Shown here one piece after another: positions 1-64,000 of a DNA stretch of 64,000 nt. Origin of the DNA: Defluviitaleaceae bacterium (GTDB lineage Bacteria; Bacillota; Clostridia; Lachnospirales; WRBF01); assembly GCA_009784685.1 (NCBI GenBank), contig WRBF01000001.1:1-64000 (forward strand), read 5' to 3'. The number at the start of each line of letters is the position of its first letter. The stretch's first letter is position 1. The notes beneath the pieces are model-generated. The model did not search any database and was not told the DNA's origin. It was given only the letters and a program-made list of their open reading frames with translations. Made by a program: the position numbers and the translations under genes.

Positions 1-83
1 ATTCTCGGTCTTGGTGTACGGCTAGTACGACCTGCGACCTCAAATTTCGAATAAACGAATTTTTAGCGGCTTTAGGTCGGAGA

Positions 84-249
84 GTTTTGAGTCGGAAATT
101 TTTATTCCTGCCACGAAAAGAGATCGCAGCCTTACCAATGTAAGGCAAGGGCTGTCAGTACTTTTGTCTACGACAAAAGCGGCTGTGCCGCCGGGCTTCT
201 TCCCGGTACGCATTGACAAAGGCAGGGATAAAAATTTCCAACTCAAAAC
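84..249. repeat. Structured inverted-repeat element (29-nt arms 84-112 and 221-249, 27/29 complementary, enclosing several hairpins)
   Basis: GTTTTGAGTCGGAAATTTTTATTCCTGCC vs reverse complement of GGCAGGGATAAAAATTTCCAACTCAAAAC; internal stems gccttac/gtaaggc (129-146), cttttgtc/gacaaaag (161-179), ccggg/cccgg (191-206). Confidence 0.75.
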
Positions 250-341
250 CGTGTTGTACATTGTATTGCAAGGGTAGTAATAGTAAGTAATATAGTGACA
301 TATGCAACACTTGCCGCATATGTCACTCTTTGATTAAATTA

Positions 342-2039
342 CTAGAATAATTCCCCTAAATTACGAGTAATTATTTCCTCAATATCTGATATCAACATGT
401 TTCTAAGAGCTCTTGGTCTTTGAGGCATATCAACTCTGCCGCTGAATCTTCTAATAGTGATTCTCGCATCACCATCTGAAAGATTAATTGTCCTTGGACC
501 ATCCCAACGGTCATTTAAACGCACCGACGATAAATATGCAACAATATTACGTGCTGGCGTTAATCCAATATTACCTCTAAGTGTAGCTTCACTGCCCCAT
601 TCAGACCATTCACTCCATCCTTCTTGAGACCATTCCGCCATCATGTCTTCCCAAAAATAACCCATCTCTTCTTGCAAATTGGCTAGCTCTTCTTCTGAAA
701 TATCACCAAAAATATCTTCTATAGACATTGGCTCTCTAAAGCTTCTCCAAGAGGAGATGGAGTTATATCTCATTAAGAAATTATTCGTACTGTTTTCGGT
801 GTTCCAGTCGATAGTAAACCTTATGACATCGTTATGTTCAGAAGACCACCATCTAGAGCTGTTTTCGATAACAAGCTCACTTCTGAAATGATTTGTTCTA
901 ACGTTATTGCCAATTAACGAAATTTTCGTTGTATTTCTATCGCCAACGCTTGAAAAATGAATATGGTCAAGCATATTATCTCGCCCTAAAGCACCAAATT
1001 CAATTCTGTTACTGTAATCATTTGCCATAGTTATAACAACGCCGATATATATGCCGTTTGATTCAATAAATTCAAGTATCAAATCATCTCTAAATGGTTC
1101 AATATACTCAAGCTCTTCAAGCAATACTTCAAGCATATGCTCCGTGCCTCTTAAAGAAAACAGCCCAAATGGCATGAACCCTAAGCTATGCAAAGAATCA
1201 AAGTAAGCTGTGACGCCTTCATCATTCAAAATTAACGTGACTGCTTCGATTAAGAATTTGTTTAACTCTTCTGCGGGAACAACTACTCTTGTAACATCTC
1301 TTTCAACAGATATTCCATTAAATTCAAGTGCCCTGTATCCAACAGTAATTCTTGAACTTCTGAACAGATTTCTGTAAGCTGATTCAAGATTTTGAATTGT
1401 TTCAGCACTTAATTGATAATCTGAGCCATCAAATAGTAATCTGATAATGTTGTCATATGAAATATCATTATCAAAAAATCTGAGAAGCCATCCGGATACC
1501 CATGCTAAAGTCGTATCTTGATTTAATTCACTGAAAGCCTTTATGTCGTCAAATGGGTCATGCGCATTTAAAAATATACTGTCGTCAAAAAGTCTCAATA
1601 TAGCCCGGTCATTTGTAAAGTAGGCACCTAAATCAAGATAGAAGCCCAGAAAGTCATCATCTTCAAATTCATCCATTTCGACGGCTAAACCAAATGCTAA
1701 AGCTCTGTCCCAACGGCTGTTAGTTATATCAACATCAAACCTTGGCAATGGGAAATACCAACGGCTTTCACGATCTTGAAATGCATCAAGGTTTAATTCC
1801 ATACGTGCGTTAAAATCTTCTGCAAATAATTCACTTATACGAGAAATTAATTCGTTGTTTGTAACACTTTCAAGCTCAGAACTAAGTTCTCTTACAGTGT
1901 TTGAAAGAGTTAAATCAAAATGCAACTCAGGGCTTACTGACCTAATAATATCTGCCCTGCGGGAATATGCCAAAACTATAGAGCTGATTAAAATAACAGA
2001 AATCAACGTTAGGATCGAAAATTTGAAAAGTTTTCTCAT
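342..2039 (-). CDS. Hypothetical secreted/membrane-anchored protein, paralogous to the 2137-3591 product
   Basis: 565 aa ORF with N-terminal hydrophobic signal-like segment; C-terminus aligns with the neighbouring ORF. Confidence 0.8.
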   Translation of the reverse strand: MRKLFKFSILTLISVILISSIVLAYSRRADIIRSVSPELHFDLTLSNTVRELSSELESVTNNELISRISELFAEDFNARMELNLDAFQDRESRWYFPLPRFDVDITNSRWDRALAFGLAVEMDEFEDDDFLGFYLDLGAYFTNDRAILRLFDDSIFLNAHDPFDDIKAFSELNQDTTLAWVSGWLLRFFDNDISYDNIIRLLFDGSDYQLSAETIQNLESAYRNLFRSSRITVGYRALEFNGISVERDVTRVVVPAEELNKFLIEAVTLILNDEGVTAYFDSLHSLGFMPFGLFSLRGTEHMLEVLLEELEYIEPFRDDLILEFIESNGIYIGVVITMANDYSNRIEFGALGRDNMLDHIHFSSVGDRNTTKISLIGNNVRTNHFRSELVIENSSRWWSSEHNDVIRFTIDWNTENSTNNFLMRYNSISSWRSFREPMSIEDIFGDISEEELANLQEEMGYFWEDMMAEWSQEGWSEWSEWGSEATLRGNIGLTPARNIVAYLSSVRLNDRWDGPRTINLSDGDARITIRRFSGRVDMPQRPRALRNMLISDIEEIITRNLGELF

Positions 2040-2136
2040 TTTTATTTCCTCCTAATTTTCATAAGCCGCCCCCGGAAAGAGGGGTTACGGCGGAAAATTT
2101 GTTGATGTATATTAATTTCCGCCGTAACTTTAGATA

Positions 2137-3591
2137 CTACATAAATGCAAATACTAAAGGCATTATTAACATTTCGATGTCAAACATTGACATATCTCTT
2201 AAAGGTCTTAAATTCGTTGGAACATTTATTGCTTGACCAAGATCACTGATCGTTATTTTGAAATCTCCGTCACTAAATGTTATAGTTTCCCCGCCTATGC
2301 GAGCAGACGATAAGGAGAATACAACGTCATTATTGTCAGATACTGCGAATGTTCCTCTAATATTTCCAAGGGCATGAAGATCAATAACAAAATTGTCATA
2401 AGATTGAGTCGTGTCCCATTCAAAACTGAACATAATAGTATCAAAGTCTGTACGAATTGTTACGTTGACTGAATAATTGTCTGTATTCACATTGCTGCCG
2501 GTTATAGAAAAGAAGAAAGAATCAAATCCATCAGGATCATCGAATGAAATATAGAAGTTATCAAGCATATTAACTTCCCCGATTGCTCCTATTTCAAATA
2601 CACTTCCATCAGGATCTTCAATACGGATTGCGATGTATCTTCCATCTCTTTCAATGAATTGAACAGCTATGTAACCACTCATTAAGCCGGATAATTCATC
2701 AATAGATGCGTGCATTTCATCCATCAACATAGCGTTGAATCCCATTGATTGATAAATTTCATCATCTAATATAACTTTTAAAGCATCAACAATAAATTCA
2801 TTTAATCTCGAACCATTTACTGCAATTGATGTTACTATTACATCTCCTTGAATTTGATCAAAGTCAACTGTTCTATCTTCAATTGTATAAACGAAACCTC
2901 TTGCTAATTCATCATAAAGTTCTTCAAGTCTATTCAGTGTGTATTCGCTTAAAGAGTCATTTGCAGCTAAGCCGCCGGAAGGTCCAATGAATAACTCGCT
3001 ATATGATAATCCGCTAATTCCCATTTCTTCAAGCATTGCAATATCAAGTTCACGTTCAAGTCCAAGACCGTTTGCGTTAGAAAACGCCATTAGATCATCA
3101 AAGAAATTAGAAGCACTGACAGAGATGTTTTCGCCTAAAAAGCTTACAATAACATCTGAATCCGTCAAGAAAAGCCCAATATCCATCATTTCTTGAACAT
3201 CTACGGTAAGAGCCAAAACTCTGTCTCTTAAACTGTTGCTTAAGTTTGAAGTTATTAAAGGCATTCCGGCATCAAAGCCCATGAAGCTATTAACATTAAG
3301 TAAAAGTTCAATATCAAATTCACCCGTTGCAAATATTTCGCCCATTTGTGCAAATACTCTGTTGTCACCAAGGCTCATAAGCTCTGATTCAAGATGACGC
3401 ATAGTGTATGCCCAAGTAGCGTTAAAATATTCGGCAGGGTTAGAACGGTCAACACTTCTGCGTTCAGCAGGTGCTGTGCCATTTGAGCCGCCTGTTTCTC
3501 CGGGTGTTGCACAAGCAGATAGCACTAAGATCATAACCATAACAAGTGCTATCATCATACTGATAAATTTCAAAGACCTTCTTCTAATCAT
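2137..3591 (-). CDS. Putative lipoprotein of unknown function
   Basis: 484 aa ORF; signal peptide with lipobox-like LVLSAC; RBS upstream. Confidence 0.82.
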   Translation of the reverse strand: MIRRRSLKFISMMIALVMVMILVLSACATPGETGGSNGTAPAERRSVDRSNPAEYFNATWAYTMRHLESELMSLGDNRVFAQMGEIFATGEFDIELLLNVNSFMGFDAGMPLITSNLSNSLRDRVLALTVDVQEMMDIGLFLTDSDVIVSFLGENISVSASNFFDDLMAFSNANGLGLERELDIAMLEEMGISGLSYSELFIGPSGGLAANDSLSEYTLNRLEELYDELARGFVYTIEDRTVDFDQIQGDVIVTSIAVNGSRLNEFIVDALKVILDDEIYQSMGFNAMLMDEMHASIDELSGLMSGYIAVQFIERDGRYIAIRIEDPDGSVFEIGAIGEVNMLDNFYISFDDPDGFDSFFFSITGSNVNTDNYSVNVTIRTDFDTIMFSFEWDTTQSYDNFVIDLHALGNIRGTFAVSDNNDVVFSLSSARIGGETITFSDGDFKITISDLGQAINVPTNLRPLRDMSMFDIEMLIMPLVFAFM

Positions 3592-3629
3592 TTTTTATTT
3601 CCTCCTAAGATGTTTTAATAAAGTTTTAT

Positions 3630-4406
3630 TTACGCTAATCCAAAACCCATAAAATTTGCTAGCTTTTTAATATCTGAACAAAGAGTTTTAAATTCATGAG
3701 GATTAAGAGATTGATGCCCATCAGATAGTGCCTTTTCAGGATTTGGATGAACTTCAATCATTAAACCGTCGGCTCCTGCAGCTACTGCCGCTTTGGAAAG
3801 TGGAGCTACATATTCTCTGACCCCTGCCGCATGGCTTGGGTCAACGATTATTGGCATATCTGACCTGCTTTTGATAACGGGCACAGCACTTATATCAAGC
3901 GTATTTCGAGTGCTAGTTTCGTAGGTTCGTATGCCTCTTTCGCATAGGATAACATTATAATTTCCTTCGCTTCTAATATATTCTGCGGCATTAAGCCATT
4001 CGTCAATCGTAGCAGCAATACCTCTTTTAAGAATTACAGGCTTACCTGATTTGCCTACAGCACGAAGCAAAGGAAAATTTTGCATATTCCTTGCACCAAT
4101 TTGCAAAATATCTACATACTTTGCAGTTTTTTCTATAAGGTTAGCATCAAGAACTTCGCAAATAGTAGGCAAACCTGTTTCCATTTTTGCCTCGTATATG
4201 TATTTAAGCCCTTCTTCTTCAATACCTTGAAAAGAGTAGGGGGACGTTCTTGGCTTGTAAGCACTGCCACGCAAGATATTTGCGCCCGATTCTTTAACAT
4301 AACGAGCAGCAGACAAAAATTGTTCCCTGTTTTCAACAGCGCAAGGTCCGCCGATTATAACGAAGCTTCCCCCGCCTATTATTATGTCATCGACAGTAAT
4401 CGACAA
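3630..4406 (-). CDS. aroF: 3-deoxy-7-phosphoheptulonate synthase (AroG-beta/AroF type)
   Basis: Motifs GGPCAVE, GSAYKPRTSPYSFQG, ILKRG, ICERG, DPSHAAG; likely TTG start at 4406 after GGGAGG (ORF opens at 4472). Confidence 0.92.
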   Translation of the reverse strand: MSITVDDIIIGGGSFVIIGGPCAVENREQFLSAARYVKESGANILRGSAYKPRTSPYSFQGIEEEGLKYIYEAKMETGLPTICEVLDANLIEKTAKYVDILQIGARNMQNFPLLRAVGKSGKPVILKRGIAATIDEWLNAAEYIRSEGNYNVILCERGIRTYETSTRNTLDISAVPVIKSRSDMPIIVDPSHAAGVREYVAPLSKAAVAAGADGLMIEVHPNPEKALSDGHQSLNPHEFKTLCSDIKKLANFMGFGLA

Positions 4407-4594
4407 ATAATTTGCCTCCCTCTTAAACCACCATCTTCTTAATAGTATATCGTATTTTTTCATATATTTCAACCAGAAAACAATATGAATTTTATGGAGT
4501 ATATAATATGTTCATGCCAACCGTCCCATAGCATCTATCATTATACCATATGAGTATTTAAAAATCTATCAGGTTTTGCTTGTATCCACACGCT

Positions 4595-4864
4595 CTAAGG
4601 GCTTGGCGTAAATGCCGTCGAACCTAATCCAAGCGGCACAACAAATACAAGTGTAGTCGTCGGGTTTATATGGATTGTTAGTTGAATTGAAGGGGCTTCT
4701 TTTCGTGTTCCTGCTGAAAACGATGTATCATAAGGGATTCCGGCAGATATAAGCAGGGATATTAATACGTTAAATCTACACATTGAAATAGGCTCGCCAT
4801 TCATAACTTGCCGGAATATGTCTATAGAAAACAATGACATTATTTGGTTATCGAATACAGACAT
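4595..4864 (-). CDS. Hypothetical 89 aa protein
   Basis: ATG at 4864 preceded by GAGAGGGG about 8 nt upstream; downstream of pxpC; no recognised family. Confidence 0.4.
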   Translation of the reverse strand: MSVFDNQIMSLFSIDIFRQVMNGEPISMCRFNVLISLLISAGIPYDTSFSAGTRKEAPSIQLTIHINPTTTLVFVVPLGLGSTAFTPSP

Positions 4865-4922
4865 GATAAAAACCCCTCTCGTTATCAGTTTATGTACAAG
4901 TTTGGGGTTTTGTGCGGAATTG

Positions 4923-5933
4923 TTAAAATACTTCTTCAACAACAATGTCATATGGTTTCCCATTGACTTTAACAAGAAAGTTATGCCTGTTTTTAGGGTG
5001 ATGTTCAATAGCATTAACCAAGCTATTTGTATTTTGCACTAAAATAGCGTGTGCTTCTTCAATCGATATGCCTTCAAACCGAATAATGTCTCCGGTTTTA
5101 GATTGAGCAACTATATGCAAGTCTGATGAAATAACAGTAGCTATTTTTGCGTAACCTCCTGCTGTTTGCCCGTCTTCCATAACAATAATTGGGTTGCCGT
5201 CGCCTGGTATTTGTATGCTTCCTGTAACTATTCCCTCGGAAATAATATCACTTCCGGATTTTGTTTCTATTTGAGGACCGTTCAATCTGTATCCCATTCT
5301 GTCAAACTGATTTGTTACTTGATAAGAGCTGTTAAGAAATGTCTCAATTCCGCTGTTAGTAAAAAAATCATCCTGCGGACCCAAAACTACTCTAACTGTA
5401 TATTCTCCCGTATAGGAATAAACTTGTTTTATACGATTTCCAATCAGTTCCCTAAGGGTTTTTGATGGTGCGCTTGTTGTGATGATATCAGACACTTTTA
5501 AAGCTCTGCCTTCATATCCGCCTATTCCTGCTCGTAAAAAAGTTGTTTTTGAATTCATAACAACGGGTACATCAATTCCACCGGCAAACGAGAGATACCC
5601 TCTGCATCCGGATTTTAGCATCCCAAAACTCAAAACACTTCCCTTTTTTATAAAGATGCTCTCCCACATAGGTACAGGATTGCCATCTATTTCAGGCGAA
5701 AACTCTGCCCCTGTAATAGCGATTACTGAATCAGACAAAAACCTCATGCTTGGGGCGGTTAGACTGAATTCCAACACAGCTGAATTTTCATCATTGCCAA
5801 CTAATATATTAGCCGTTTTGTATGCAAGTGAGTCCATTGCGCCTGACGAAGGTATTCCAAGTTTTCTAAACCCTTTGCGCCCTGAATCAACAACAATTGT
5901 TAAAATACCGGGAGTTATAATTTCAGCAGTCAT
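4923..5933 (-). CDS. pxpC: 5-oxoprolinase subunit PxpC / biotin-dependent carboxyltransferase family (KipA-like)
   Basis: DSGRKGFRKLGIPSSGAMD, LGPQDDFFT, DRMGYRL, PGDGNPIIVMEDGQTAGGY motifs; gene order. Confidence 0.92.
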   Translation of the reverse strand: MTAEIITPGILTIVVDSGRKGFRKLGIPSSGAMDSLAYKTANILVGNDENSAVLEFSLTAPSMRFLSDSVIAITGAEFSPEIDGNPVPMWESIFIKKGSVLSFGMLKSGCRGYLSFAGGIDVPVVMNSKTTFLRAGIGGYEGRALKVSDIITTSAPSKTLRELIGNRIKQVYSYTGEYTVRVVLGPQDDFFTNSGIETFLNSSYQVTNQFDRMGYRLNGPQIETKSGSDIISEGIVTGSIQIPGDGNPIIVMEDGQTAGGYAKIATVISSDLHIVAQSKTGDIIRFEGISIEEAHAILVQNTNSLVNAIEHHPKNRHNFLVKVNGKPYDIVVEEVF

Positions 5934-5948
5934 AATTTATCTAGTCTC

Positions 5949-6620
5949 CTATTCTAGCCGGATGTATTCTTCGGGTGTTATTGATATAAATTGTATTAAA
6001 TCTCCCGCCTCATATAATATAGGCTTTTCACGATTAGGGTCAAACATTTTATATGGTGTCCTTCCGATCAACTGCCATCCGCCGGGGCTTTCTATTGCAT
6101 AAATTCCTGTTTGAGCTCCTGCAATTCCTACGCTTCCAGGTATAACTTTTGTTCTGGGAGATGTTAAGCGGGGAGCGTTTATTTTCTTATCAAGTTCACC
6201 TAAAAATGAAAATCCCGGCATAAAACCGAGCATGTAAATCAGATAAGGCTTTGAAGTATGAATTTTTACAACTTCCTGTGCTGTAATTCCATTAATTTCT
6301 GCAACAGACTCAATATCTGGACCAAATTCGCCGCCATAACAAACAGGAATTTCAATAATATTCGGATTTTTAATGTCTTTAGTGCACATATTTAGCTCAG
6401 ACTCTTTAAGCTTAGATACAAGCTCTGAATAAGAAATAACTAGAGGGTCATAGGTTATAGTCAGTGCTTTATACGACGGAAACGTCTCCGTAATTCCTTC
6501 AATTTTGGAAGAAATAACTGCACTTTGAAATGCCGTCACTGCTTTATTAAGCTCTTCTGAAATAGATTGTCCGAATTCAACTACGATTGCTTTGTCACCT
6601 AATGTTAAATATTTCGCCAT
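5949..6620 (-). CDS. pxpB: 5-oxoprolinase subunit PxpB (KipI-like)
   Basis: GFMPGFSFLGELD, PRTKVIPGSVGIAGAQTGIYAIESPGGWQLIGRTP motifs. Confidence 0.93.
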   Translation of the reverse strand: MAKYLTLGDKAIVVEFGQSISEELNKAVTAFQSAVISSKIEGITETFPSYKALTITYDPLVISYSELVSKLKESELNMCTKDIKNPNIIEIPVCYGGEFGPDIESVAEINGITAQEVVKIHTSKPYLIYMLGFMPGFSFLGELDKKINAPRLTSPRTKVIPGSVGIAGAQTGIYAIESPGGWQLIGRTPYKMFDPNREKPILYEAGDLIQFISITPEEYIRLE

Positions 6621-7388
6621 TTAAACAATCTCCTTTAACGCCGTCGGATGTATCCCCTCAGCCGCTAGCGCAGATTTAATTGCCGTAACAAACTCTACGG
6701 CTTCCGGGTTGTCACCATGAACACAAATCGAATGCGGTTCAAGGTTAATTGCTTCGCCTGTTAAACAAATAACAGTTTTATCCTTAACCATTTTAACGAC
6801 ACGCTTTGCGCACTGTTCAACATCATGAATCATTGCCCCTTTTATCCCCCGTGCAACTAAAGTGCCGTCTTTGTTATAAGCTCTGTCAGCAAAAACCTCG
6901 TTTGCGGCTTTAAGCCCTATGTCATTTGCCGCTCTAGTCATTTCGCTGTTTGCAAGGGCAAGGAATATGATAGTTTTATCTATTTCATAAATTGCATCAG
7001 CTATTGCTCGAGCAATATTATAATCAACCGCAGCCATATTATAAAGTGCGCCATGTGGTTTTACATGTTGAATTTTTTGACCCTTAGCTTTAGCAAAGGC
7101 CCAAAATGCGCCTATTTGATATTTAACATAAGCCTTTACTTCTTCAGTAGAAACAGCCATAGCCCTTCTACCAAAACCCAGTAAATCGGGCAAACCAGGG
7201 TGCGCTCCGACCATAACCCCGTTTTTAACCGCCATCTCGACAGTCTTTTCCATAACAACAGGGTCTCCCGCATGGTATCCGCAGGCAATATTTGCAGAGG
7301 TCACGTGTTTTAATATTTCATCATCATACCCTAACCTGTAATTGCCAAAACTTTCGCCTAAGTCTGAATTTATGTCAATCTGATACAT
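6621..7388 (-). CDS. pxpA: 5-oxoprolinase subunit PxpA (LamB/YcsF family)
   Basis: [51 protein letters not shown] 7388 after GGAGGAA. Confidence 0.94.
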
Positions 7389-7493
7389 GTATAGTTCCTC
7401 CACAAAATTAATAAAAATAGTCTATCATACGGCTGTAATAGCTGTCAATGAAATGACGATATGACAAAATAGCAAATTCCATGTATCTACAAT

Positions 7494-7531
7494 CAACTAT
7501 AGTTGAAATCAAAGATGATTTGTGATAGAAT
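7494..7531 (+). promoter_or_regulatory. Candidate promoter (TTGAAA-17-TAGAAT) overlapped by palindrome TCAACTATAGTTGA
   Basis: -35 at 7503-7508, -10 at 7526-7531; dyad core 7494-7505. Confidence 0.5.
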
Positions 7532-7573
7532 GTGCCCTGTTGCAATTATTAATAAATACCTAGGAGGAACAAA

Positions 7574-7795
7574 ATGAACCAAGAATCTGCAAAATCGTTA
7601 GAAGAAATGATGAACGAAAAACCTAAAAAGAAAGTAAACTGGTCAGCTTTCGTTGAATCTGATGCGGTTAACTTTTTTAACGCACACGAACTTGAAAAAA
7701 TGTCAATCGAAGATGGTAATGGAAATAAAGCAAAGCTTTCTCGCCAAAAAGATAACGCTATCAAAGTTGAATATTCATCAACTACGATTTTATAA
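7574..7795 (+). CDS. Hypothetical 73 aa protein
   Basis: AGGAGG RBS, ATG start, promoter upstream; followed closely by rarD-like gene. Confidence 0.75.
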   Translation: MNQESAKSLEEMMNEKPKKKVNWSAFVESDAVNFFNAHELEKMSIEDGNGNKAKLSRQKDNAIKVEYSSTTIL

Positions 7796-7801
7796 GTCAT
7801 A

Positions 7802-8725
7802 ATGGAGCAAATACATAAATCACCAAAAAAAGGTTTCATCGCTGCTATAGCAGCACAGCTAACATGGGGAATGCTTGTATTTTATTGGAAATCTATAGAG
7901 TCAATATCAGCATATGAAATTCTTGCAATGAGAGTCATTATGAGTGTTGTTACTGCGGTAATCATTCTCTCATTCAAAAGTGCTTTAAAGGATTCCCTAA
8001 TAGCAATGAAAGACAAAAAATTTGCCGGCATGATACTTATTGCCGGCTTAATTATCGTATCTAATTGGGGAATGTTCATATATGCTGTTAATAACGGCTT
8101 TATTTTAGAAAGTGCGTTGGGATATTTCATTTCTCCAATACTGACGGTGTTATGCGGTGTAATTTTCTTTAAAGAAAAACCGGACAAATATATAATTGTT
8201 TCAGTTATATTTGTAAGCCTGGCAGTAATTTATATGACGATAAGCTATGGCAGACCGCCTTTTATTGCGCTATACCTAGCTATTACGTTCAGCGGCTATT
8301 TAACGGTCAAGAAAAAAATAAACGCTGAACCGGTTGCAGGTCTGTTTTTAGAATCGCTTGTAGTTACACCATTTGCGTTAATTTTCGTTATATTCCTTAT
8401 GGTTACAGGGGCATCAAGTATACTTACTGCAACGATTCCTATTAATTTACTGCTGCTGCTATCAGGGGCAGTAACTATGACCCCGCTTATGTTTGTAATG
8501 ATAGCTCAAAAGCATATCAGCATGTTGATTTATGGCATACTTAGTTACATCGCCCCGACAATGCAAATGCTTATAGGCGTATTTGTTTACTCAGAGGAGT
8601 TTACAATGATTGAGGCTGTTTCATTAGTAGCTGTTATATGTGCGATATCATACTTTACTTTTGGTCAGTATAAGAAATCACAGATTTTAGCTTCTACCAA
8701 CATCAGCAAGCCATCTCTTTCTTGA
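7802..8725 (+). CDS. rarD: EamA/RarD-family transporter
   Basis: AAIAAQLTWGMLVFYWKSIESISAYEILAMRVIMS is typical of the RarD family; multiple TM segments. Confidence 0.85.
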   Translation: MEQIHKSPKKGFIAAIAAQLTWGMLVFYWKSIESISAYEILAMRVIMSVVTAVIILSFKSALKDSLIAMKDKKFAGMILIAGLIIVSNWGMFIYAVNNGFILESALGYFISPILTVLCGVIFFKEKPDKYIIVSVIFVSLAVIYMTISYGRPPFIALYLAITFSGYLTVKKKINAEPVAGLFLESLVVTPFALIFVIFLMVTGASSILTATIPINLLLLLSGAVTMTPLMFVMIAQKHISMLIYGILSYIAPTMQMLIGVFVYSEEFTMIEAVSLVAVICAISYFTFGQYKKSQILASTNISKPSLS

Positions 8726-9886
8726 AGTCCTAAGTAGCATTAATAGGATAACGCCTATGGAAGACAATATAGCAAGAACTAAAAACCTTACCGTTTCGCT
8801 TGGAATAAACCCTACAAGCATTGGGATAAACAGTGCGGATATCGCTAAACCGATTAATATTGCACCTAAATTTCCTCCTATGTATTTGAGCCCGAAATAA
8901 TCAGAGGCAAGAACAGGGTTTACACCTGCCGGACCTCCGTAACAAAACGCCATTATGAACACAACAGGCAGCAAAAATACTCCGCTGATAAATATCAAAA
9001 GCAGAGAGCAAATTGCAGTAGCTGCTGTAATCGCAATAAGTGTGTTTTCTCTGCCCGCCTTTTCAGAAATTATCGGCGCAAGTAAACGCCCAAGAGCGTT
9101 ACCCATACCGGCGACCATAACCAAAGACGTGCCGACAGCGGCACTTAGCCCTCGGTCAATGGCAAGGCTTTTGAGTGCCGGAAGAATGACCAAATACGCC
9201 GGAGTGCCAAACACAAGTGCTAAAGTCATATAATAAAACTGTTTTGTTTTGATAATTTCATTTGTTTCAAACTGTCTTCCGACAAATTCTACTTCTCTAT
9301 TTGCCCCGGATGATTCCGGTAGCCTAATAAGCCTAAATAGACACAAAACAGAAATTGCGATAATTATTGAAACTGTATAAAGCGTGTTAATAACCCCGAT
9401 TTGAGATACCAAAACTTCTGTAACAGGCGCAAATACAACCGCTGAAAAACCAAATGATGAAACGCAGATTCCAATTGCAAATCCGCGTCGATTCGGAAAC
9501 CATTGTTGTGCTGCCGTTAACACCGTGTTATAAATCATCCCGATACCCGTGCCTCCGATTACTCCATAGGTTAAATATACAAGCCAAGGGTGGCTTTGAG
9601 GCACAAGAGGCGTGGCAGCAATACCCGCAGCAAGCATCATCCCGCCGATAAACAAAATAGTTCTTGAATCAAGCTTTGTCAGCAGCTTTCCTCCTATAAT
9701 TATGCCTATAACAAAAAAGCCAAGCATGTACGATGATGTTAACATTACAGATTCAACTGCCCAATTAAGATGTTCGCTAATAGGGGCAACAAATATGCTC
9801 CAAACATATAAAATTCCTATGAAAAATTGTAGAACAGTTCCCGCTATTAAAATTTTAATTGCAGTCTTTCTTTTTGATGTGTCCAT
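8687..9886 (-). CDS. MFS transporter, OFA (oxalate/formate antiporter)-like
   Basis: FFIGILYVWSIFVAPISEHLNW, GGTGIGMIYNTVLTAAQQWFPNRRGFAIG; 12-TM-like profile. Confidence 0.85.
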   Translation of the reverse strand: MDTSKRKTAIKILIAGTVLQFFIGILYVWSIFVAPISEHLNWAVESVMLTSSYMLGFFVIGIIIGGKLLTKLDSRTILFIGGMMLAAGIAATPLVPQSHPWLVYLTYGVIGGTGIGMIYNTVLTAAQQWFPNRRGFAIGICVSSFGFSAVVFAPVTEVLVSQIGVINTLYTVSIIIAISVLCLFRLIRLPESSGANREVEFVGRQFETNEIIKTKQFYYMTLALVFGTPAYLVILPALKSLAIDRGLSAAVGTSLVMVAGMGNALGRLLAPIISEKAGRENTLIAITAATAICSLLLIFISGVFLLPVVFIMAFCYGGPAGVNPVLASDYFGLKYIGGNLGAILIGLAISALFIPMLVGFIPSETVRFLVLAILSSIGVILLMLLRTSRKRWLADVGRS

Positions 9887-10024
9887 TTAGTGAATTCTCC
9901 TCTTGAAAGTGATGAATTTTATAATCACTCTACTTGTAATTGTTTGAATAATAGCGCATAATGAATAGTAGCGTGTCAGTATATCATAAAAATGTTAGAT
10001 TGTATATTTTTGGAGGAAAAAATT

Positions 10025-10753
10025 ATGCGGGATTATAAAAGTGAAGCTAAAAACAGAGTTGAATGGATAAAAGAAATTCTAACAAAATCCGGAGCAAAAG
10101 GTATAATATTTGGCAACAGTGGTGGAAAAGACAGTGCTCTCGTTGGAATCCTTTGTAAAATGGCGACAGATAACGTGCTTGGCGTAATTATGCCTTGCGC
10201 TTCAAAACAAAACTATACATCTGATAAAGATGATGCTCTGAAACTGGCAGACAAATTTGAAATTAACACTAAAGTAGTTGACCTAACCGATACAAGGGAA
10301 TCTCTTTTAGAACAGTTTGAGGCAAATATTTCTATATCAGAAATCGCAAAAAGCAATATAGCACCTCGTCTTAGAATGACTACACTGTATGCAATTGGTC
10401 AAACAAAGGGTTATCTCGTTGCAGGGACGAGTAATAAAAGTGAATATCATATGGGTTATTTTACAAAATGGGGTGATGCGGGCTGCGACTTTAACCCTAT
10501 AGCAGACTTAACAGCCACGGAGATTTTTAAGTTTTTAGAATATCTAAATTGTCCGATTGAAATTATAAAAAAAGCACCGTCTGCCGGACTTTTTGATGGT
10601 CAGACAGATGAAATGGAAATGGGCGTTACTTATTGCGCTATAGATAAATATATTGAAACAGGAAAAGGTCGAGAAGAGGACGTTGCAATAATTGAGAGAA
10701 TGCATAAGACATCTGAACATAAAAGAAGCCTGCCGCTTAAGTTTGAAAATTAA
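10025..10753 (+). CDS. nadE: NAD+ synthase
   Basis: GNSGGKDSALVG P-loop, GTSNKSEYHMGYFTKWGDAGCDFNPIADL; ATG after GGAGGAAAA. Confidence 0.93.
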   Translation: MRDYKSEAKNRVEWIKEILTKSGAKGIIFGNSGGKDSALVGILCKMATDNVLGVIMPCASKQNYTSDKDDALKLADKFEINTKVVDLTDTRESLLEQFEANISISEIAKSNIAPRLRMTTLYAIGQTKGYLVAGTSNKSEYHMGYFTKWGDAGCDFNPIADLTATEIFKFLEYLNCPIEIIKKAPSAGLFDGQTDEMEMGVTYCAIDKYIETGKGREEDVAIIERMHKTSEHKRSLPLKFEN

Positions 10754-10814
10754 TATTAATCCACAATGAATTTTGTTAAGGGTTAATAAATCAAAACGAA
10801 TGGACTGATTAAAA

Positions 10815-12572
10815 ATGGCACTTGATGGTGTAACGATAGCTGCTGTTGTAAAAGAGCTAAACTCAAAAATCGCAAACGGGCGTGTTGATAAAATATATCA
10901 GCCTGAAAAAGATGAAGTAATAGTAAATATAAGGGCGCAGGGAAGCAACCATAAACTACTTTTAACAGCAAACCCTTCTCATGCTCGCTTATGTCTAACT
11001 AACGAAGCAAAGTCAAACCCAATAGATGCACCTCTATTTTGTATGCTCATGCGCAAACATCTTTCCGGAGGCAAAGTGCTTGATATAGAACAAGAAGATT
11101 TTGATCGTATAATTAAAATCCGCATTGAGTCAATGAGCGAAATGGGTGATTTGTCAGTTAAAACACTCATAATCGAAATAATGGGTAAGCACAGCAATAT
11201 TATTTTGATTGACCACGCAGATATTATTCTTGGTAGCATCAAATATGTGTCGTTTGATACAAGTAGCGTTCGTGAAGTCTTGCCCGGAAAATCATATGTG
11301 TCTCCGCCCTCTAAAGGTAAACTTGACCCAACTAAGTTAGATGAATTGCAGTTTATTCAACTTGCAAAAAGCTCGCCTGAAAAAGCGTTAGATTTTTTGT
11401 ATAAAACATATAGCGGAATGAGCCCTTTCTTCGCAAGCGAAGTTTGTTTTCGTGCTGATTCGGATGACAATATGTCTCTTAACAGCAAATCTAACGATAA
11501 GATTCTAACGCTCTTTAACGCATTTAGCCAACTTATGAACAAAATTAAAGACGGCAAGTTTGATTTCAATATACTGCTTGACAAAAATAAAAAGCCGATG
11601 GAATTCTCTTGTATCAGTATGGAGTTGTTTGCTGCATATGATAAAATAGAAGCCGAAAGCGCATCAGAACTTCTAGAGATGTATTACAAAAGCAGAGATT
11701 CACAGTTTAGAATGTCGCAAAAAACAGCCGACCTTCGTAAAATGGTTAAACTAAATTTTGACCGTTGTGTCAAAAAGCAGGATGTTTATGAAAAAACACT
11801 GAAGGGCATTGAAAATAGAGACAGACTTAAAGTTTACGGTGAGCTTTTAACGGCAAACATCTACGCCATAGAAAAAGGAATGAACACCTTCACAACCGTT
11901 AATTTCTATTCGGAAGATGGTGAAGAAATAACGATACAGCTTGATCCTACAAAAACCCCGGCTGAAAATGCTCAAAAATATTTTAAACGATACACAAAAG
12001 AAAAGCGAACGTTTATCGCACTTAAAGACCAAATGAAACAGAATAAAGAAGAGCTTGCTTACCTTGATTCCGTCATGACAATGATTTCGTCATGTAACGA
12101 TGAAGCAGATATTGAAGATATTAGAGAAGAATTGACAGATAATGGATATTTGAAGAAAAAACCCAAGCGCAAAGGACAGAAGCAAAAAACTTCAAAGCCA
12201 ATGCATTTCATTTCTTCCGACGGGTTTGACATTTACATAGGCAAAAACAACAAGCAAAACGATGAGCTTACGCTTAAATTCGCAGAAAGTCTTGATATTT
12301 GGTTTCACACAAAAGATATACCCGGTTCACATGTTATCGTAAGGACAGGAGGAGAAACTCCTCCCAATAAAACGCTGACAGAAGCAGCGACCCTTGCTGC
12401 ATACTATAGCAAAGCAAAAGAATCCAGCCTTGTTCCGGTTGATTATGTTATAAAAAAACATGTTAAAAAACCAAACGGAGCAAAACCCGGTATGGTTATT
12501 TATGATAATCATAGTACAGCTTATGTAACGCCGACCGAGGAAGCCGTGTCCGAGATTGTTAAGAAGGAGTAG
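10815..12572 (+). CDS. rqcH: NFACT/RqcH-family protein (Rqc2 homologue, fibronectin-binding family)
   Basis: N-terminal MALDGVTIAAVVKELNSKIANGRVDKIYQP and C-terminal NFACT-R domain (DIWFHTKDIPGSHVIVRTGG). Confidence 0.9.
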   Translation: MALDGVTIAAVVKELNSKIANGRVDKIYQPEKDEVIVNIRAQGSNHKLLLTANPSHARLCLTNEAKSNPIDAPLFCMLMRKHLSGGKVLDIEQEDFDRIIKIRIESMSEMGDLSVKTLIIEIMGKHSNIILIDHADIILGSIKYVSFDTSSVREVLPGKSYVSPPSKGKLDPTKLDELQFIQLAKSSPEKALDFLYKTYSGMSPFFASEVCFRADSDDNMSLNSKSNDKILTLFNAFSQLMNKIKDGKFDFNILLDKNKKPMEFSCISMELFAAYDKIEAESASELLEMYYKSRDSQFRMSQKTADLRKMVKLNFDRCVKKQDVYEKTLKGIENRDRLKVYGELLTANIYAIEKGMNTFTTVNFYSEDGEEITIQLDPTKTPAENAQKYFKRYTKEKRTFIALKDQMKQNKEELAYLDSVMTMISSCNDEADIEDIREELTDNGYLKKKPKRKGQKQKTSKPMHFISSDGFDIYIGKNNKQNDELTLKFAESLDIWFHTKDIPGSHVIVRTGGETPPNKTLTEAATLAAYYSKAKESSLVPVDYVIKKHVKKPNGAKPGMVIYDNHSTAYVTPTEEAVSEIVKKE

Positions 12573-12586
12573 GGGGAGGAGTGGAA

Positions 12587-12733
12587 TTGAACAACAGGGA
12601 GATACATATAACAACAAAACAAGAGCGGTCAGCAATTTTCAAATCATTTCAGACCAAGTTAATGCCTTTTTCAAGGCATCAAATGTTGCATCTTGATGGC
12701 TGTCTTAGGATAATTAACAAGATCAAAAAATAG
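12587..12733 (+). CDS. Possible small protein (48 aa)
   Basis: TTG start after GGGGGAGGAG; open to a TAG that overlaps the RBS of the next gene; missing from the ORF track (too short). Confidence 0.35.
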   Translation: MNNREIHITTKQERSAIFKSFQTKLMPFSRHQMLHLDGCLRIINKIKK

Positions 12734-12744
12734 GAGGAACAAAA

Positions 12745-12951
12745 TTGTTAAGTTTATTAAAGTTACCGTTTCAAATAATATGGTTTTTAATTGGACTTGT
12801 CTTTAACCTAACAGGTCGTCTTTTGGGTATATTGTTAGGGCTAATTTTAATGGGGTTAGGGCTTCTTCTAACATTTACGATAATTGGTGCTTTTGTGGGC
12901 ATTCCGTTTTTAATTTTAGGACTACTGCTTATTATTAAGTCGATATTTTGA
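12745..12951 (+). CDS. Small hydrophobic membrane protein
   Basis: TTG start after GGAGGAAC; two TM-like segments; terminator follows. Confidence 0.65.
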   Translation: MLSLLKLPFQIIWFLIGLVFNLTGRLLGILLGLILMGLGLLLTFTIIGAFVGIPFLILGLLLIIKSIF

Positions 12952-12953
12952 TG

Positions 12954-12990
12954 AAAAAAAGGCTGTCCGAGGCTAAATCGGAGAGCCTTT
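12954..12990. terminator. Hairpin terminator
   Basis: AAAGGCTGTCCGA-GGCTAAA-TCGGAGAGCCTTT stem (one G:G mismatch). Confidence 0.7.
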
Positions 12991-13035
12991 ATACTTCTAC
13001 ACCTCTATAGTTGAATATTTTCATCGGCAATATTT

Positions 13036-14826
13036 CTACAACGCATTAACCGGCGGCAGACATCTATCTCCCTCACAAACATAAAATGTAGTTTTATCAT
13101 CAAGAAGCTTATACTCTTCCGTTGGTTTATTCAAAACCTTTACAACCCAATTATGCTTAACTTTAAGTTTATGCAGATCATCAGCATCCTTTAAAACGCA
13201 AACAATATCTTTGGTAGGAAGAGAAGAATACATATAAAAGCTATTATTCCCTGGGTGAGATGAAGCCTCTCCGTCCATAAAGCTATTTTGATTTTGGGAA
13301 AGTGTATACAGCCCTTTATCCTTTGTGAGCTTATAAAGCCTGTCAAGATTATAAGCCATAACAGAATTTCCTGAAGGGATTGCCCCGTCGTAGCTTTCCT
13401 TTGGTCTTGCAATAAGCTTCTCGCTATCCTTACCATAGAGATAAAATCCGTTGTCCTCGTGATCAAGAAACTGTTCAACAATTTTCCCGTTTACTTCAAG
13501 CGCTCTTTCTAAATAGATCTCGTTAAAACAAGCTTCGTACAGAGAAATTAACGCCATTGTATAAAAGGCATAATCATCAAGATATCCTGTGCCGCTTAAC
13601 TTGCCATCAGTTATCGCAACATGTATTACATCATCTTTAATTAGATTATTTTCGATAAACGAAGCTGCATTCTCAGCTCTTTTCAAATATCGTTCATCTT
13701 TAAAAACTCTGTAAGCGTTTGCGTACGCCCAAATCATCAAGCTATTCCATGCAGTTAGTATTTTATTATCTTTGTGCAAACAAGTCCGGTTTTTGCGGTA
13801 TTCGTAAATCTTTGGCATGAATTTTGACATATCAATAAAAGGCGGTTTCTGCCTTATAATATTAGGGATGCTCTCTCCTTCAAAGTTGCCTTTTTCTGTA
13901 ATATCGTAATAATTGCAAAATTTTTTACCGTCTTCTTCGCCTAAAATTTTAATTATTTCATCCGGATTGAATACATAATACTTACCTTCAACGCCGTCAC
14001 TATCAGCATCTTGGGCAGAGTAGAGTCCGCCTTTATGATCAGTCATTTCACGTTCTATATATTCAAATATCTTATCAGTTATCTCTTTGTACAGCACATT
14101 TTCGGTTATTTCATATGCCAAAATATAGGTTGTTGCAAGTAAAGCATTATCATAAAGCATTTTTTCAAAATGCGGGGCAAGCCACATCTTATCAGTTGAA
14201 TAACGCGAAAACCCATAACCTATATGATCAAAAATTCCGCCTTTAAACATTTGAATAAGTGTCTTTTCTGACATGTCAAGTGCTTCAAGCGCTGTGACTT
14301 CTGACTGTTTATTAGTTTGTTCATGGTATCCAAGGAGGAACATAAGATTGTGCGGAGACGGGAATTTAGGTGCTCTTCCAAATCCTCCATATTCTGTGTC
14401 AAACATCCGCTTGAATGTCAAAAAAGCATTTTCTGTAAGAGTATCAAACTCAGGTATATGGTGCTTTGTGGTTTCAGCATTCAGGTATTTGATCATCTCA
14501 TCGCTGCTTTTTGTAAGCTTTTGCCTGTCTTTTTTCCAGTGGCGCAATATTTGGTTAAGCAGATTTTCGAAGTTTTTTGGCGGAAAATAAGTGCCGGCAA
14601 AAAAAGGTTTTTGATCAGCTGACATAAAAATACTTGTAGGCCAACCTCCGCTGCCTGTATATGCTTGACACACTCTCATGTATACACTGTCAACATCAGG
14701 CCGTTCTTCTTTGTCCAATTTAATTGACACGAAATTTTCGTTTAAAATTCCTGCAATTTCTTTATTTTCAAAGCTCTCGTTCTCCATTACGTGACACCAG
14801 TGACAAGTTGATATATCATAATTCAT
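13036..14826 (-). pseudogene. yyaL: YyaL/DUF255 thioredoxin-like domain protein, C-terminal part of a split gene (or translationally coupled ORF)
   Basis: STCHWCHVMENESFENKEIA, GGWPTSIFMSADQKPFFAGTYFPP, PHFEKMLYDNALL, LTAWNSLMIWAYA; opens at ATGA overlapping the stop of the N-terminal ORF. Confidence 0.85.
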
Positions 14827-14987
14827 GAGTACCCAATAGAAAGAAAGATAGGCTTATCCTCAGCCTTTGCTTTTTCAAACGCTTCGTCTCCCCATGGAAA
14901 CCAATCTACCGGATTATATGCATGTTGCAGTAGATAGGGAGATTTTTCGTTAATCAATCTATTGGGTGCTGATGTTGAATTAGTCAT
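14823..14987 (-). pseudogene. yyaL: N-terminal fragment of the split YyaL/DUF255 gene (54 aa)
   Basis: AAAGGAGGTGAT RBS then [54 protein letters not shown]; the family continues ...SIGYSTCHWCH. Confidence 0.9.
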
Positions 14988-15057
14988 GGGCATCACCTCC
15001 TTTAGTTGATTTTTACGAATATAATTCCCCTTCTTTGTTTGAGATATGCAACAATAT

Positions 15058-15474
15058 TTATTCCGTTTCTAAATTTTCAGGTAAAAAGGGGTATGGCATT
15101 AAGTCTTTAAGCTTTACAATTTCATATTCTTCTTCGTTTAATGCAAGGATTACATCAAAATCGCTATAATCACAAAACTCAAGCATTACTTGCCTGCATG
15201 AGCCGCATGGAGCGCATATTTCATCAGGTGTTTCGCCTGCCCCTCCTACAATTGCAATTGCTTTGAATTTTTTAACACCGCCGGAAACCGCTTTAAAAAA
15301 AGCAGTCTTTTCAGCACAGTTTGTGCATGAATAAGAAGCATTTTCGATATTGCAGCCACCAAAAACAACTCCGCTTTCAGCAAGAAGTGCCGCACCGACT
15401 TTAAACCCGGAATACGGAGAATAAGAGTTTTTACGAGCATTGAATGCTGCTTGAATCAAATTTTTAATATCCAT
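15058..15474 (-). CDS. cdd: Cytidine deaminase
   Basis: [50 protein letters not shown]. Confidence 0.95.
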
Positions 15475-15487
15475 GATAGTCCTCCGG

Positions 15488-16195
15488 TTATACTATCGCA
15501 AGCGCCAATTCCATCATTTGCGTAAAAGAGGTTTGACGCTCATCCGATGTTGCTGCTTCGCCTGTAAACGGGCAGTCAGAAATCGTACAAATACAAAGGG
15601 CATTTTTACCTGCTCTTGCTGCGTTCATATATAGTGCGGCAGCCTCCATCTCAACTGCTAAAACATGCATCTTTTGCCAGGCAACAAGACTTAATGCATC
15701 ATCATAAAATGTGTCAGATGTAAATACATTACCCACCTTAACGTTTAGTTTCATTCCTCTTGCTTTAGCAACCGCTTTTTCAAGTAATTCATAGCTTGCT
15801 ATAGGTGCATATGTGCCCGGCAAATTATATTGGTCAGCATATGAAGAGTTTGTACAAGCTCCCATCCCAATAACTACGTCTTTAACATGTAAACTCTCAT
15901 CAATTGCTCCGGCCGTGCCAATTCTTATTATGTTTTCAACATCATAAAAATTGAACAGTTCGTATGAGTATATACCCATTGACGGCATTCCCATACCACT
16001 TGCCATTACACTTACCAGTTTGCCTTTATACTTACCTGTATATCCATGAATCCCGCGTACGTTATTGACTAGCTTTGCATCTTCAAGAAAAGTTTCTGCG
16101 ATAAATTTTGCACGAAGAGGATCTCCGGGCATTAAGACAGTCGGTGCGAAATCGCCTTTATTGCATGAAATATGGGGAGTAGGGGTTTTAGACAT
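15488..16195 (-). CDS. deoD: Purine-nucleoside phosphorylase
   Basis: VLMPGDPLRAKFIAE, NVRGIHGYTGKYKGK, MASGMGMPSMGIYSYEL, VEMEAAALY. Confidence 0.95.
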   Translation of the reverse strand: MSKTPTPHISCNKGDFAPTVLMPGDPLRAKFIAETFLEDAKLVNNVRGIHGYTGKYKGKLVSVMASGMGMPSMGIYSYELFNFYDVENIIRIGTAGAIDESLHVKDVVIGMGACTNSSYADQYNLPGTYAPIASYELLEKAVAKARGMKLNVKVGNVFTSDTFYDDALSLVAWQKMHVLAVEMEAAALYMNAARAGKNALCICTISDCPFTGEAATSDERQTSFTQMMELALAIV

Positions 16196-16197
16196 AA

Positions 16198-16869
16198 TTA
16201 ATATTCTCCTTTTTCGGTTTCGTTATTTTTTATAATATTGATAAGGCGGCTTGTTCCAAGCCTTTGTGCTCCAAGTTTTATAAATTTTTCAGCATCCTCA
16301 AAATTGTTTATTCCTCCGGATGCCTTTATTTTTACATTTTTGCCGATATATTTGCTAAGTAGTTCAATATCTTCAAATGTTGCGCCTCCGCTGCTAAACC
16401 CTGTTGAAGTTTTAATATAATCTGCACCGGACTCTGTAACAATTTCGCACATTTTGATCTTCTCATCATTTGTTAATAGGCATGCTTCAATTATAACTTT
16501 TAGCAGCTTGCCTTCACACTCAGACTTAATTTTCTTGATTTCAGAGAGCACATCGTTATATTTCCGCTCTTTAAGCCTGCCTATGTTTATTACCATATCA
16601 ATTTCGTCTGCGCCGTCTTCTATCGCTGTAGATGCCTCAAAGATTTTGGATTTAGTAGTGCTGTAACCAGATGGAAAGCCAATTACAGTACATACAGCGA
16701 TTTTCCCGAATACATATTTACTTGCAAGTTTAACAAAACTTGGTGGAATACAGACAGATGCCGTTTTAAAATTAATTCCATCATCGCATAAAGAAGTAAT
16801 TTGTTCACTTGTCGAACTTGGTGAAAGAAGGGTATGGTCAACCATTTTAAGAATTTCAGAAACTTCCAT
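16198..16869 (-). CDS. deoC: Deoxyribose-phosphate aldolase
   Basis: VDHTLL, TVIGFPSGYS, DEIDMVINIG, KVIIEACLL, YIKTSTGFSSGGAT, KASGGI. Confidence 0.95.
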   Translation of the reverse strand: MEVSEILKMVDHTLLSPSSTSEQITSLCDDGINFKTASVCIPPSFVKLASKYVFGKIAVCTVIGFPSGYSTTKSKIFEASTAIEDGADEIDMVINIGRLKERKYNDVLSEIKKIKSECEGKLLKVIIEACLLTNDEKIKMCEIVTESGADYIKTSTGFSSGGATFEDIELLSKYIGKNVKIKASGGINNFEDAEKFIKLGAQRLGTSRLINIIKNNETEKGEY

Positions 16870-16888
16870 GTTTTCACCTCATTAACTA

Positions 16889-18040
16889 TCAAATTTCACT
16901 CAAATTACAGGCAAATTGACATTTTTCCAGAAGCTGCTCGTTTCCGTCCGCTGACAAGCGAATAATTTCTTGTCCATTTGAATATACGATATCACCGTTC
17001 TCACATACGGTATAATCCATAACACCTTTTTTTAAGCAAGTTTGGACGCCACTTTTATCTGTACGCACAAGTTCCCAGGTGTATGGGATAATGCCGGGGA
17101 ATTTTTCTCCTCTGCGTTGATTCGCCTTTAATTCTTGCTCAGCATTTATCATATTGCCTTCAAAGAACAGTTCTTTCTCGCTTTTTTGCTTTGCCTTTAT
17201 GTTTGAACCTGACTTCCCGGAACGCAGTGATTCACCGCCGAATGCAATAGAAAAATAGTTGAGCAATCCCCAGATAGCTCTAATAATTCTGATAGGGAAC
17301 ATCAATATGTCCAAGAATATATTGCCCTTATCACGTGTATTACGGTAAGGTCGTTTTATAAAAAGCAAATTACCGTTCTTATCCTCTTTTGGGGCTATAT
17401 AGTTAAATTGGTCTGATTCAAACAACTCTTCAACGCTGCCGATTTTAGTGCAGTAAACGCATATTCCCGATGGTCCTACTCCCATAGCATATCCTTGTGG
17501 TGATTTTGCAAGACCTGCGGAAGAAAAAAATATTTTACTTCCATCGTTTGAGTAGCTTGGGTAATCTTCTATTGTATCACCCTCTGTAAGTTCTTGGTAT
17601 CTTCCTGTTTTAAGGTCAAAAATGGCAATATGTCTTTCTGTAAAATCTCCGATACTTGCTGCACAACTACCCTCAAAGACATCTATCTTATGGATTTGCA
17701 ATGTATTACTGGCTATAACATGTCCTTCAATATCGGCATCTTCAAGCCCCTTTTTGTAAAGCCCACCAAGTTCACCAAGCGACGCAGAGTAAACTAAGCC
17801 CCCACTATATGAAGAAGCTCCATTTATACTGATATTTCCGGCTTCTGTATCGTCGGATTCCGGAAAGTGTCCCGTACCCATAAACATTGCACCCGTTCCA
17901 TTTGTTTTCCATTCGTTGCGGATTTTGATGTTTTTTAAATTTTCCAGGTACTTAGAAATTTTTTGAGAGTCATACTCTTTCATTCCGCTATCTGTTTTAA
18001 CATAAAAACGATTTTTTGATGTATATAAAATACCACTCAT
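16889..18040 (-). CDS. Hypothetical protein with WD40/beta-propeller-like repeats
   Basis: Segments such as IEDYPSYSNDGSKIFFSSAG resemble TolB/PD40-type blades. Confidence 0.65.
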   Translation of the reverse strand: MSGILYTSKNRFYVKTDSGMKEYDSQKISKYLENLKNIKIRNEWKTNGTGAMFMGTGHFPESDDTEAGNISINGASSYSGGLVYSASLGELGGLYKKGLEDADIEGHVIASNTLQIHKIDVFEGSCAASIGDFTERHIAIFDLKTGRYQELTEGDTIEDYPSYSNDGSKIFFSSAGLAKSPQGYAMGVGPSGICVYCTKIGSVEELFESDQFNYIAPKEDKNGNLLFIKRPYRNTRDKGNIFLDILMFPIRIIRAIWGLLNYFSIAFGGESLRSGKSGSNIKAKQKSEKELFFEGNMINAEQELKANQRRGEKFPGIIPYTWELVRTDKSGVQTCLKKGVMDYTVCENGDIVYSNGQEIIRLSADGNEQLLEKCQFACNLSEI

Positions 18041-18054
18041 TGTTTAACTTCTCC

Positions 18055-18828
18055 TTATAAAAGACTTTTAACCTCAAGCATATTTTCCCAGTATCGTTTA
18101 GGCATATGAGTCATGCGGCAACGAGGATTTTCTCTGCTTTCAATTGAAATCGTGTTATAAAATTGTTTCCATAACGATTGATACATTTCCTCTTTTTCTG
18201 ATATAGGAGGCAGCTCTAAGTCATCTATTGATATAATTTCACTCTTTCTATTCTGGTAAACAAGAGCTGCTTTATGTGTTTTATCAAATATCATGAAGTT
18301 TTCATTATCATAACGAAGAGTAAAATGATTTGCGAGAAAAGGCAGAACGTAATTTTTAGGAGTTATTGTTGAAACAAGAGCCTCTCCGATATCCGAAAAA
18401 CGGATAAATCCTTTTAAGTTATGAGCCTCCCTAAGCAGATGTAATTCTGCTGCAAGCAACGGGGCAACTACAGGATCTCCAAGCTTGTTTAACAGTTTAC
18501 TGCCTTCTTTGTACCCTCGAAAAAGAAAAGCAAGAATTTTAAGCTCTTTTTGAGGAAGACAGCTTAAAAACACTGTGCAAACAAGGTTTAAAGCTTTTTT
18601 AGAAATTTTATTTGGAATAGATTTATGTACCCTTGAAGCTTTATCATGGTCAGTAACTATTACCTTTGTATCCATAAGCGTTAAAGGCACATCACTTTCA
18701 GGTAAAATATCATAAGGAGTCTCTTTGGAGTACACGGATTCAAACACACAACACAAAAACCCTTCGAAGCTTCCATCGTAAGTGTAGATAATATCTGATA
18801 TGTCGGCTGAAAGTTTAATATTAGACAT
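18055..18828 (-). CDS. DUF4130 / TIGR03915-type putative DNA metabolism protein
   Basis: IIYTYDGSFEGFLCCVFESVY near the N-terminus and PRCRMTHMPKRYWENMLE at the C-terminus are characteristic. Confidence 0.8.
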   Translation of the reverse strand: MSNIKLSADISDIIYTYDGSFEGFLCCVFESVYSKETPYDILPESDVPLTLMDTKVIVTDHDKASRVHKSIPNKISKKALNLVCTVFLSCLPQKELKILAFLFRGYKEGSKLLNKLGDPVVAPLLAAELHLLREAHNLKGFIRFSDIGEALVSTITPKNYVLPFLANHFTLRYDNENFMIFDKTHKAALVYQNRKSEIISIDDLELPPISEKEEMYQSLWKQFYNTISIESRENPRCRMTHMPKRYWENMLEVKSLL

Positions 18829-18945
18829 GAATCTTATTCCTTATCAAAAGTCTGTCGTATTGCTAAAGAATGCCGACTAAAGACTTTTAAATTTCGAGGG
18901 TATATTCCCAAAATTATATCATAAAAAATTTTTTCTCACAAGATA

Positions 18946-18995
18946 TTGACAAAAAAAAGCTTAGTTGATATTATGGAATAAATAAAACCAACTAA
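18946..18995 (+). promoter_or_regulatory. iscR promoter (TTGACA-17-TATTAT) with TTAGTTG-N21-CAACTAA inverted repeat
   Basis: -35 18946-18951, -10 18969-18974; IR arms 18961-18967 and 18989-18995. Confidence 0.65.
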
Positions 18996-19024
18996 CATGG
19001 TATGGATTGATATTTGGAAAGGTG

Positions 19025-19477
19025 GTGAACGCTTTGAAAGTTTCAACGCGCGGACGTTACGGATTGCGTGCCTTGGTCGATATAGCATCACAAGAACAGG
19101 GCAAAAGTGTAAAATTAAAATCAATAGCCGAAAGACAAAGTATTTCAGAAAACTATTTGGAACAGCTTATCGCTGTTTTAAAGGGTGCAGGGTTGGTTAA
19201 AAGCATAAGAGGAGCTTTTGGCGGGTATTCTCTTAACTGCGATCCGAAAGAAGTGTCAGTCCGCAGTATTTTAGAGCTACTTGAAGGTTCACTTTACCCT
19301 GTTGAATGTCTTTCAAACGAAGAAAAACTAGCCTGCGGTGTTGGAAGCTGCCAGAACTGCGTAACGAAGCCTGTTTGGGAGAAGATGTACAAAAGTGTTA
19401 ATGATGTTTTAGACGGTATAACCTTGAATGATTTAGTTAATGACTATGTCGAACAATATAATCGAGGCGAAACATAA
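19025..19477 (+). CDS. iscR: Rrf2/IscR-family transcriptional regulator
   Basis: KVSTRGRYGLRALVDIA, SISENYLEQLIAVLKGAGLVKSIRGAFGGYSL; Cys cluster CLSNEEKLACGVGSCQNC; start GTG 19025 or TTG 19034. Confidence 0.9.
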   Translation: MNALKVSTRGRYGLRALVDIASQEQGKSVKLKSIAERQSISENYLEQLIAVLKGAGLVKSIRGAFGGYSLNCDPKEVSVRSILELLEGSLYPVECLSNEEKLACGVGSCQNCVTKPVWEKMYKSVNDVLDGITLNDLVNDYVEQYNRGET

Positions 19478-19504
19478 GATTTATAAGGGAGTGGTTAGTT
19501 AAAT

Positions 19505-20674
19505 ATGAAACAGAATATATATTTTGATAATGCAGCGACTACTGCTGTGCGAAAAGAAGTGTTTGCGGCTATGAAACCTTTTTTTGAAAGAGAATTCGGA
19601 AATCCTTCAAGCGTTTATGAAATAGCAAGAAATGCAAAGAGGCATATCGAAGATGCACGATTGAAAGTCGCAAAAGCGATAGGTGCTGAACCCGAAGAAA
19701 TCTATTTTACCGGCTCAGGAACAGAAGCTGATAATTGGGCAATAAAAGGTGCAGCAGATGCAAATAAAAACAGAGGCAGACATATTATAACATCTGTTAT
19801 TGAACATCATGCCGTGCTTCATACTTGCGAATATCTTGAAAAAAATGGTTTTGATGTTACTTATCTTCCTGTCAATGAACATGGCATAATAGAGCCTGAG
19901 GAACTTAAAAAAGCAATGAGACCTGAAACAATTGTTGTATCATTGATGTTTGCGAATAATGAAATTGGTACTATTCAACCTATTAAAGAGCTTGCAGAAA
20001 TTACAAAATCCGGCGGGGCAATATTTCATACTGATGCAGTACAAGCCGTTGGGCATGTTGAAATAGATGTTAAAGAAATGAATATAGATATGCTTGCTTT
20101 GTCCGGTCATAAGCTTGGCGCACCAAAGGGAGTAGGGGCTTTATATATCAAAAAAGGAACAAAAATTGAACAATTTATACATGGCGGCGGACAAGAACGC
20201 AGAAAACGAGGCGGAACAGAAAATGTTGCGGGAATTGTTGGACTTGCGGTTGCTGTCGAACTTGCGTCAGTTGAAATTGAAGACGAGCGTAAAAGGCTTG
20301 AGTTTTTAAGGGACAAGCTAATTAAGGGGATAGAAGAAAAAATACCACATATTCGTGTTAACGGGCACAGAGAAAAACGTCTTCCCGGAAATGTTAATGT
20401 TTCATTTGAGTTTATCGAAGGTGAATCGTTGCTTTTACATCTTGATATGAGCGGGATATTTGCTTCAAGCGGATCTGCTTGTACATCCGGAGACTTAGAC
20501 CCTTCTCATGTATTGCTTGCTATAGGGCTTCCGCATGAAATTGCTCATGGCTCGCTAAGGCTTACGGTTGGAAGAGATAACACAGAGTCAGATGTTGACA
20601 AAGTGCTCGAAGTTCTTCCCGGAATTGTACAGCGATTGCGAGATATGTCTCCATTATATAACCCGGAAAATTAG
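19505..20674 (+). CDS. nifS: Cysteine desulfurase NifS
   Basis: [51 protein letters not shown]. Confidence 0.95.
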
Positions 20675-20696
20675 AATTGAAAGAGAGGGCAACATT

Positions 20697-21110
20697 ATGT
20701 ATACTGCTAAAGTTATGGATCATTTTTCAAACCCGCGCAACGTTGGGGAAATTTTAAATGCAGACGGTGTAGGAATGGTTGGAAATGCTAAATGCGGCGA
20801 TATCATGAAAATGCATCTTAAAATAGAAAATGATATTGTTCTTGATGCAAAATTTAAAACTTTTGGATGTGGAGCTGCTGTTGCTACAAGTAGTGCAGCT
20901 ACTGAAATGGTCATTGGTAAAACTGTAGAAGAGGCTATTAAAATAAGCAATAAAGCCGTTATGGATGCTCTCGGAGGTCTTCCTCCTGAAAAAGTTCATT
21001 GTTCTTGCCTTGCGGAAGAAGCTTTACATGCAGCGTTATGGGACTATGCTGTAAAAAATGGCAAATATTATGAAGGTTTAAAATCTCCGGAAGAACATTC
21101 TGAACATTAA
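20697..21110 (+). CDS. nifU: Fe-S cluster scaffold NifU (IscU-like)
   Basis: MYTAKVMDHFSNPRNVGEI, GNAKCGDIMKMHLKI, KFKTFGCGAAVATSSAATEM, KVHCSCLAEEALHAAL; ORF track start 20568 is too far upstream. Confidence 0.94.
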   Translation: MYTAKVMDHFSNPRNVGEILNADGVGMVGNAKCGDIMKMHLKIENDIVLDAKFKTFGCGAAVATSSAATEMVIGKTVEEAIKISNKAVMDALGGLPPEKVHCSCLAEEALHAALWDYAVKNGKYYEGLKSPEEHSEH

Positions 21111-21131
21111 AACTAAAGGATAAGTAAAAAC

Positions 21132-22181
21132 ATGAAAAAACGTGTATTAGTAGGTATGTCGGGCGGTGTTGATAGTTCTGTTACGGCATATATTTTAAAG
21201 GAACAAGGGTATGAAGTAATCGGCGCAACATTTAATTTTTGGGATAACGGAAAAAACGGAGCTTCTGATGCAGCATGTGTTTGTGATAAGCTTGATATAC
21301 CATTTTATACTTTTGATGTGCGGGATGAATTTAAAACGCATGTCGTGGACTATTTCATAGACTCTTATGTTAAAGCAGAGACACCTAACCCTTGTGTTGT
21401 GTGTAACAGGCATATGAAATGGGCAAAAATGTTAAGCAAGGCGTTGGAACTTGGTGCTGATTATATAGCGACAGGTCATTATGCTAAAGTTGAATATGAT
21501 GCAACAAATAATCGGTACTCTTTAAGAAATGCTATTTCGGGGGCAAAAGATCAAACTTATGCACTTTATAATCTAACACAAGAGCAGCTTAGTAGAGCTA
21601 TTATGCCACTTGGAGATTATAATAAAACGCAAATCCGTGAAATTGCCAAAACTCTTGACTTAAGCGTTGCCGATAAACCCGAAAGCCAGGATATTTGTTT
21701 TATTCCGGATGGTGATTACGTTGGATTTATCAAAAGTTATGCGAAGATTGACCCGGGAGAAGGAAATTTCATCGATTCATCCGGCAACATACTTGGAAAG
21801 CATAAGGGCATTATTAACTATACAATAGGGCAGAGAAAAGGACTTGGAATTGCAGTTGGAAAGAAAATTTTTGTCAGTAATATTGATGCCGTTACAAATG
21901 AGGTTACTTTGTCTGATGAAGACAAGCTCTATTCTAAAGAAATATTTGCAAAAAATGTTAATTTTGTTTCGATAAGTGAGATTAAAGATGGATTTAGATG
22001 CACTGCAAAAATAAGATATAATCAAAAACCTGCTAATTGTACTGTTACATTAAAAAATGGAATATTAAAATGTGAATTTGATGAAGCTCAAAGAGCCTCA
22101 ACACCGGGACAGGCTTTAGTTCTTTATGATGGCGGTAAGGTTTTATGCGGCGGAACTATATTAAAATGCCCCATTATTTAG
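21132..22181 (+). CDS. mnmA: tRNA-specific 2-thiouridylase MnmA
   Basis: VGMSGGVDSSVTAYILKEQGYEVIGATF, TPNPCVVCNRHMKW, TGHYAKVE, PESQDICFIPDGDY. Confidence 0.95.
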   Translation: MKKRVLVGMSGGVDSSVTAYILKEQGYEVIGATFNFWDNGKNGASDAACVCDKLDIPFYTFDVRDEFKTHVVDYFIDSYVKAETPNPCVVCNRHMKWAKMLSKALELGADYIATGHYAKVEYDATNNRYSLRNAISGAKDQTYALYNLTQEQLSRAIMPLGDYNKTQIREIAKTLDLSVADKPESQDICFIPDGDYVGFIKSYAKIDPGEGNFIDSSGNILGKHKGIINYTIGQRKGLGIAVGKKIFVSNIDAVTNEVTLSDEDKLYSKEIFAKNVNFVSISEIKDGFRCTAKIRYNQKPANCTVTLKNGILKCEFDEAQRASTPGQALVLYDGGKVLCGGTILKCPII

Positions 22182-22265
22182 GCATGAAACCAGGTAATGG
22201 AAATTAAAAACACTATATTTATCGCTTTTTGCATAAAAAGGAATACTCTTTTTTGCTTAATAATA

Positions 22266-22294
22266 TTGACATTAGAGATTAATACAAGTATATT
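22266..22294 (+). promoter_or_regulatory. Candidate promoter TTGACA-17-TATATT upstream of ftsQ
   Basis: Direct match to sigma-A-like hexamers with 17-nt spacer. Confidence 0.6.
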
Positions 22295-22329
22295 ATAAAC
22301 ATTACATAGAAATGATTTAAAGGTGATTT

Positions 22330-23052
22330 ATGAAAAGCCGATTTTTTAAAATTGCGCTTGGCATAGTTTTTGTGATTTTTGTGTTATTTTTTATAGCTTC
22401 GTCTTCTATGTTTGAAATATCTAAAATTGAAATATTTGGAAACAACCGAGTAAGCGAACAGGAAATCAGAACGGCTTCCGGAGTTGTAACCGGAATAAAT
22501 ATTTTAAGTTTTAATGCCAGAGGTGCGAGAAGAGAACTCTTACAAAACCATTATATCGAAAGAGTAGTTATCGAAAGAGATCTCTTTAACGGAGTTTTAA
22601 CAATAACCATTAGAGAACGAGTCCTAAGCGGATTTATAGAACATTCAAGCGGTTCCTTTATATACATAGATAAAAACGGCAGAGTTCTTGATGTTAGATC
22701 TTATTATACTGAAAGAATGCCTATAGTTGTTGGTCTTCAATTCACAGAATTCAGAATTGGGGAGATTTTGAGAGTAGCAAACCAAGCGGCGTTTGATCAT
22801 TTAGTTGTTTTAACGCAACTTTTTAATAAATATGAAATAGAGGCGGATGTTCTTAGAGTTGATTTATCAGATGTTACTGATATTCAGATACTTTGGGGGA
22901 ATGTTAGCGTATTTTTTGGTGATATAAGAGATGCGGATGAAAAGATCAGAACAGCAAAAGCTATAATCCAAAGACTTGATGACGATAACCTAAAAGGGTT
23001 TTTAGATATCCGTGACATAAACAGAGACCCTATTTTCAGGTTTTTAACTTAA
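22330..23052 (+). CDS. ftsQ: Cell division protein FtsQ/DivIB
   Basis: Single N-terminal TM, POTRA-like FEISKIEIFGNNRVSEQEI; upstream of ftsZ. Confidence 0.85.
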   Translation: MKSRFFKIALGIVFVIFVLFFIASSSMFEISKIEIFGNNRVSEQEIRTASGVVTGINILSFNARGARRELLQNHYIERVVIERDLFNGVLTITIRERVLSGFIEHSSGSFIYIDKNGRVLDVRSYYTERMPIVVGLQFTEFRIGEILRVANQAAFDHLVVLTQLFNKYEIEADVLRVDLSDVTDIQILWGNVSVFFGDIRDADEKIRTAKAIIQRLDDDNLKGFLDIRDINRDPIFRFLT

Positions 23053-23119
23053 GTTTTTTAGATTCTAAATTTAGATGTGATTAAGATGTAAAACATAGAC
23101 TTCAGGGAGGTTTTCGATT

Positions 23120-24475
23120 TTGATTGATATAGCTAGTTCAAAATTGGGTGCAGCAAAAATAACTGTTATAGGTGTAGGCGGCGGCGGAAATAACGCCGTT
23201 GACAGAATGGTCGAAGATGGAGTTGAGGCAATTGAGTTCGTTTGTGCGAATACAGATCACCAAGCTTTAGAACGCTCTATTGCACCTACAAGAATTCAAC
23301 TTGGGGACAAGCTTACAAAAGGGCTTGGTGCAGGAGGAAACCCTGAAATAGGTCGTCAAGCGGCAGAAGAATCAAAAGAGGAAATTAAACAACTGCTTAT
23401 TAATTCTGACATGTTGTTTATAACAGCAGGAATGGGGGGCGGCACAGGCACAGGTGCTGCGCCTGTTATTGCGTCTATTGCACGTGATTTAAATATTTTA
23501 ACCGTTGCGGTTGTAACAAAGCCCTTCAGATTTGAAGGTACTCATAGAATGAAAAGTGCGCTCTCAGGTGTTGCAGAGCTTAAAAAGTATGTTGATACGT
23601 TAGTTGTTATTCCTAATCAACGTTTACTTGAAATAATAGATAGAAATACTTCAATGCTTCAAGCTTTTAAGAAAGCGGATGAAACTTTGCGCCAAGGTGT
23701 TCAAGGTATTGCTGACCTAATTTCAAAACCGGGACAAATTAACCTTGACTTTGCGGACGTTCATACTATTATGTCCGGTAAAGGTCTTGCGCATATGGGC
23801 GTTGGACAAGCAAAAGGTAAAGATAAAGCTGAAGTTGCAGCAGAAATGGCGATAAAGAGTCCTCTGCTTGAAACATCAATTAAAGGAGCAAGAAGCGTTT
23901 TGATAAGTATTGCAGGAGATCCACATTTCTCGCTTTTGGAAACAGATACTGCAATTACATATATTACTGAAACTATAGATCCTGATGCTGAAATTATATA
24001 CGGCACGACTATTAATGATGATTTGGATGACGAAGTCATTATAACTGTTATTGCGACAGGGCTTGATGATGAAAGTGCTCATGCAGAAAATCAAAACCGC
24101 CGTATGGCTAACGTATTGCCTCAGCAAGTTCAAAGACAACCTCAAATCAATTTAATGAGCGATCAACTGAACATGGAGCCGCAACAGATTCAGCCTCCTC
24201 ACATTCCTCCTATGCAAGGTATGCCGGAAATGCAGCCTATGCCGCCGATGAATATGAATATGCAAGGTACTGAGCCTAAGCCTATGCTTCAGCCGGCGCA
24301 ATCAAAACATTATATTCAGAATGACAAGCCTTACATGCAGCCGGCTGGCTCTCATACACAGCCGCAGATGCCGCCTAATCACTACCATGATTATAGGGAT
24401 GACTTTGAAGCAAGAGACGAAAACGGTGACATAACTTTCGATATTCCTGTATTTTTACAGAATAAGAGAAAGTAA
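23120..24475 (+). CDS. ftsZ: Cell division protein FtsZ
   Basis: VIGVGGGGNNAVDRM, FITAGMGGGTGTGAAPVIA; TTG start after GGGAGG; C-terminal DITFDIPVFLQNKRK. Confidence 0.97.
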   Translation: MIDIASSKLGAAKITVIGVGGGGNNAVDRMVEDGVEAIEFVCANTDHQALERSIAPTRIQLGDKLTKGLGAGGNPEIGRQAAEESKEEIKQLLINSDMLFITAGMGGGTGTGAAPVIASIARDLNILTVAVVTKPFRFEGTHRMKSALSGVAELKKYVDTLVVIPNQRLLEIIDRNTSMLQAFKKADETLRQGVQGIADLISKPGQINLDFADVHTIMSGKGLAHMGVGQAKGKDKAEVAAEMAIKSPLLETSIKGARSVLISIAGDPHFSLLETDTAITYITETIDPDAEIIYGTTINDDLDDEVIITVIATGLDDESAHAENQNRRMANVLPQQVQRQPQINLMSDQLNMEPQQIQPPHIPPMQGMPEMQPMPPMNMNMQGTEPKPMLQPAQSKHYIQNDKPYMQPAGSHTQPQMPPNHYHDYRDDFEARDENGDITFDIPVFLQNKRK

Positions 24476-24506
24476 GTTAAGTTTTAAAAGTCCATGTTTT
24501 ATATCT

Positions 24507-24547
24507 AAAAAGGCTTACGTTCTAAATATGTAGAACGTAAGCCTTTT
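24507..24547. terminator. Bidirectional intrinsic terminator
   Basis: AAAAGGCTTACGTTCTA-AATATG-TAGAACGTAAGCCTTTT, 17-bp perfect stem. Confidence 0.9.
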
Positions 24548-24587
24548 ATATATTCCCAACATAGAGGTCGCCATAATTTCCGAAGGG

Positions 24588-25616
24588 ATGATGATCATGT
24601 TAAGCATACGTAATCTTGACAAAATTTACATCAATCGTAACACGAAGTTCCAAGCTTTAAAAAATGTTAGCGTTGATATAGAAGACGGAGAAATTTTTGG
24701 ATTTATAGGGCTTAGCGGCGCAGGAAAGACATCACTTGCGAGATGTATTTCAATGCTTGAAAAGGTTGATGGCGGTAAAATAATATTAAATAGTGCAGAT
24801 ATTACTAAGATTAAAGGCAGTGAATTAAGAGATGTTAGAAAAAAAATCGGTTTAGTGTTCCAACAGTTTAATTTACTGATGAATTCAACGGTTTTTGATA
24901 ATATAGCTTTCCCACTTAAAATTGCAAAAAAACCAAAAAACTTTATTGAAAATAGAGTAGCTGAACTTTTAGAACTCGTAGGATTAACTGATAAAAAAGA
25001 CTCTTACCCTTCAAAACTTTCGGGAGGACAAAAACAACGTGTTGGTATCGCAAGAGCGCTTGCTGCTGAGCCTGAAATGGTTATTTGTGATGAAGCAACC
25101 TCAGCTCTTGATCCGGAAACTACACGCTCAATACTAGAACTTATAAAAAGCATAAATAAGCAAACAGGCGTAACTTTTATCGTAATAACCCATGAAATGG
25201 ATGTTATTAAAGAACTATGCCACTCCGTTGCAATTATGGAAGGCGGCGAAATAATAGAACAGGGCAAGGTTATTGATTTGATGGTTTCGCCAAAAAGCAG
25301 TGCCGCAAGGCAATTCTTCTCAAAAAGCCTAACATTTGATATGACAAGCCATTTGACAGAGCTACCTAAAGACGGGAAAATTCTCAAAGCTACTTTTATG
25401 GGCGACAGTGCCTTAAAACCGTTTATAATGCAAGTAATACGCAATTTTGAGATAGAGCTTTCGATATTATCCGGCGGCATAGAATCTGTCGGTGGAACTA
25501 TGGTAGGCGAATTGATTTTAAAAATTAGCGGCAATGCCGAAGCTTTAGCTTCTTCCATACAGTATCTTAAGGATTTAGGCGTTGGGATTGAGGTGATATA
25601 TGATGCAAATCTTTGA
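24588..25616 (+). CDS. metN: Methionine ABC transporter ATP-binding protein
   Basis: GLSGAGKTSLARC, LSGGQKQRVGIARAL, NIL domain C-terminus. Confidence 0.93.
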   Translation: MMIMLSIRNLDKIYINRNTKFQALKNVSVDIEDGEIFGFIGLSGAGKTSLARCISMLEKVDGGKIILNSADITKIKGSELRDVRKKIGLVFQQFNLLMNSTVFDNIAFPLKIAKKPKNFIENRVAELLELVGLTDKKDSYPSKLSGGQKQRVGIARALAAEPEMVICDEATSALDPETTRSILELIKSINKQTGVTFIVITHEMDVIKELCHSVAIMEGGEIIEQGKVIDLMVSPKSSAARQFFSKSLTFDMTSHLTELPKDGKILKATFMGDSALKPFIMQVIRNFEIELSILSGGIESVGGTMVGELILKISGNAEALASSIQYLKDLGVGIEVIYDANL

Positions 25617-26277
25617 TTATGGATATTTAAGTCAATTGATAAGCATATTAATGCCGGGAACGGCGGATACGATATTTATGGTTTCAATTTCTTCACTATT
25701 CGCTATTTCTATCGGGCTTGGACTTGGTGTAGTGCTTTACATTACACAACCAGGCGGTGTTTGCGAAATAACCCTATTAAACAAGATTCTCGGAACTATA
25801 GTAAATATCGGTCGCAGCATACCTTTTGTAATCATCATCATCGCTGTGTTCCCGTTATCAAGGTTCATAGTAGGTACATCAATCGGGCGGACTGCTGCAA
25901 TTGTGCCTCTTACAATAGCGGCTATCCCTTTTGTTGCTAGGCTTGTTGAAGCAAACCTTAACGAACTTGGGCAAGGAATAGTAGAAGCTGCTGTTTCTGC
26001 GGGGGCAACGCCCATGCAAATAATATTCCGTGTGCTTTTGCCTGAGAGTGCATCAAGCCTTGTTTCGAGCTTTACACTAACAATTATAAGCTTAATAGGA
26101 TACTCAGCAATGGCAGGCACAATTGGCGGCGGCGGTCTTGGAGATGTAGCTCTGCGCCATGGATATCAAAGGTTCAGGACAGATATATTGATATTAACTG
26201 TTCTAATACTTGTAATATTAGTTCAGTTTATTCAAATAGTAGGTCAAATAATATCAAAGCGACTTGATAAAAGGTAA
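25600..26277 (+). CDS. metI: Methionine ABC transporter permease
   Basis: GRSIPFVIIIIAVFPLSRFIVGTSIG, GYSAMAGTIGGGGLGDVALRHGYQRF. Confidence 0.94.
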   Translation: MMQIFDYGYLSQLISILMPGTADTIFMVSISSLFAISIGLGLGVVLYITQPGGVCEITLLNKILGTIVNIGRSIPFVIIIIAVFPLSRFIVGTSIGRTAAIVPLTIAAIPFVARLVEANLNELGQGIVEAAVSAGATPMQIIFRVLLPESASSLVSSFTLTIISLIGYSAMAGTIGGGGLGDVALRHGYQRFRTDILILTVLILVILVQFIQIVGQIISKRLDKR

Positions 26278-26308
26278 TCTTTTGAAAATTGAGAGGAGTC
26301 AAAAAAAT

Positions 26309-27118
26309 ATGAAAAAATTAATATCGCTTATATGTATATGCTTACTGATTGCGACAATAGCTGTATTAACTGGTTGTGAATCAGCAGCAGATAATGAATT
26401 TGAAACGCTTGTAATAGGTGCAACTGCTGTGCCTCATGCGGAAATACTTGAGTTTATACGCACAGATATGTTAGAGCAGGGTATTAGTCTTGAAATTAGA
26501 GAGTTCAGCGATTTTTCCCTTGTTAACCCGGCTTTGCGTGATGGTCAAATTGATGTTAATTATTTCCAACATGCTCCGTTTCTTAACAATTTTGTTGAAA
26601 ACACCGGTGCGCCTTTAGTATCGGTATGTCAAATACATATTGAACCTATGGGTATTTATTCAAACAATCTTAATGATTTATCAGAAATACAACCAGGGTC
26701 TACTGTCGGGATACAAAATGATGCTACTAATCAAGCAAGGGCTCTTTTGCTTCTAGAAAATGTTGGGTTAATAACATTACGTGAAGGAGCAGGAGTTCTT
26801 GCTACAGTTCATGACATAGCAGAAAACCCGCTGGATCTTAATATTTTAGAAATTGATGCAGCTATGCTTCCACGAACGTTAAACGAGACAGCTATTTCGA
26901 CAATTAATACAAATTTTGCTCTTCAAGCAGGATTAAACCCAATGAACGATGCTCTGGCTATAGAAAATTCTGACTCCCCTTATGCAAATTTAATAGTAGT
27001 TAGAGAAGAAGACCTTAACAGGGAAGCCGTTCAAATATTATTAAGAACGCTTCAAACTGAAATGGTGAGGGAGTTTATTCTTGAAAATTACGAAGGTGCG
27101 GTTGTTCCTGTGTTTTAA
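26309..27118 (+). CDS. metQ: Methionine ABC transporter substrate-binding lipoprotein
   Basis: Lipobox LTGC, VIGATAVPHAEIL, DVNYFQHAPFLNNF; start ATG 26309 after GAGAGGAG. Confidence 0.93.
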   Translation: MKKLISLICICLLIATIAVLTGCESAADNEFETLVIGATAVPHAEILEFIRTDMLEQGISLEIREFSDFSLVNPALRDGQIDVNYFQHAPFLNNFVENTGAPLVSVCQIHIEPMGIYSNNLNDLSEIQPGSTVGIQNDATNQARALLLLENVGLITLREGAGVLATVHDIAENPLDLNILEIDAAMLPRTLNETAISTINTNFALQAGLNPMNDALAIENSDSPYANLIVVREEDLNREAVQILLRTLQTEMVREFILENYEGAVVPVF

Positions 27119-27189
27119 TTAGTAATTGTTTTCTTTGAACCATTTTCAAGTTAAACGGCTATAAGTAAAATTCATGCATACTTTTGGGA

Positions 27190-27252
27190 AAAAAGTCCAC
27201 TCTAAGCATTAAAGAAGTTTTAATAGTTTTAATGTTTAGAGGAGGACTTTTT
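27190..27252 (+). promoter_or_regulatory. Long hairpin enclosing the RBS of the dacF-like gene
   Basis: 9 bp + 14 bp stem (27190-27213 / 27228-27252) with 1x2 internal loop; GGAGGA lies inside the 3' arm and ATG follows directly. Confidence 0.8.
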
Positions 27253-28413
27253 ATGCGCTATAAAACATTTGTGATATTACTCATGACTACTATTTTGTTA
27301 AGCTGCAAAGCAGTGTTTGCAAACATCCCTGCTGCTGAAATAACAGTTGATGCAAGGTCTGCAATTTTGATGGAAGCCTCAACAGGAAAAATACTTGTAG
27401 ATCAAAACAAGCAGGAAAGACTGTCGATAGCTTCAATAACGAAAGTGATGACATTGCTGCTTGTTTACGAGGCGATAGACGAAGGAAGAATTAAATGGGA
27501 TGATATTGTTACGGTTAGTGACTATGCCGCAGGCATGGGCGGGTCTCAAATATTTCTTGAGCCAACGGAAAGGCAAACAGTTAGAGATTTAACCAAATCA
27601 GTTATAATTGCATCCGCTAACGACTCTGCCGTTGCCCTTGCTGAGTATGTTTCAGGCAGTGAAGAGGCGTTTGTGCAGCTTATGAACAAGCGTGCTTTAA
27701 GTCTTGGGATGACAGAGACCTCTTTCCAAAATTCATGCGGACTTGATGCTGACGGACATTACTCCTCGGCAGAGGATGTTGCAATTATGAGTCGTGAGCT
27801 TATTAATAATTTCCCCGAAGTGCTTGAAGTATCCTCTATTTGGATGGACTCAATAGTCCATAAAACAGCTAGAGGTGAAGAAGTATTTGGTCTTAATAAT
27901 ACAAATCGGTTAATTAAATCATATCAAGGCGCAGTAGGTCTTAAAACAGGGTCAACGGGTAATGCTTTGTTTTGCATATCGGCTGTGGCTGAAAGAGACG
28001 GTATGATGCTTATAGCCGTTATTTTAGGCGGACCTACATCTGAAATCAGATTCCATGAGGCGGCAAGGCTTTTTGATTATGGGTTTTCTAATTACTCGGT
28101 AATCGAAGGCGAATCTTCAGGAACGCCAAAAGGGATAATAAATGTTAACAAAGGAGCACAAGAACAAGTAGGCGTGTCAATAAAAACACAGATAAATTGC
28201 GTTATCCCTAAAGGAAAAAGCGTTGAACTTGAAAGCAAATTAGAGCTCCCGGAAAAAGTTGATGCACCAGTATTTATGGGTCAGAAAGTAGGGGAGATAG
28301 TGTACTTTGCAAATGGCAGTGAAGTAGGTAGGTCTGATCTTATTATAATGGAAGATGTGCCCAAAGCCGGGCTTACAGATAACTTACGAATGCTTTTTAG
28401 TAGATGGTTTTAA
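27253..28413 (+). CDS. dacF: D-alanyl-D-alanine carboxypeptidase (DacF-like penicillin-binding protein)
   Basis: SIASITKVMTLLLVYEAI (SxxK), SANDSAVALAEY (SxN), KTGSTG (KTG); signal peptide starting MRYKTF. Confidence 0.93.
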   Translation: MRYKTFVILLMTTILLSCKAVFANIPAAEITVDARSAILMEASTGKILVDQNKQERLSIASITKVMTLLLVYEAIDEGRIKWDDIVTVSDYAAGMGGSQIFLEPTERQTVRDLTKSVIIASANDSAVALAEYVSGSEEAFVQLMNKRALSLGMTETSFQNSCGLDADGHYSSAEDVAIMSRELINNFPEVLEVSSIWMDSIVHKTARGEEVFGLNNTNRLIKSYQGAVGLKTGSTGNALFCISAVAERDGMMLIAVILGGPTSEIRFHEAARLFDYGFSNYSVIEGESSGTPKGIINVNKGAQEQVGVSIKTQINCVIPKGKSVELESKLELPEKVDAPVFMGQKVGEIVYFANGSEVGRSDLIIMEDVPKAGLTDNLRMLFSRWF

Positions 28414-28452
28414 TATTAAATAGCAGATACTAAATCAGTAACAAGTCCTAAG

Positions 28453-28535
28453 CCCCTTTCATACAATACAGAAGAGGTGTACAACTCATACTATTGCTTT
28501 TAGAAAGAGATAGTATCCACTATGTATGAAAGGGG
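28453..28535 (+). promoter_or_regulatory. Structured 5' leader (12-bp outer stem, 7-bp inner stem) covering the RBS of the 28544 ORF
   Basis: CCCCTTTCATAC (28453-28464) pairs with GTATGAAAGGGG (28524-28535); ATACTAT/ATAGTAT inner stem. Confidence 0.7.
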
Positions 28536-28543
28536 AAAATGAT

Positions 28544-28867
28544 ATGATGGATAGAAGTGCCAATGGTATTATTGAGTGCCTAATGCCGCATATAGGCAGG
28601 ACTGTTACAGTGTTTACTGAAAGCGGAGGTATTTCCGGGTCTGGTTTTACGGGCGTTTTATTAACAGCAGACTTTGGTTGTATAAGACTTCTTGCAAGTA
28701 TCGGCGCACCGCCTGCATGTCCAATCGGAAGCACTTGCCTTGATTCGTTTAGTCCGGGTCTTGGAAGAAGTGGTCCTGAAGGCGCACCGTTTTTCGGCAA
28801 CCCAATGGGCGCAATTTGTGTAATTCCAACTGATGCTATTGTATGCTTTACGCATAATGCGATTTAG
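28544..28867 (+). CDS. Small Gly-rich hypothetical protein
   Basis: AAAGGGG RBS, ATG, stop TAG, followed by strong terminator. Confidence 0.75.
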   Translation: MMDRSANGIIECLMPHIGRTVTVFTESGGISGSGFTGVLLTADFGCIRLLASIGAPPACPIGSTCLDSFSPGLGRSGPEGAPFFGNPMGAICVIPTDAIVCFTHNAI

Positions 28868-28889
28868 TAAAATACAGTACGATTATATT

Positions 28890-28917
28890 GGGGCGATGTT
28901 CGCATCGCCCCTTTTTT
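28890..28917 (+). terminator. Intrinsic terminator
   Basis: GGGGCGATG-TTCG-CATCGCCCC followed by TTTTTT. Confidence 0.93.
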
Positions 28918-28930
28918 CGTATAGCATATA

Positions 28931-28959
28931 TCGACAAACTTTTAACTATATGGTATAAT
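28931..28959 (+). promoter_or_regulatory. Promoter TCGACA-17-TATAAT for the selenoprotein gene
   Basis: -35 28931-28936, -10 28954-28959. Confidence 0.65.
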
Positions 28960-28988
28960 TACACAAGAACCGACAGGAGGACAGTAGC

Positions 28989-29267
28989 ATGAAAAAAATA
29001 ATAATTTATGGAAGCTCACATTGACCGGGCTGTGAGCCGGTGAAAGAGGTTCTTTCCCAAAGAAATATTAAGTATGCATATGTTGATATTACATCGGGTA
29101 TGTTTGGGCTTAAAAACTTTTTAAAGATTAGGGATAATAATGAGAGTCATGCAAAATTACGAGTAAATGGCTTGGTTGGTATTCCAACATTAGTCGTTGA
29201 TGATAAAAGCTATTTAATATCAGGTCCAGAGGCTATGGAACATCTTGTTGAAGAGCTTGAGTTATAG
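28989..29267 (+). CDS. Glutaredoxin-like selenoprotein (92 aa; Sec at codon 12, UxxC motif)
   Basis: GACAGGAGG RBS then ATG; MKKIIIYGSSH(U)PGCEPVKEVLSQRNIKYAYVDITSG...VGIPTLVVDDK; in-frame TGA at 29022-29024 in the catalytic CxxC position, same frame as ORF-track entry 29040-29267. Confidence 0.88.
29025..29058 (+). promoter_or_regulatory. Candidate bacterial SECIS element
   Basis: GG(U)GAAAGA-GGU-UCUUUCCC hairpin with loop GGU 24-26 nt after UGA; an additional ACCGG(G)CU-GUG-AGCCGGU stem directly follows the UGA. Confidence 0.75.
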
Positions 29268-29276
29268 ATAATGCTG

Positions 29277-29311
29277 CAAAAGAGTAGGTAGGGTAATCCT
29301 GCCTCTTTTTT
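29277..29311 (+). terminator. Intrinsic terminator after the selenoprotein gene
   Basis: AAAAGAGTAGGTAGG-GTAAT-CCTGCCTCTTTTTT. Confidence 0.8.
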
Positions 29312-29317
29312 GTGGTA

Positions 29318-29956
29318 TTATCCGCTATCATTGTTTATCAATGATATAATCTCATGTATCAAGAACATTCGATCATCTAACTCAGCGATTTTATCAGCAC
29401 AGATTATAAGTTCATCGCTTAAATGCTTTGGTATTTGCTCCTTATATTTGTATTTGGCTTGATGTTCAAGTGTAGCCCAAAAATTCATAGCCTCTGTACG
29501 TATTTGGATTTCTATAGGTAAAGTTTCTGTTTTACCGGAGTGATATATCTCAATTTCCATAATGATATGGTAACTTCGATACCCGCTATGCTTAGGGTTA
29601 GTTACATAATCCTTTTCGCTTATGATATTTCCGTCCGGCATTGATCTGATAAGCTCTGCCAAAAAATAAATATCCTTAGCATACGGACAAATAATCCGGA
29701 TGCCGGCTATGTCGTTTAAATGATTTTTTGCATTTTTCGCAGTCAATTCAACGCCTTGCTTATGTAATTTGCTTGCAATACTTTCAGCAGATTTAATACG
29801 CCCAGTTATATACCCAATAGGGTTAGTGTTTTGGTAATACTTATGGGCTTCGTGGATAATGTTTAACTTTGTTAACATTGTTCTATGCACCCATTCATAT
29901 GAAAGAAGAAGCTCTTTAAGCAGCTTAAATTCATTGTCGTTAAACCGTGCAGACAT
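29318..29956 (-). CDS. Small GTP pyrophosphokinase (RelA/SpoT-domain alarmone synthetase)
   Basis: RIKSAESIASKLHKQG, NDIAGIRIICPY, YVTNPKHSGYRSYHIIMEI, EIQIRTEAMNFWATLEHQAKYK. Confidence 0.92.
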   Translation of the reverse strand: MSARFNDNEFKLLKELLLSYEWVHRTMLTKLNIIHEAHKYYQNTNPIGYITGRIKSAESIASKLHKQGVELTAKNAKNHLNDIAGIRIICPYAKDIYFLAELIRSMPDGNIISEKDYVTNPKHSGYRSYHIIMEIEIYHSGKTETLPIEIQIRTEAMNFWATLEHQAKYKYKEQIPKHLSDELIICADKIAELDDRMFLIHEIISLINNDSG

Positions 29957-29973
29957 TTGTTATTACCTCCGAT

Positions 29974-31023
29974 TTATTTTAGGGGAAGTGTTAAGGTGAA
30001 AACTGCCCCAGTACCTGAGCAATTTTCCGCTGCTACATGACCTTCATGTTGGTCAGCTATTGACTTTACAATGGCAAGTCCAATACCTGTATTACCGCCT
30101 TTACCCTTATAAAAGCGCTCGAAAACATGCGGCAAAGTTTCGGATTCTATGCCGTTGCCGTCATCTGTCACACTTATTTGTATTTGTTTATCTTTTTTAC
30201 GGCACGATATCACAATTTCAGATATTGCGTAACGTATTGCGTTGGAAATAAGATTGTCAACTGCCCTTGATATAAGCTCGGTCACACATTCATATGAAAT
30301 TTCACCTTTATCAAGGTCAAAAATAAACTTAACTTGCTTTTTGTCTGCTATTACTTGTTGACGTGCGGCACATTCTTTAATAATTTTAATCAAATCCGAT
30401 TTTTCTGTGTTGTATGCCGTAGTAATATTGTCAATTTTTGCAATATACAGCAAATCAGTAACCAAATCCGATAACCTGTCTGTTTCCTTTAAAATTGTTT
30501 CGCCTGCTTTTTTAGGCTCCATAAGCCCATAAACTATACCTTCCGCATAAACTTTGATAGACATTAGGGGCGTTCGTAATTCATGTGATGCATTTTGGAA
30601 AAAATCCTTTTGCATTTTGTCATGAGCTCCTAACTGTCTTACAGACTTATTAAAAGCAGCATTTAGGCTTTCTATTTCCATGTCTTGAAATTCAAAATCA
30701 TTAGTTTCAAAATTACCTTTACCTATGCCAAGTGCAAATTTACTTAATTTTTCAATAGGGCGTGTTATTGAGTTAGATAGAAAATAAGTAACAACCACTG
30801 AAACTACAAACATTATAGCAACAAGTGCAATAAGCGTGGCTCCTGCTCTGCCTGTTACTGCTTCTTCCGCAACATGGTAATCATAATCGCCGGAAGTAAA
30901 TAACCTTATGATGATATTGAAGATAATCCCCGTGAGCAAGAAAGAAAAAAACAGCACAGAGGAAAAGGCGGCAAGAATTCTTTGACGCAATCTTGTTTTC
31001 TTTTTATCATTATTTGATCTCAT
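29974..31023 (-). CDS. Sensor histidine kinase
   Basis: HAMP, FFQNASHELRTPLMSI (H-box), DNLISNAIRYA, DDGNGI, FERFYKGKGGNTGIGLAIVK. Confidence 0.95.
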   Translation of the reverse strand: MRSNNDKKKTRLRQRILAAFSSVLFFSFLLTGIIFNIIIRLFTSGDYDYHVAEEAVTGRAGATLIALVAIMFVVSVVVTYFLSNSITRPIEKLSKFALGIGKGNFETNDFEFQDMEIESLNAAFNKSVRQLGAHDKMQKDFFQNASHELRTPLMSIKVYAEGIVYGLMEPKKAGETILKETDRLSDLVTDLLYIAKIDNITTAYNTEKSDLIKIIKECAARQQVIADKKQVKFIFDLDKGEISYECVTELISRAVDNLISNAIRYAISEIVISCRKKDKQIQISVTDDGNGIESETLPHVFERFYKGKGGNTGIGLAIVKSIADQHEGHVAAENCSGTGAVFTLTLPLK

Positions 31024-31028
31024 TATTT

Positions 31029-31454
31029 TTATCCATTTCGTCCAAAATGTAGTTCATCATACGCCTTTTTTTCAAACTCCATGCGCCTAAAAATAGCATT
31101 AATCCTCATAGTAAGTGCCATAGGGCTGAAAGGTTTTGTTAAATAATCATCGCTGCCTAAATCCAAACCGGTAGCATAATCTAAGTCGCTATCTCTTGCA
31201 GTAAGCATTATTATTGGTACGGTGCTAACCTTGCGTAATTCTTTGCATACTATGAAGCCATTAGAACCGGGCATCATTACATCTAAGACTACCAAATCTG
31301 CAGGCTTTTCTGAAAAAGCTTCAAGAAGCAAATCACCATTTTCAAAATCTTCAACAGTATATCCTGCACTCTCTAAAAATGCCTTAATACCAAGCCTTAT
31401 CGTGGTTTCATCATCAGCAATATAGATTTTTTTTGCTTCGTTCAAAAAAATCAA
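31029..31454 (-). CDS. Response regulator, receiver domain only (no DNA-binding domain)
   Basis: IYIADDE, VVLDVMMPGSNG, PIIMLTARD, GSDDYLTKPFSP; stop after DELHFGRNG. Confidence 0.92.
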   Translation of the reverse strand: MIFLNEAKKIYIADDETTIRLGIKAFLESAGYTVEDFENGDLLLEAFSEKPADLVVLDVMMPGSNGFIVCKELRKVSTVPIIMLTARDSDLDYATGLDLGSDDYLTKPFSPMALTMRINAIFRRMEFEKKAYDELHFGRNG

Positions 31455-31462
31455 CCCTTTAT

Positions 31463-32275
31463 TTATAAAATTGTTTTTGTTGCAATTTGAATTCTTTCTT
31501 TCTCAAGTTCTTGAAGAATATTTTTGCGTGCATCACTGCAAGCGATAAAATTGTTAGAAACACTTGCTGTCCACATACTTGAACGTAATTCTACACCATA
31601 AAGCCCAAGAGCACGCACAAAAACCGGCACTTTCGGATTAGTTTGTTGCTGTTCTAATGTACGTGTATCTACAAAATCCCTATGTTCCCCTATAACATTT
31701 GCCATAATTTCACAGGCTTTTGGAACATCAGAGCCATACGAAATAATAACATCTATAAAGGATGAAGCCTGTGCGCTGTTGAAATTTGCGTTCTCAATAA
31801 GTTCTTTATTTAGAACTGAATTTGGCACTATTATCCGGCTGTTCATAAAAGTACGTATAACTGTGTGTCTGATTGTGATGTCTTCAACAAAGCCTGTAAT
31901 GTCAGAATTTACAAGATGCACACGGTCGCCGACCTCGAACGGTTTTGAAATTGATATAAATAACCCATTAAAAGCGTTTCCAAGAGATTCCTGTGCTGCA
32001 AGACCTATTGTTATTGCAACTATACCCGAACCGGCAATTAAAGCAGCAGCAGCATCTGCAAATTGAGGGAATCGACCTAATGCAAGAACAATGCCCACAA
32101 CCCAAATGACTGCGCTAAGCACATTCTTAATAAATTTTTGGTAGATCGTATTCCTCCCAAAAATCCCCCAAATTATTCGAAAAATTTTTGTAACAAACAA
32201 AGTAGATAACAATGTTGCAATTACACGCGCTATAATCCAACCAGAGTATTCGCTGTAAAGGAAGTTGTGTAACAT
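31463..32275 (-). CDS. Mechanosensitive ion channel, MscS family
   Basis: GLAAQESLGNAFNGLFISISKPFEVGDRVHLV, FVEDITIRHTVIRTFMNSRIIVPNSVLNKE. Confidence 0.93.
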   Translation of the reverse strand: MLHNFLYSEYSGWIIARVIATLLSTLFVTKIFRIIWGIFGRNTIYQKFIKNVLSAVIWVVGIVLALGRFPQFADAAAALIAGSGIVAITIGLAAQESLGNAFNGLFISISKPFEVGDRVHLVNSDITGFVEDITIRHTVIRTFMNSRIIVPNSVLNKELIENANFNSAQASSFIDVIISYGSDVPKACEIMANVIGEHRDFVDTRTLEQQQTNPKVPVFVRALGLYGVELRSSMWTASVSNNFIACSDARKNILQELEKERIQIATKTIL

Positions 32276-32446
32276 AGGTTATTAGTCTCCATTCATAAAA
32301 AACTAGAAGCTCTCATATCGAGGGTAGAGCAAAAGCAGTCGAACTGCGTCAGATATTTATTCGCTAAAGACAACTTTTCAGAATAATTATGGATAAATTT
32401 TGCAACGAAAACAGTTTTAAATGTATTCGGCTTCGATGCATGTTAT

Positions 32447-32836
32447 TTATGATAACTTATCTAACTTTTTACTTTCTCTTAATTCATACAAATTTACGAC
32501 AACGCATCCTAAAAAATACATTACTATGTCCCACCAGTCAAACGTAACTCCTATAACCACTCTAGCGATCTGAGAATGCCCGAGCCCTATCATATATACT
32601 AATCCGAAATACTGCATAATCTCTACTAAAACAGCAAATGCGAAAATGTACAACCAAAGAAATTTAAGTCTGTTCCGAAGAAAAATGCGCATAAGACAAT
32701 AGATGAAAAGAACAATCAAAATATCCCCGAAGTGATTTCTAATAAATCCACTTTCCACAAAAAGAGCTATTAGCACTATAACAATAAGAAAGATCATAGA
32801 TGCTGTAAAATACTTGAAACTAAAAGCAATTTTCAT
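32447..32836 (-). CDS. DUF2809 family membrane protein
   Basis: Four TM segments, FAVLVEIMQYFGLVYMIGLGHSQIARVVIGVTFDWWDIVMYFLGC. Confidence 0.8.
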   Translation of the reverse strand: MKIAFSFKYFTASMIFLIVIVLIALFVESGFIRNHFGDILIVLFIYCLMRIFLRNRLKFLWLYIFAFAVLVEIMQYFGLVYMIGLGHSQIARVVIGVTFDWWDIVMYFLGCVVVNLYELRESKKLDKLS

Positions 32837-32867
32837 AAATAATTATACCTTCACTTTAATTGAAATC

Positions 32868-34145
32868 CTATAGGTTTTCGGACTGTCTCATAGCCTCAGC
32901 CCCAAGCATAACACCAATTTTCATATGCTCCCATGTAAGCCCTCCTTGCAAATAAACTGCATAAGGCTCTTTCATAGGTGCGTCTGCGCTAAGTTCGATT
33001 GATGAACCTTGTACAAATGCCCCGGCAGCCATTATTACTTCGCAGTCATATCCCGGCATTGCCCAAGGCTCCGGAGATACAAAACTATCAACTGGTGCAG
33101 CATTTTGAATTGCTTTGCAAAATGCAACTACTTTTTCCGGTTTACCTAGCTTTATCGCTTGAACTATATCTGTCCTTTTTTCAAGTGGTCGAGGTAAAAC
33201 ATCATATCCCATACTGTCAAAAACTTTAGACGCAAAAACAGCACCTTTTAAAGAAGCTTCAACAACAGAAGGTGCCAAAAACAAACCTTGCATAAAAGAA
33301 GCCGTTAAACCAAGCGTCGGACCTACTTCCTTGCCTAGTCCCGGGGCTGTAAGCCTAATCGCTGCATTTTCAATATATTCATTCCTGCCTGCAATGTATC
33401 CGCCAACCGGAGCAAGCCCCCCTCCGGGGTTTTTAATCAAAGAACCAACGGTTAAATCCGCACAAACATCTCCCGGCTCTATATCTTCTGTAAATTCTCC
33501 ATAACAATTATCGATCATACAAATTATATCTTTATTCATTGACTTAACTAAGTTTACAATATTGCCAATTTCCTCAACACTTAAAGAACGCCTGTAACTA
33601 TATCCTTTGGAACGCTGTATTGTCACAAGTTTTGTCCTGCTCGTTATCATGTTTTTAATTCCATCATAGTCAATTTGGTCGTTAGGCAAAAATTCTGCCT
33701 GTTTATATATTATGCCGTTTTCAATAAGTGAACCTTTTGTTTTTTTAATTCCGATAACGCTTTCAAGCGTATCATACGGCTTGCCAACCGCAGAAAGAAG
33801 CTCATCGCCGCTTTTTAAGTTACCAAAAAGAGCTATGGTAAGCGCATGAGTGCCTGAAATAATTTGCGGACGTACAAGCGCAGATTCACTGCTAAAAACA
33901 TCAGCAAAAACCTTTTCTGTTACGTCTCTACCTGCATCATCATATCCGTACCCTGTTGTTCCCGAAAAATGACTTTCAGAAAGCTTGTTGCGCTGCATTG
34001 CTGCAAGAACTTTCATTTGATTTTTTTCTGACGTTTCTTCAATCTCCAAAAATTTATCTTTAATTTCAAACAAGGCTTTATCACAAAATTCAATAGTTTC
34101 CTGTGAAATATTAAATTCCTTCTTCAAGAATTCGTTTCTGTTCAT
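32868..34145 (-). CDS. Methionine gamma-lyase family / YnbB-like PLP protein (aluminum-resistance family)
   Basis: GTTGYGYDDAGRD, RPQIISGTHAL, CMIDNCYGEFTED, GSLIKNPGGGLAPVGGYIAG; start MNRNEF. Confidence 0.9.
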   Translation of the reverse strand: MNRNEFLKKEFNISQETIEFCDKALFEIKDKFLEIEETSEKNQMKVLAAMQRNKLSESHFSGTTGYGYDDAGRDVTEKVFADVFSSESALVRPQIISGTHALTIALFGNLKSGDELLSAVGKPYDTLESVIGIKKTKGSLIENGIIYKQAEFLPNDQIDYDGIKNMITSRTKLVTIQRSKGYSYRRSLSVEEIGNIVNLVKSMNKDIICMIDNCYGEFTEDIEPGDVCADLTVGSLIKNPGGGLAPVGGYIAGRNEYIENAAIRLTAPGLGKEVGPTLGLTASFMQGLFLAPSVVEASLKGAVFASKVFDSMGYDVLPRPLEKRTDIVQAIKLGKPEKVVAFCKAIQNAAPVDSFVSPEPWAMPGYDCEVIMAAGAFVQGSSIELSADAPMKEPYAVYLQGGLTWEHMKIGVMLGAEAMRQSENL

Positions 34146-35049
34146 TAACAATCTCCTCAATATTTCTTTCTCCGGTATCAAACCAAATTGCTTCGGTCTG
34201 GTTTCTAAACCATGTCAGCTGTCTTTTTGCATAATGACGAGTATTTTGCTTAAGCTTAGATGCAGCATCTTCCAGCGAAACTTCTCCATTTATATACGGA
34301 ATCAACTCTTTGTACCCTATCCCTTGCATTGAAGTAAGGTTTGAAGTATAACCCATTGCAAGAAGTCCCCTAACCTCTTCTAAAAGCCCATCGCCTAACA
34401 TTTGGTCTACTCGCTTATTGATCTTACTATAAAGTTTTTCACGATTCATGTTAGCTATGAAAAACTTTACATCATATGCAAAGGAGCGGCTTCGTTCGAC
34501 TGCGTTATGTTCAGATATTTTAATTCCTGTTGTGTTGAAAAATTCAATAGCACGAACAACACGCTTTACGTTGTTAAAATGTACTTGTACCGCTGATTCA
34601 GGGTCAATTTTTGTAAGCATATCGTGCAAATACTCATTTCCTTTTTCCTTAGCACATTCATATAAACCATGTCTATAATCAAGATTTATAGTTTCTTCTG
34701 AGAATTCGTTATCGTATATAACAGAGTTAATGTAAAAGCCGGTGCCGCCGACCAAGATAGGTATTTTTCCGCTTTTAATAACACAACTTATACATTCTTT
34801 GCAAATTTTTTGATATACAGCGACGGAAAAATCTTCATCCGGGTCTACAACATCTACCATATGATGTTTAATTTCGTTCATTTCTTCTTTCGTGGGCTTA
34901 GCCGTTCCAATGTCCATATATCTGTAAACCTGTATAGAGTCAGCAGAAATTATCTCGCCATTAATTTGCTTGGCGAGTTCAATTGCAAGTTTGCTTTTGC
35001 CAACAGCTGTTGCACCACCTATAACAATTAGTGGCCGTGTATTGCTCAT
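34111..35049 (-). CDS. miaA: tRNA dimethylallyltransferase
   Basis: VIGGATAVGKSKLAIELA, GEIISADSIQVYRYMDIGTAKP, LVGGTGFYI. Confidence 0.96.
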   Translation of the reverse strand: MSNTRPLIVIGGATAVGKSKLAIELAKQINGEIISADSIQVYRYMDIGTAKPTKEEMNEIKHHMVDVVDPDEDFSVAVYQKICKECISCVIKSGKIPILVGGTGFYINSVIYDNEFSEETINLDYRHGLYECAKEKGNEYLHDMLTKIDPESAVQVHFNNVKRVVRAIEFFNTTGIKISEHNAVERSRSFAYDVKFFIANMNREKLYSKINKRVDQMLGDGLLEEVRGLLAMGYTSNLTSMQGIGYKELIPYINGEVSLEDAASKLKQNTRHYAKRQLTWFRNQTEAIWFDTGERNIEEIVNEQKRILEEGI

Positions 35050-36986
35050 TACATAACCCTCTTAAATCTTTTTTCCAGTTCATATTTTGGTATTTCTATT
35101 ATTGTTGGTCTTCCATGTGGACATGTAAAAGGATTTTCAAGTTTAGTCACTTGGCTAATAAGCTCTTTTGCCTCTGTATAGCTAAGTTTATCGTTGCCTT
35201 TAACTGCTGCCTTACATGCAATTGATGCGATAGCATCTGTTTTGACATCATAAATATTTGATACAGCTGTCTCAATTTTAGAAAGCTTATCTAGAATTTC
35301 TAAAAAGAAATTAACATCCTCAGTGTCTTTTAGCAAATATGGAACAGCACGGATTGCGATTTCCTTTTCGCCAAATTTATCTATATCAAATCCAAATTGC
35401 TCAAATAAATCCCGATTTTCATCAACTATTGACATTTCCTTAGGAGTTATAGTTAAAACATAAGGGTTAAGAATCGGCTGAGAAACGATATCGGGCTTTT
35501 CCTTTAGCTTTTTAGAAAGCTGATCGTACAAACAACGCTCATGAGCAGCGTGTTGATCCATAATATACATTTTGCTACCCTGCTCTATTATCCAATATGT
35601 ATTAAAGAGCTGCCCGACAATTTTATAGTCAATGAAAATTTGAGGTTTAGAATTCGTTTTTTCAGCTTGATAACTTGAATCAGCTTTTAAATTTTTAATG
35701 GTATCATCTTTTTCAACAGGAATATTATTGCATTCTATTGAATTGACTTCATCTAAATTATCTTCGATTAATAATCCTGCTTGTTCTTCATAAATTTCGT
35801 TATATGGATTAGGAGTGAATGTTTGTTCAGAAACATCAGAAGAATCTTTTGGTATCGGCTTGTTGGCATACACACTGTTAATTATATCCGCATATTTTGA
35901 TACACTAGATTTAGCCGACGAAGACTCAGTTGTTTCTGATACTTGGATAGGCTTAGTAAGATAATCATCTTTTTGCCAACTTGCAGCGGGTATCAAATTT
36001 TGCCCGGAAAAAGCTTTTTTGACTGCTGCGCTCACAATCTCAAGTATTTTTTCATCATTCCAAAACCGAACTTCAAGCTTTGTAGGGTGAACGTTTATAT
36101 CGATAAGCGACGGATGTATTTTTATGAACAGGAAAAACACAGGAAACTTCCCTATCGGCAGCATTGTTTTTAATGTCTGCTCTGTGGCTGACGAAACTAT
36201 TTCGCTCTTTATATGCCGCCCGTTTATGAACATATGTTCATAGGAACGATTGCTTCTATACATTTCAGGTTTACATATATAACCTGTTACATGTACATTT
36301 TCACCTAAATAGTCAATGGGCAAAAGACAGGAGGCTGTTTCTTTGCCGTAAATCTGATAAATTGTTGATTTAAGGTCTCCATCACCTTTTGTTCTAATCA
36401 ATTTCGAGCCATTGTTTATATAGTTGAATGATATATGCGGGTTTCCTAAAGCGATTTTTGTTATAACATCTGAGATATATCCGCTTTCAGTTGCAGTTTT
36501 TTTCAAAAATTTTCGGCGTGCGGGTATGTTATAGAACAAATTGCGAACAGATATTATAGTTCCGTTTGCCGCTGCAACATCTTGCTCTCTAACAAACTCT
36601 CCGCCGTTAACTTCAAGGCAAAATCCCATTTCTGATGTCTTTGTTTTAGTTAGCATCTCAACTTGTGCAACAGACGCTATGCTCGAAAGTGCCTCGCCTC
36701 TAAACCCAAGCGACATAACATTTTCCAAGTCATCAATATTTCGAATTTTACTCGTCGAATGCTTTAAAAATGCAGTTTTAGCTTCGTTTTTATCAATACC
36801 GATACCGTTATCAGTTATTTGAACAAGTGAAACGCCGCCGTCTTTTATTTCAATCGTAATAGCATTCGCCTTGGCATCAATAGAGTTCTCAACAAGCTCT
36901 TTTACAACAGAAACAGGCCGCTCGACAACTTCGCCTGCGGCTATTTTATTTATTAAATCAGTATCTAGAAGTTTAATATGTGACAT
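35049..36986 (-). CDS. mutL: DNA mismatch repair protein MutL
   Basis: IAAGEVVERPVSVVKELVENSIDA, GFRGEALSSIA, CPHGRPT. Confidence 0.97.
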   Translation of the reverse strand: MSHIKLLDTDLINKIAAGEVVERPVSVVKELVENSIDAKANAITIEIKDGGVSLVQITDNGIGIDKNEAKTAFLKHSTSKIRNIDDLENVMSLGFRGEALSSIASVAQVEMLTKTKTSEMGFCLEVNGGEFVREQDVAAANGTIISVRNLFYNIPARRKFLKKTATESGYISDVITKIALGNPHISFNYINNGSKLIRTKGDGDLKSTIYQIYGKETASCLLPIDYLGENVHVTGYICKPEMYRSNRSYEHMFINGRHIKSEIVSSATEQTLKTMLPIGKFPVFFLFIKIHPSLIDINVHPTKLEVRFWNDEKILEIVSAAVKKAFSGQNLIPAASWQKDDYLTKPIQVSETTESSSAKSSVSKYADIINSVYANKPIPKDSSDVSEQTFTPNPYNEIYEEQAGLLIEDNLDEVNSIECNNIPVEKDDTIKNLKADSSYQAEKTNSKPQIFIDYKIVGQLFNTYWIIEQGSKMYIMDQHAAHERCLYDQLSKKLKEKPDIVSQPILNPYVLTITPKEMSIVDENRDLFEQFGFDIDKFGEKEIAIRAVPYLLKDTEDVNFFLEILDKLSKIETAVSNIYDVKTDAIASIACKAAVKGNDKLSYTEAKELISQVTKLENPFTCPHGRPTIIEIPKYELEKRFKRVM

Positions 36987-39589
36987 TATGCTTTACCAAA
37001 GCCCTTGCTCATATTTTGATAATCAAAAAGCTTGCGAAGCGCATCACGAGGTGTTATTGCATCTATATCAAGCTCCATGATTTCTTTAATGATTACATAT
37101 TCCTGGGATAGTTCCTTATCTTTATCCTGACCGTAAACTACATCTTTGCGGCTTTCTATTTTCTTTCTACTGCTTGCGATATCTGCATGATTTAAAGAAC
37201 TTAATATTTCATCAGCACGAGATAATATGCTCTTAGGCAATCCGGCAAGCTTTGCAACATGCAGTCCATAGCTGTTGTCAGCTCCGCCTCTGGCAATCTT
37301 TCGTAAAAATATTATATCTTCACCTTGTTCTCGTATTAGCATCCGATAATTTTTAACACCGGAAATCTTACCTTCAAGTTCTGAAAGCTCGTGATAATGT
37401 GTTGAAAATAAAGTTCTTGCACCAATTTGGGAGCAAATATATTCAAGAACCGACCAAGCAATGCTAAGCCCGTCAAACGTGCTTGTCCCCCGCCCTATTT
37501 CATCCAAAATAAGCAAGCTGTTTTTGGTTGAAGTATTTATGATATTTGCAACTTCAGACATTTCAACCATAAATGTGCTCTGACCGATAGACAGATCATC
37601 AGAAGCCCCAACACGAGTAAATATTTTATCAACAACACCTATAACGCCGCTTTCCGCAGGGATAAACGAACCAATTTGAGCCATAAGTATAATAAGTGCT
37701 GTCTGACGCATATACGTTGATTTTCCTGCCATATTAGGTCCGGTGATTATCAATAGTCTATCATCGGATTCATCTAAAAATACATCATTTGGCACGAATG
37801 AAATGCCGGATATAGTTTCAAGAACAGGATGCCTTCCATCTTTAATGTTAATCTCATCACCGTTTGTTATCTCAGGCTTTGCATAGTTATAGTTATCCGC
37901 CGACTCAGCCAACGACTGAAAAACATCAATAGTTGAAATTATTTGTGCTGTAAGTTGTATTCTATGTACTTCATTCGCTATCTTTTCCAAAATCTCTAAA
38001 TAGAGCATGTTTTCAAGTTCTAAGATTTTTTCTTCAGCTTCAAGTATCGCATCTTCGATTTCTTTAAGCTCAATAGTCGTATATCTTTCACCATTTGCCA
38101 TAGTTTGACGGCGTATGTAATTTGAAGGCACGAGGTTAATGTTTGAATTAGTAACCTCAATAAAGTAGCCGAATATTTTGTTATATTTTATCTTTAGGCT
38201 TTTAATACCGGTCGCTTTACGTTCTTCAGCTTCTTTTTCAAGCAACCATACAGCACCTTTATTTCTCGCATTTTTGTATCTGTCAAGTTCTTGATTGTAC
38301 CCTGACTTTATCATGTTGCCGTCTTTTAAATTAGCAGGGGCATGTTCATCTATAGAGTTTTCGATTAATTCATAAATATCTTCAAGAGTATCAAGTGCCT
38401 CGTACATTTCTTTTGTAAGTTTAGAATTACACTCTGAAATAAATCTCTTTATTTCCGGGATTTGAAGCAGTGAAAGCTTTAAGCTAGTTAAATCCCGTCC
38501 GCTTGCGCTACGGTAGATTATTTTACCCATTAGCCTTTCAATATCACCTATAATCGAAAGAGTATCTCTTATATCATTTCTTACATACATACTATCCTTC
38601 AGTTCAGATACAGTGTCAAGCCGTCTTTTAATATCATCACTATCAATAAGCGGCTGCTCTATCCATTTTCGCAGCAGTCTCCCACCCATAGATGTTTTTG
38701 TTTTATCAAGAACCCATAAAAGCGTACCCTTTTTACTTCTGTCTCTAATAGATTCAGTCAGCTCAAGATGTCTTCGTGATGATGCATCAAGAGACATAAA
38801 TTTGTTTTTTCCATAATATTTTATTAAGTTAATATGAGAAAGATCATTCCGTTGAGTCTCTTTCAAATATTGCAAAAGAGCCCCGGAAGCAGAAACTGCG
38901 ACTCCCCTGCCCTCCAAGCCAAAGCTGTTTATATTATGGATTTTAAAATGAGTACAAATATTTTTTGCAGCAGTTGAATACTCAAAATTCCAACTGTAAT
39001 ATTCAAATGGTTTTATGTTAAACAACTGTTCAATACTCTTTTGGTTATCGGGTACTTTGTTTACAATAAGTTCCTTCGGTTTAATTCTTGCAATTTCATC
39101 AATTACTTCGTTACTAAAGTCATTCTCAATTTGAGTAGTAAAAAACTCACCTGTTGTAACATCACAAAAAGCAAGACCTATGCCTTCAATTGAATAAAAT
39201 AAGCTCATAATATAGTTGTTAGCAGTATCATCAAGTATCTTCCCGTCAGTTACAGTACCGGGAGTAATAATACGTACTACTTCCCGTTTAACTAACGATT
39301 TAGTCTTAGATGCTTCTTCAACTTGTTCGCAAATCGCAACTTTATGACCATTTTCAACAAGCTTTGCTATATATGTGTCCGCAGCATGAAAGGGAATTCC
39401 ACACATAGGTACTCTTTCTTTTTGTCCGCACTCCCTTCCGGTTAAAACGAGACCAAGAATTTCTGATGCTTTCACTGCATCTTCAAAAAACATCTCATAA
39501 AAATCTCCAAGCCTAAAGAATAAAAAGGAATCACTGTTTACCGCTTTAATTTGGAGATATTGTTCCATCATCGGTGAATATTTAGCCAT
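36986..39589 (-). CDS. mutS: DNA mismatch repair protein MutS
   Basis: LFFRLGDFYEMFFEDA, TGPNMAGKSTYMRQ, LLILDEIGRGTSTFDGLSIAW. Confidence 0.98.
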   Translation of the reverse strand: MAKYSPMMEQYLQIKAVNSDSFLFFRLGDFYEMFFEDAVKASEILGLVLTGRECGQKERVPMCGIPFHAADTYIAKLVENGHKVAICEQVEEASKTKSLVKREVVRIITPGTVTDGKILDDTANNYIMSLFYSIEGIGLAFCDVTTGEFFTTQIENDFSNEVIDEIARIKPKELIVNKVPDNQKSIEQLFNIKPFEYYSWNFEYSTAAKNICTHFKIHNINSFGLEGRGVAVSASGALLQYLKETQRNDLSHINLIKYYGKNKFMSLDASSRRHLELTESIRDRSKKGTLLWVLDKTKTSMGGRLLRKWIEQPLIDSDDIKRRLDTVSELKDSMYVRNDIRDTLSIIGDIERLMGKIIYRSASGRDLTSLKLSLLQIPEIKRFISECNSKLTKEMYEALDTLEDIYELIENSIDEHAPANLKDGNMIKSGYNQELDRYKNARNKGAVWLLEKEAEERKATGIKSLKIKYNKIFGYFIEVTNSNINLVPSNYIRRQTMANGERYTTIELKEIEDAILEAEEKILELENMLYLEILEKIANEVHRIQLTAQIISTIDVFQSLAESADNYNYAKPEITNGDEINIKDGRHPVLETISGISFVPNDVFLDESDDRLLIITGPNMAGKSTYMRQTALIILMAQIGSFIPAESGVIGVVDKIFTRVGASDDLSIGQSTFMVEMSEVANIINTSTKNSLLILDEIGRGTSTFDGLSIAWSVLEYICSQIGARTLFSTHYHELSELEGKISGVKNYRMLIREQGEDIIFLRKIARGGADNSYGLHVAKLAGLPKSILSRADEILSSLNHADIASSRKKIESRKDVVYGQDKDKELSQEYVIIKEIMELDIDAITPRDALRKLFDYQNMSKGFGKA

Positions 39590-39709
39590 AAAATAAAATG
39601 CCTTCCTGTGATTAGGAGTTTAATAAATTTGAAAACTTAAATACAATGCTAGTCTTGTATCAAAAATGCTGCAATTTTATACGTATTTTTAATTATGGGA
39701 AAGTGTTAG

Positions 39710-40111
39710 TTAACCGCAGCTGTTGCAGCTATCACCAGAACATCCATGACATCCGCATTCATCGGATGCATCAACACCTGTTATTGTAAACTTTAAAATA
39801 TTCATAACGCCGTTTACAAACTCGTTAAATTCTGATTCAGCCATCATAAGATTTTCTATCGTTTCATTGTTTTTAAGCTCTTCTGCCATTTTCATAAGTT
39901 TTTCTGAATTTGCAGCAAATTCATCCGGGGCAATTTCGCCTCTGGCAGCTCTTGATCTTACATCTGTTTGAAATGCGCTGTATTCCTCAAGTCCTTTTTT
40001 GGCATCAAGGTTTTCATCAAATTTTTTCCTTGCATCATGAAGTTTTTTTGCTTCATTTGATTCCAAAATCAAATTGCCTAACTCTCTTGCCTTTTCATAA
40101 TAAGTTGACAT
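39710..40111 (-). CDS. ylbF: YlbF/RicF-family protein with Cys-rich C-terminus
   Basis: YlbF-type helical ORF; tail DECGCHGCSGDSCNSCG; next to miaB. Confidence 0.82.
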   Translation of the reverse strand: MSTYYEKARELGNLILESNEAKKLHDARKKFDENLDAKKGLEEYSAFQTDVRSRAARGEIAPDEFAANSEKLMKMAEELKNNETIENLMMAESEFNEFVNGVMNILKFTITGVDASDECGCHGCSGDSCNSCG

Positions 40112-40125
40112 TTAAATATCTCCTT

Positions 40126-41538
40126 TTAGGCTATAACGCCCATCAAATAAAATGTTTTACAATCAGTTACTTTAATGTTTAAAATTTTCCCGATAAGCGA
40201 CGAATCCCCTTTAAAATGCACAGTAGTGTTGTTGTATGCTCTGCCCGTAATTAAGGTTTCATCCTTTTCATTTACTTCTTCGGCAAATACTTCAATCGTT
40301 TCGCCGACCAATTGTTTATTTATTTCATAAATACCGTCATTCAACATCTTTAAAAGCCTGTTAAATCTTTCTTTTGCAACATCTTCCGGAACCTGCTCGT
40401 CCATATTTGCGGCGGGAGTGCCTGTCCGTTTTGAATACAGGAACGTATAGGCTGTTGAATACCCAACCCTTTTAACAACATCAAGTGTTTCAAGAAAATC
40501 CTCTTCCGTTTCTGACGGAAAACCTACTATAATGTCAGTAGTAATAGCTGCCCCGGGTATTTCCTTCTTAATTTTATCAGCAAGATATAAATAATCATCT
40601 TTGGAATATTTCCGGTTCATAAGTTCAAGAACACGGCTGCTTCCGGATTGTAAAGGAAGGTGAATATGGTTGCATATATTATCACAATCACGTATAGCAT
40701 AAATAACTTCATCTGATAAATCCTTTGGATGCGATGTCATAAACCTTATACGCTTAACGCCTTGGATAGAATTTATTTCCCGCAAAAGACCGCCGAAAGT
40801 TTCACCATTTACTAAATCATTACCATAGCTGTTTACATTTTGCCCAAGCAGCATTATCTCAATAACACCATCAGCAGCAAGCTCTTTAACTTCATTTATT
40901 ATGTCAGCTTTACGTCGGCTTCTTTCTCTGCCTCTTACATATGGGACTATACAGTATGAGCAAAAGTTATTACAACCATACATTATGTTAACACTTGCTT
41001 TGTATTTATGTTGCCGCACAGCAACAGTCTCGGTTTCAAATTCATCATGCGATTCCCAAACATCAATAATCATTCCGCCAGAGGTAAGGCAAGTATATAA
41101 AAGCTCAGGCAATACATGCATATTAAACGTACCGAATATTAAGTCAACATTTCGGTACGATTCTTTTATCTTTGATATAACAGTATCTTGCTGCATCATG
41201 CAGCCGCATAACACGATTTTAATATCCGGTCGTTCTTGCTTAAGCTTTTTAAGATAGCCTAAGTTACCGTATACTCTATTTTCTGCATTTTCCCTTACAC
41301 AGCATGTATTGTAAATTATAATATCCGCTTCTTTTTCGTTTTCAGAAGCCGCATATCCCATTTCAAACAAAAGTCCTAAAAGAATTTCGGAATCATGCGC
41401 ATTCATCTGACATCCGAAAGTAGATATATAAGCGGTTTTTTGCCTTCCTAAAACCTGTTTATTAGCTTGGTTGAGCTCTTTTACGGCGGTTATATATTTT
41501 TTTTGCTCTGCGAGTTTATTTTTGTCGATTTTGGACAT
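40126..41538 (-). CDS. miaB: tRNA-2-methylthio-N6-dimethylallyladenosine synthase
   Basis: STFGCQMNAHDSE, CCVRENAENRVYG, MYGCNNFCSYCIVPYVRGRERSR, HLPLQSGS. Confidence 0.97.
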   Translation of the reverse strand: MSKIDKNKLAEQKKYITAVKELNQANKQVLGRQKTAYISTFGCQMNAHDSEILLGLLFEMGYAASENEKEADIIIYNTCCVRENAENRVYGNLGYLKKLKQERPDIKIVLCGCMMQQDTVISKIKESYRNVDLIFGTFNMHVLPELLYTCLTSGGMIIDVWESHDEFETETVAVRQHKYKASVNIMYGCNNFCSYCIVPYVRGRERSRRKADIINEVKELAADGVIEIMLLGQNVNSYGNDLVNGETFGGLLREINSIQGVKRIRFMTSHPKDLSDEVIYAIRDCDNICNHIHLPLQSGSSRVLELMNRKYSKDDYLYLADKIKKEIPGAAITTDIIVGFPSETEEDFLETLDVVKRVGYSTAYTFLYSKRTGTPAANMDEQVPEDVAKERFNRLLKMLNDGIYEINKQLVGETIEVFAEEVNEKDETLITGRAYNNTTVHFKGDSSLIGKILNIKVTDCKTFYLMGVIA

Positions 41539-41556
41539 TACCTGCTCCTTGGTGTT

Positions 41557-42078
41557 TTATTGTATCAAGTTAGAGAAGTATTCATTTTTCAACATTGAGT
41601 ATACAATTTGATCTAAATATCCTCTGTCTGCTTTATAACTTTGCCTTAAGACCCCATCTTTCTTCATTTTAAGGCTTTCATAAAGCTTTATCCCGGCAAC
41701 ATTATCCGGATATACATCTAGCCAAAACCGGTTAATGTTTAATTCTTCAAAAGCGTACTTTAAGTGAGCATTAATAGCTTCGCGCCCATAGCCTTTCCCC
41801 TTATCAGTTACAACAAAACGCCTAAGCTCGAAAACCTCAGACTTAAAATCAACCTTTGAAAGCGAATAACCTATTGGGATATTGTCTTCAACATGATAAA
41901 AAACAAGCAAAAGATGTTGGCCGTCGTTAATCTCAGCCAAATGTTCTTCATATGTCCCAATCCAAATGAAATCTTTATTATCCGGATGTTTTTCGGTCTC
42001 AATTATAAAATTTATATCTGATTCAACTGCGCTTATTATCCTAAGCCTTTCTGTAGTAACTTCTTTTTTTAGTCTCAT
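41557..42078 (-). CDS. GNAT family N-acetyltransferase
   Basis: LRRFVVTDKGKGYGREAI, RFWLDVYPDNVAGIKLYESLKMKKDGVLRQS. Confidence 0.88.
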   Translation of the reverse strand: MRLKKEVTTERLRIISAVESDINFIIETEKHPDNKDFIWIGTYEEHLAEINDGQHLLLVFYHVEDNIPIGYSLSKVDFKSEVFELRRFVVTDKGKGYGREAINAHLKYAFEELNINRFWLDVYPDNVAGIKLYESLKMKKDGVLRQSYKADRGYLDQIVYSMLKNEYFSNLIQ

Positions 42079-42593
42079 GCTTTTTTCAAGACTTTCAAAA
42101 TTTCTCCAACATATAACACATGAAAATCTTTTTCAGGGTAATGTTGATCTATAATTCTTTTGTCAATAAAGCAAGCTTCTTTAAGCGGCTCTTCATATAG
42201 CTTTCTACATATTATTGTAAGTTCACCTTCAGAAAAATAAGGATCTTTGCCATCATACACAACTGTAAGTTCTGCTTTTTTAATCTTATCTTCATCACGC
42301 CCGGAAGTTACTCCTAAATAACGCAATTTTTCTTTATAGCACTCGTTAAAGAATGTTAGAGAGAAATTTTCTGCCGAATCTATAAATTCTTTTGTAAACC
42401 TTTGTGGACGTATAACAATAAATGCCGCATCCCTATGCCACATATGCCCAAGCCCGCCCCATGATGCGGTCATAGTGTTTACTTTGCCGTCTTTTTCTGC
42501 TGTAACAAGCATCCATTTATTTGCTATAACATTAAATACGTTATCGTTAATATCCCTTGGTGATATTTCTATAAAATTTTGCATAAAATCCAT
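42075..42593 (-). CDS. Flavin reductase-like domain protein
   Basis: MTASWGGLGHMW, RFTKEFIDSAENFSLTFFNE, LTVVYDGKDPYFSEGELTIICRKLY. Confidence 0.85.
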   Translation of the reverse strand: MDFMQNFIEISPRDINDNVFNVIANKWMLVTAEKDGKVNTMTASWGGLGHMWHRDAAFIVIRPQRFTKEFIDSAENFSLTFFNECYKEKLRYLGVTSGRDEDKIKKAELTVVYDGKDPYFSEGELTIICRKLYEEPLKEACFIDKRIIDQHYPEKDFHVLYVGEILKVLKKA

Positions 42594-42594
42594 C

Positions 42595-44196
42595 CTATTC
42601 TTCTATATTTTTGAAAACCTGCCCTATTCTTAGAATATTCGGGTATGCCTTTTTGTGATTATATTTTTTTATAGCTTTGATTTCAATTTCAAATTTAAGA
42701 GGCGATTCCCCTTCAATAACAAGCAAAAACTTATGACCAATAGGTAAGTTAAGGTCTGCGAGATTATCATCCGTTGTTTTACTTGAATTTTTCTTACGAT
42801 CATACGGTGTATAACGTGAAAAAACATCTTCTTGCCCACTCATGTAAAAGCAATAGTCATTAGTCCCTCTAACACCAAAGGCGGAACATATTTCTGCAAA
42901 TAAAACTTTCAACGGGTTAATTGGTATGATTTCCATAGCTTTCCAGTATTTCCGGTCAGACATGATTGAAATTTTAATTTCATAAACATCGTCTATATCG
43001 GGCATGCCAAAAATATCCGAAACAATGCTTCTAACTTCAGCATCATTTGCTTCTTCGTCTCCGTGAACTATTTGTATCATTTTAAGAGCTCGTTCAAATT
43101 TAAGGTTACCGTCAAAGGGACCTGGAACACCATCTCCTCTTGGGTTGACACCTTTACTGTTTGTAACAATTTTTCCAAGCTCAGTTAAATGAAAGTATGT
43201 ACATGGAGAAAAAAGTGTGGTATCAATATCGCCGCCTTCATTAATAACTTCTATAAAGAAATCTATATCTTCCTCTAGATCATATGGTATAAGAAACTCC
43301 GGTGTTATAATTTTCAAATAAAACCCAAATGGAGTGTGAAAGTATTTATCAATAATAATCCCTAAAAAGAATGTGCTTGACATAACCATATGATAGAATT
43401 CATCAAACCCATCTTCATCATCAAAATCAAGAAAATTACTCTCATCAAGGTCAAAAAACTCTGCAATATCTATACCAAGAGACGAATAAATTTTTTCAAA
43501 CAAAGCATCTGTAGTAATTGGATTTTGAATCAATTCAAGAATAGAATCTGCATCTATAACTCCTTTGTTAAGCGGGATAACTTGATTAATATGGGAAGCG
43601 GCTACTTCTGCGGTTGCCTCATATATCTTAAAGAATATTTCTTTATTAGGCAGACTGTACAATTTTTCATATTCTTCGCTTACCCTTGCATGGTGTGAAT
43701 GAATCGAAGGTGCTTCAGTTAAAATACCAAGGTTTACAGCAACAAGATTTAAATACTCAACGTAAAAAGGGTCTAAAAGGCTAACTTTATTTAATACCAG
43801 AGAAACATCCTTTTCTGTTATAAACAAATCTTCATCAACTTTAATATCAGGCATACAATGCTCAACAAAAGCTTTTAAATCTCCTACCACAGGATGATCC
43901 TCAACTAAGTAGGTCATCATTAAAACATTTTCAGTTATCTGACTACTACCCTGCCTCTTACCAATAAACGGTTGAGGGAATATTTTCCTATTATGAATTT
44001 TATTAATTTCTGATACAAAATTCGCAGGGGATAAAAGCGTATCCTCAATAAGCGCAGAGTAATACCATCTTCGAAAAAAAGAGAGAAAATATTTCTGAAT
44101 TTTAAGCTTATTCCCTTTTTTATGTTTTTCAAGTGAATCGCTGTAAAATCTAAAATATAGTTCCATGAAATAACCTATGTTGTTATCGTAATCCAT
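42595..44196 (-). CDS. Hypothetical protein with possible C-terminal PRiA4_ORF3-like domain
   Basis: YEIKISIMSDRKYWKAMEIIPINPLKVLFAEICSAFGVRGTNDYCFYM segment. Confidence 0.55.
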   Translation of the reverse strand: MDYDNNIGYFMELYFRFYSDSLEKHKKGNKLKIQKYFLSFFRRWYYSALIEDTLLSPANFVSEINKIHNRKIFPQPFIGKRQGSSQITENVLMMTYLVEDHPVVGDLKAFVEHCMPDIKVDEDLFITEKDVSLVLNKVSLLDPFYVEYLNLVAVNLGILTEAPSIHSHHARVSEEYEKLYSLPNKEIFFKIYEATAEVAASHINQVIPLNKGVIDADSILELIQNPITTDALFEKIYSSLGIDIAEFFDLDESNFLDFDDEDGFDEFYHMVMSSTFFLGIIIDKYFHTPFGFYLKIITPEFLIPYDLEEDIDFFIEVINEGGDIDTTLFSPCTYFHLTELGKIVTNSKGVNPRGDGVPGPFDGNLKFERALKMIQIVHGDEEANDAEVRSIVSDIFGMPDIDDVYEIKISIMSDRKYWKAMEIIPINPLKVLFAEICSAFGVRGTNDYCFYMSGQEDVFSRYTPYDRKKNSSKTTDDNLADLNLPIGHKFLLVIEGESPLKFEIEIKAIKKYNHKKAYPNILRIGQVFKNIEE

Positions 44197-44334
44197 AAAG
44201 CCCCACCTATTGCCAATTTTTCGTTATATTTTTTAAAATCTTACATTACGCAATTATACAGTTAGATCACTTGCATGTCAAATTGACGCTTATATTTAAT
44301 TTCCTTTGTTAATTGTAACATTTTCTCTTTTTCT

Positions 44335-44404
44335 GTAGTTATACGACTACAATAATAACATAATTAAGGGGTACAATCAAGATTAAGCGTAGTCGGATAG
44401 CTAC
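44335..44404 (+). promoter_or_regulatory. Two operator-like GTAG-N8-CTAC sites upstream of an XRE regulator
   Basis: GTAGTTATACGACTAC (44335-44350) and GTAGTCGGATAGCTAC (44389-44404); site 2 matches reverse complement of site 1 at 14/16 positions. Confidence 0.7.
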
Positions 44405-44425
44405 AAATATTTTTGAGGTATAAAT

Positions 44426-44674
44426 ATGAAAAAGATTTTGCGAGATTCACATATTGGAGAAAACATCAAACGAATCAGGCTGTTACAGGGATATACTCAA
44501 GATCAAGTTGTTGTAGGTTTGCATCTTTTAGGCAGCCCATTGCACCGAGTTTCTTATGCCCAGATAGAATCTGGTCGTAATAACATATTCGTTTCTGATC
44601 TGGTTGCTATGCAGCAGTTCTTTCAGGTTGAATATTCAGAATTTTTCAAAGATATACCAACATCACGCCAATAA
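44426..44674 (+). CDS. XRE-family HTH transcriptional regulator (82 aa)
   Basis: IGENIKRIRLLQGYTQDQVVVGL...VSYAQIESGRNNIFVSDLVAMQQFFQVEYSEFF. Confidence 0.88.
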   Translation: MKKILRDSHIGENIKRIRLLQGYTQDQVVVGLHLLGSPLHRVSYAQIESGRNNIFVSDLVAMQQFFQVEYSEFFKDIPTSRQ

Positions 44675-45082
44675 ATATAGCTTAGAATATAGTTTTAACA
44701 TATCCTCAAATTCTTTAGACGTAGGATCTTTTGAGTTCCAATCTATGCTTACACTGTCATTTTCATATCTTGGGATGACGTGCATATGAAAATGATGTAC
44801 TGTTTGGTTTGCCGCAGCCTCGTTATTTTGTAATATATTTATACCTTCGCAGTTTAGTACCTTTTTTAACTTAATTGCTGTTTCAGCAGCAAGAGGATAC
44901 AGCCTCTCCGCCACTGCTAAGTCAAGCTCATAAATATTTGAATAGTGCTTTTTCGTAATTATAAGCATATGCCCCAAATTGGACGGAAACTTGTCAAGAA
45001 TTACTTTAAAATAATCATCTTCATAAACGGTATATGAAGGTATTTCATCTTTTATTATTTTGCAAAAAATACATTCTGACAT
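44663..45082 (-). CDS. hit: HIT family protein
   Basis: CIFCKIIKDEIPSYTVYEDD, NEAAANQTVHHFHMHVIPRY (HxHxH). Confidence 0.95.
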   Translation of the reverse strand: MSECIFCKIIKDEIPSYTVYEDDYFKVILDKFPSNLGHMLIITKKHYSNIYELDLAVAERLYPLAAETAIKLKKVLNCEGINILQNNEAAANQTVHHFHMHVIPRYENDSVSIDWNSKDPTSKEFEDMLKLYSKLYLLA

Positions 45083-45144
45083 TTTGTTATCACCCTACCT
45101 TTTTCAAAATGCTATATCTTCCCATTCGTGTTTTAATTTAGAAT

Positions 45145-46098
45145 TTACACCATCCGAATAGCAAACTCCGGACATTCACCAACACAATACCCGCATCTTA
45201 CACATTTATCAGATTCGATTATCGCATGTTTATCTCCTTGATAAATAGCATCAGCCGCACATTGTTCTAAACAAAATCCACAGCTTTTACACAAAAAGTC
45301 AGCAACAAAGAACGATTTTGAATACGACTTGAGAGCATTAATTTCGTCATCCACTGATTCCCCGGTAAAGTATTTAAGGTTCATATCAACTTCCTGTTTT
45401 GTTATCATTCCAACAGCATAGGATGCACGGCCTTTCGAGAGGTTTTTTCCATATTCTACAGCCGCTTTATAATCATTCAAATAAACCCCGCCGGCAAAAA
45501 GTTTCATAAAGAAAACGCCTTTGTTTTTTTTAAAACAAAGCTCGACAGCTTTTTCCATATCTTCACAGCTTCCATGCATAACGCCCATACCGCTTTTGTT
45601 TACAAGTGGGAACACGATGTCGCATTCTTCATTTTGCGCTGCTGCATTAACTGCCAAAACTGAATGAAAACTTCCGCCTATCGCTTTAATTATGCCTTTT
45701 GCTTTGTAGTCTTTAAGGCATTCCCACGCCCCTGCTCTTACTTCAAAAACATCTGCACCAACCCTTGCAGCATGAAGAAGAAAAATGTCTATATAGTCGA
45801 TATCCAGTTTCTCAAGGGCTTCCTTAATTGCCTTTTCCATATCTTCATATGTGGCAGCGGTTGACTTCGTAGAAATTATAGGGCGTTTCCCTGTTTTTTT
45901 CATTGCGCCTTCAATCATTTCATATGTTTTATACATTTGTGCAGTATCAACAAAAGTTATGCCGCTTTCAAGTGCATGAGCAATTATATCTGCCCCTTCT
46001 TCAATAGGCACATTCTTTTGCAAAGGACCTATCGGCAATGCGCCAAAGCAAAGTTCGCTTACTTCTATGTTGGTTCTTCCTAATGTGATTTTGTTCAT
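45145..46098 (-). CDS. Aldo/keto reductase with C-terminal 4Fe-4S ferredoxin domain
   Basis: LGRTNIEVSELCFGALPIGP; CKSCGFCLEQCAADAI and CVRCGYCVGECPEFAI. Confidence 0.93.
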   Translation of the reverse strand: MNKITLGRTNIEVSELCFGALPIGPLQKNVPIEEGADIIAHALESGITFVDTAQMYKTYEMIEGAMKKTGKRPIISTKSTAATYEDMEKAIKEALEKLDIDYIDIFLLHAARVGADVFEVRAGAWECLKDYKAKGIIKAIGGSFHSVLAVNAAAQNEECDIVFPLVNKSGMGVMHGSCEDMEKAVELCFKKNKGVFFMKLFAGGVYLNDYKAAVEYGKNLSKGRASYAVGMITKQEVDMNLKYFTGESVDDEINALKSYSKSFFVADFLCKSCGFCLEQCAADAIYQGDKHAIIESDKCVRCGYCVGECPEFAIRMV

Positions 46099-46180
46099 TT
46101 TTATATCCTCCTTGGTTGAATAGGCAAATATTTTAATATTCATTCTCAGTGTAAATATTGAATAAGCGGTTTCAGTTGCT

Positions 46181-46993
46181 CTAAAAGCAAAATCTAATCA
46201 ATCTCGTTTTACAATATCCACCGGCTTTCTCCAAGCTTTTCTTAGAATTGTGATTGTAATACCAACAGCCGGAAACCGCCCTTAAGCCTTTGTCATTCAC
46301 TATTCTCTTCATTCCTTGTAATATATCAACAGCTAAACCTCGACGGCGATATTTTTCACAAACATACATACCAATACTTGCCATGCTTTTGATAGCTCGT
46401 CCATATTCAACGATACCAAATCCAATAATCTCGCTATTTTCCTCTACGATATAAACCTCTAAATAAGTTGCACCTTTTTCAAATTTAGCAATTTCTTCAT
46501 CAAGGAAACCTTTAGCAAGCTTAAACGCTTCAAAATCATCTTTACTTTTAGCAAGTTTAAACTCAAGCGGCCGCATTGATTTTGGGGTTTCTTTGTCGGT
46601 ATACTCAAAAAAATATGCCATCTTTTCAACCTTCATAAAATTATCTAAACAGTGGCTCAAAAAAACTTCGTCACCTGTTGCAACCATTGCATTTGTAACT
46701 GTTTCATACTTTCTAACCCTTGAAAACAGCTCTTGGGACTGACTCGCATATGGTTCAAATACGTTAAACAGCGTAAGCGTTGCATCCTTATGCGGATCGT
46801 CTCCTACTTTAAAAATAGCAAAATACCCAACCGGATCATCACCGCATATCATTTTGTAATGGTTGCTGCTAACTACATGCTCTTCCCAATATCCTTCGAC
46901 AATGATTTTATTTGAATTTATATGATCAACAACAGCTGACTGTATTTCCTCCCATTTACAAGGCATAAATCTGATTTCTTCCGTTTTGTTCAT
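46181..46993 (-). CDS. GNAT family N-acetyltransferase
   Basis: IGMYVCEKYRRRGLAVDILQGMKRIVNDKG acetyl-CoA site. Confidence 0.78.
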   Translation of the reverse strand: MNKTEEIRFMPCKWEEIQSAVVDHINSNKIIVEGYWEEHVVSSNHYKMICGDDPVGYFAIFKVGDDPHKDATLTLFNVFEPYASQSQELFSRVRKYETVTNAMVATGDEVFLSHCLDNFMKVEKMAYFFEYTDKETPKSMRPLEFKLAKSKDDFEAFKLAKGFLDEEIAKFEKGATYLEVYIVEENSEIIGFGIVEYGRAIKSMASIGMYVCEKYRRRGLAVDILQGMKRIVNDKGLRAVSGCWYYNHNSKKSLEKAGGYCKTRLIRFCF

Positions 46994-47007
46994 ATTCAAA
47001 ACCTCCA

Positions 47008-47541
47008 TTATTGCTCAACAAGCTTTTCGTATAGTCTAAACAAATCAAGACCATAACACCCTAAACCAAGGTCAACAGTATCAATGTAAGAATATCCGCA
47101 TTTTTCGTATGATTTTATAGCGGGCATATTATCCTTAAAAACATCAAGCCTTAGAGCTTTTATGCCTCTTTTCTTTGCCAAATTATAAGAAAACTCTAAT
47201 AATAATTTGCCAACTTTTTGACCCCAAAAATCCGGATGAACAGCAAACCGACGAACATTAAATACTTCTTCATCTTTTGCATCTATCATCCAACTGCCAT
47301 TATCCGGGCTTTGAGTAGGTTCATGGTTTAAAACTATTGCCCCGGAGATTTCACCATTTACAAAAGCAATATATATCGTTCCTTCAGAAATATCCTGTTC
47401 AATATCTTTCCTAGCCGGATAAATTCCTTTTTTCCATCCGCAGTAGTTTATATTATCATTAGCATAGTCAATAACTGCATTATAGAATTTTTCGATTTCA
47501 AAAATGTCATTAATTGCCGCTAATCTAATTATCATATTCAT
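47008..47541 (-). CDS. GNAT family N-acetyltransferase
   Basis: VRRFAVHPDFWGQKVGKLLLEF, LRLDVFKDNMPAIKSYEKCGY. Confidence 0.9.
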   Translation of the reverse strand: MNMIIRLAAINDIFEIEKFYNAVIDYANDNINYCGWKKGIYPARKDIEQDISEGTIYIAFVNGEISGAIVLNHEPTQSPDNGSWMIDAKDEEVFNVRRFAVHPDFWGQKVGKLLLEFSYNLAKKRGIKALRLDVFKDNMPAIKSYEKCGYSYIDTVDLGLGCYGLDLFRLYEKLVEQ

Positions 47542-47611
47542 GTTATCACCTTAAAACATTTTATACTCTTGTTACTGCTTTGAAGTAATATGAGTATACT
47601 ACAAAACCATT

Positions 47612-47658
47612 AAAAAAACCAGTCAAAAGAGAAAATTGCTAATCTCTGTTGACCGGTT
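47612..47658 (-). terminator. Intrinsic terminator for the pduL-side transcription unit
   Basis: Minus strand AACCGGTCAACAGAGA...TCTCTTTTGACTGGTTTTTTT. Confidence 0.85.
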
Positions 47659-47681
47659 AGAGAATTTATCTATATCTAAAT

Positions 47682-48257
47682 TTATTTATTCACGATAACA
47701 GTTCCAAACCCACCGTTATAAACACCTGCTGCGTTGCCTTCATCAGTATCAATGTGCATATCAGCAGAGAAATCCGGATTCGTACGAATAAGAACATGCT
47801 TAAGGATAAGACCTCTATCGTCTTCGCCTTCTATAAGCACGTCAACATGATCTTTATCTTTAATTCCGATTGATTCAGCTTCCGCAGGGCTCATATGAAT
47901 ATGTCTTTTGGCGATTATAACGCCTTCTTTAATTTCTATTTCGCCTTTAGGTCCTTTAAGAGTTGCGCCAGCAGAGCCTTTAATATCACCGGAGTCTCTT
48001 GCAAAGACATCAATGCCGATTTTGCGTGCATCTGTAACAGACATTTCAACTTGTGTATCAGGGCGAAGCGGCGCAAGAATTGTCATAGTTAATGATCCTT
48101 TAGAACCAATAACTTCAACTCGTTCATTACAAGCATATTGCCCTGGTTGAGACAACTCTTTTTTATATGTGAGTTGATAACCCGCACCAAAAAGAATATC
48201 AAGATCCTTCTGGCTTAAATGTAAATGTCTTGCTGAAACTGCTACCGGTACTTTCAT
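47682..48257 (-). CDS. pduL: Phosphate propanoyltransferase (PduL-type phosphotransacylase)
   Basis: VPVAVSARHLHLSQKDLD, KELSQPGQYACNERV, IIAKRHIHMSPAEAE; no microcompartment targeting extension visible. Confidence 0.94.
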   Translation of the reverse strand: MKVPVAVSARHLHLSQKDLDILFGAGYQLTYKKELSQPGQYACNERVEVIGSKGSLTMTILAPLRPDTQVEMSVTDARKIGIDVFARDSGDIKGSAGATLKGPKGEIEIKEGVIIAKRHIHMSPAEAESIGIKDKDHVDVLIEGEDDRGLILKHVLIRTNPDFSADMHIDTDEGNAAGVYNGGFGTVIVNK

Positions 48258-48306
48258 TTTAAATTCCTCATTTCTATTTTATTTTATATAATAATGATTT
48301 TAAAAA

Positions 48307-49386
48307 CTATCCTTTGTATTCCTTAACTTGAGCTTCGCCTCTCATGACACGTAAAGCTCCTTCTGTAAGCGCAAGCATTTCTCCTTCTCCGGGATAAACA
48401 CCGATTGATGCAAATTTGCCAACTTTCTTTGAAACTGCTTCAACAAGCATCTTGGAATAAGCAACGCCGCCTGTTAAAAGTATCGCATCTACTTCTCCGT
48501 CTAAAACAGCGCACATTGCACCTATATCTTTTGCTATTTGATGTACCATAGCATCAAACACTAATTTTGCTTTTTTATCACCGTCATTTATCATCTGTTC
48601 GACTTCACGAAGATCGCTTGTACCAAGATATGCAACTAAGCCGCCTTTGCCAACTTGATATCCAAGAAGCTCTTTAGCTTCATGTTTTCCGGAAAAACAC
48701 AGTTCTATTATGTTATAACATGGAACACTGCCGCAGCGTTCCGGCGAGAATGTGCCCTCGGCTACTGCATCAAATACGTCGATAACTCGCCCATATTTAT
48801 GTGCGCCAACGCTTATTCCTCCGCCTAAATGTGCTACAACGAGCTTTAAATCTTCATAATTTTTGCCTTGTTCTTTTGAATAACGGCGAGCAGTCGCTTT
48901 TTGATTAAGAGCGTGGAATGCACTTCTTCTTTTGATTAGCGGGTTACCGGAAAGTCTTGAACATTCTTCAAATTCATCTACAACAACCGGATCTACTATA
49001 AAAGATGGAAGTCCGAGTTTATCACCAAGTTCTTTAGCAATCAACCCACCAAGACATGATGCATGAATTATTGCGGAAGGACCTTGAAGGTCAGCAACCA
49101 TTGCATCGTTTATTGCATATGTACCACTTTCAAGCGGCTTTATAAGCCCGCCTCGCCCAACAACAACATCAATTTCTTCAAGTGAAACACCGGCTTCTTC
49201 AAGCGTTTTTGCGATATTTTCGCTTCTTAGCCCTTTTTGGTCGATAATGCTGTCATATTTTTCAATTTCTGCTGTTGAATGACGCACTGTGTTTTCGATA
49301 ACAATTGTTTCATTTCTGTAAACTGCTATCTTTGTAGAAGTTGAACCCGGATTAATTGAAAGAATTGTATAAATTTTTTCAGTCAT
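48307..49386 (-). CDS. buk: Butyrate kinase
   Basis: ILSINPGSTSTKIAVY, GRGGLIKPLESGTYAIN, RRSAFHALNQKATARRYS, VAHLGGGISVGAH. Confidence 0.96.
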   Translation of the reverse strand: MTEKIYTILSINPGSTSTKIAVYRNETIVIENTVRHSTAEIEKYDSIIDQKGLRSENIAKTLEEAGVSLEEIDVVVGRGGLIKPLESGTYAINDAMVADLQGPSAIIHASCLGGLIAKELGDKLGLPSFIVDPVVVDEFEECSRLSGNPLIKRRSAFHALNQKATARRYSKEQGKNYEDLKLVVAHLGGGISVGAHKYGRVIDVFDAVAEGTFSPERCGSVPCYNIIELCFSGKHEAKELLGYQVGKGGLVAYLGTSDLREVEQMINDGDKKAKLVFDAMVHQIAKDIGAMCAVLDGEVDAILLTGGVAYSKMLVEAVSKKVGKFASIGVYPGEGEMLALTEGALRVMRGEAQVKEYKG

Positions 49387-49442
49387 TTTTGCTTATTCTC
49401 CTTTATTTAAAAATGTGTCTTTAAATTTATCTTTGCAAATTT

Positions 49443-50660
49443 TCAACTGCATTCCAATTTATAAAAATGTTTTTTGCCTTTTTGAATCATCAAAAACCCA
49501 TTAACAAAGTCCGCTTGTACTATTTCCGTATTTATGTCATCTATCTTATTTTCATTTATTCTAAGCCCACCTTGTTCAATAAGCCTGCGTCCTTCGCTTT
49601 TTGAAGGAACGATTTTTGCTGCGACAAGAAGTTCAATAATGTTAACATTTTCTTTAAAGTCTACTTTAATAATCGGTACAGAATCTCCTGATTTATCACC
49701 GGAAAAAAGAGACTTTGCTGCCGCTAAAGCTTTATCCGCATCCTCTGAGTTATGAACGATTTTCGTAAGTTCATAAGCAAGAACTTCTTTAGCCTTATTC
49801 AGAGTGCTTCCACCTTCTTTGCAAAGCTCCGATATTTCTTCAATTGGCAAGAAAGTGAGCAGTTTGAGGCATTTTTCAACATCATCATCAGCTACGTTGC
49901 GCCAATATTGGAAAAATTCATAAGGCGGTGTTTTGTTTGGATCAAGCCAAACAGCTCCCTTTTCACTTTTCCCCATCTTTTGTCCGTCACTTTTTGTCAG
50001 AAGCTTGAATGTCATACCATATGCACTGCCGTTGTCTACCCGGCGGATAAGTTCCGATCCGGCGATGATGTTCGACCATTGGTCATTTCCACCCATTTGA
50101 ATTTTACAGTTGTATCTACGATAAAGTTCTAAAAAGTCATAAGCCTGCATTATCATATAGTTAAACTCGAAAAACGAAAGCCCTTTCTCCATACGGCTTT
50201 TATAACATTCAGCAGTAAGCATACGGTTAACGGAAAAATGCGTACCATATTCACGTAAAAAAGAAACATACTCAAGCTTTAACAGCCAGTCAGCATTATT
50301 AACCATAAGTGCTTTTTCGTCTTCAAAGTCAATGAATTTTTCAAGTTGCTTTCTCTGTGAATCCACATTATGTTGGATTTCATCCGGTGTCATAACCCGC
50401 CTAAGCTCATTTCTATGTGAAGGATCACCAACCATTCCGGTTCCGCCGCCGACGATTGCAATTGGTCTATGCCCTGCCCTTTGCATATGTGCCATAGCCA
50501 TAACCGGAATAAAATGTCCAACTGTAAGGCTGTCCGCTGTTGGGTCAAACCCTACATAAAAAGTGACTTTTTCTTTTGCAAGAAGTTCCTTAACCTCTTC
50601 AATATGTGTTGTTTGTTCAATAAAGCCACGTTCGTTAAGAACGTCGAATGCTGTTTTCAT
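49443..50660 (-). CDS. tyrS: Tyrosyl-tRNA synthetase
   Basis: YVGFDPTADSLTVGHFIP, QMGGNDQWSNIIAG, KMGKSEKGAVWL; start MKTAFDVLNERG; S4-like C-terminus. Confidence 0.97.
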   Translation of the reverse strand: MKTAFDVLNERGFIEQTTHIEEVKELLAKEKVTFYVGFDPTADSLTVGHFIPVMAMAHMQRAGHRPIAIVGGGTGMVGDPSHRNELRRVMTPDEIQHNVDSQRKQLEKFIDFEDEKALMVNNADWLLKLEYVSFLREYGTHFSVNRMLTAECYKSRMEKGLSFFEFNYMIMQAYDFLELYRRYNCKIQMGGNDQWSNIIAGSELIRRVDNGSAYGMTFKLLTKSDGQKMGKSEKGAVWLDPNKTPPYEFFQYWRNVADDDVEKCLKLLTFLPIEEISELCKEGGSTLNKAKEVLAYELTKIVHNSEDADKALAAAKSLFSGDKSGDSVPIIKVDFKENVNIIELLVAAKIVPSKSEGRRLIEQGGLRINENKIDDINTEIVQADFVNGFLMIQKGKKHFYKLECS

Positions 50661-50965
50661 TTGTAAAACACCCACCTGAGTGAAATTAACTGCAAGAACA
50701 AGTTTAACATAGTAAGATGGGAATTTCAAGGATAATATTTAACGATATACTGAATTTCATTTCCAGTGATTCTCTCGCCTTCCATGCGAATAGTTGCATT
50801 ACTACCTATTTTCAATACCACCGATAAAGTCATTATTTGTAACGTTTTCATGACTTTACAAGAAATTGCACGATACATTATAATATTAAGATGTAGCAAA
50901 TACATTATTGAGGTACTTTTGCAGTTATAAGCCAAAGGATTGGTATCTTAAGAGGGAGGGTAATC

Positions 50966-51826
50966 ATGCCAATATCAAACAACATAAGCGTCGGTTCTTT
51001 TTTTAGAACATCTACTCCAAGTATAAAAGCGGCTCAGTCAAATGCTAACCAAAATGCAACAGATGTTCCGCTTAATTCTGATGAAATGGCTCTTGCACAG
51101 GCTCATAAGCTTAATCTTGCAGTAGGAGATGCGTTTCAGCGCAAAATGGAAGCTATGCAAGGCGAATGCGCTGATAAAATTTCAGAAGCTAAGCAAGATT
51201 ATCGAGAAGCAAGAACACTTTGGAGAGAAAGTGGCAATTTGCTCCGTGAAAGCAATTACTTCTTTCATAAAAGCGGAATTGAAATGATTTGTACAGACTT
51301 AAATGCTTGGTCAAAGAGGCTTAACAACAGCTTTGGGCATGAACCGTTTAATTTACCTCATCAAAGGTTCAGCTTCAACTCCACACTTAATGCAATTACA
51401 ATCGGCATAGGTTCTAAAGTTCCAATGGGAAATTACTCTTTATGGGTGTTCGATTTCTTGGTCGGAGCAGTCAAAAACGGCACTCATCCCCCAACCGATC
51501 TTGGAGATGTTCCTTTTTTCGCAAATGTAGATTCGCCTTATTCCCTTGCTTTGAATAGGCTTTTAGCTGCAACCAGTAGCGGCAATTCAAGTTTGGCAAA
51601 TGACCCTGAAATGAATAGGCTTGCGTTGTCATTGTTGCACCAATTAGGCATTGACACAAGCCGTGATTTCATTATAAACGACACTGTATTTGAAATTCGG
51701 AATGGATTTATCCAAACAAAAGGCTTTGCTCCGGCGCAAAGACAAGCACCAATAGGCATTGATGGATTAAATAGGCTCGTTGAAAGAGCTTATGCGCAAA
51801 ATTTTCTGATGAAATATTTGACATAA
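50966..51826 (+). CDS. Hypothetical 286 aa protein
   Basis: GAGGGAGGG RBS and ATG; long ORF of normal codon use; no recognised family. Confidence 0.75.
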   Translation: MPISNNISVGSFFRTSTPSIKAAQSNANQNATDVPLNSDEMALAQAHKLNLAVGDAFQRKMEAMQGECADKISEAKQDYREARTLWRESGNLLRESNYFFHKSGIEMICTDLNAWSKRLNNSFGHEPFNLPHQRFSFNSTLNAITIGIGSKVPMGNYSLWVFDFLVGAVKNGTHPPTDLGDVPFFANVDSPYSLALNRLLAATSSGNSSLANDPEMNRLALSLLHQLGIDTSRDFIINDTVFEIRNGFIQTKGFAPAQRQAPIGIDGLNRLVERAYAQNFLMKYLT

Positions 51827-51846
51827 AAATAAAAGTAGGATATAAT
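51818..51846 (+). promoter_or_regulatory. Perfect consensus promoter TTGACA-17-TATAAT for SRP RNA
   Basis: -35 51818-51823, -10 51841-51846. Confidence 0.9.
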
Positions 51847-51853
51847 AGCAAAC

Positions 51854-51982
51854 AGTCCGTTTGACAGCGGCTAAGTCTTACGCAACAGTTTCTTACGAAC
51901 CGTGTCAGGTCAGGAATGAAGCAGCACTAAGTAATGCAAATTGTGTGCCGTAAGCAAGCTTAGCAGTGCCGTTAGGCGGACT
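51854..51982 (+). ncRNA. ffs: Signal recognition particle RNA (4.5S/scRNA-like)
   Basis: GTGTCAGGTCAGGAATGAAGCAGCAC core; 5' AGTCCG pairs with 3' CGGACT; T-run follows. Confidence 0.9.
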
Positions 51983-52010
51983 TTTTATGTGCTTAATACA
52001 CTCTAATTTA

Positions 52011-53168
52011 TTACAACACAGACTTTCCAAGTGTATATCCCGAAACGCCAAGATAGTCGCAAACTGTTGCCCCTATGTCAGCAAAGGTATCTCTAATCCC
52101 AATATTTTTAGGGTTAATGTTGCGACCGTAAATTAAACATGGAACATATTCTCTTGAATGGTCAGTTGTTTGAGTTGTTGGGTCACATCCATGATCTGCT
52201 GTCATTATTAGTATATCGCCGGGTTTCATTGCGTTTGTAATTTCCGGAAGTCTTTTGTCGAAATATTCCAATGCTTCCGCATATCCTTTAACATCATTTC
52301 TGTGACCATAAAGCATATCAAAATCAACAAGATTCGCAAAAATAAGCCCGCTACCAATTGTTTCAGCTGCCTTTAATATTGCATCTATCCCGGATTTGTT
52401 GTTTTTTGCGTAATCTTTGCTTGTGACTCCCCTACCCGCAAAAATATCTTCTATTTTCCCTATCGCATGGACATTTAAGCCTGCATCTTTAATTAAGTCT
52501 AGCATAGTTCCATCCGGCGGAGGGATAACAAAATCTTTTCGGTTTTCAGTTCGATGATAATTGCCGGTCTTCCCTAAAAACGGTCGGGCTATTACACGGG
52601 CAATGCCATATTTTTCGCATAACAAACCATACGCTTTTTCACAAATTTCATAAAGCTCGCTTAATGGTATTATTTCTTCATGTGCGGCTATTTGGAAAAC
52701 ACTATCTGCTGATGTATAAACAATTGGGTATCCTGTTTTAACATGCTCATCGCCAAGCCGTTGTATTATTTCAGTTCCTGATGCTGATTCATTTGCCAAT
52801 GATTTCCTGTTTATGGCATTTTCAAACAGCTCGATACATTCACGAGGAAATCCATTTTCGGTATAAGTTTGAAACGGTTTGCTAAGCATTTTGCCGGCTA
52901 TTTCCCAATGTCCGCTTATAGTGTCCTTTGCTTTGGTTAGTTCTGCGATTTTCCCGTGCAGCGCAATCGGATTTTTAACCTTTGGAAGAACTGAACCGTC
53001 TATATTTCCTATTCCCATTTCATAAAGATTTGGTATGTCAAGCTTACCAATGCTCTTGTAAATGTTGCCTATAGTATTTGAATTTATATCGTCAACACCA
53101 AACTCATGAGCATCTGGCATTGCGCCTACTCCTACGCTGTCAAGAATTATCAGTATTACTCTTTTCAT
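52011..53168 (-). CDS. deoB: Phosphopentomutase
   Basis: VILIILDSVGVGAMPDAHEFGV, AKDTISGHWEIAG, TADHGCDPTTQTTDHSRE. Confidence 0.96.
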   Translation of the reverse strand: MKRVILIILDSVGVGAMPDAHEFGVDDINSNTIGNIYKSIGKLDIPNLYEMGIGNIDGSVLPKVKNPIALHGKIAELTKAKDTISGHWEIAGKMLSKPFQTYTENGFPRECIELFENAINRKSLANESASGTEIIQRLGDEHVKTGYPIVYTSADSVFQIAAHEEIIPLSELYEICEKAYGLLCEKYGIARVIARPFLGKTGNYHRTENRKDFVIPPPDGTMLDLIKDAGLNVHAIGKIEDIFAGRGVTSKDYAKNNKSGIDAILKAAETIGSGLIFANLVDFDMLYGHRNDVKGYAEALEYFDKRLPEITNAMKPGDILIMTADHGCDPTTQTTDHSREYVPCLIYGRNINPKNIGIRDTFADIGATVCDYLGVSGYTLGKSVL

Positions 53169-53868
53169 GTATTAATCCTCCATACTGGCTTTGTGTATCA
53201 GCAAATAAATCATTTAAAAACTGTACAGGATCGACTATGTCATTTCCTTCATAAACAGCTGTGACATATATTGTTTTATTATCACATTCATCGGGTAATT
53301 CTTGATATTCACGAGACTGTACAAAGCTGCGGTGTTCGTTAAATACGGCAGCCATGCGCATAAATATAAACTCCATCTCTTCAAACTTATCAGTTCTTGA
53401 CATGTTTGACTTAATTACCGTTTTTGCTTCGGCAGCGAACTGCATAGCTTTGCGTTTATGTATTCTCGCAACATCCTCTTTGCTTCTTGCGTTTGCCAGC
53501 TCTCTTGCATATGCTTCACGTTCACGTTCAATTTTTTTCGCTTTTTCATATAATTCCGGATTATTTTCTCTTAAAAAATCAAGTTCTGCCTTTGAAAGTC
53601 TTCTTCCTGATCTAAGTGCAGCTTCAATTGTTGCAATAGTCAAAGCTGTGCGGTTATCCTCCTTAAGCCTTCTTAAATCTTCGAGCAAAGCTTCTCTTTG
53701 AGCGATTACTCTTTCAATCTCAGCAGATTTAGTACAATTATCTTCTTCAGATATCGTCCGCCTTGTTAAGCTTCGATTATCAATTTCGCCTCTGCGTAAC
53801 ATGTTAAAATCTCTGTTCTTTACATGATTTGACATCTTAGGTGTTGCGATTAAATCCGTAAGGTTCAT
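53140..53868 (-). CDS. Hypothetical coiled-coil-rich protein
   Basis: 242 aa ORF with charged helical repeats; overlaps deoB start by 29 bp. Confidence 0.75.
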   Translation of the reverse strand: MNLTDLIATPKMSNHVKNRDFNMLRRGEIDNRSLTRRTISEEDNCTKSAEIERVIAQREALLEDLRRLKEDNRTALTIATIEAALRSGRRLSKAELDFLRENNPELYEKAKKIEREREAYARELANARSKEDVARIHKRKAMQFAAEAKTVIKSNMSRTDKFEEMEFIFMRMAAVFNEHRSFVQSREYQELPDECDNKTIYVTAVYEGNDIVDPVQFLNDLFADTQSQYGGLIHEKSNTDNS

Positions 53869-53989
53869 ACTTTGTCCCTCCTTGGGTCAAGTTGCTCCAT
53901 AAATATACAATACACCTTAACGGATTTATCGACAAAGACCCGGTAAAATATTATAGCGGTTTACCGAGTTTCTTCATTAAACCTGTCCG

Positions 53990-54496
53990 TTAACTTAAGT
54001 ATTTCGCATATCCAATTTGCTCAAGCCTTTCTGATTTTTCTTCCACCATGTTTTTAAGACTTTCTCTATAGCCTTGAACCTTGGCTGCAATTTCATCGTC
54101 AAATGCGCCTATAATTTGCCCTGCAAGCAGTCCGGCGTTTTTTGCACCGTCTATAGCTACTGTTGCAACAGGGATACCGGGCGGCATTTGGACTATTGAA
54201 TAAAGTGAATCTACGCCATTTAATGTCTTTGATTTAACAGGTACGCCGATAACCGGCAAATCAGTTATAGCTGCAACCATACCGGGAAGATGCGCAGATC
54301 CGCCTGCTCCGGCTATAATGATCTTTAGCCCTCGTGAACGCGCTGTTTTTGCATAGTCAAACATCTTTTCAGGCGTTCTATGCGCTGAAACTATAAGTAT
54401 TTCGTAGTCTATACCAAGCTCTTCAAGTGATTTAGCCGCTTCACTCATAACAGGAAGGTCAGAATCACTTCCCATAATTATTCCAACTGTAGACAT
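53990..54496 (-). CDS. purE: N5-carboxyaminoimidazole ribonucleotide mutase
   Basis: [36 protein letters not shown]. Confidence 0.97.
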
Positions 54497-54510
54497 TTTA
54501 AATCTCCTTT

Positions 54511-55665
54511 TTAGTATATTTTAACCAGCGAATGAGCGAGTTTTGCACGCTCTGTCGCTAAATCAAGCGTTTCTGCCGTAACTGTTAAATGCCCCATCTT
54601 TCTTTGCGGCTTTGAAGTTTCTTTGCCATACACATGTACTTTAACACCTTGAACAGCCAATGATTCATTCATGCCATCAACAACGGCTTTACCATCGTTT
54701 TGAATATTTGAACCTAATATGTTCCACATAACAGTTGGACGTATTAAAGTAGTGTCGCCAAGCGGAAGACCGCATATTGCTCTGATATGGTTTTCAAATT
54801 GACTGGTAACAGAACCTTCAATAGAATAATGCCCGGAATTATGCGGACGTGGAGCAACTTCGTTAATTAACACCCCTCCGTCTTTCAGTACGAACATTTC
54901 TGTGCAAAACATCCCTACTCCTTTAAAAATATCCATTACAAGCCCTGCCGCTTTCATGGCGGCTTCTTCATTTTCTTTGCTTATGCTTGCGGGGACTTTA
55001 GTTTCAAGCAATATATTATCTTCATGATGATTTTGTCCAACAGGATATATAGCTGTTTCTCCATTTGCAGTCCGACATGCTAAAACTGATATTTCCATTA
55101 AAAAATCAATATATCTTTCAGCCATAAGCGGCAATTTTCCACTTCCAAGCGATTCATAGGCAATTTGTATTTCATCATGGCTTTTAATAATATAATTGCC
55201 TTTGCCGTCGTACCCGCCGGTTCGCGCTTTTAATAAAAACGGATACCCAAAACTTTCCCCGCTTTTTATTATATCATCAATTGACTTAACTTCGATAAAC
55301 TCACCGACAGGCGCACCACCTTCAACAAGAGCCTGTTTTTGGGTAAGCTTGTCTTGTATAACCTTAAGGCTTTTTGCTGTCGGATAAATTTTCTTGCCGT
55401 TATTTTCAAGATCAATAAGTGCTTTGTGATCGATATGTTCAAATTCATAAGTAACAACATCACTTTTTGCTGCCAGTTCATTTATTGCGTTAACATCATC
55501 AAAGCTTGCAATAATGTGTTCGTCTGAAATACTATGAGACGGACAGTTTTTAGTTGGATCCAGCACTGTAACATAAAACCCCATTTTTTTAGCTTCTAAT
55601 GTCATCATTTTGCCAAGCTGTCCGCCGCCTATAATGCCTATTTTTAATTTCTGCAATTTTAGCAC
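54511..55665 (-). CDS. purK: 5-(carboxyamino)imidazole ribonucleotide synthase
   Basis: [44 protein letters not shown]. Confidence 0.97.
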
Positions 55666-55684
55666 GCTCCTTATAATTCTTTAT

Positions 55685-57220
55685 CTATGTCCAATATTTT
55701 CTATCCAAACTCCGGTAAGAAATGGCTTCTGCCAGATGATTTGTTTTAATATCCTGCGATCCGTCAAGATCGGCTATAGTTCTTGCAACTTTAAGTATTT
55801 TATGATAAGCTCGTCCTGTCAACCCAAGGCTGTCAAACGCACGCTTAAGTATTTCTCTTTCAGAATCGCCAAGGATACAAAACTTGTCTATCTGTGGAGC
55901 ATTTAACTGCGAGTTTGTAAGAATGCCTTCGTCTTTATAGCGTTCCCTTTGTATGTTTTGGCAAGCTGTTACCCTTTTCTTTACTTCCTTTGATGTTTCA
56001 CCATCTCTTTTCGTATTACCAAGCTCATCATATTTAACAGCAGGTGCTTCAACTTGAATATCAATTCTGTCAAGCAGCGGACCTGATATTTTACCTAAGT
56101 ATTTAGCAACTTCATTATGCTTACACCTGCATTTGTTGCTGTCTCCATAATGGCCGCATGGGCAAGGGTTCATTGATGCAAGAAGCATACAGTCAGCAGG
56201 GTATGTAACAGTTCCGTTTACTCTTGAAACGGTTACTTCACCATCTTCAAGCGGCTGTCTTAACACTTCTAGAACTGCTTTTGGAAATTCCGGCAGTTCG
56301 TCAAGAAAAAGCACGCCGTTATGCGCAAGGCTGATTTCTCCTGGCTTTGGAACACGTCCGCCGCCTGTCAGCGCAGAATATGAGATTGTATGATGCGGTG
56401 ACCTAAATGGTCTTCTTGTTATTAGGCATGATTTATTACTTAAAAGCCCTGATATACTGTAAATCATCGTTACATCTAAGCTCTCATCAACGGTAAGGTC
56501 AGGTAGTACCCCCGGAAGCCTTTTTGCAAGCATCGTCTTACCTGACCCCGGAGGTCCTATTATAAGAATATTATGTCTTCCTGCCGCTGCAACTTCAATA
56601 GCACGTTTAACACTTTTTTGCCCCTTTACATCAGCAAAATCAAGACCATAAAAATCGCTTTCATCTACCTCAAAAAACTTATCAATATCAACTGTTATCG
56701 GTGAAAGAGGCATAGAAGTAAAGTGAAGCACTGCCTCGCTTAAGTTGTTAACCCCTATAACTTCTATCCCCTCAACCAAAGCAGCTTCTTCGCTGTTTTC
56801 AAAAGGAACTACGCATTTTGTTAACCCTGCTTCCTTCGCACTGTAGACCATAGGTAAGATACCATTAACTGAGCGCACTGTTCCATCTAGTGATAATTCA
56901 CCGGAAATTAAAGTGCTTTCAACTCTTTCTTGGTCGATAATGCCTATGCATACCAAAATTGCAACAGCTATCGGAAGGTCAAACGCTGCGCCTTCCTTTC
57001 TGGTACTTGCAGGGGCTAGGTTTATCGTAATTCGCCTTGAATAAAAATCTTTTACGATAGATGAAAGAGCTGTTGTTACACGCTCTCTTGACTCTCGAAT
57101 CGCAGAATCAGGCAGCCCAACTATGTCAAACGACGGCATACCCCTGTTGATGTCAACTTCAACATCAACGATATATCCACTTATTCCGGTTAGACCGGCG
57201 GTGTTTATTTTTGATACCAT
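55685..57220 (-). CDS. yifB: YifB/ComM family Mg-chelatase-like AAA ATPase
   Basis: GMPSFDIVGLPDSAIRESRERV, GPPGSGKTMLAKRLPGVLP, FRSPHHTIS, MNPCPCGHYG. Confidence 0.95.
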   Translation of the reverse strand: MVSKINTAGLTGISGYIVDVEVDINRGMPSFDIVGLPDSAIRESRERVTTALSSIVKDFYSRRITINLAPASTRKEGAAFDLPIAVAILVCIGIIDQERVESTLISGELSLDGTVRSVNGILPMVYSAKEAGLTKCVVPFENSEEAALVEGIEVIGVNNLSEAVLHFTSMPLSPITVDIDKFFEVDESDFYGLDFADVKGQKSVKRAIEVAAAGRHNILIIGPPGSGKTMLAKRLPGVLPDLTVDESLDVTMIYSISGLLSNKSCLITRRPFRSPHHTISYSALTGGGRVPKPGEISLAHNGVLFLDELPEFPKAVLEVLRQPLEDGEVTVSRVNGTVTYPADCMLLASMNPCPCGHYGDSNKCRCKHNEVAKYLGKISGPLLDRIDIQVEAPAVKYDELGNTKRDGETSKEVKKRVTACQNIQRERYKDEGILTNSQLNAPQIDKFCILGDSEREILKRAFDSLGLTGRAYHKILKVARTIADLDGSQDIKTNHLAEAISYRSLDRKYWT

Positions 57221-57289
57221 TATACTAAATTGCCTCCAGCTTAATAAGTCATTAAATCATTTACTTGCTCTTTTCTAAATTTTACCCTT

Positions 57290-57314
57290 TTTCCTATTGC
57301 ATTTCAATAGGAAA
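57290..57314. promoter_or_regulatory. Perfect 10+10 bp dyad in the yifB/dprA divergent promoter region
   Basis: TTTCCTATTG-CATTT-CAATAGGAAA. Confidence 0.65.
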
Positions 57315-57372
57315 TTATATATTATGTACACGGCGGTAATTTATTTTAGATATTGACCGTTGGGGGGAATAC

Positions 57373-58596
57373 ATGAACGATGACTTATATGCTTTATGGC
57401 TTTCTCAAATAAATGAGCTTTCCTTTAAAAAGCAGCTCTTACTTATAAATGCCTTTCCGCTTGCAAAGGCAATATTTAATGCAACAAAATATCAGCTAGA
57501 CTCTGTTAAAGGTCTTTCAGAATCAGACATTATCAATATAATGGCTGCGCAAAATGAAAAACTTTTAAGAAAACATGAAAACTTACTTGCACAATGCGAG
57601 ATAACTTTTGTCGGTATTCAAAACGAAAAATATCCCACTCTTTTAAAACAAATACCTGATCCACCTTTAGGTCTATATGTTTTAGGGGAGCTTCCGGACG
57701 ACTACATCACCCGCATAAGTATAATAGGTTCTCGTAAAAGCAGTGACTATGGACTTGAAGTTGCCTATTCTCTTAGTAAGGATTTAGCCGCCAACGGAGT
57801 TATAGTTGTAAGCGGTATGGCAAGAGGCATAGACAGCATGGCACATAAAGGCGCATTGGACGGCGGAGGAAAGACTATAGCTGTTTTAGGATGTGGAGTT
57901 GATGTATGTTATCCTCCTGAAAACAAAGCCCTTATGGATAGAATAAGCAAAAACGGCTGTGTTATTTCTGAATACTATCCGGGAGTCTACCCTATTCCAA
58001 TAAATTTTCCCAGAAGGAACAGAATAATCAGCGGACTTTGCGTTGGAACGGTTGTTGTTGAAGCATCAGATAAAAGTGGAACGCTTATAACAACAAATCA
58101 TGCACTTGAACAAGGTCGGGAAGTAATGGCTGTACCCGGAAATGTTACAAGCAAACTAAGCCGAGGCACAAACGAACTTATAAAAGATGGTGCGGCAGTA
58201 GTTTTAGACTATAAAGATGTGTTGAATACTATAGGTTTAGAAATTCAACCAACTAATATCATTGAAAGCGAAAACAGCGAAAATGCCAATAACAAGAATT
58301 CAAACAATGTTAGGAAAGACCTTGATAATAAAGCAAAATCAGATAAAACGAACAAAGTGAACAATAGTAAGCCAATAATCCCATCAGATTTATCAACTGA
58401 TGAAAAATTTGTTTATTTAAAAATTTTGGAAACCCCGATGAATATAGATGAACTTATTCAAAACTCAGAAGATGTTGATCCGAAAAATATGAGTTCTGCC
58501 CTTATGTTACTCGAAATAAAAGGGTATATTAGAAAAGCATCGGGATATAAATATACTGTCAGTAATCAGTCAGCAGCGACACCGCTTAATTCGTAG
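57373..58596 (+). CDS. dprA: DNA-processing protein DprA
   Basis: ISIIGSRKSSDYGLEVA, VSGMARGIDSMAHKGAL, FPRRNRIISGL, EQGREVMAVPGN. Confidence 0.95.
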   Translation: MNDDLYALWLSQINELSFKKQLLLINAFPLAKAIFNATKYQLDSVKGLSESDIINIMAAQNEKLLRKHENLLAQCEITFVGIQNEKYPTLLKQIPDPPLGLYVLGELPDDYITRISIIGSRKSSDYGLEVAYSLSKDLAANGVIVVSGMARGIDSMAHKGALDGGGKTIAVLGCGVDVCYPPENKALMDRISKNGCVISEYYPGVYPIPINFPRRNRIISGLCVGTVVVEASDKSGTLITTNHALEQGREVMAVPGNVTSKLSRGTNELIKDGAAVVLDYKDVLNTIGLEIQPTNIIESENSENANNKNSNNVRKDLDNKAKSDKTNKVNNSKPIIPSDLSTDEKFVYLKILETPMNIDELIQNSEDVDPKNMSSALMLLEIKGYIRKASGYKYTVSNQSAATPLNS

Positions 58597-58621
58597 CTGA
58601 ATAATGGAGGACAAAAAGTAA

Positions 58622-60700
58622 ATGCCTAAAAATCTTGTAATCGTAGAATCGCCCGCAAAGGCAAAAACCCTTAAAAAATTTCTTGGGAGCAGCTATAGAA
58701 TAGAAGCTTCTATTGGTCATGTTCGCGACTTGCCTAAAAGCGAATTGGGAATTGACATTGAAAACGATTTTGAGCCCAAATATATAACAATTCGAGGCAA
58801 AGGCGAAGTTTTAGCGAAATTGCGTAAAGAAGTAAAAGCTTCTGACCGAGTATTCCTTGCAACTGACCCTGACCGTGAAGGCGAAGCAATCAGTTGGCAT
58901 TTGATGCACGCATTAAAGTTAAGCCCGGATAATGCAAAGCGTATTACGTTTAACGAAATAACGAAAAGTGCTGTTACAAAGTCTATAAAGGAAGCACGTG
59001 AAATTGATATGAAGCTTGTTGATGCTCAACAGGCAAGGCGAGAGCTTGATAGAATAGTTGGCTATAAAATAGGTCCTCTTCTTTGGAAAAAAGTAAAGCG
59101 AGGTCTTAGTGCAGGGCGTGTTCAATCTGTTGCGCTTAAAGTAATTTGTGATCGTGAGGAAGAGATTGAGAACTTCCAAAAAGAAGAATACTGGACAATG
59201 GATGCCATTTTGAAAAAGGGCAAAGAATCTTTTTTAGCAAAGTTTTATGGAACAGAGACTGAAAAACTTGAAGTTAAAACAGAGGAAGAGGCTAATAGAA
59301 TCCTCAAAGCAGTTGAAAAATCTGATTTTATAGTAAAAGAATCTAAAAAAGGCAGTCGAAACCGTAAAGCCCCTGCACCATTTACTACAAGCACCTTGCA
59401 GCAAGAAGCATCTAAAGTGTTAGGCTTTGCAACTGCAAAAACAATGATGCTTGCACAGCAGCTTTATGAAGGAATAGACATAAAAGGCGAAGGAACTGTT
59501 GGTTTTGTATCTTATATCCGTACGGATTCAATGCGCATTTCTGACGATGCTTTTGAAAGCGGTAAAAATTACTTATTGGAAAACTTAGGCGAAAAATATA
59601 CTATAAGTGAAAAGCCTGTTCATAAATCAAAAGGCAGAGCGCAAGATGCGCATGAAGCCATACGACCGACAGATGTAAGCCGTACACCTGAAAAAATGAA
59701 AGAGTTAATTTCAAAAGACTTGTTTAAGTTATATAAGCTTATTTGGGAACGCTTTATGGCTAGCATAATGCCGGCGGCTAATTATGATACATTGTCTGTT
59801 AAAATAATGGCAGGAGATTATCAGTTTAGAGCAACCGGATCGAAGCTTGTCTTTGATGGATATTTGGCAATTTATAAGAAAAATGAATCTGCCGATTCTG
59901 AAAATGTTGAGGCTTCAATGCCTGAGCTTGCTGTAGGCGATAAGCTTAACCTTGTATCTGTTAAGCCGGAACAACATTTTACACAGCCACCACCGAGATT
60001 TTCCGAAGCGATGCTTGTTAAAACACTTGAAGAACTTGGCATAGGGCGTCCGAGTACGTATGCATCAATTATAAGTACGATAATTGCCAGAAGATATGTA
60101 ACAAAAGAAGCAAAAGTCTTTTATGCAACAGAGCTTGGCAACATAGTTAACAATATAATGAAAGAATACTTTGAAAACATTGTAGATGTTGAATTTACAG
60201 CAAAAATGGAAGATGAGCTTGACCAAATTTCAGAAGGTGATATTCAGTGGAAGGAAGTTGTAAGACAGTTTTACAAACCGTTTTCTGTTGCGCTTGAAAA
60301 GGCTGAAGATGCAATAAGTAAGATAGAAATTGCTCCCGAAATAAGCGACATTTTATGTGAAAAATGCGGCAAAAATATGGTTGTCAAAATGGGGAGATAT
60401 GGTAGATTTTTAGCCTGTCCCGGATATCCTGACTGCAAAAATGTTAAAGCACTACACGAAGAAGCCGGTGTAGATTGCCCATTATGCGACGGAAAAGTTT
60501 TGATTAAAAAATCTAAAAACGGCAGAATTTTTTACGGATGTGATAAAAGCCCTGAATGTCAATTTATTTCATGGAATAAACCAACTGGAGAAAAATGCCC
60601 TCAATGCGGCGAATTTTTAGTCGAAAAAGGGACAAAAAATAAGAAAGTCGTTTGCAGCAGTTCAAGTTGTAAATTTGATAAGCCGCTTGAGGAGAAGTAA
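58622..60700 (+). CDS. topA: DNA topoisomerase I
   Basis: LVIVESPAKAKTLKKFLG, DPDREGEAISWHL, GFVSYIRTDSMRIS, C-terminal zinc ribbons. Confidence 0.98.
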   Translation: MPKNLVIVESPAKAKTLKKFLGSSYRIEASIGHVRDLPKSELGIDIENDFEPKYITIRGKGEVLAKLRKEVKASDRVFLATDPDREGEAISWHLMHALKLSPDNAKRITFNEITKSAVTKSIKEAREIDMKLVDAQQARRELDRIVGYKIGPLLWKKVKRGLSAGRVQSVALKVICDREEEIENFQKEEYWTMDAILKKGKESFLAKFYGTETEKLEVKTEEEANRILKAVEKSDFIVKESKKGSRNRKAPAPFTTSTLQQEASKVLGFATAKTMMLAQQLYEGIDIKGEGTVGFVSYIRTDSMRISDDAFESGKNYLLENLGEKYTISEKPVHKSKGRAQDAHEAIRPTDVSRTPEKMKELISKDLFKLYKLIWERFMASIMPAANYDTLSVKIMAGDYQFRATGSKLVFDGYLAIYKKNESADSENVEASMPELAVGDKLNLVSVKPEQHFTQPPPRFSEAMLVKTLEELGIGRPSTYASIISTIIARRYVTKEAKVFYATELGNIVNNIMKEYFENIVDVEFTAKMEDELDQISEGDIQWKEVVRQFYKPFSVALEKAEDAISKIEIAPEISDILCEKCGKNMVVKMGRYGRFLACPGYPDCKNVKALHEEAGVDCPLCDGKVLIKKSKNGRIFYGCDKSPECQFISWNKPTGEKCPQCGEFLVEKGTKNKKVVCSSSSCKFDKPLEEK

Positions 60701-60706
60701 AGAGTT

Positions 60707-61333
60707 GTGGAAGCGCAAAGTAATATAATCAAGGATATGTTTGATCTAGTTAATAAAGTTTACGATGAAAGGCAAATATTAAACGAGATTTGCCTTGTTT
60801 TTTCTAGTGAATTTGATTGCTATGTTCTTGTGCTAGATAAAACAGATAAACCCTTATTTGAAAGCAAATGTAACTCTGCTGATCTAACCTCAGCAGATGA
60901 GATTTTTGCAAAGTTAACATCTGGACTTGACAACATTGGGTCTATTATAATTAAGCGGCAAAATGCTTTATTTAATAGCTGCGATAAGCAAGCTTTTTAT
61001 GCTCTTGCATCTTTAGTATCATTACTGATAAGATTCTCTAATGAACAAAGTGAAAAAAATATCAGACGTGTAAAAGCTGCGGTTGGCTCTCTTTCATATT
61101 CAGAGCTGACTGCAGCTTTGCATGTATTCGATTTATTAGAAGGCAAAAGCGGTCATTTTATATCAAGTAACGTTTCAAAAGAAAAGGGAGTTGCAAAATC
61201 TGCAATAGTTAATTGTTTAAGAAAACTTGAGAGCGCAGGACTTATTGAAGTGCGGTCGCTTGGTGTAAAAGGTACTCATGTTCAAGTGTTAAATGATGCT
61301 CTTGCAGATGAACTTGGGAAATTTAAAAGATGA
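60707..61333 (+). CDS. codY: GTP-sensing transcriptional pleiotropic repressor CodY
   Basis: LSYSELTAALHVFDLLEGKSGHFISSNVSKEKGVAKSAIVNCLRKLESAGLIEVRSLGVKGTHVQVLND; GTG start. Confidence 0.92.
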   Translation: MEAQSNIIKDMFDLVNKVYDERQILNEICLVFSSEFDCYVLVLDKTDKPLFESKCNSADLTSADEIFAKLTSGLDNIGSIIIKRQNALFNSCDKQAFYALASLVSLLIRFSNEQSEKNIRRVKAAVGSLSYSELTAALHVFDLLEGKSGHFISSNVSKEKGVAKSAIVNCLRKLESAGLIEVRSLGVKGTHVQVLNDALADELGKFKR

Positions 61334-61424
61334 GCGTTTCAGTATAGTGGGAACATACCCTAGATGCGCCAAAAGAAGCAATAATGATTTTCATATCAGC
61401 TTGATACACAATAACGACTTTTAT

Positions 61425-61453
61425 TTGATTTTACATCCCCTTAGTGATATAAT
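61425..61453 (+). promoter_or_regulatory. Candidate promoter TTGATT-17-TATAAT upstream of rplI
   Basis: -35 61425-61430, -10 61448-61453. Confidence 0.7.
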
Positions 61454-61486
61454 CGGATAGATTATTTATGAAAGGGGCTTTTTATT

Positions 61487-61933
61487 ATGCAAGTAATTCT
61501 TCTCCAAGATATTAAAAACGTAGGAAAAAAAGGACAACTTCTTGAGGCAGCAGATGGATATGCAAGAAATTATCTTATCCCAAGGAAAATGGCAGTAGAA
61601 GCTACAAAAGGAAATGTAAACGAGCTTGAAGCAAAAAACAAAGCTTTAGTTGCAAAAGCCGAAAAAGAGCTTGAAAACGCAAAAGAATTTGCGGCAAGCC
61701 TTAACGAAAAGAAAATCAATATCAAGGTTAAAATGGGTGAAAACGGTAAACTGTTCGGGTCGGTTACAAACAAAGAAATCGCACAGGCACTTTTGGATCA
61801 AATTGGGGTTTCGATTGATAAAAAGAAAATTGTCTTAAATGAACCTATTAAAACCGTAGGCGAAAAAGACGTAGAAATTAAAGTTATGCATGATGTTTCG
61901 GCTAAAATAATCGTTAATGTTATCGAGGCATAA
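61487..61933 (+). CDS. rplI: 50S ribosomal protein L9
   Basis: MQVILLQDIKNVGKKGQLLEAADGYARNYLIPRKMA. Confidence 0.98.
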   Translation: MQVILLQDIKNVGKKGQLLEAADGYARNYLIPRKMAVEATKGNVNELEAKNKALVAKAEKELENAKEFAASLNEKKINIKVKMGENGKLFGSVTNKEIAQALLDQIGVSIDKKKIVLNEPIKTVGEKDVEIKVMHDVSAKIIVNVIEA

Positions 61934-61935
61934 TT

Positions 61936-63330
61936 ATGGAGTTTGATAATTCAGCGGCTTGGGATAATGACTTTAGTCATGGACATTCAGATCAGCAGCA
62001 GTTATATCAAGACATTAAGCATGTTCCGCCAAATGATCAAGAAGCGGAACAGGCTGTTTTAAGCTGCATGCTTTTCGATCGGGATTCGATTGCTGCCGCT
62101 TATGAGCTTATATCATCAGATGATTTTTACCGCCCTGACAATGCGGCTGTTTATGATGCAATGATAGAATTGTTTATGAAAAACATCCCTGTAGATGCTA
62201 TCACGCTTAAAAACAAACTGGCAGAAAACGGCGTTCTTGATGTAGTTGGTGGAATTGAATATATATCCTATTTAGTCGGGAATTACTATAGCTCTTCAAA
62301 TGTTGCACAATATATAAAAATTGTCGAAGAGCGGTCAACTCTTCGCAGACTTATAAAAGCAGGAAGCAACATTGCAAGCGCAGGTTATGAAGGGAAAGAA
62401 TCTGTCGAGAACATACTGGCTGATGCTGAGAAAACAATATTTAACATCGCTCAAAAAAGAAACACGACGGATTTTTCACATATTGAAGCTGTGCTTCAAG
62501 GTTCTATAAGCCGGATTGAAGAAATCTATTCTTCAAAGGGTAAACTGACCGGAATTGCTACAGGCTTTCATGATTTTGACCATTACACAGCAGGACTTCA
62601 ACGTTCTGATCTTGTTTTAGTTGCCGCACGCCCTTCAATGGGTAAAACAGCGTTTGCTCTTAATATGGCGCAGTATGCCGCTGTACGTCAAAATATGCCT
62701 GTTTGTATTTTCAGTCTGGAGATGTCAAAAGAACAGCTTGCAACAAGGCTTTTATGTGCTGAAGCTATGATTGACTCTCAAAAGCTTCGAAATGGTGATT
62801 TAGCAGATGATGATTGGGATAATATCTTTAAAGCAGTTGAATCGTTATCAAGGGCACCGCTTTATATAGATGATACACCGGGTATTACCGTTAATGAGCT
62901 TCGTGCGAAGTGCCGTAAAATGAAGCTTGAAAAAGGTCTTGACCTCGTAATGGTTGACTATTTACAGCTTATGTCAGGCGGAAGCAGATCAAACTCACGC
63001 CAAGAAGAAATTTCTGAAATTTCACGATCTTTAAAAGCTGTAGCAAGGGAAATAAACGCACCTCTTATAGCACTTTCACAGTTGAGCCGTGCTTGTGAAT
63101 CACGTGCGGATCACCGCCCGATGCTTTCAGATTTAAGAGAGTCAGGGGCAATTGAGCAGGATGCTGATATTGTTACGTTTTTGTATAGAGATGAATATTA
63201 TAACCCGGAAAATGATGACTCTCGTGGCAAGGCTGAATTAATTATCGCTAAGCAGCGTAACGGCCCAACGGGAACTGTACATCTTACTTGGCTTCCGCAT
63301 TATACAAAGTTTGGAAGTGCTGCAAAATGA
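61936..63330 (+). CDS. dnaB: Replicative DNA helicase
   Basis: [47 protein letters not shown]. Confidence 0.97.
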
Positions 63331-64000
63331 TTACTATACGTAAACGAACCGAAAATTATGAGACAGAAAATTTATCCGAATATGCTGCTAAAAGTTCTGA
63401 AACTAAAGGACGTAAAAAACCATGTGATAAATGTGATGTTAGAACGGATTTTCAGCGTGACCGAGACCGTATAACACACTCTAAAGCGTTTCGCCGCCTT
63501 ATGCATAAAACACAGGTTTTTATATTTCCTGACAGTGACCACTGCCGCACAAGATTGACTCATACGATAGAAGTTTCACAAATATCACGTGCAATTTCAC
63601 GTGCGCTTAGGTTAAATGATGATTTAACAGAAGCGATAGCACTTGGACATGATTTAGGACATACCCCTTTTGGGCATATAGGCGAGAACGTTCTTGCTAA
63701 GTTAAATCCTTATGGCTTTGAGCATAATTCACAAAGCGTAAGGATATTAGAATATCTTGAAAACGGAGGTAAAGGGTTAAACCTTACTGCTGAAGTGCTT
63801 GACGGCATTTTTAACCATCGCTCTAAGCTTGAACCTAAAACACTTGAAGGTAAAGTTGTACAGCTTTCAGATAAAATTGCATATGTAAATCATGATATTG
63901 ATGATGCTGTTCGCGCAGGTCTTATTAAAATGCCTGATTTGCCTAAAAGTTGTATTGATATACTGGGGGACACAGCAAGCGACCGCATAAATACGCTTAT
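63327..64000 (+). CDS. dgt: Deoxyguanosinetriphosphate triphosphohydrolase-like HD protein (partial, runs off window)
   Basis: ATGA overlap with dna[32 protein letters not shown]...[23 protein letters not shown]...[17 protein letters not shown]...[16 protein letters not shown]. Confidence 0.93.

What the first reader, a model, noticed from the sequence alone, without database searches (positions are those of the whole stretch)
84..249. 166-bp inverted-repeat element with stacked hairpins
Seen: 29-nt arms (27/29 paired) enclose about 108 bp carrying three further perfect or near-perfect stems; another dyad (ggtgtacg...gtacgacc, 13-32) lies just outside. An antisense ORF (40-261) exists but is probably by-product of the repeat. 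Resembles a MITE, REP-like element or structured RNA; the flank 1-83 may belong to the same element.
Basis: seen in the sequence. Interest (0 to 1): 0.6.

Follow-up and report, generated by a model that had tools for sequence, protein, structure and literature searches.

The report
TA-flanked MITE with nested cloverleaf module
The inverted repeat is the inner part of a small non-coding mobile element (a MITE) that is scattered dozens of times through this bacterium's genome, has a relative with the same hairpin architecture but unrelated ends in another bacterial family, and carries a 55-base folded module that is itself dispersed across the whole bacterial order.

Summary
In detail: arms 84-112/221-249, 27/29 paired. 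It is not the whole element. Window 1-276 is the right-hand part of a TIR-bounded repeat cut by the contig start. Complete copies read TA-CCCTTGCAATACAATGTACAACACG...CGTGTTGTACATTGTATTGCAAGGG-TA and fold as a TIR stem carrying two long hairpins; 84-249 is one of these.

The TIR occurs 81 times in this 1.53-Mb genome (0 in the reversed control), next to TA in 73 of 80. About 40 of 112 contig ends lie inside it. Copies are 272, 330 or 387 bp, plus thirteen 43-54-bp TIR-TIR palindromes that look like internal-deletion forms. No transposase with these ends was found. Best reading: a MITE family of IS630/Tc1-mariner type.

Two features are less ordinary. A genome of another family has elements with homologous interior (60-75% identity against 49% shuffled) but unrelated TIRs (47% against 44%). 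The "three further stems" (155-209) form a separate 55-nt cloverleaf-like module with strong covariation (98.4% of cells paired, 9 pairs changed on both sides, 0/500 shuffles). It is dispersed, sometimes tandem, in at least five families of the order, with no Rfam match.

The parts
1..276 (-). Right-hand part of the MITE copy; its left TIR and the outer arm of hairpin B lie beyond the contig start (orientation defined so that hairpin A comes first)
   Evidence: 95-100% identical copies elsewhere in the genome, complete in C31, C5, C17
250..274 (-). Terminal inverted repeat (read on - strand: CCCTTGCAATACAATGTACAACACG)
   Evidence: 81 sites in own genome, 0 in reversed control; the only site in the window, 0 expected
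275..276 (.). TA dinucleotide flanking the TIR, presumed target duplication
   Evidence: TA adjoins 73 of 80 TIR sites, no further flank conservation
84..249 (.). Hairpin A, the finding: 29-nt arms 84-112 / 221-249 with conserved inner hairpin and inserted module
   Evidence: homologous hairpin in G065
129..146 (.). Inner hairpin GCCTTAC-CAAT-GTAAGGC, the best conserved stretch between the two families
   Evidence: invariant columns in A1
155..209 (+). 55-nt cloverleaf-like module: closing stem 158-160/207-209, hairpins 161-167/173-179, 180-183/187-190, 191-195/202-206; absent from some copies, present at a second site in hairpin B of others
   Evidence: covariation; model match 81.5 bits; copies outside the MITE and in other families
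1..76 (.). Part of hairpin B: one arm CGAATTTTTAGCGGCTTTAGG at 56-76 and apex dyad 13-32; the partner arm is beyond the contig start
   Evidence: complete copies fold with this arm paired
77..83 (.). Junction between hairpins A and B
   Evidence: unpaired spacer in folds of complete copies
40..261 (-). 73-aa antisense ORF, by-product
   Evidence: frame not kept between copies with and without the 58-nt module

Best explanation
The finding is hairpin A of one copy of a non-autonomous, TIR-bounded, TA-flanked miniature transposable element (MITE) of about 276-391 bp including the flanking TAs. Shown: it is multi-copy and non-coding, has 25-27-bp terminal inverted repeats, is flanked by TA, has two long internal hairpins, shows short derivatives down to bare TIR-TIR palindromes of about 46 bp, and has a homologous family with different TIRs in another bacterial family. 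Inferred: copies are moved by cut-and-paste at TA sites by an IS630/Tc1-mariner-type transposase encoded elsewhere (missing from the 77%-complete assembly, or lost). The internal 55-nt cloverleaf-like module is a second, independently spreading repeat nested in the MITE. The interior is kept by selection for its hairpin structure (as RNA or as single-stranded DNA), while the TIRs are exchanged to match whichever transposase is present.
For: 111 BLAST matches in own genome. TIR 81 sites against 0 in the reversed control. TA adjoins 73/80 and no longer duplication is seen. Complete copies in C5, C17, C31, one interrupting a vapC-like gene whose halves lie on either side. Size series 43-54/272/330/387 bp, with the same kind of series (48-54, 72, 117, 175, 273-275, 338, 419, 825 bp) around the unrelated TIR TAGGTCAAGGAGAGTCGAAC in G065, where short forms keep the edges of the long form. 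Folding z = -19.6 (G000) and -12.4 (G065) for complete elements. Interior homologous with unrelated TIRs. A truncated IS630-family transposase in G065 (NF033545 5e-34) shows that such elements have been in these lineages.
Against: No transposase with matching TIRs was found. DDE_3 is absent from the own genome, and the IS630 remnant in G065 has no pair of matching ends. No empty site was available, so the TA duplication is inferred from flanks and from two unrelated TIRs sharing only the TA. The interior is better conserved than the TIRs, which is not expected of a plain passive MITE.
Confidence: 0.75

Rival explanations
1. The two-hairpin interior (A+B) is the real unit: a conserved structured RNA or ssDNA element that has been captured by, or inserts into the centre of, unrelated TIR palindromes, so that the TIRs are incidental carriers.
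For: Interior 60-75% identical between families, TIRs at chance level. Both families have bare TIR-TIR palindromes as possible acceptors. The inner hairpin and junction are nearly invariant.
Against: The short palindromes of G065 keep edge sequences of the long element (aatgagc...caag; aatgagcggttttgcgg|ctatgggtgcccaag), so they look like deletion products rather than acceptors. No interior copy clearly free of TIRs was seen except broken ones. No promoter-like site, no Rfam match.
Confidence: 0.17
2. A fixed intergenic repeat of REP/ERIC type that acts on mRNA (terminator, RNase III site or DNA-binding site) and no longer moves.
For: Almost all complete copies examined are intergenic. Very stable hairpins on both strands.
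Against: 95-100% identity among many copies and insertion into a vapC-like gene point to recent movement. Patchy occurrence: 2 of 392 genomes of the order.
Confidence: 0.06
3. Assembly artefact: hairpin-like sequence made at contig ends.
For: About 40 of 112 contig ends lie in the element.
Against: Complete copies lie deep inside contigs with unique flanks on both sides (C5:51631, C17:28008, C31:8694). A homologous family exists in an independent genome.
Confidence: 0.01

Closest known systems
Correia elements / NEMIS of Neisseria (per review PMC2229807)
   Same: TIR of about 24 bp, TA at the termini, long stem-loop transcripts, two size classes differing by an optional internal segment of about 50 bp
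   Different: Here two side-by-side long hairpins inside the TIR stem. The optional 55-nt module is a covarying cloverleaf that also lives outside the element and in other families. TIR sequence not compared directly.
RUP of Streptococcus pneumoniae, proposed to be mobilised by IS630-Spn1 (PMC2229807)
   Same: Small, multi-copy, TA target, proposed IS630-type trans-mobilisation
   Different: RUP is a 107-bp repeat whose TIRs match a known IS; here no matching IS was found
CIR repeats of Caulobacter/Brucella (PMC2229807)
   Same: Two long inverted repeats forming two arms with a linker, conserved across genera
   Different: CIRs are listed without TIRs; here the two arms sit inside a 25-27-bp TIR stem
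ERIC/IRU, RPE and other small bacterial repeats (PMC2229807)
   Same: Palindromic repeats of about 100-200 bp with stable stem-loops, TA termini in ERIC
   Different: Different structure and host group; no sequence match sought beyond Rfam, plasmids and phages (none found)

Membership tests
MITE (miniature inverted-repeat transposable element) | Multiple dispersed near-identical copies | tested here: met
   111 BLAST matches, 81 TIR sites
MITE (miniature inverted-repeat transposable element) | Terminal inverted repeats | tested here: met
   25-27-bp TIRs in complete copies
MITE (miniature inverted-repeat transposable element) | No coding capacity | tested here: met
   Only a 73-aa ORF, not kept across copies
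MITE (miniature inverted-repeat transposable element) | Target-site duplication shown by an empty site | tested here: inconclusive
   TA on both sides (73/80), no longer duplication; no related genome with an empty site held
MITE (miniature inverted-repeat transposable element) | Autonomous parent element with the same TIRs identified | tested here: inconclusive
   No opposing TIR pair enclosing a gene in the own genome or G065; the own assembly is only 77% complete
IS630/Tc1-mariner-derived element | Insertion at TA | tested here: met
   TA flanks; the unrelated TIR of G065 also begins next to TA; duplication itself not shown
IS630/Tc1-mariner-derived element | TIRs shared with an IS630-family transposase gene | tested here: not met
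   DDE_3 absent from own genome; truncated IS630 transposase in G065 without matching ends. Hence not filed as a proven IS630 derivative, only as working like one
Known structured RNA family (Rfam 15) | Match to a covariance model | tested here: not met
   No match in 1-340 even at E<=10
REP/RAYT or IS200/IS605-type hairpin element (for the 55-nt module) | Association with a Y1 (RAYT) transposase | not tested

The most novel reading that the evidence does not exclude
The 55-nt cloverleaf module and the two-hairpin interior are structure-conserved mobile units of this bacterial order that spread by settling in the hairpins of unrelated repeats. In these elements selection acts on the folded interior (RNA or single-stranded DNA) rather than on the terminal repeats, the reverse of an ordinary MITE.
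Probability: 0.2. Interest if true: 0.7.

Novelty: new variant of a known kind. Interest (0 to 1): 0.45.

Why it matters
MITEs are normally recognised by their ends. Here the interior is conserved between bacterial families while the ends are replaced, and a covarying cloverleaf module travels both inside and outside the element. If confirmed, this gives a tractable case in which structure, not termini, is selected in a bacterial mini-transposon, and a new structured repeat family in this order. Practically, it also explains much of the fragmentation of this genome assembly.

Tried and rejected
Known RNA family: no Rfam hit at gathering or at E<=10. Phage or plasmid origin: no match to the element or the module. 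Other species: exact and degenerate TIR patterns gave nothing in the 84,980-species genome collection (near-identical records may be hidden there) and, in IMG/VR, only one contig of 24,005 bp, the same length as own contig C22, so taken as the same contig. The single two-mismatch TIR hit in G184 was taken as chance. The 12-nt TAGGTCAAGGAG upstream of the IS630 remnant in G065 (L210:599) was rejected as evidence of a shared TIR because it lies inside a different palindromic repeat and has no partner. Coding ORF: frame not kept. Short palindromes as ancestors of the long element: judged less likely because in G065 their centres keep edge sequences of the long form.

Full report
1. Observation. 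Inverted repeat 84-112/221-249 is present, 27 of 29 positions paired. The segment folds far better than dinucleotide shuffles (z -8.7 on +, -10.3 on -). The window begins at base 1 of contig C1 of its assembly (1.53 Mb, 56 contigs, 77% complete), so what is seen is a cut copy.

2. Extent and copies. BLAST of 1-340 against the own genome gives 111 matches. Complete copies in C31, C5 and C17 show the element: TA-CCCTTGCAATACAATGTACAACACG ... CGTGTTGTACATTGTATTGCAAGGG-TA. The 22-nt TIR core occurs 81 times with up to 3 mismatches, and 0 times read backwards. In the window it is at 253-274 only, 0 expected. TA adjoins 73 of 80 sites and positions beyond it are not conserved. By my tally, 40 of 112 contig ends lie in the element, so it is a main cause of the fragmentation. 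One copy (C17:28008) splits a vapC-like gene: the two halves lie on either side and a vapB-like frame lies upstream (read by eye), with a PIN match on one half (E 0.0005, just below Pfam's cut-off). The flanks were not joined in that gene.

3. Anatomy. Complete copies fold as a TIR stem bearing two long hairpins. Hairpin A is the finding. Hairpin B is represented in the window by 1-76, with the dyad 13-32 at its apex. Copies are 272, 330 or 387 bp between TIR ends according to whether a 55-58-nt module is absent, present in one hairpin or present in both. Thirteen copies are bare TIR-TIR palindromes of 43-54 bp. The ORF 40-261 is not kept, because the module in hairpin A changes the length by 58, not divisible by 3.

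4. A relative with other ends. Searching 295 genomes of the order with 84-249 gave a hit to hairpin A in genome G065, of another family. G065 holds 35 matches to that stretch, about 13 of them covering hairpin A, with TIR TAGGTCAAGGAGAGTCGAAC (77 sites, 0 reversed), also next to TA, and a similar size series from 48 to 825 bp. Short forms there keep the edges of the long form, so they are internal-deletion derivatives. Between the two families hairpin A is 75% identical, the junction 71% and B 60% (shuffled 49%), whereas the TIRs are at chance (47% and 43% against 44% and 45%). A covariance model of hairpin A finds only these two among 392 genomes of the order (stricter filters, so weak relatives may be missed). 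The interior is thus better conserved than the ends. Horizontal spread with TIR replacement, or selection on the fold, are the readings I can offer; which one holds is not settled.

5. The nested module. Window 155-209 is a separate repeat. It occurs outside the MITE in the same genome (for example C5:46144, C54, C42, C6, C24, C12, C50, C22) and in other genomes of families f5, f12, f16 and f17. Counting the own family (f1), that is at least five families. Tandem runs occur: three in G000 C24, three in G143, two in G128. On 20 sequences a closing stem plus three hairpins have 98.4% of cells paired and 9 of 19 pairs changed on both sides, exceeding all 500 shuffles and all slid versions. The sequences are related, so the shuffle count is not a probability. 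For example, the closing stem appears as GTA/TAC, GAA/TTC and GCA/TGC. The 5' TCAG is invariant in the set and the third loop is mostly CTTCTT. Comparison of hairpins with and without the module shows no clear target duplication (by eye). No Rfam match, none in plasmids, phages or IMG/VR. How it moves is unknown; an ssDNA route (REP or IS605-like) is a guess and untested.

6. Mechanism. Shown: multi-copy, TIR, TA flanks, size series, insertion into a gene, conserved fold. Inferred: TA-specific cut-and-paste by an IS630/Tc1-mariner transposase in trans. DDE_3 is absent from the own assembly. G065 has one truncated IS630 transposase without matching ends. I put this part at about 0.65, against about 0.95 for 'TIR-bounded mobile repeat'.

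7. Known kinds. The review PMC2229807 lists bacterial MITEs with TA termini, TIRs of 7-24 bp and stem-loop transcripts. Correia/NEMIS has an optional 50-bp internal segment, RUP is tied to IS630-Spn1, and CIR has two arms and a linker. The present element combines these traits, and differs in having conserved interior with exchanged ends and a covarying module of independent dispersal.

Noticed in passing
L063, L064, L065, L083 (contigs C4:63080, C6:42449, C44:2528, C37:11608); G065 C3:79079, C15:42137: Short TIR-TIR palindromes often carry the same substitution in both arms (e.g. CCATTGC/GCAATGG), which suggests correction of one arm from the other by template switching rather than independent mutation.
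   Followed up: partly
L181, L190, L193 (G065): Three loci hold a 29-bp form TAGGTCAAGGTTCGACTCTCCTTGACCTA, as expected from deletion between two CAAG direct repeats; either recurrent deletion or very small mobile forms.
   Followed up: no
L101 (C22), L070 (C50), L022 (C12) and G065 (L116, L210): Another dispersed repeat apparently shared by both genomes (CTCAAAACAGTARCAGAAAAACGCAG...), in some copies with the 55-nt module beside it; the two families share several repeat families.
   Followed up: no
L062:2081-2363 (C33): A 283-bp palindromic element with a variant of the same TIR but a different interior (GTCATTGCGG...CCGGAATGAC), next to a 47-bp bare palindrome.
   Followed up: no
L114:453-736 (C24): Three tandem copies of a longer form of the module (about 92 nt, expanded second hairpin), copies 2 and 3 almost identical.
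   Followed up: partly
window 294-327: A 12-bp perfect stem-loop just left of the 565-aa ORF (342-2039, - strand), probably that gene's terminator; the MITE lies beyond it.
   Followed up: no
window 342-2039 and 2137-3591: Two adjacent secreted or lipoprotein-like ORFs (565 and 484 aa) of similar layout, perhaps paralogues; not examined.
   Followed up: no
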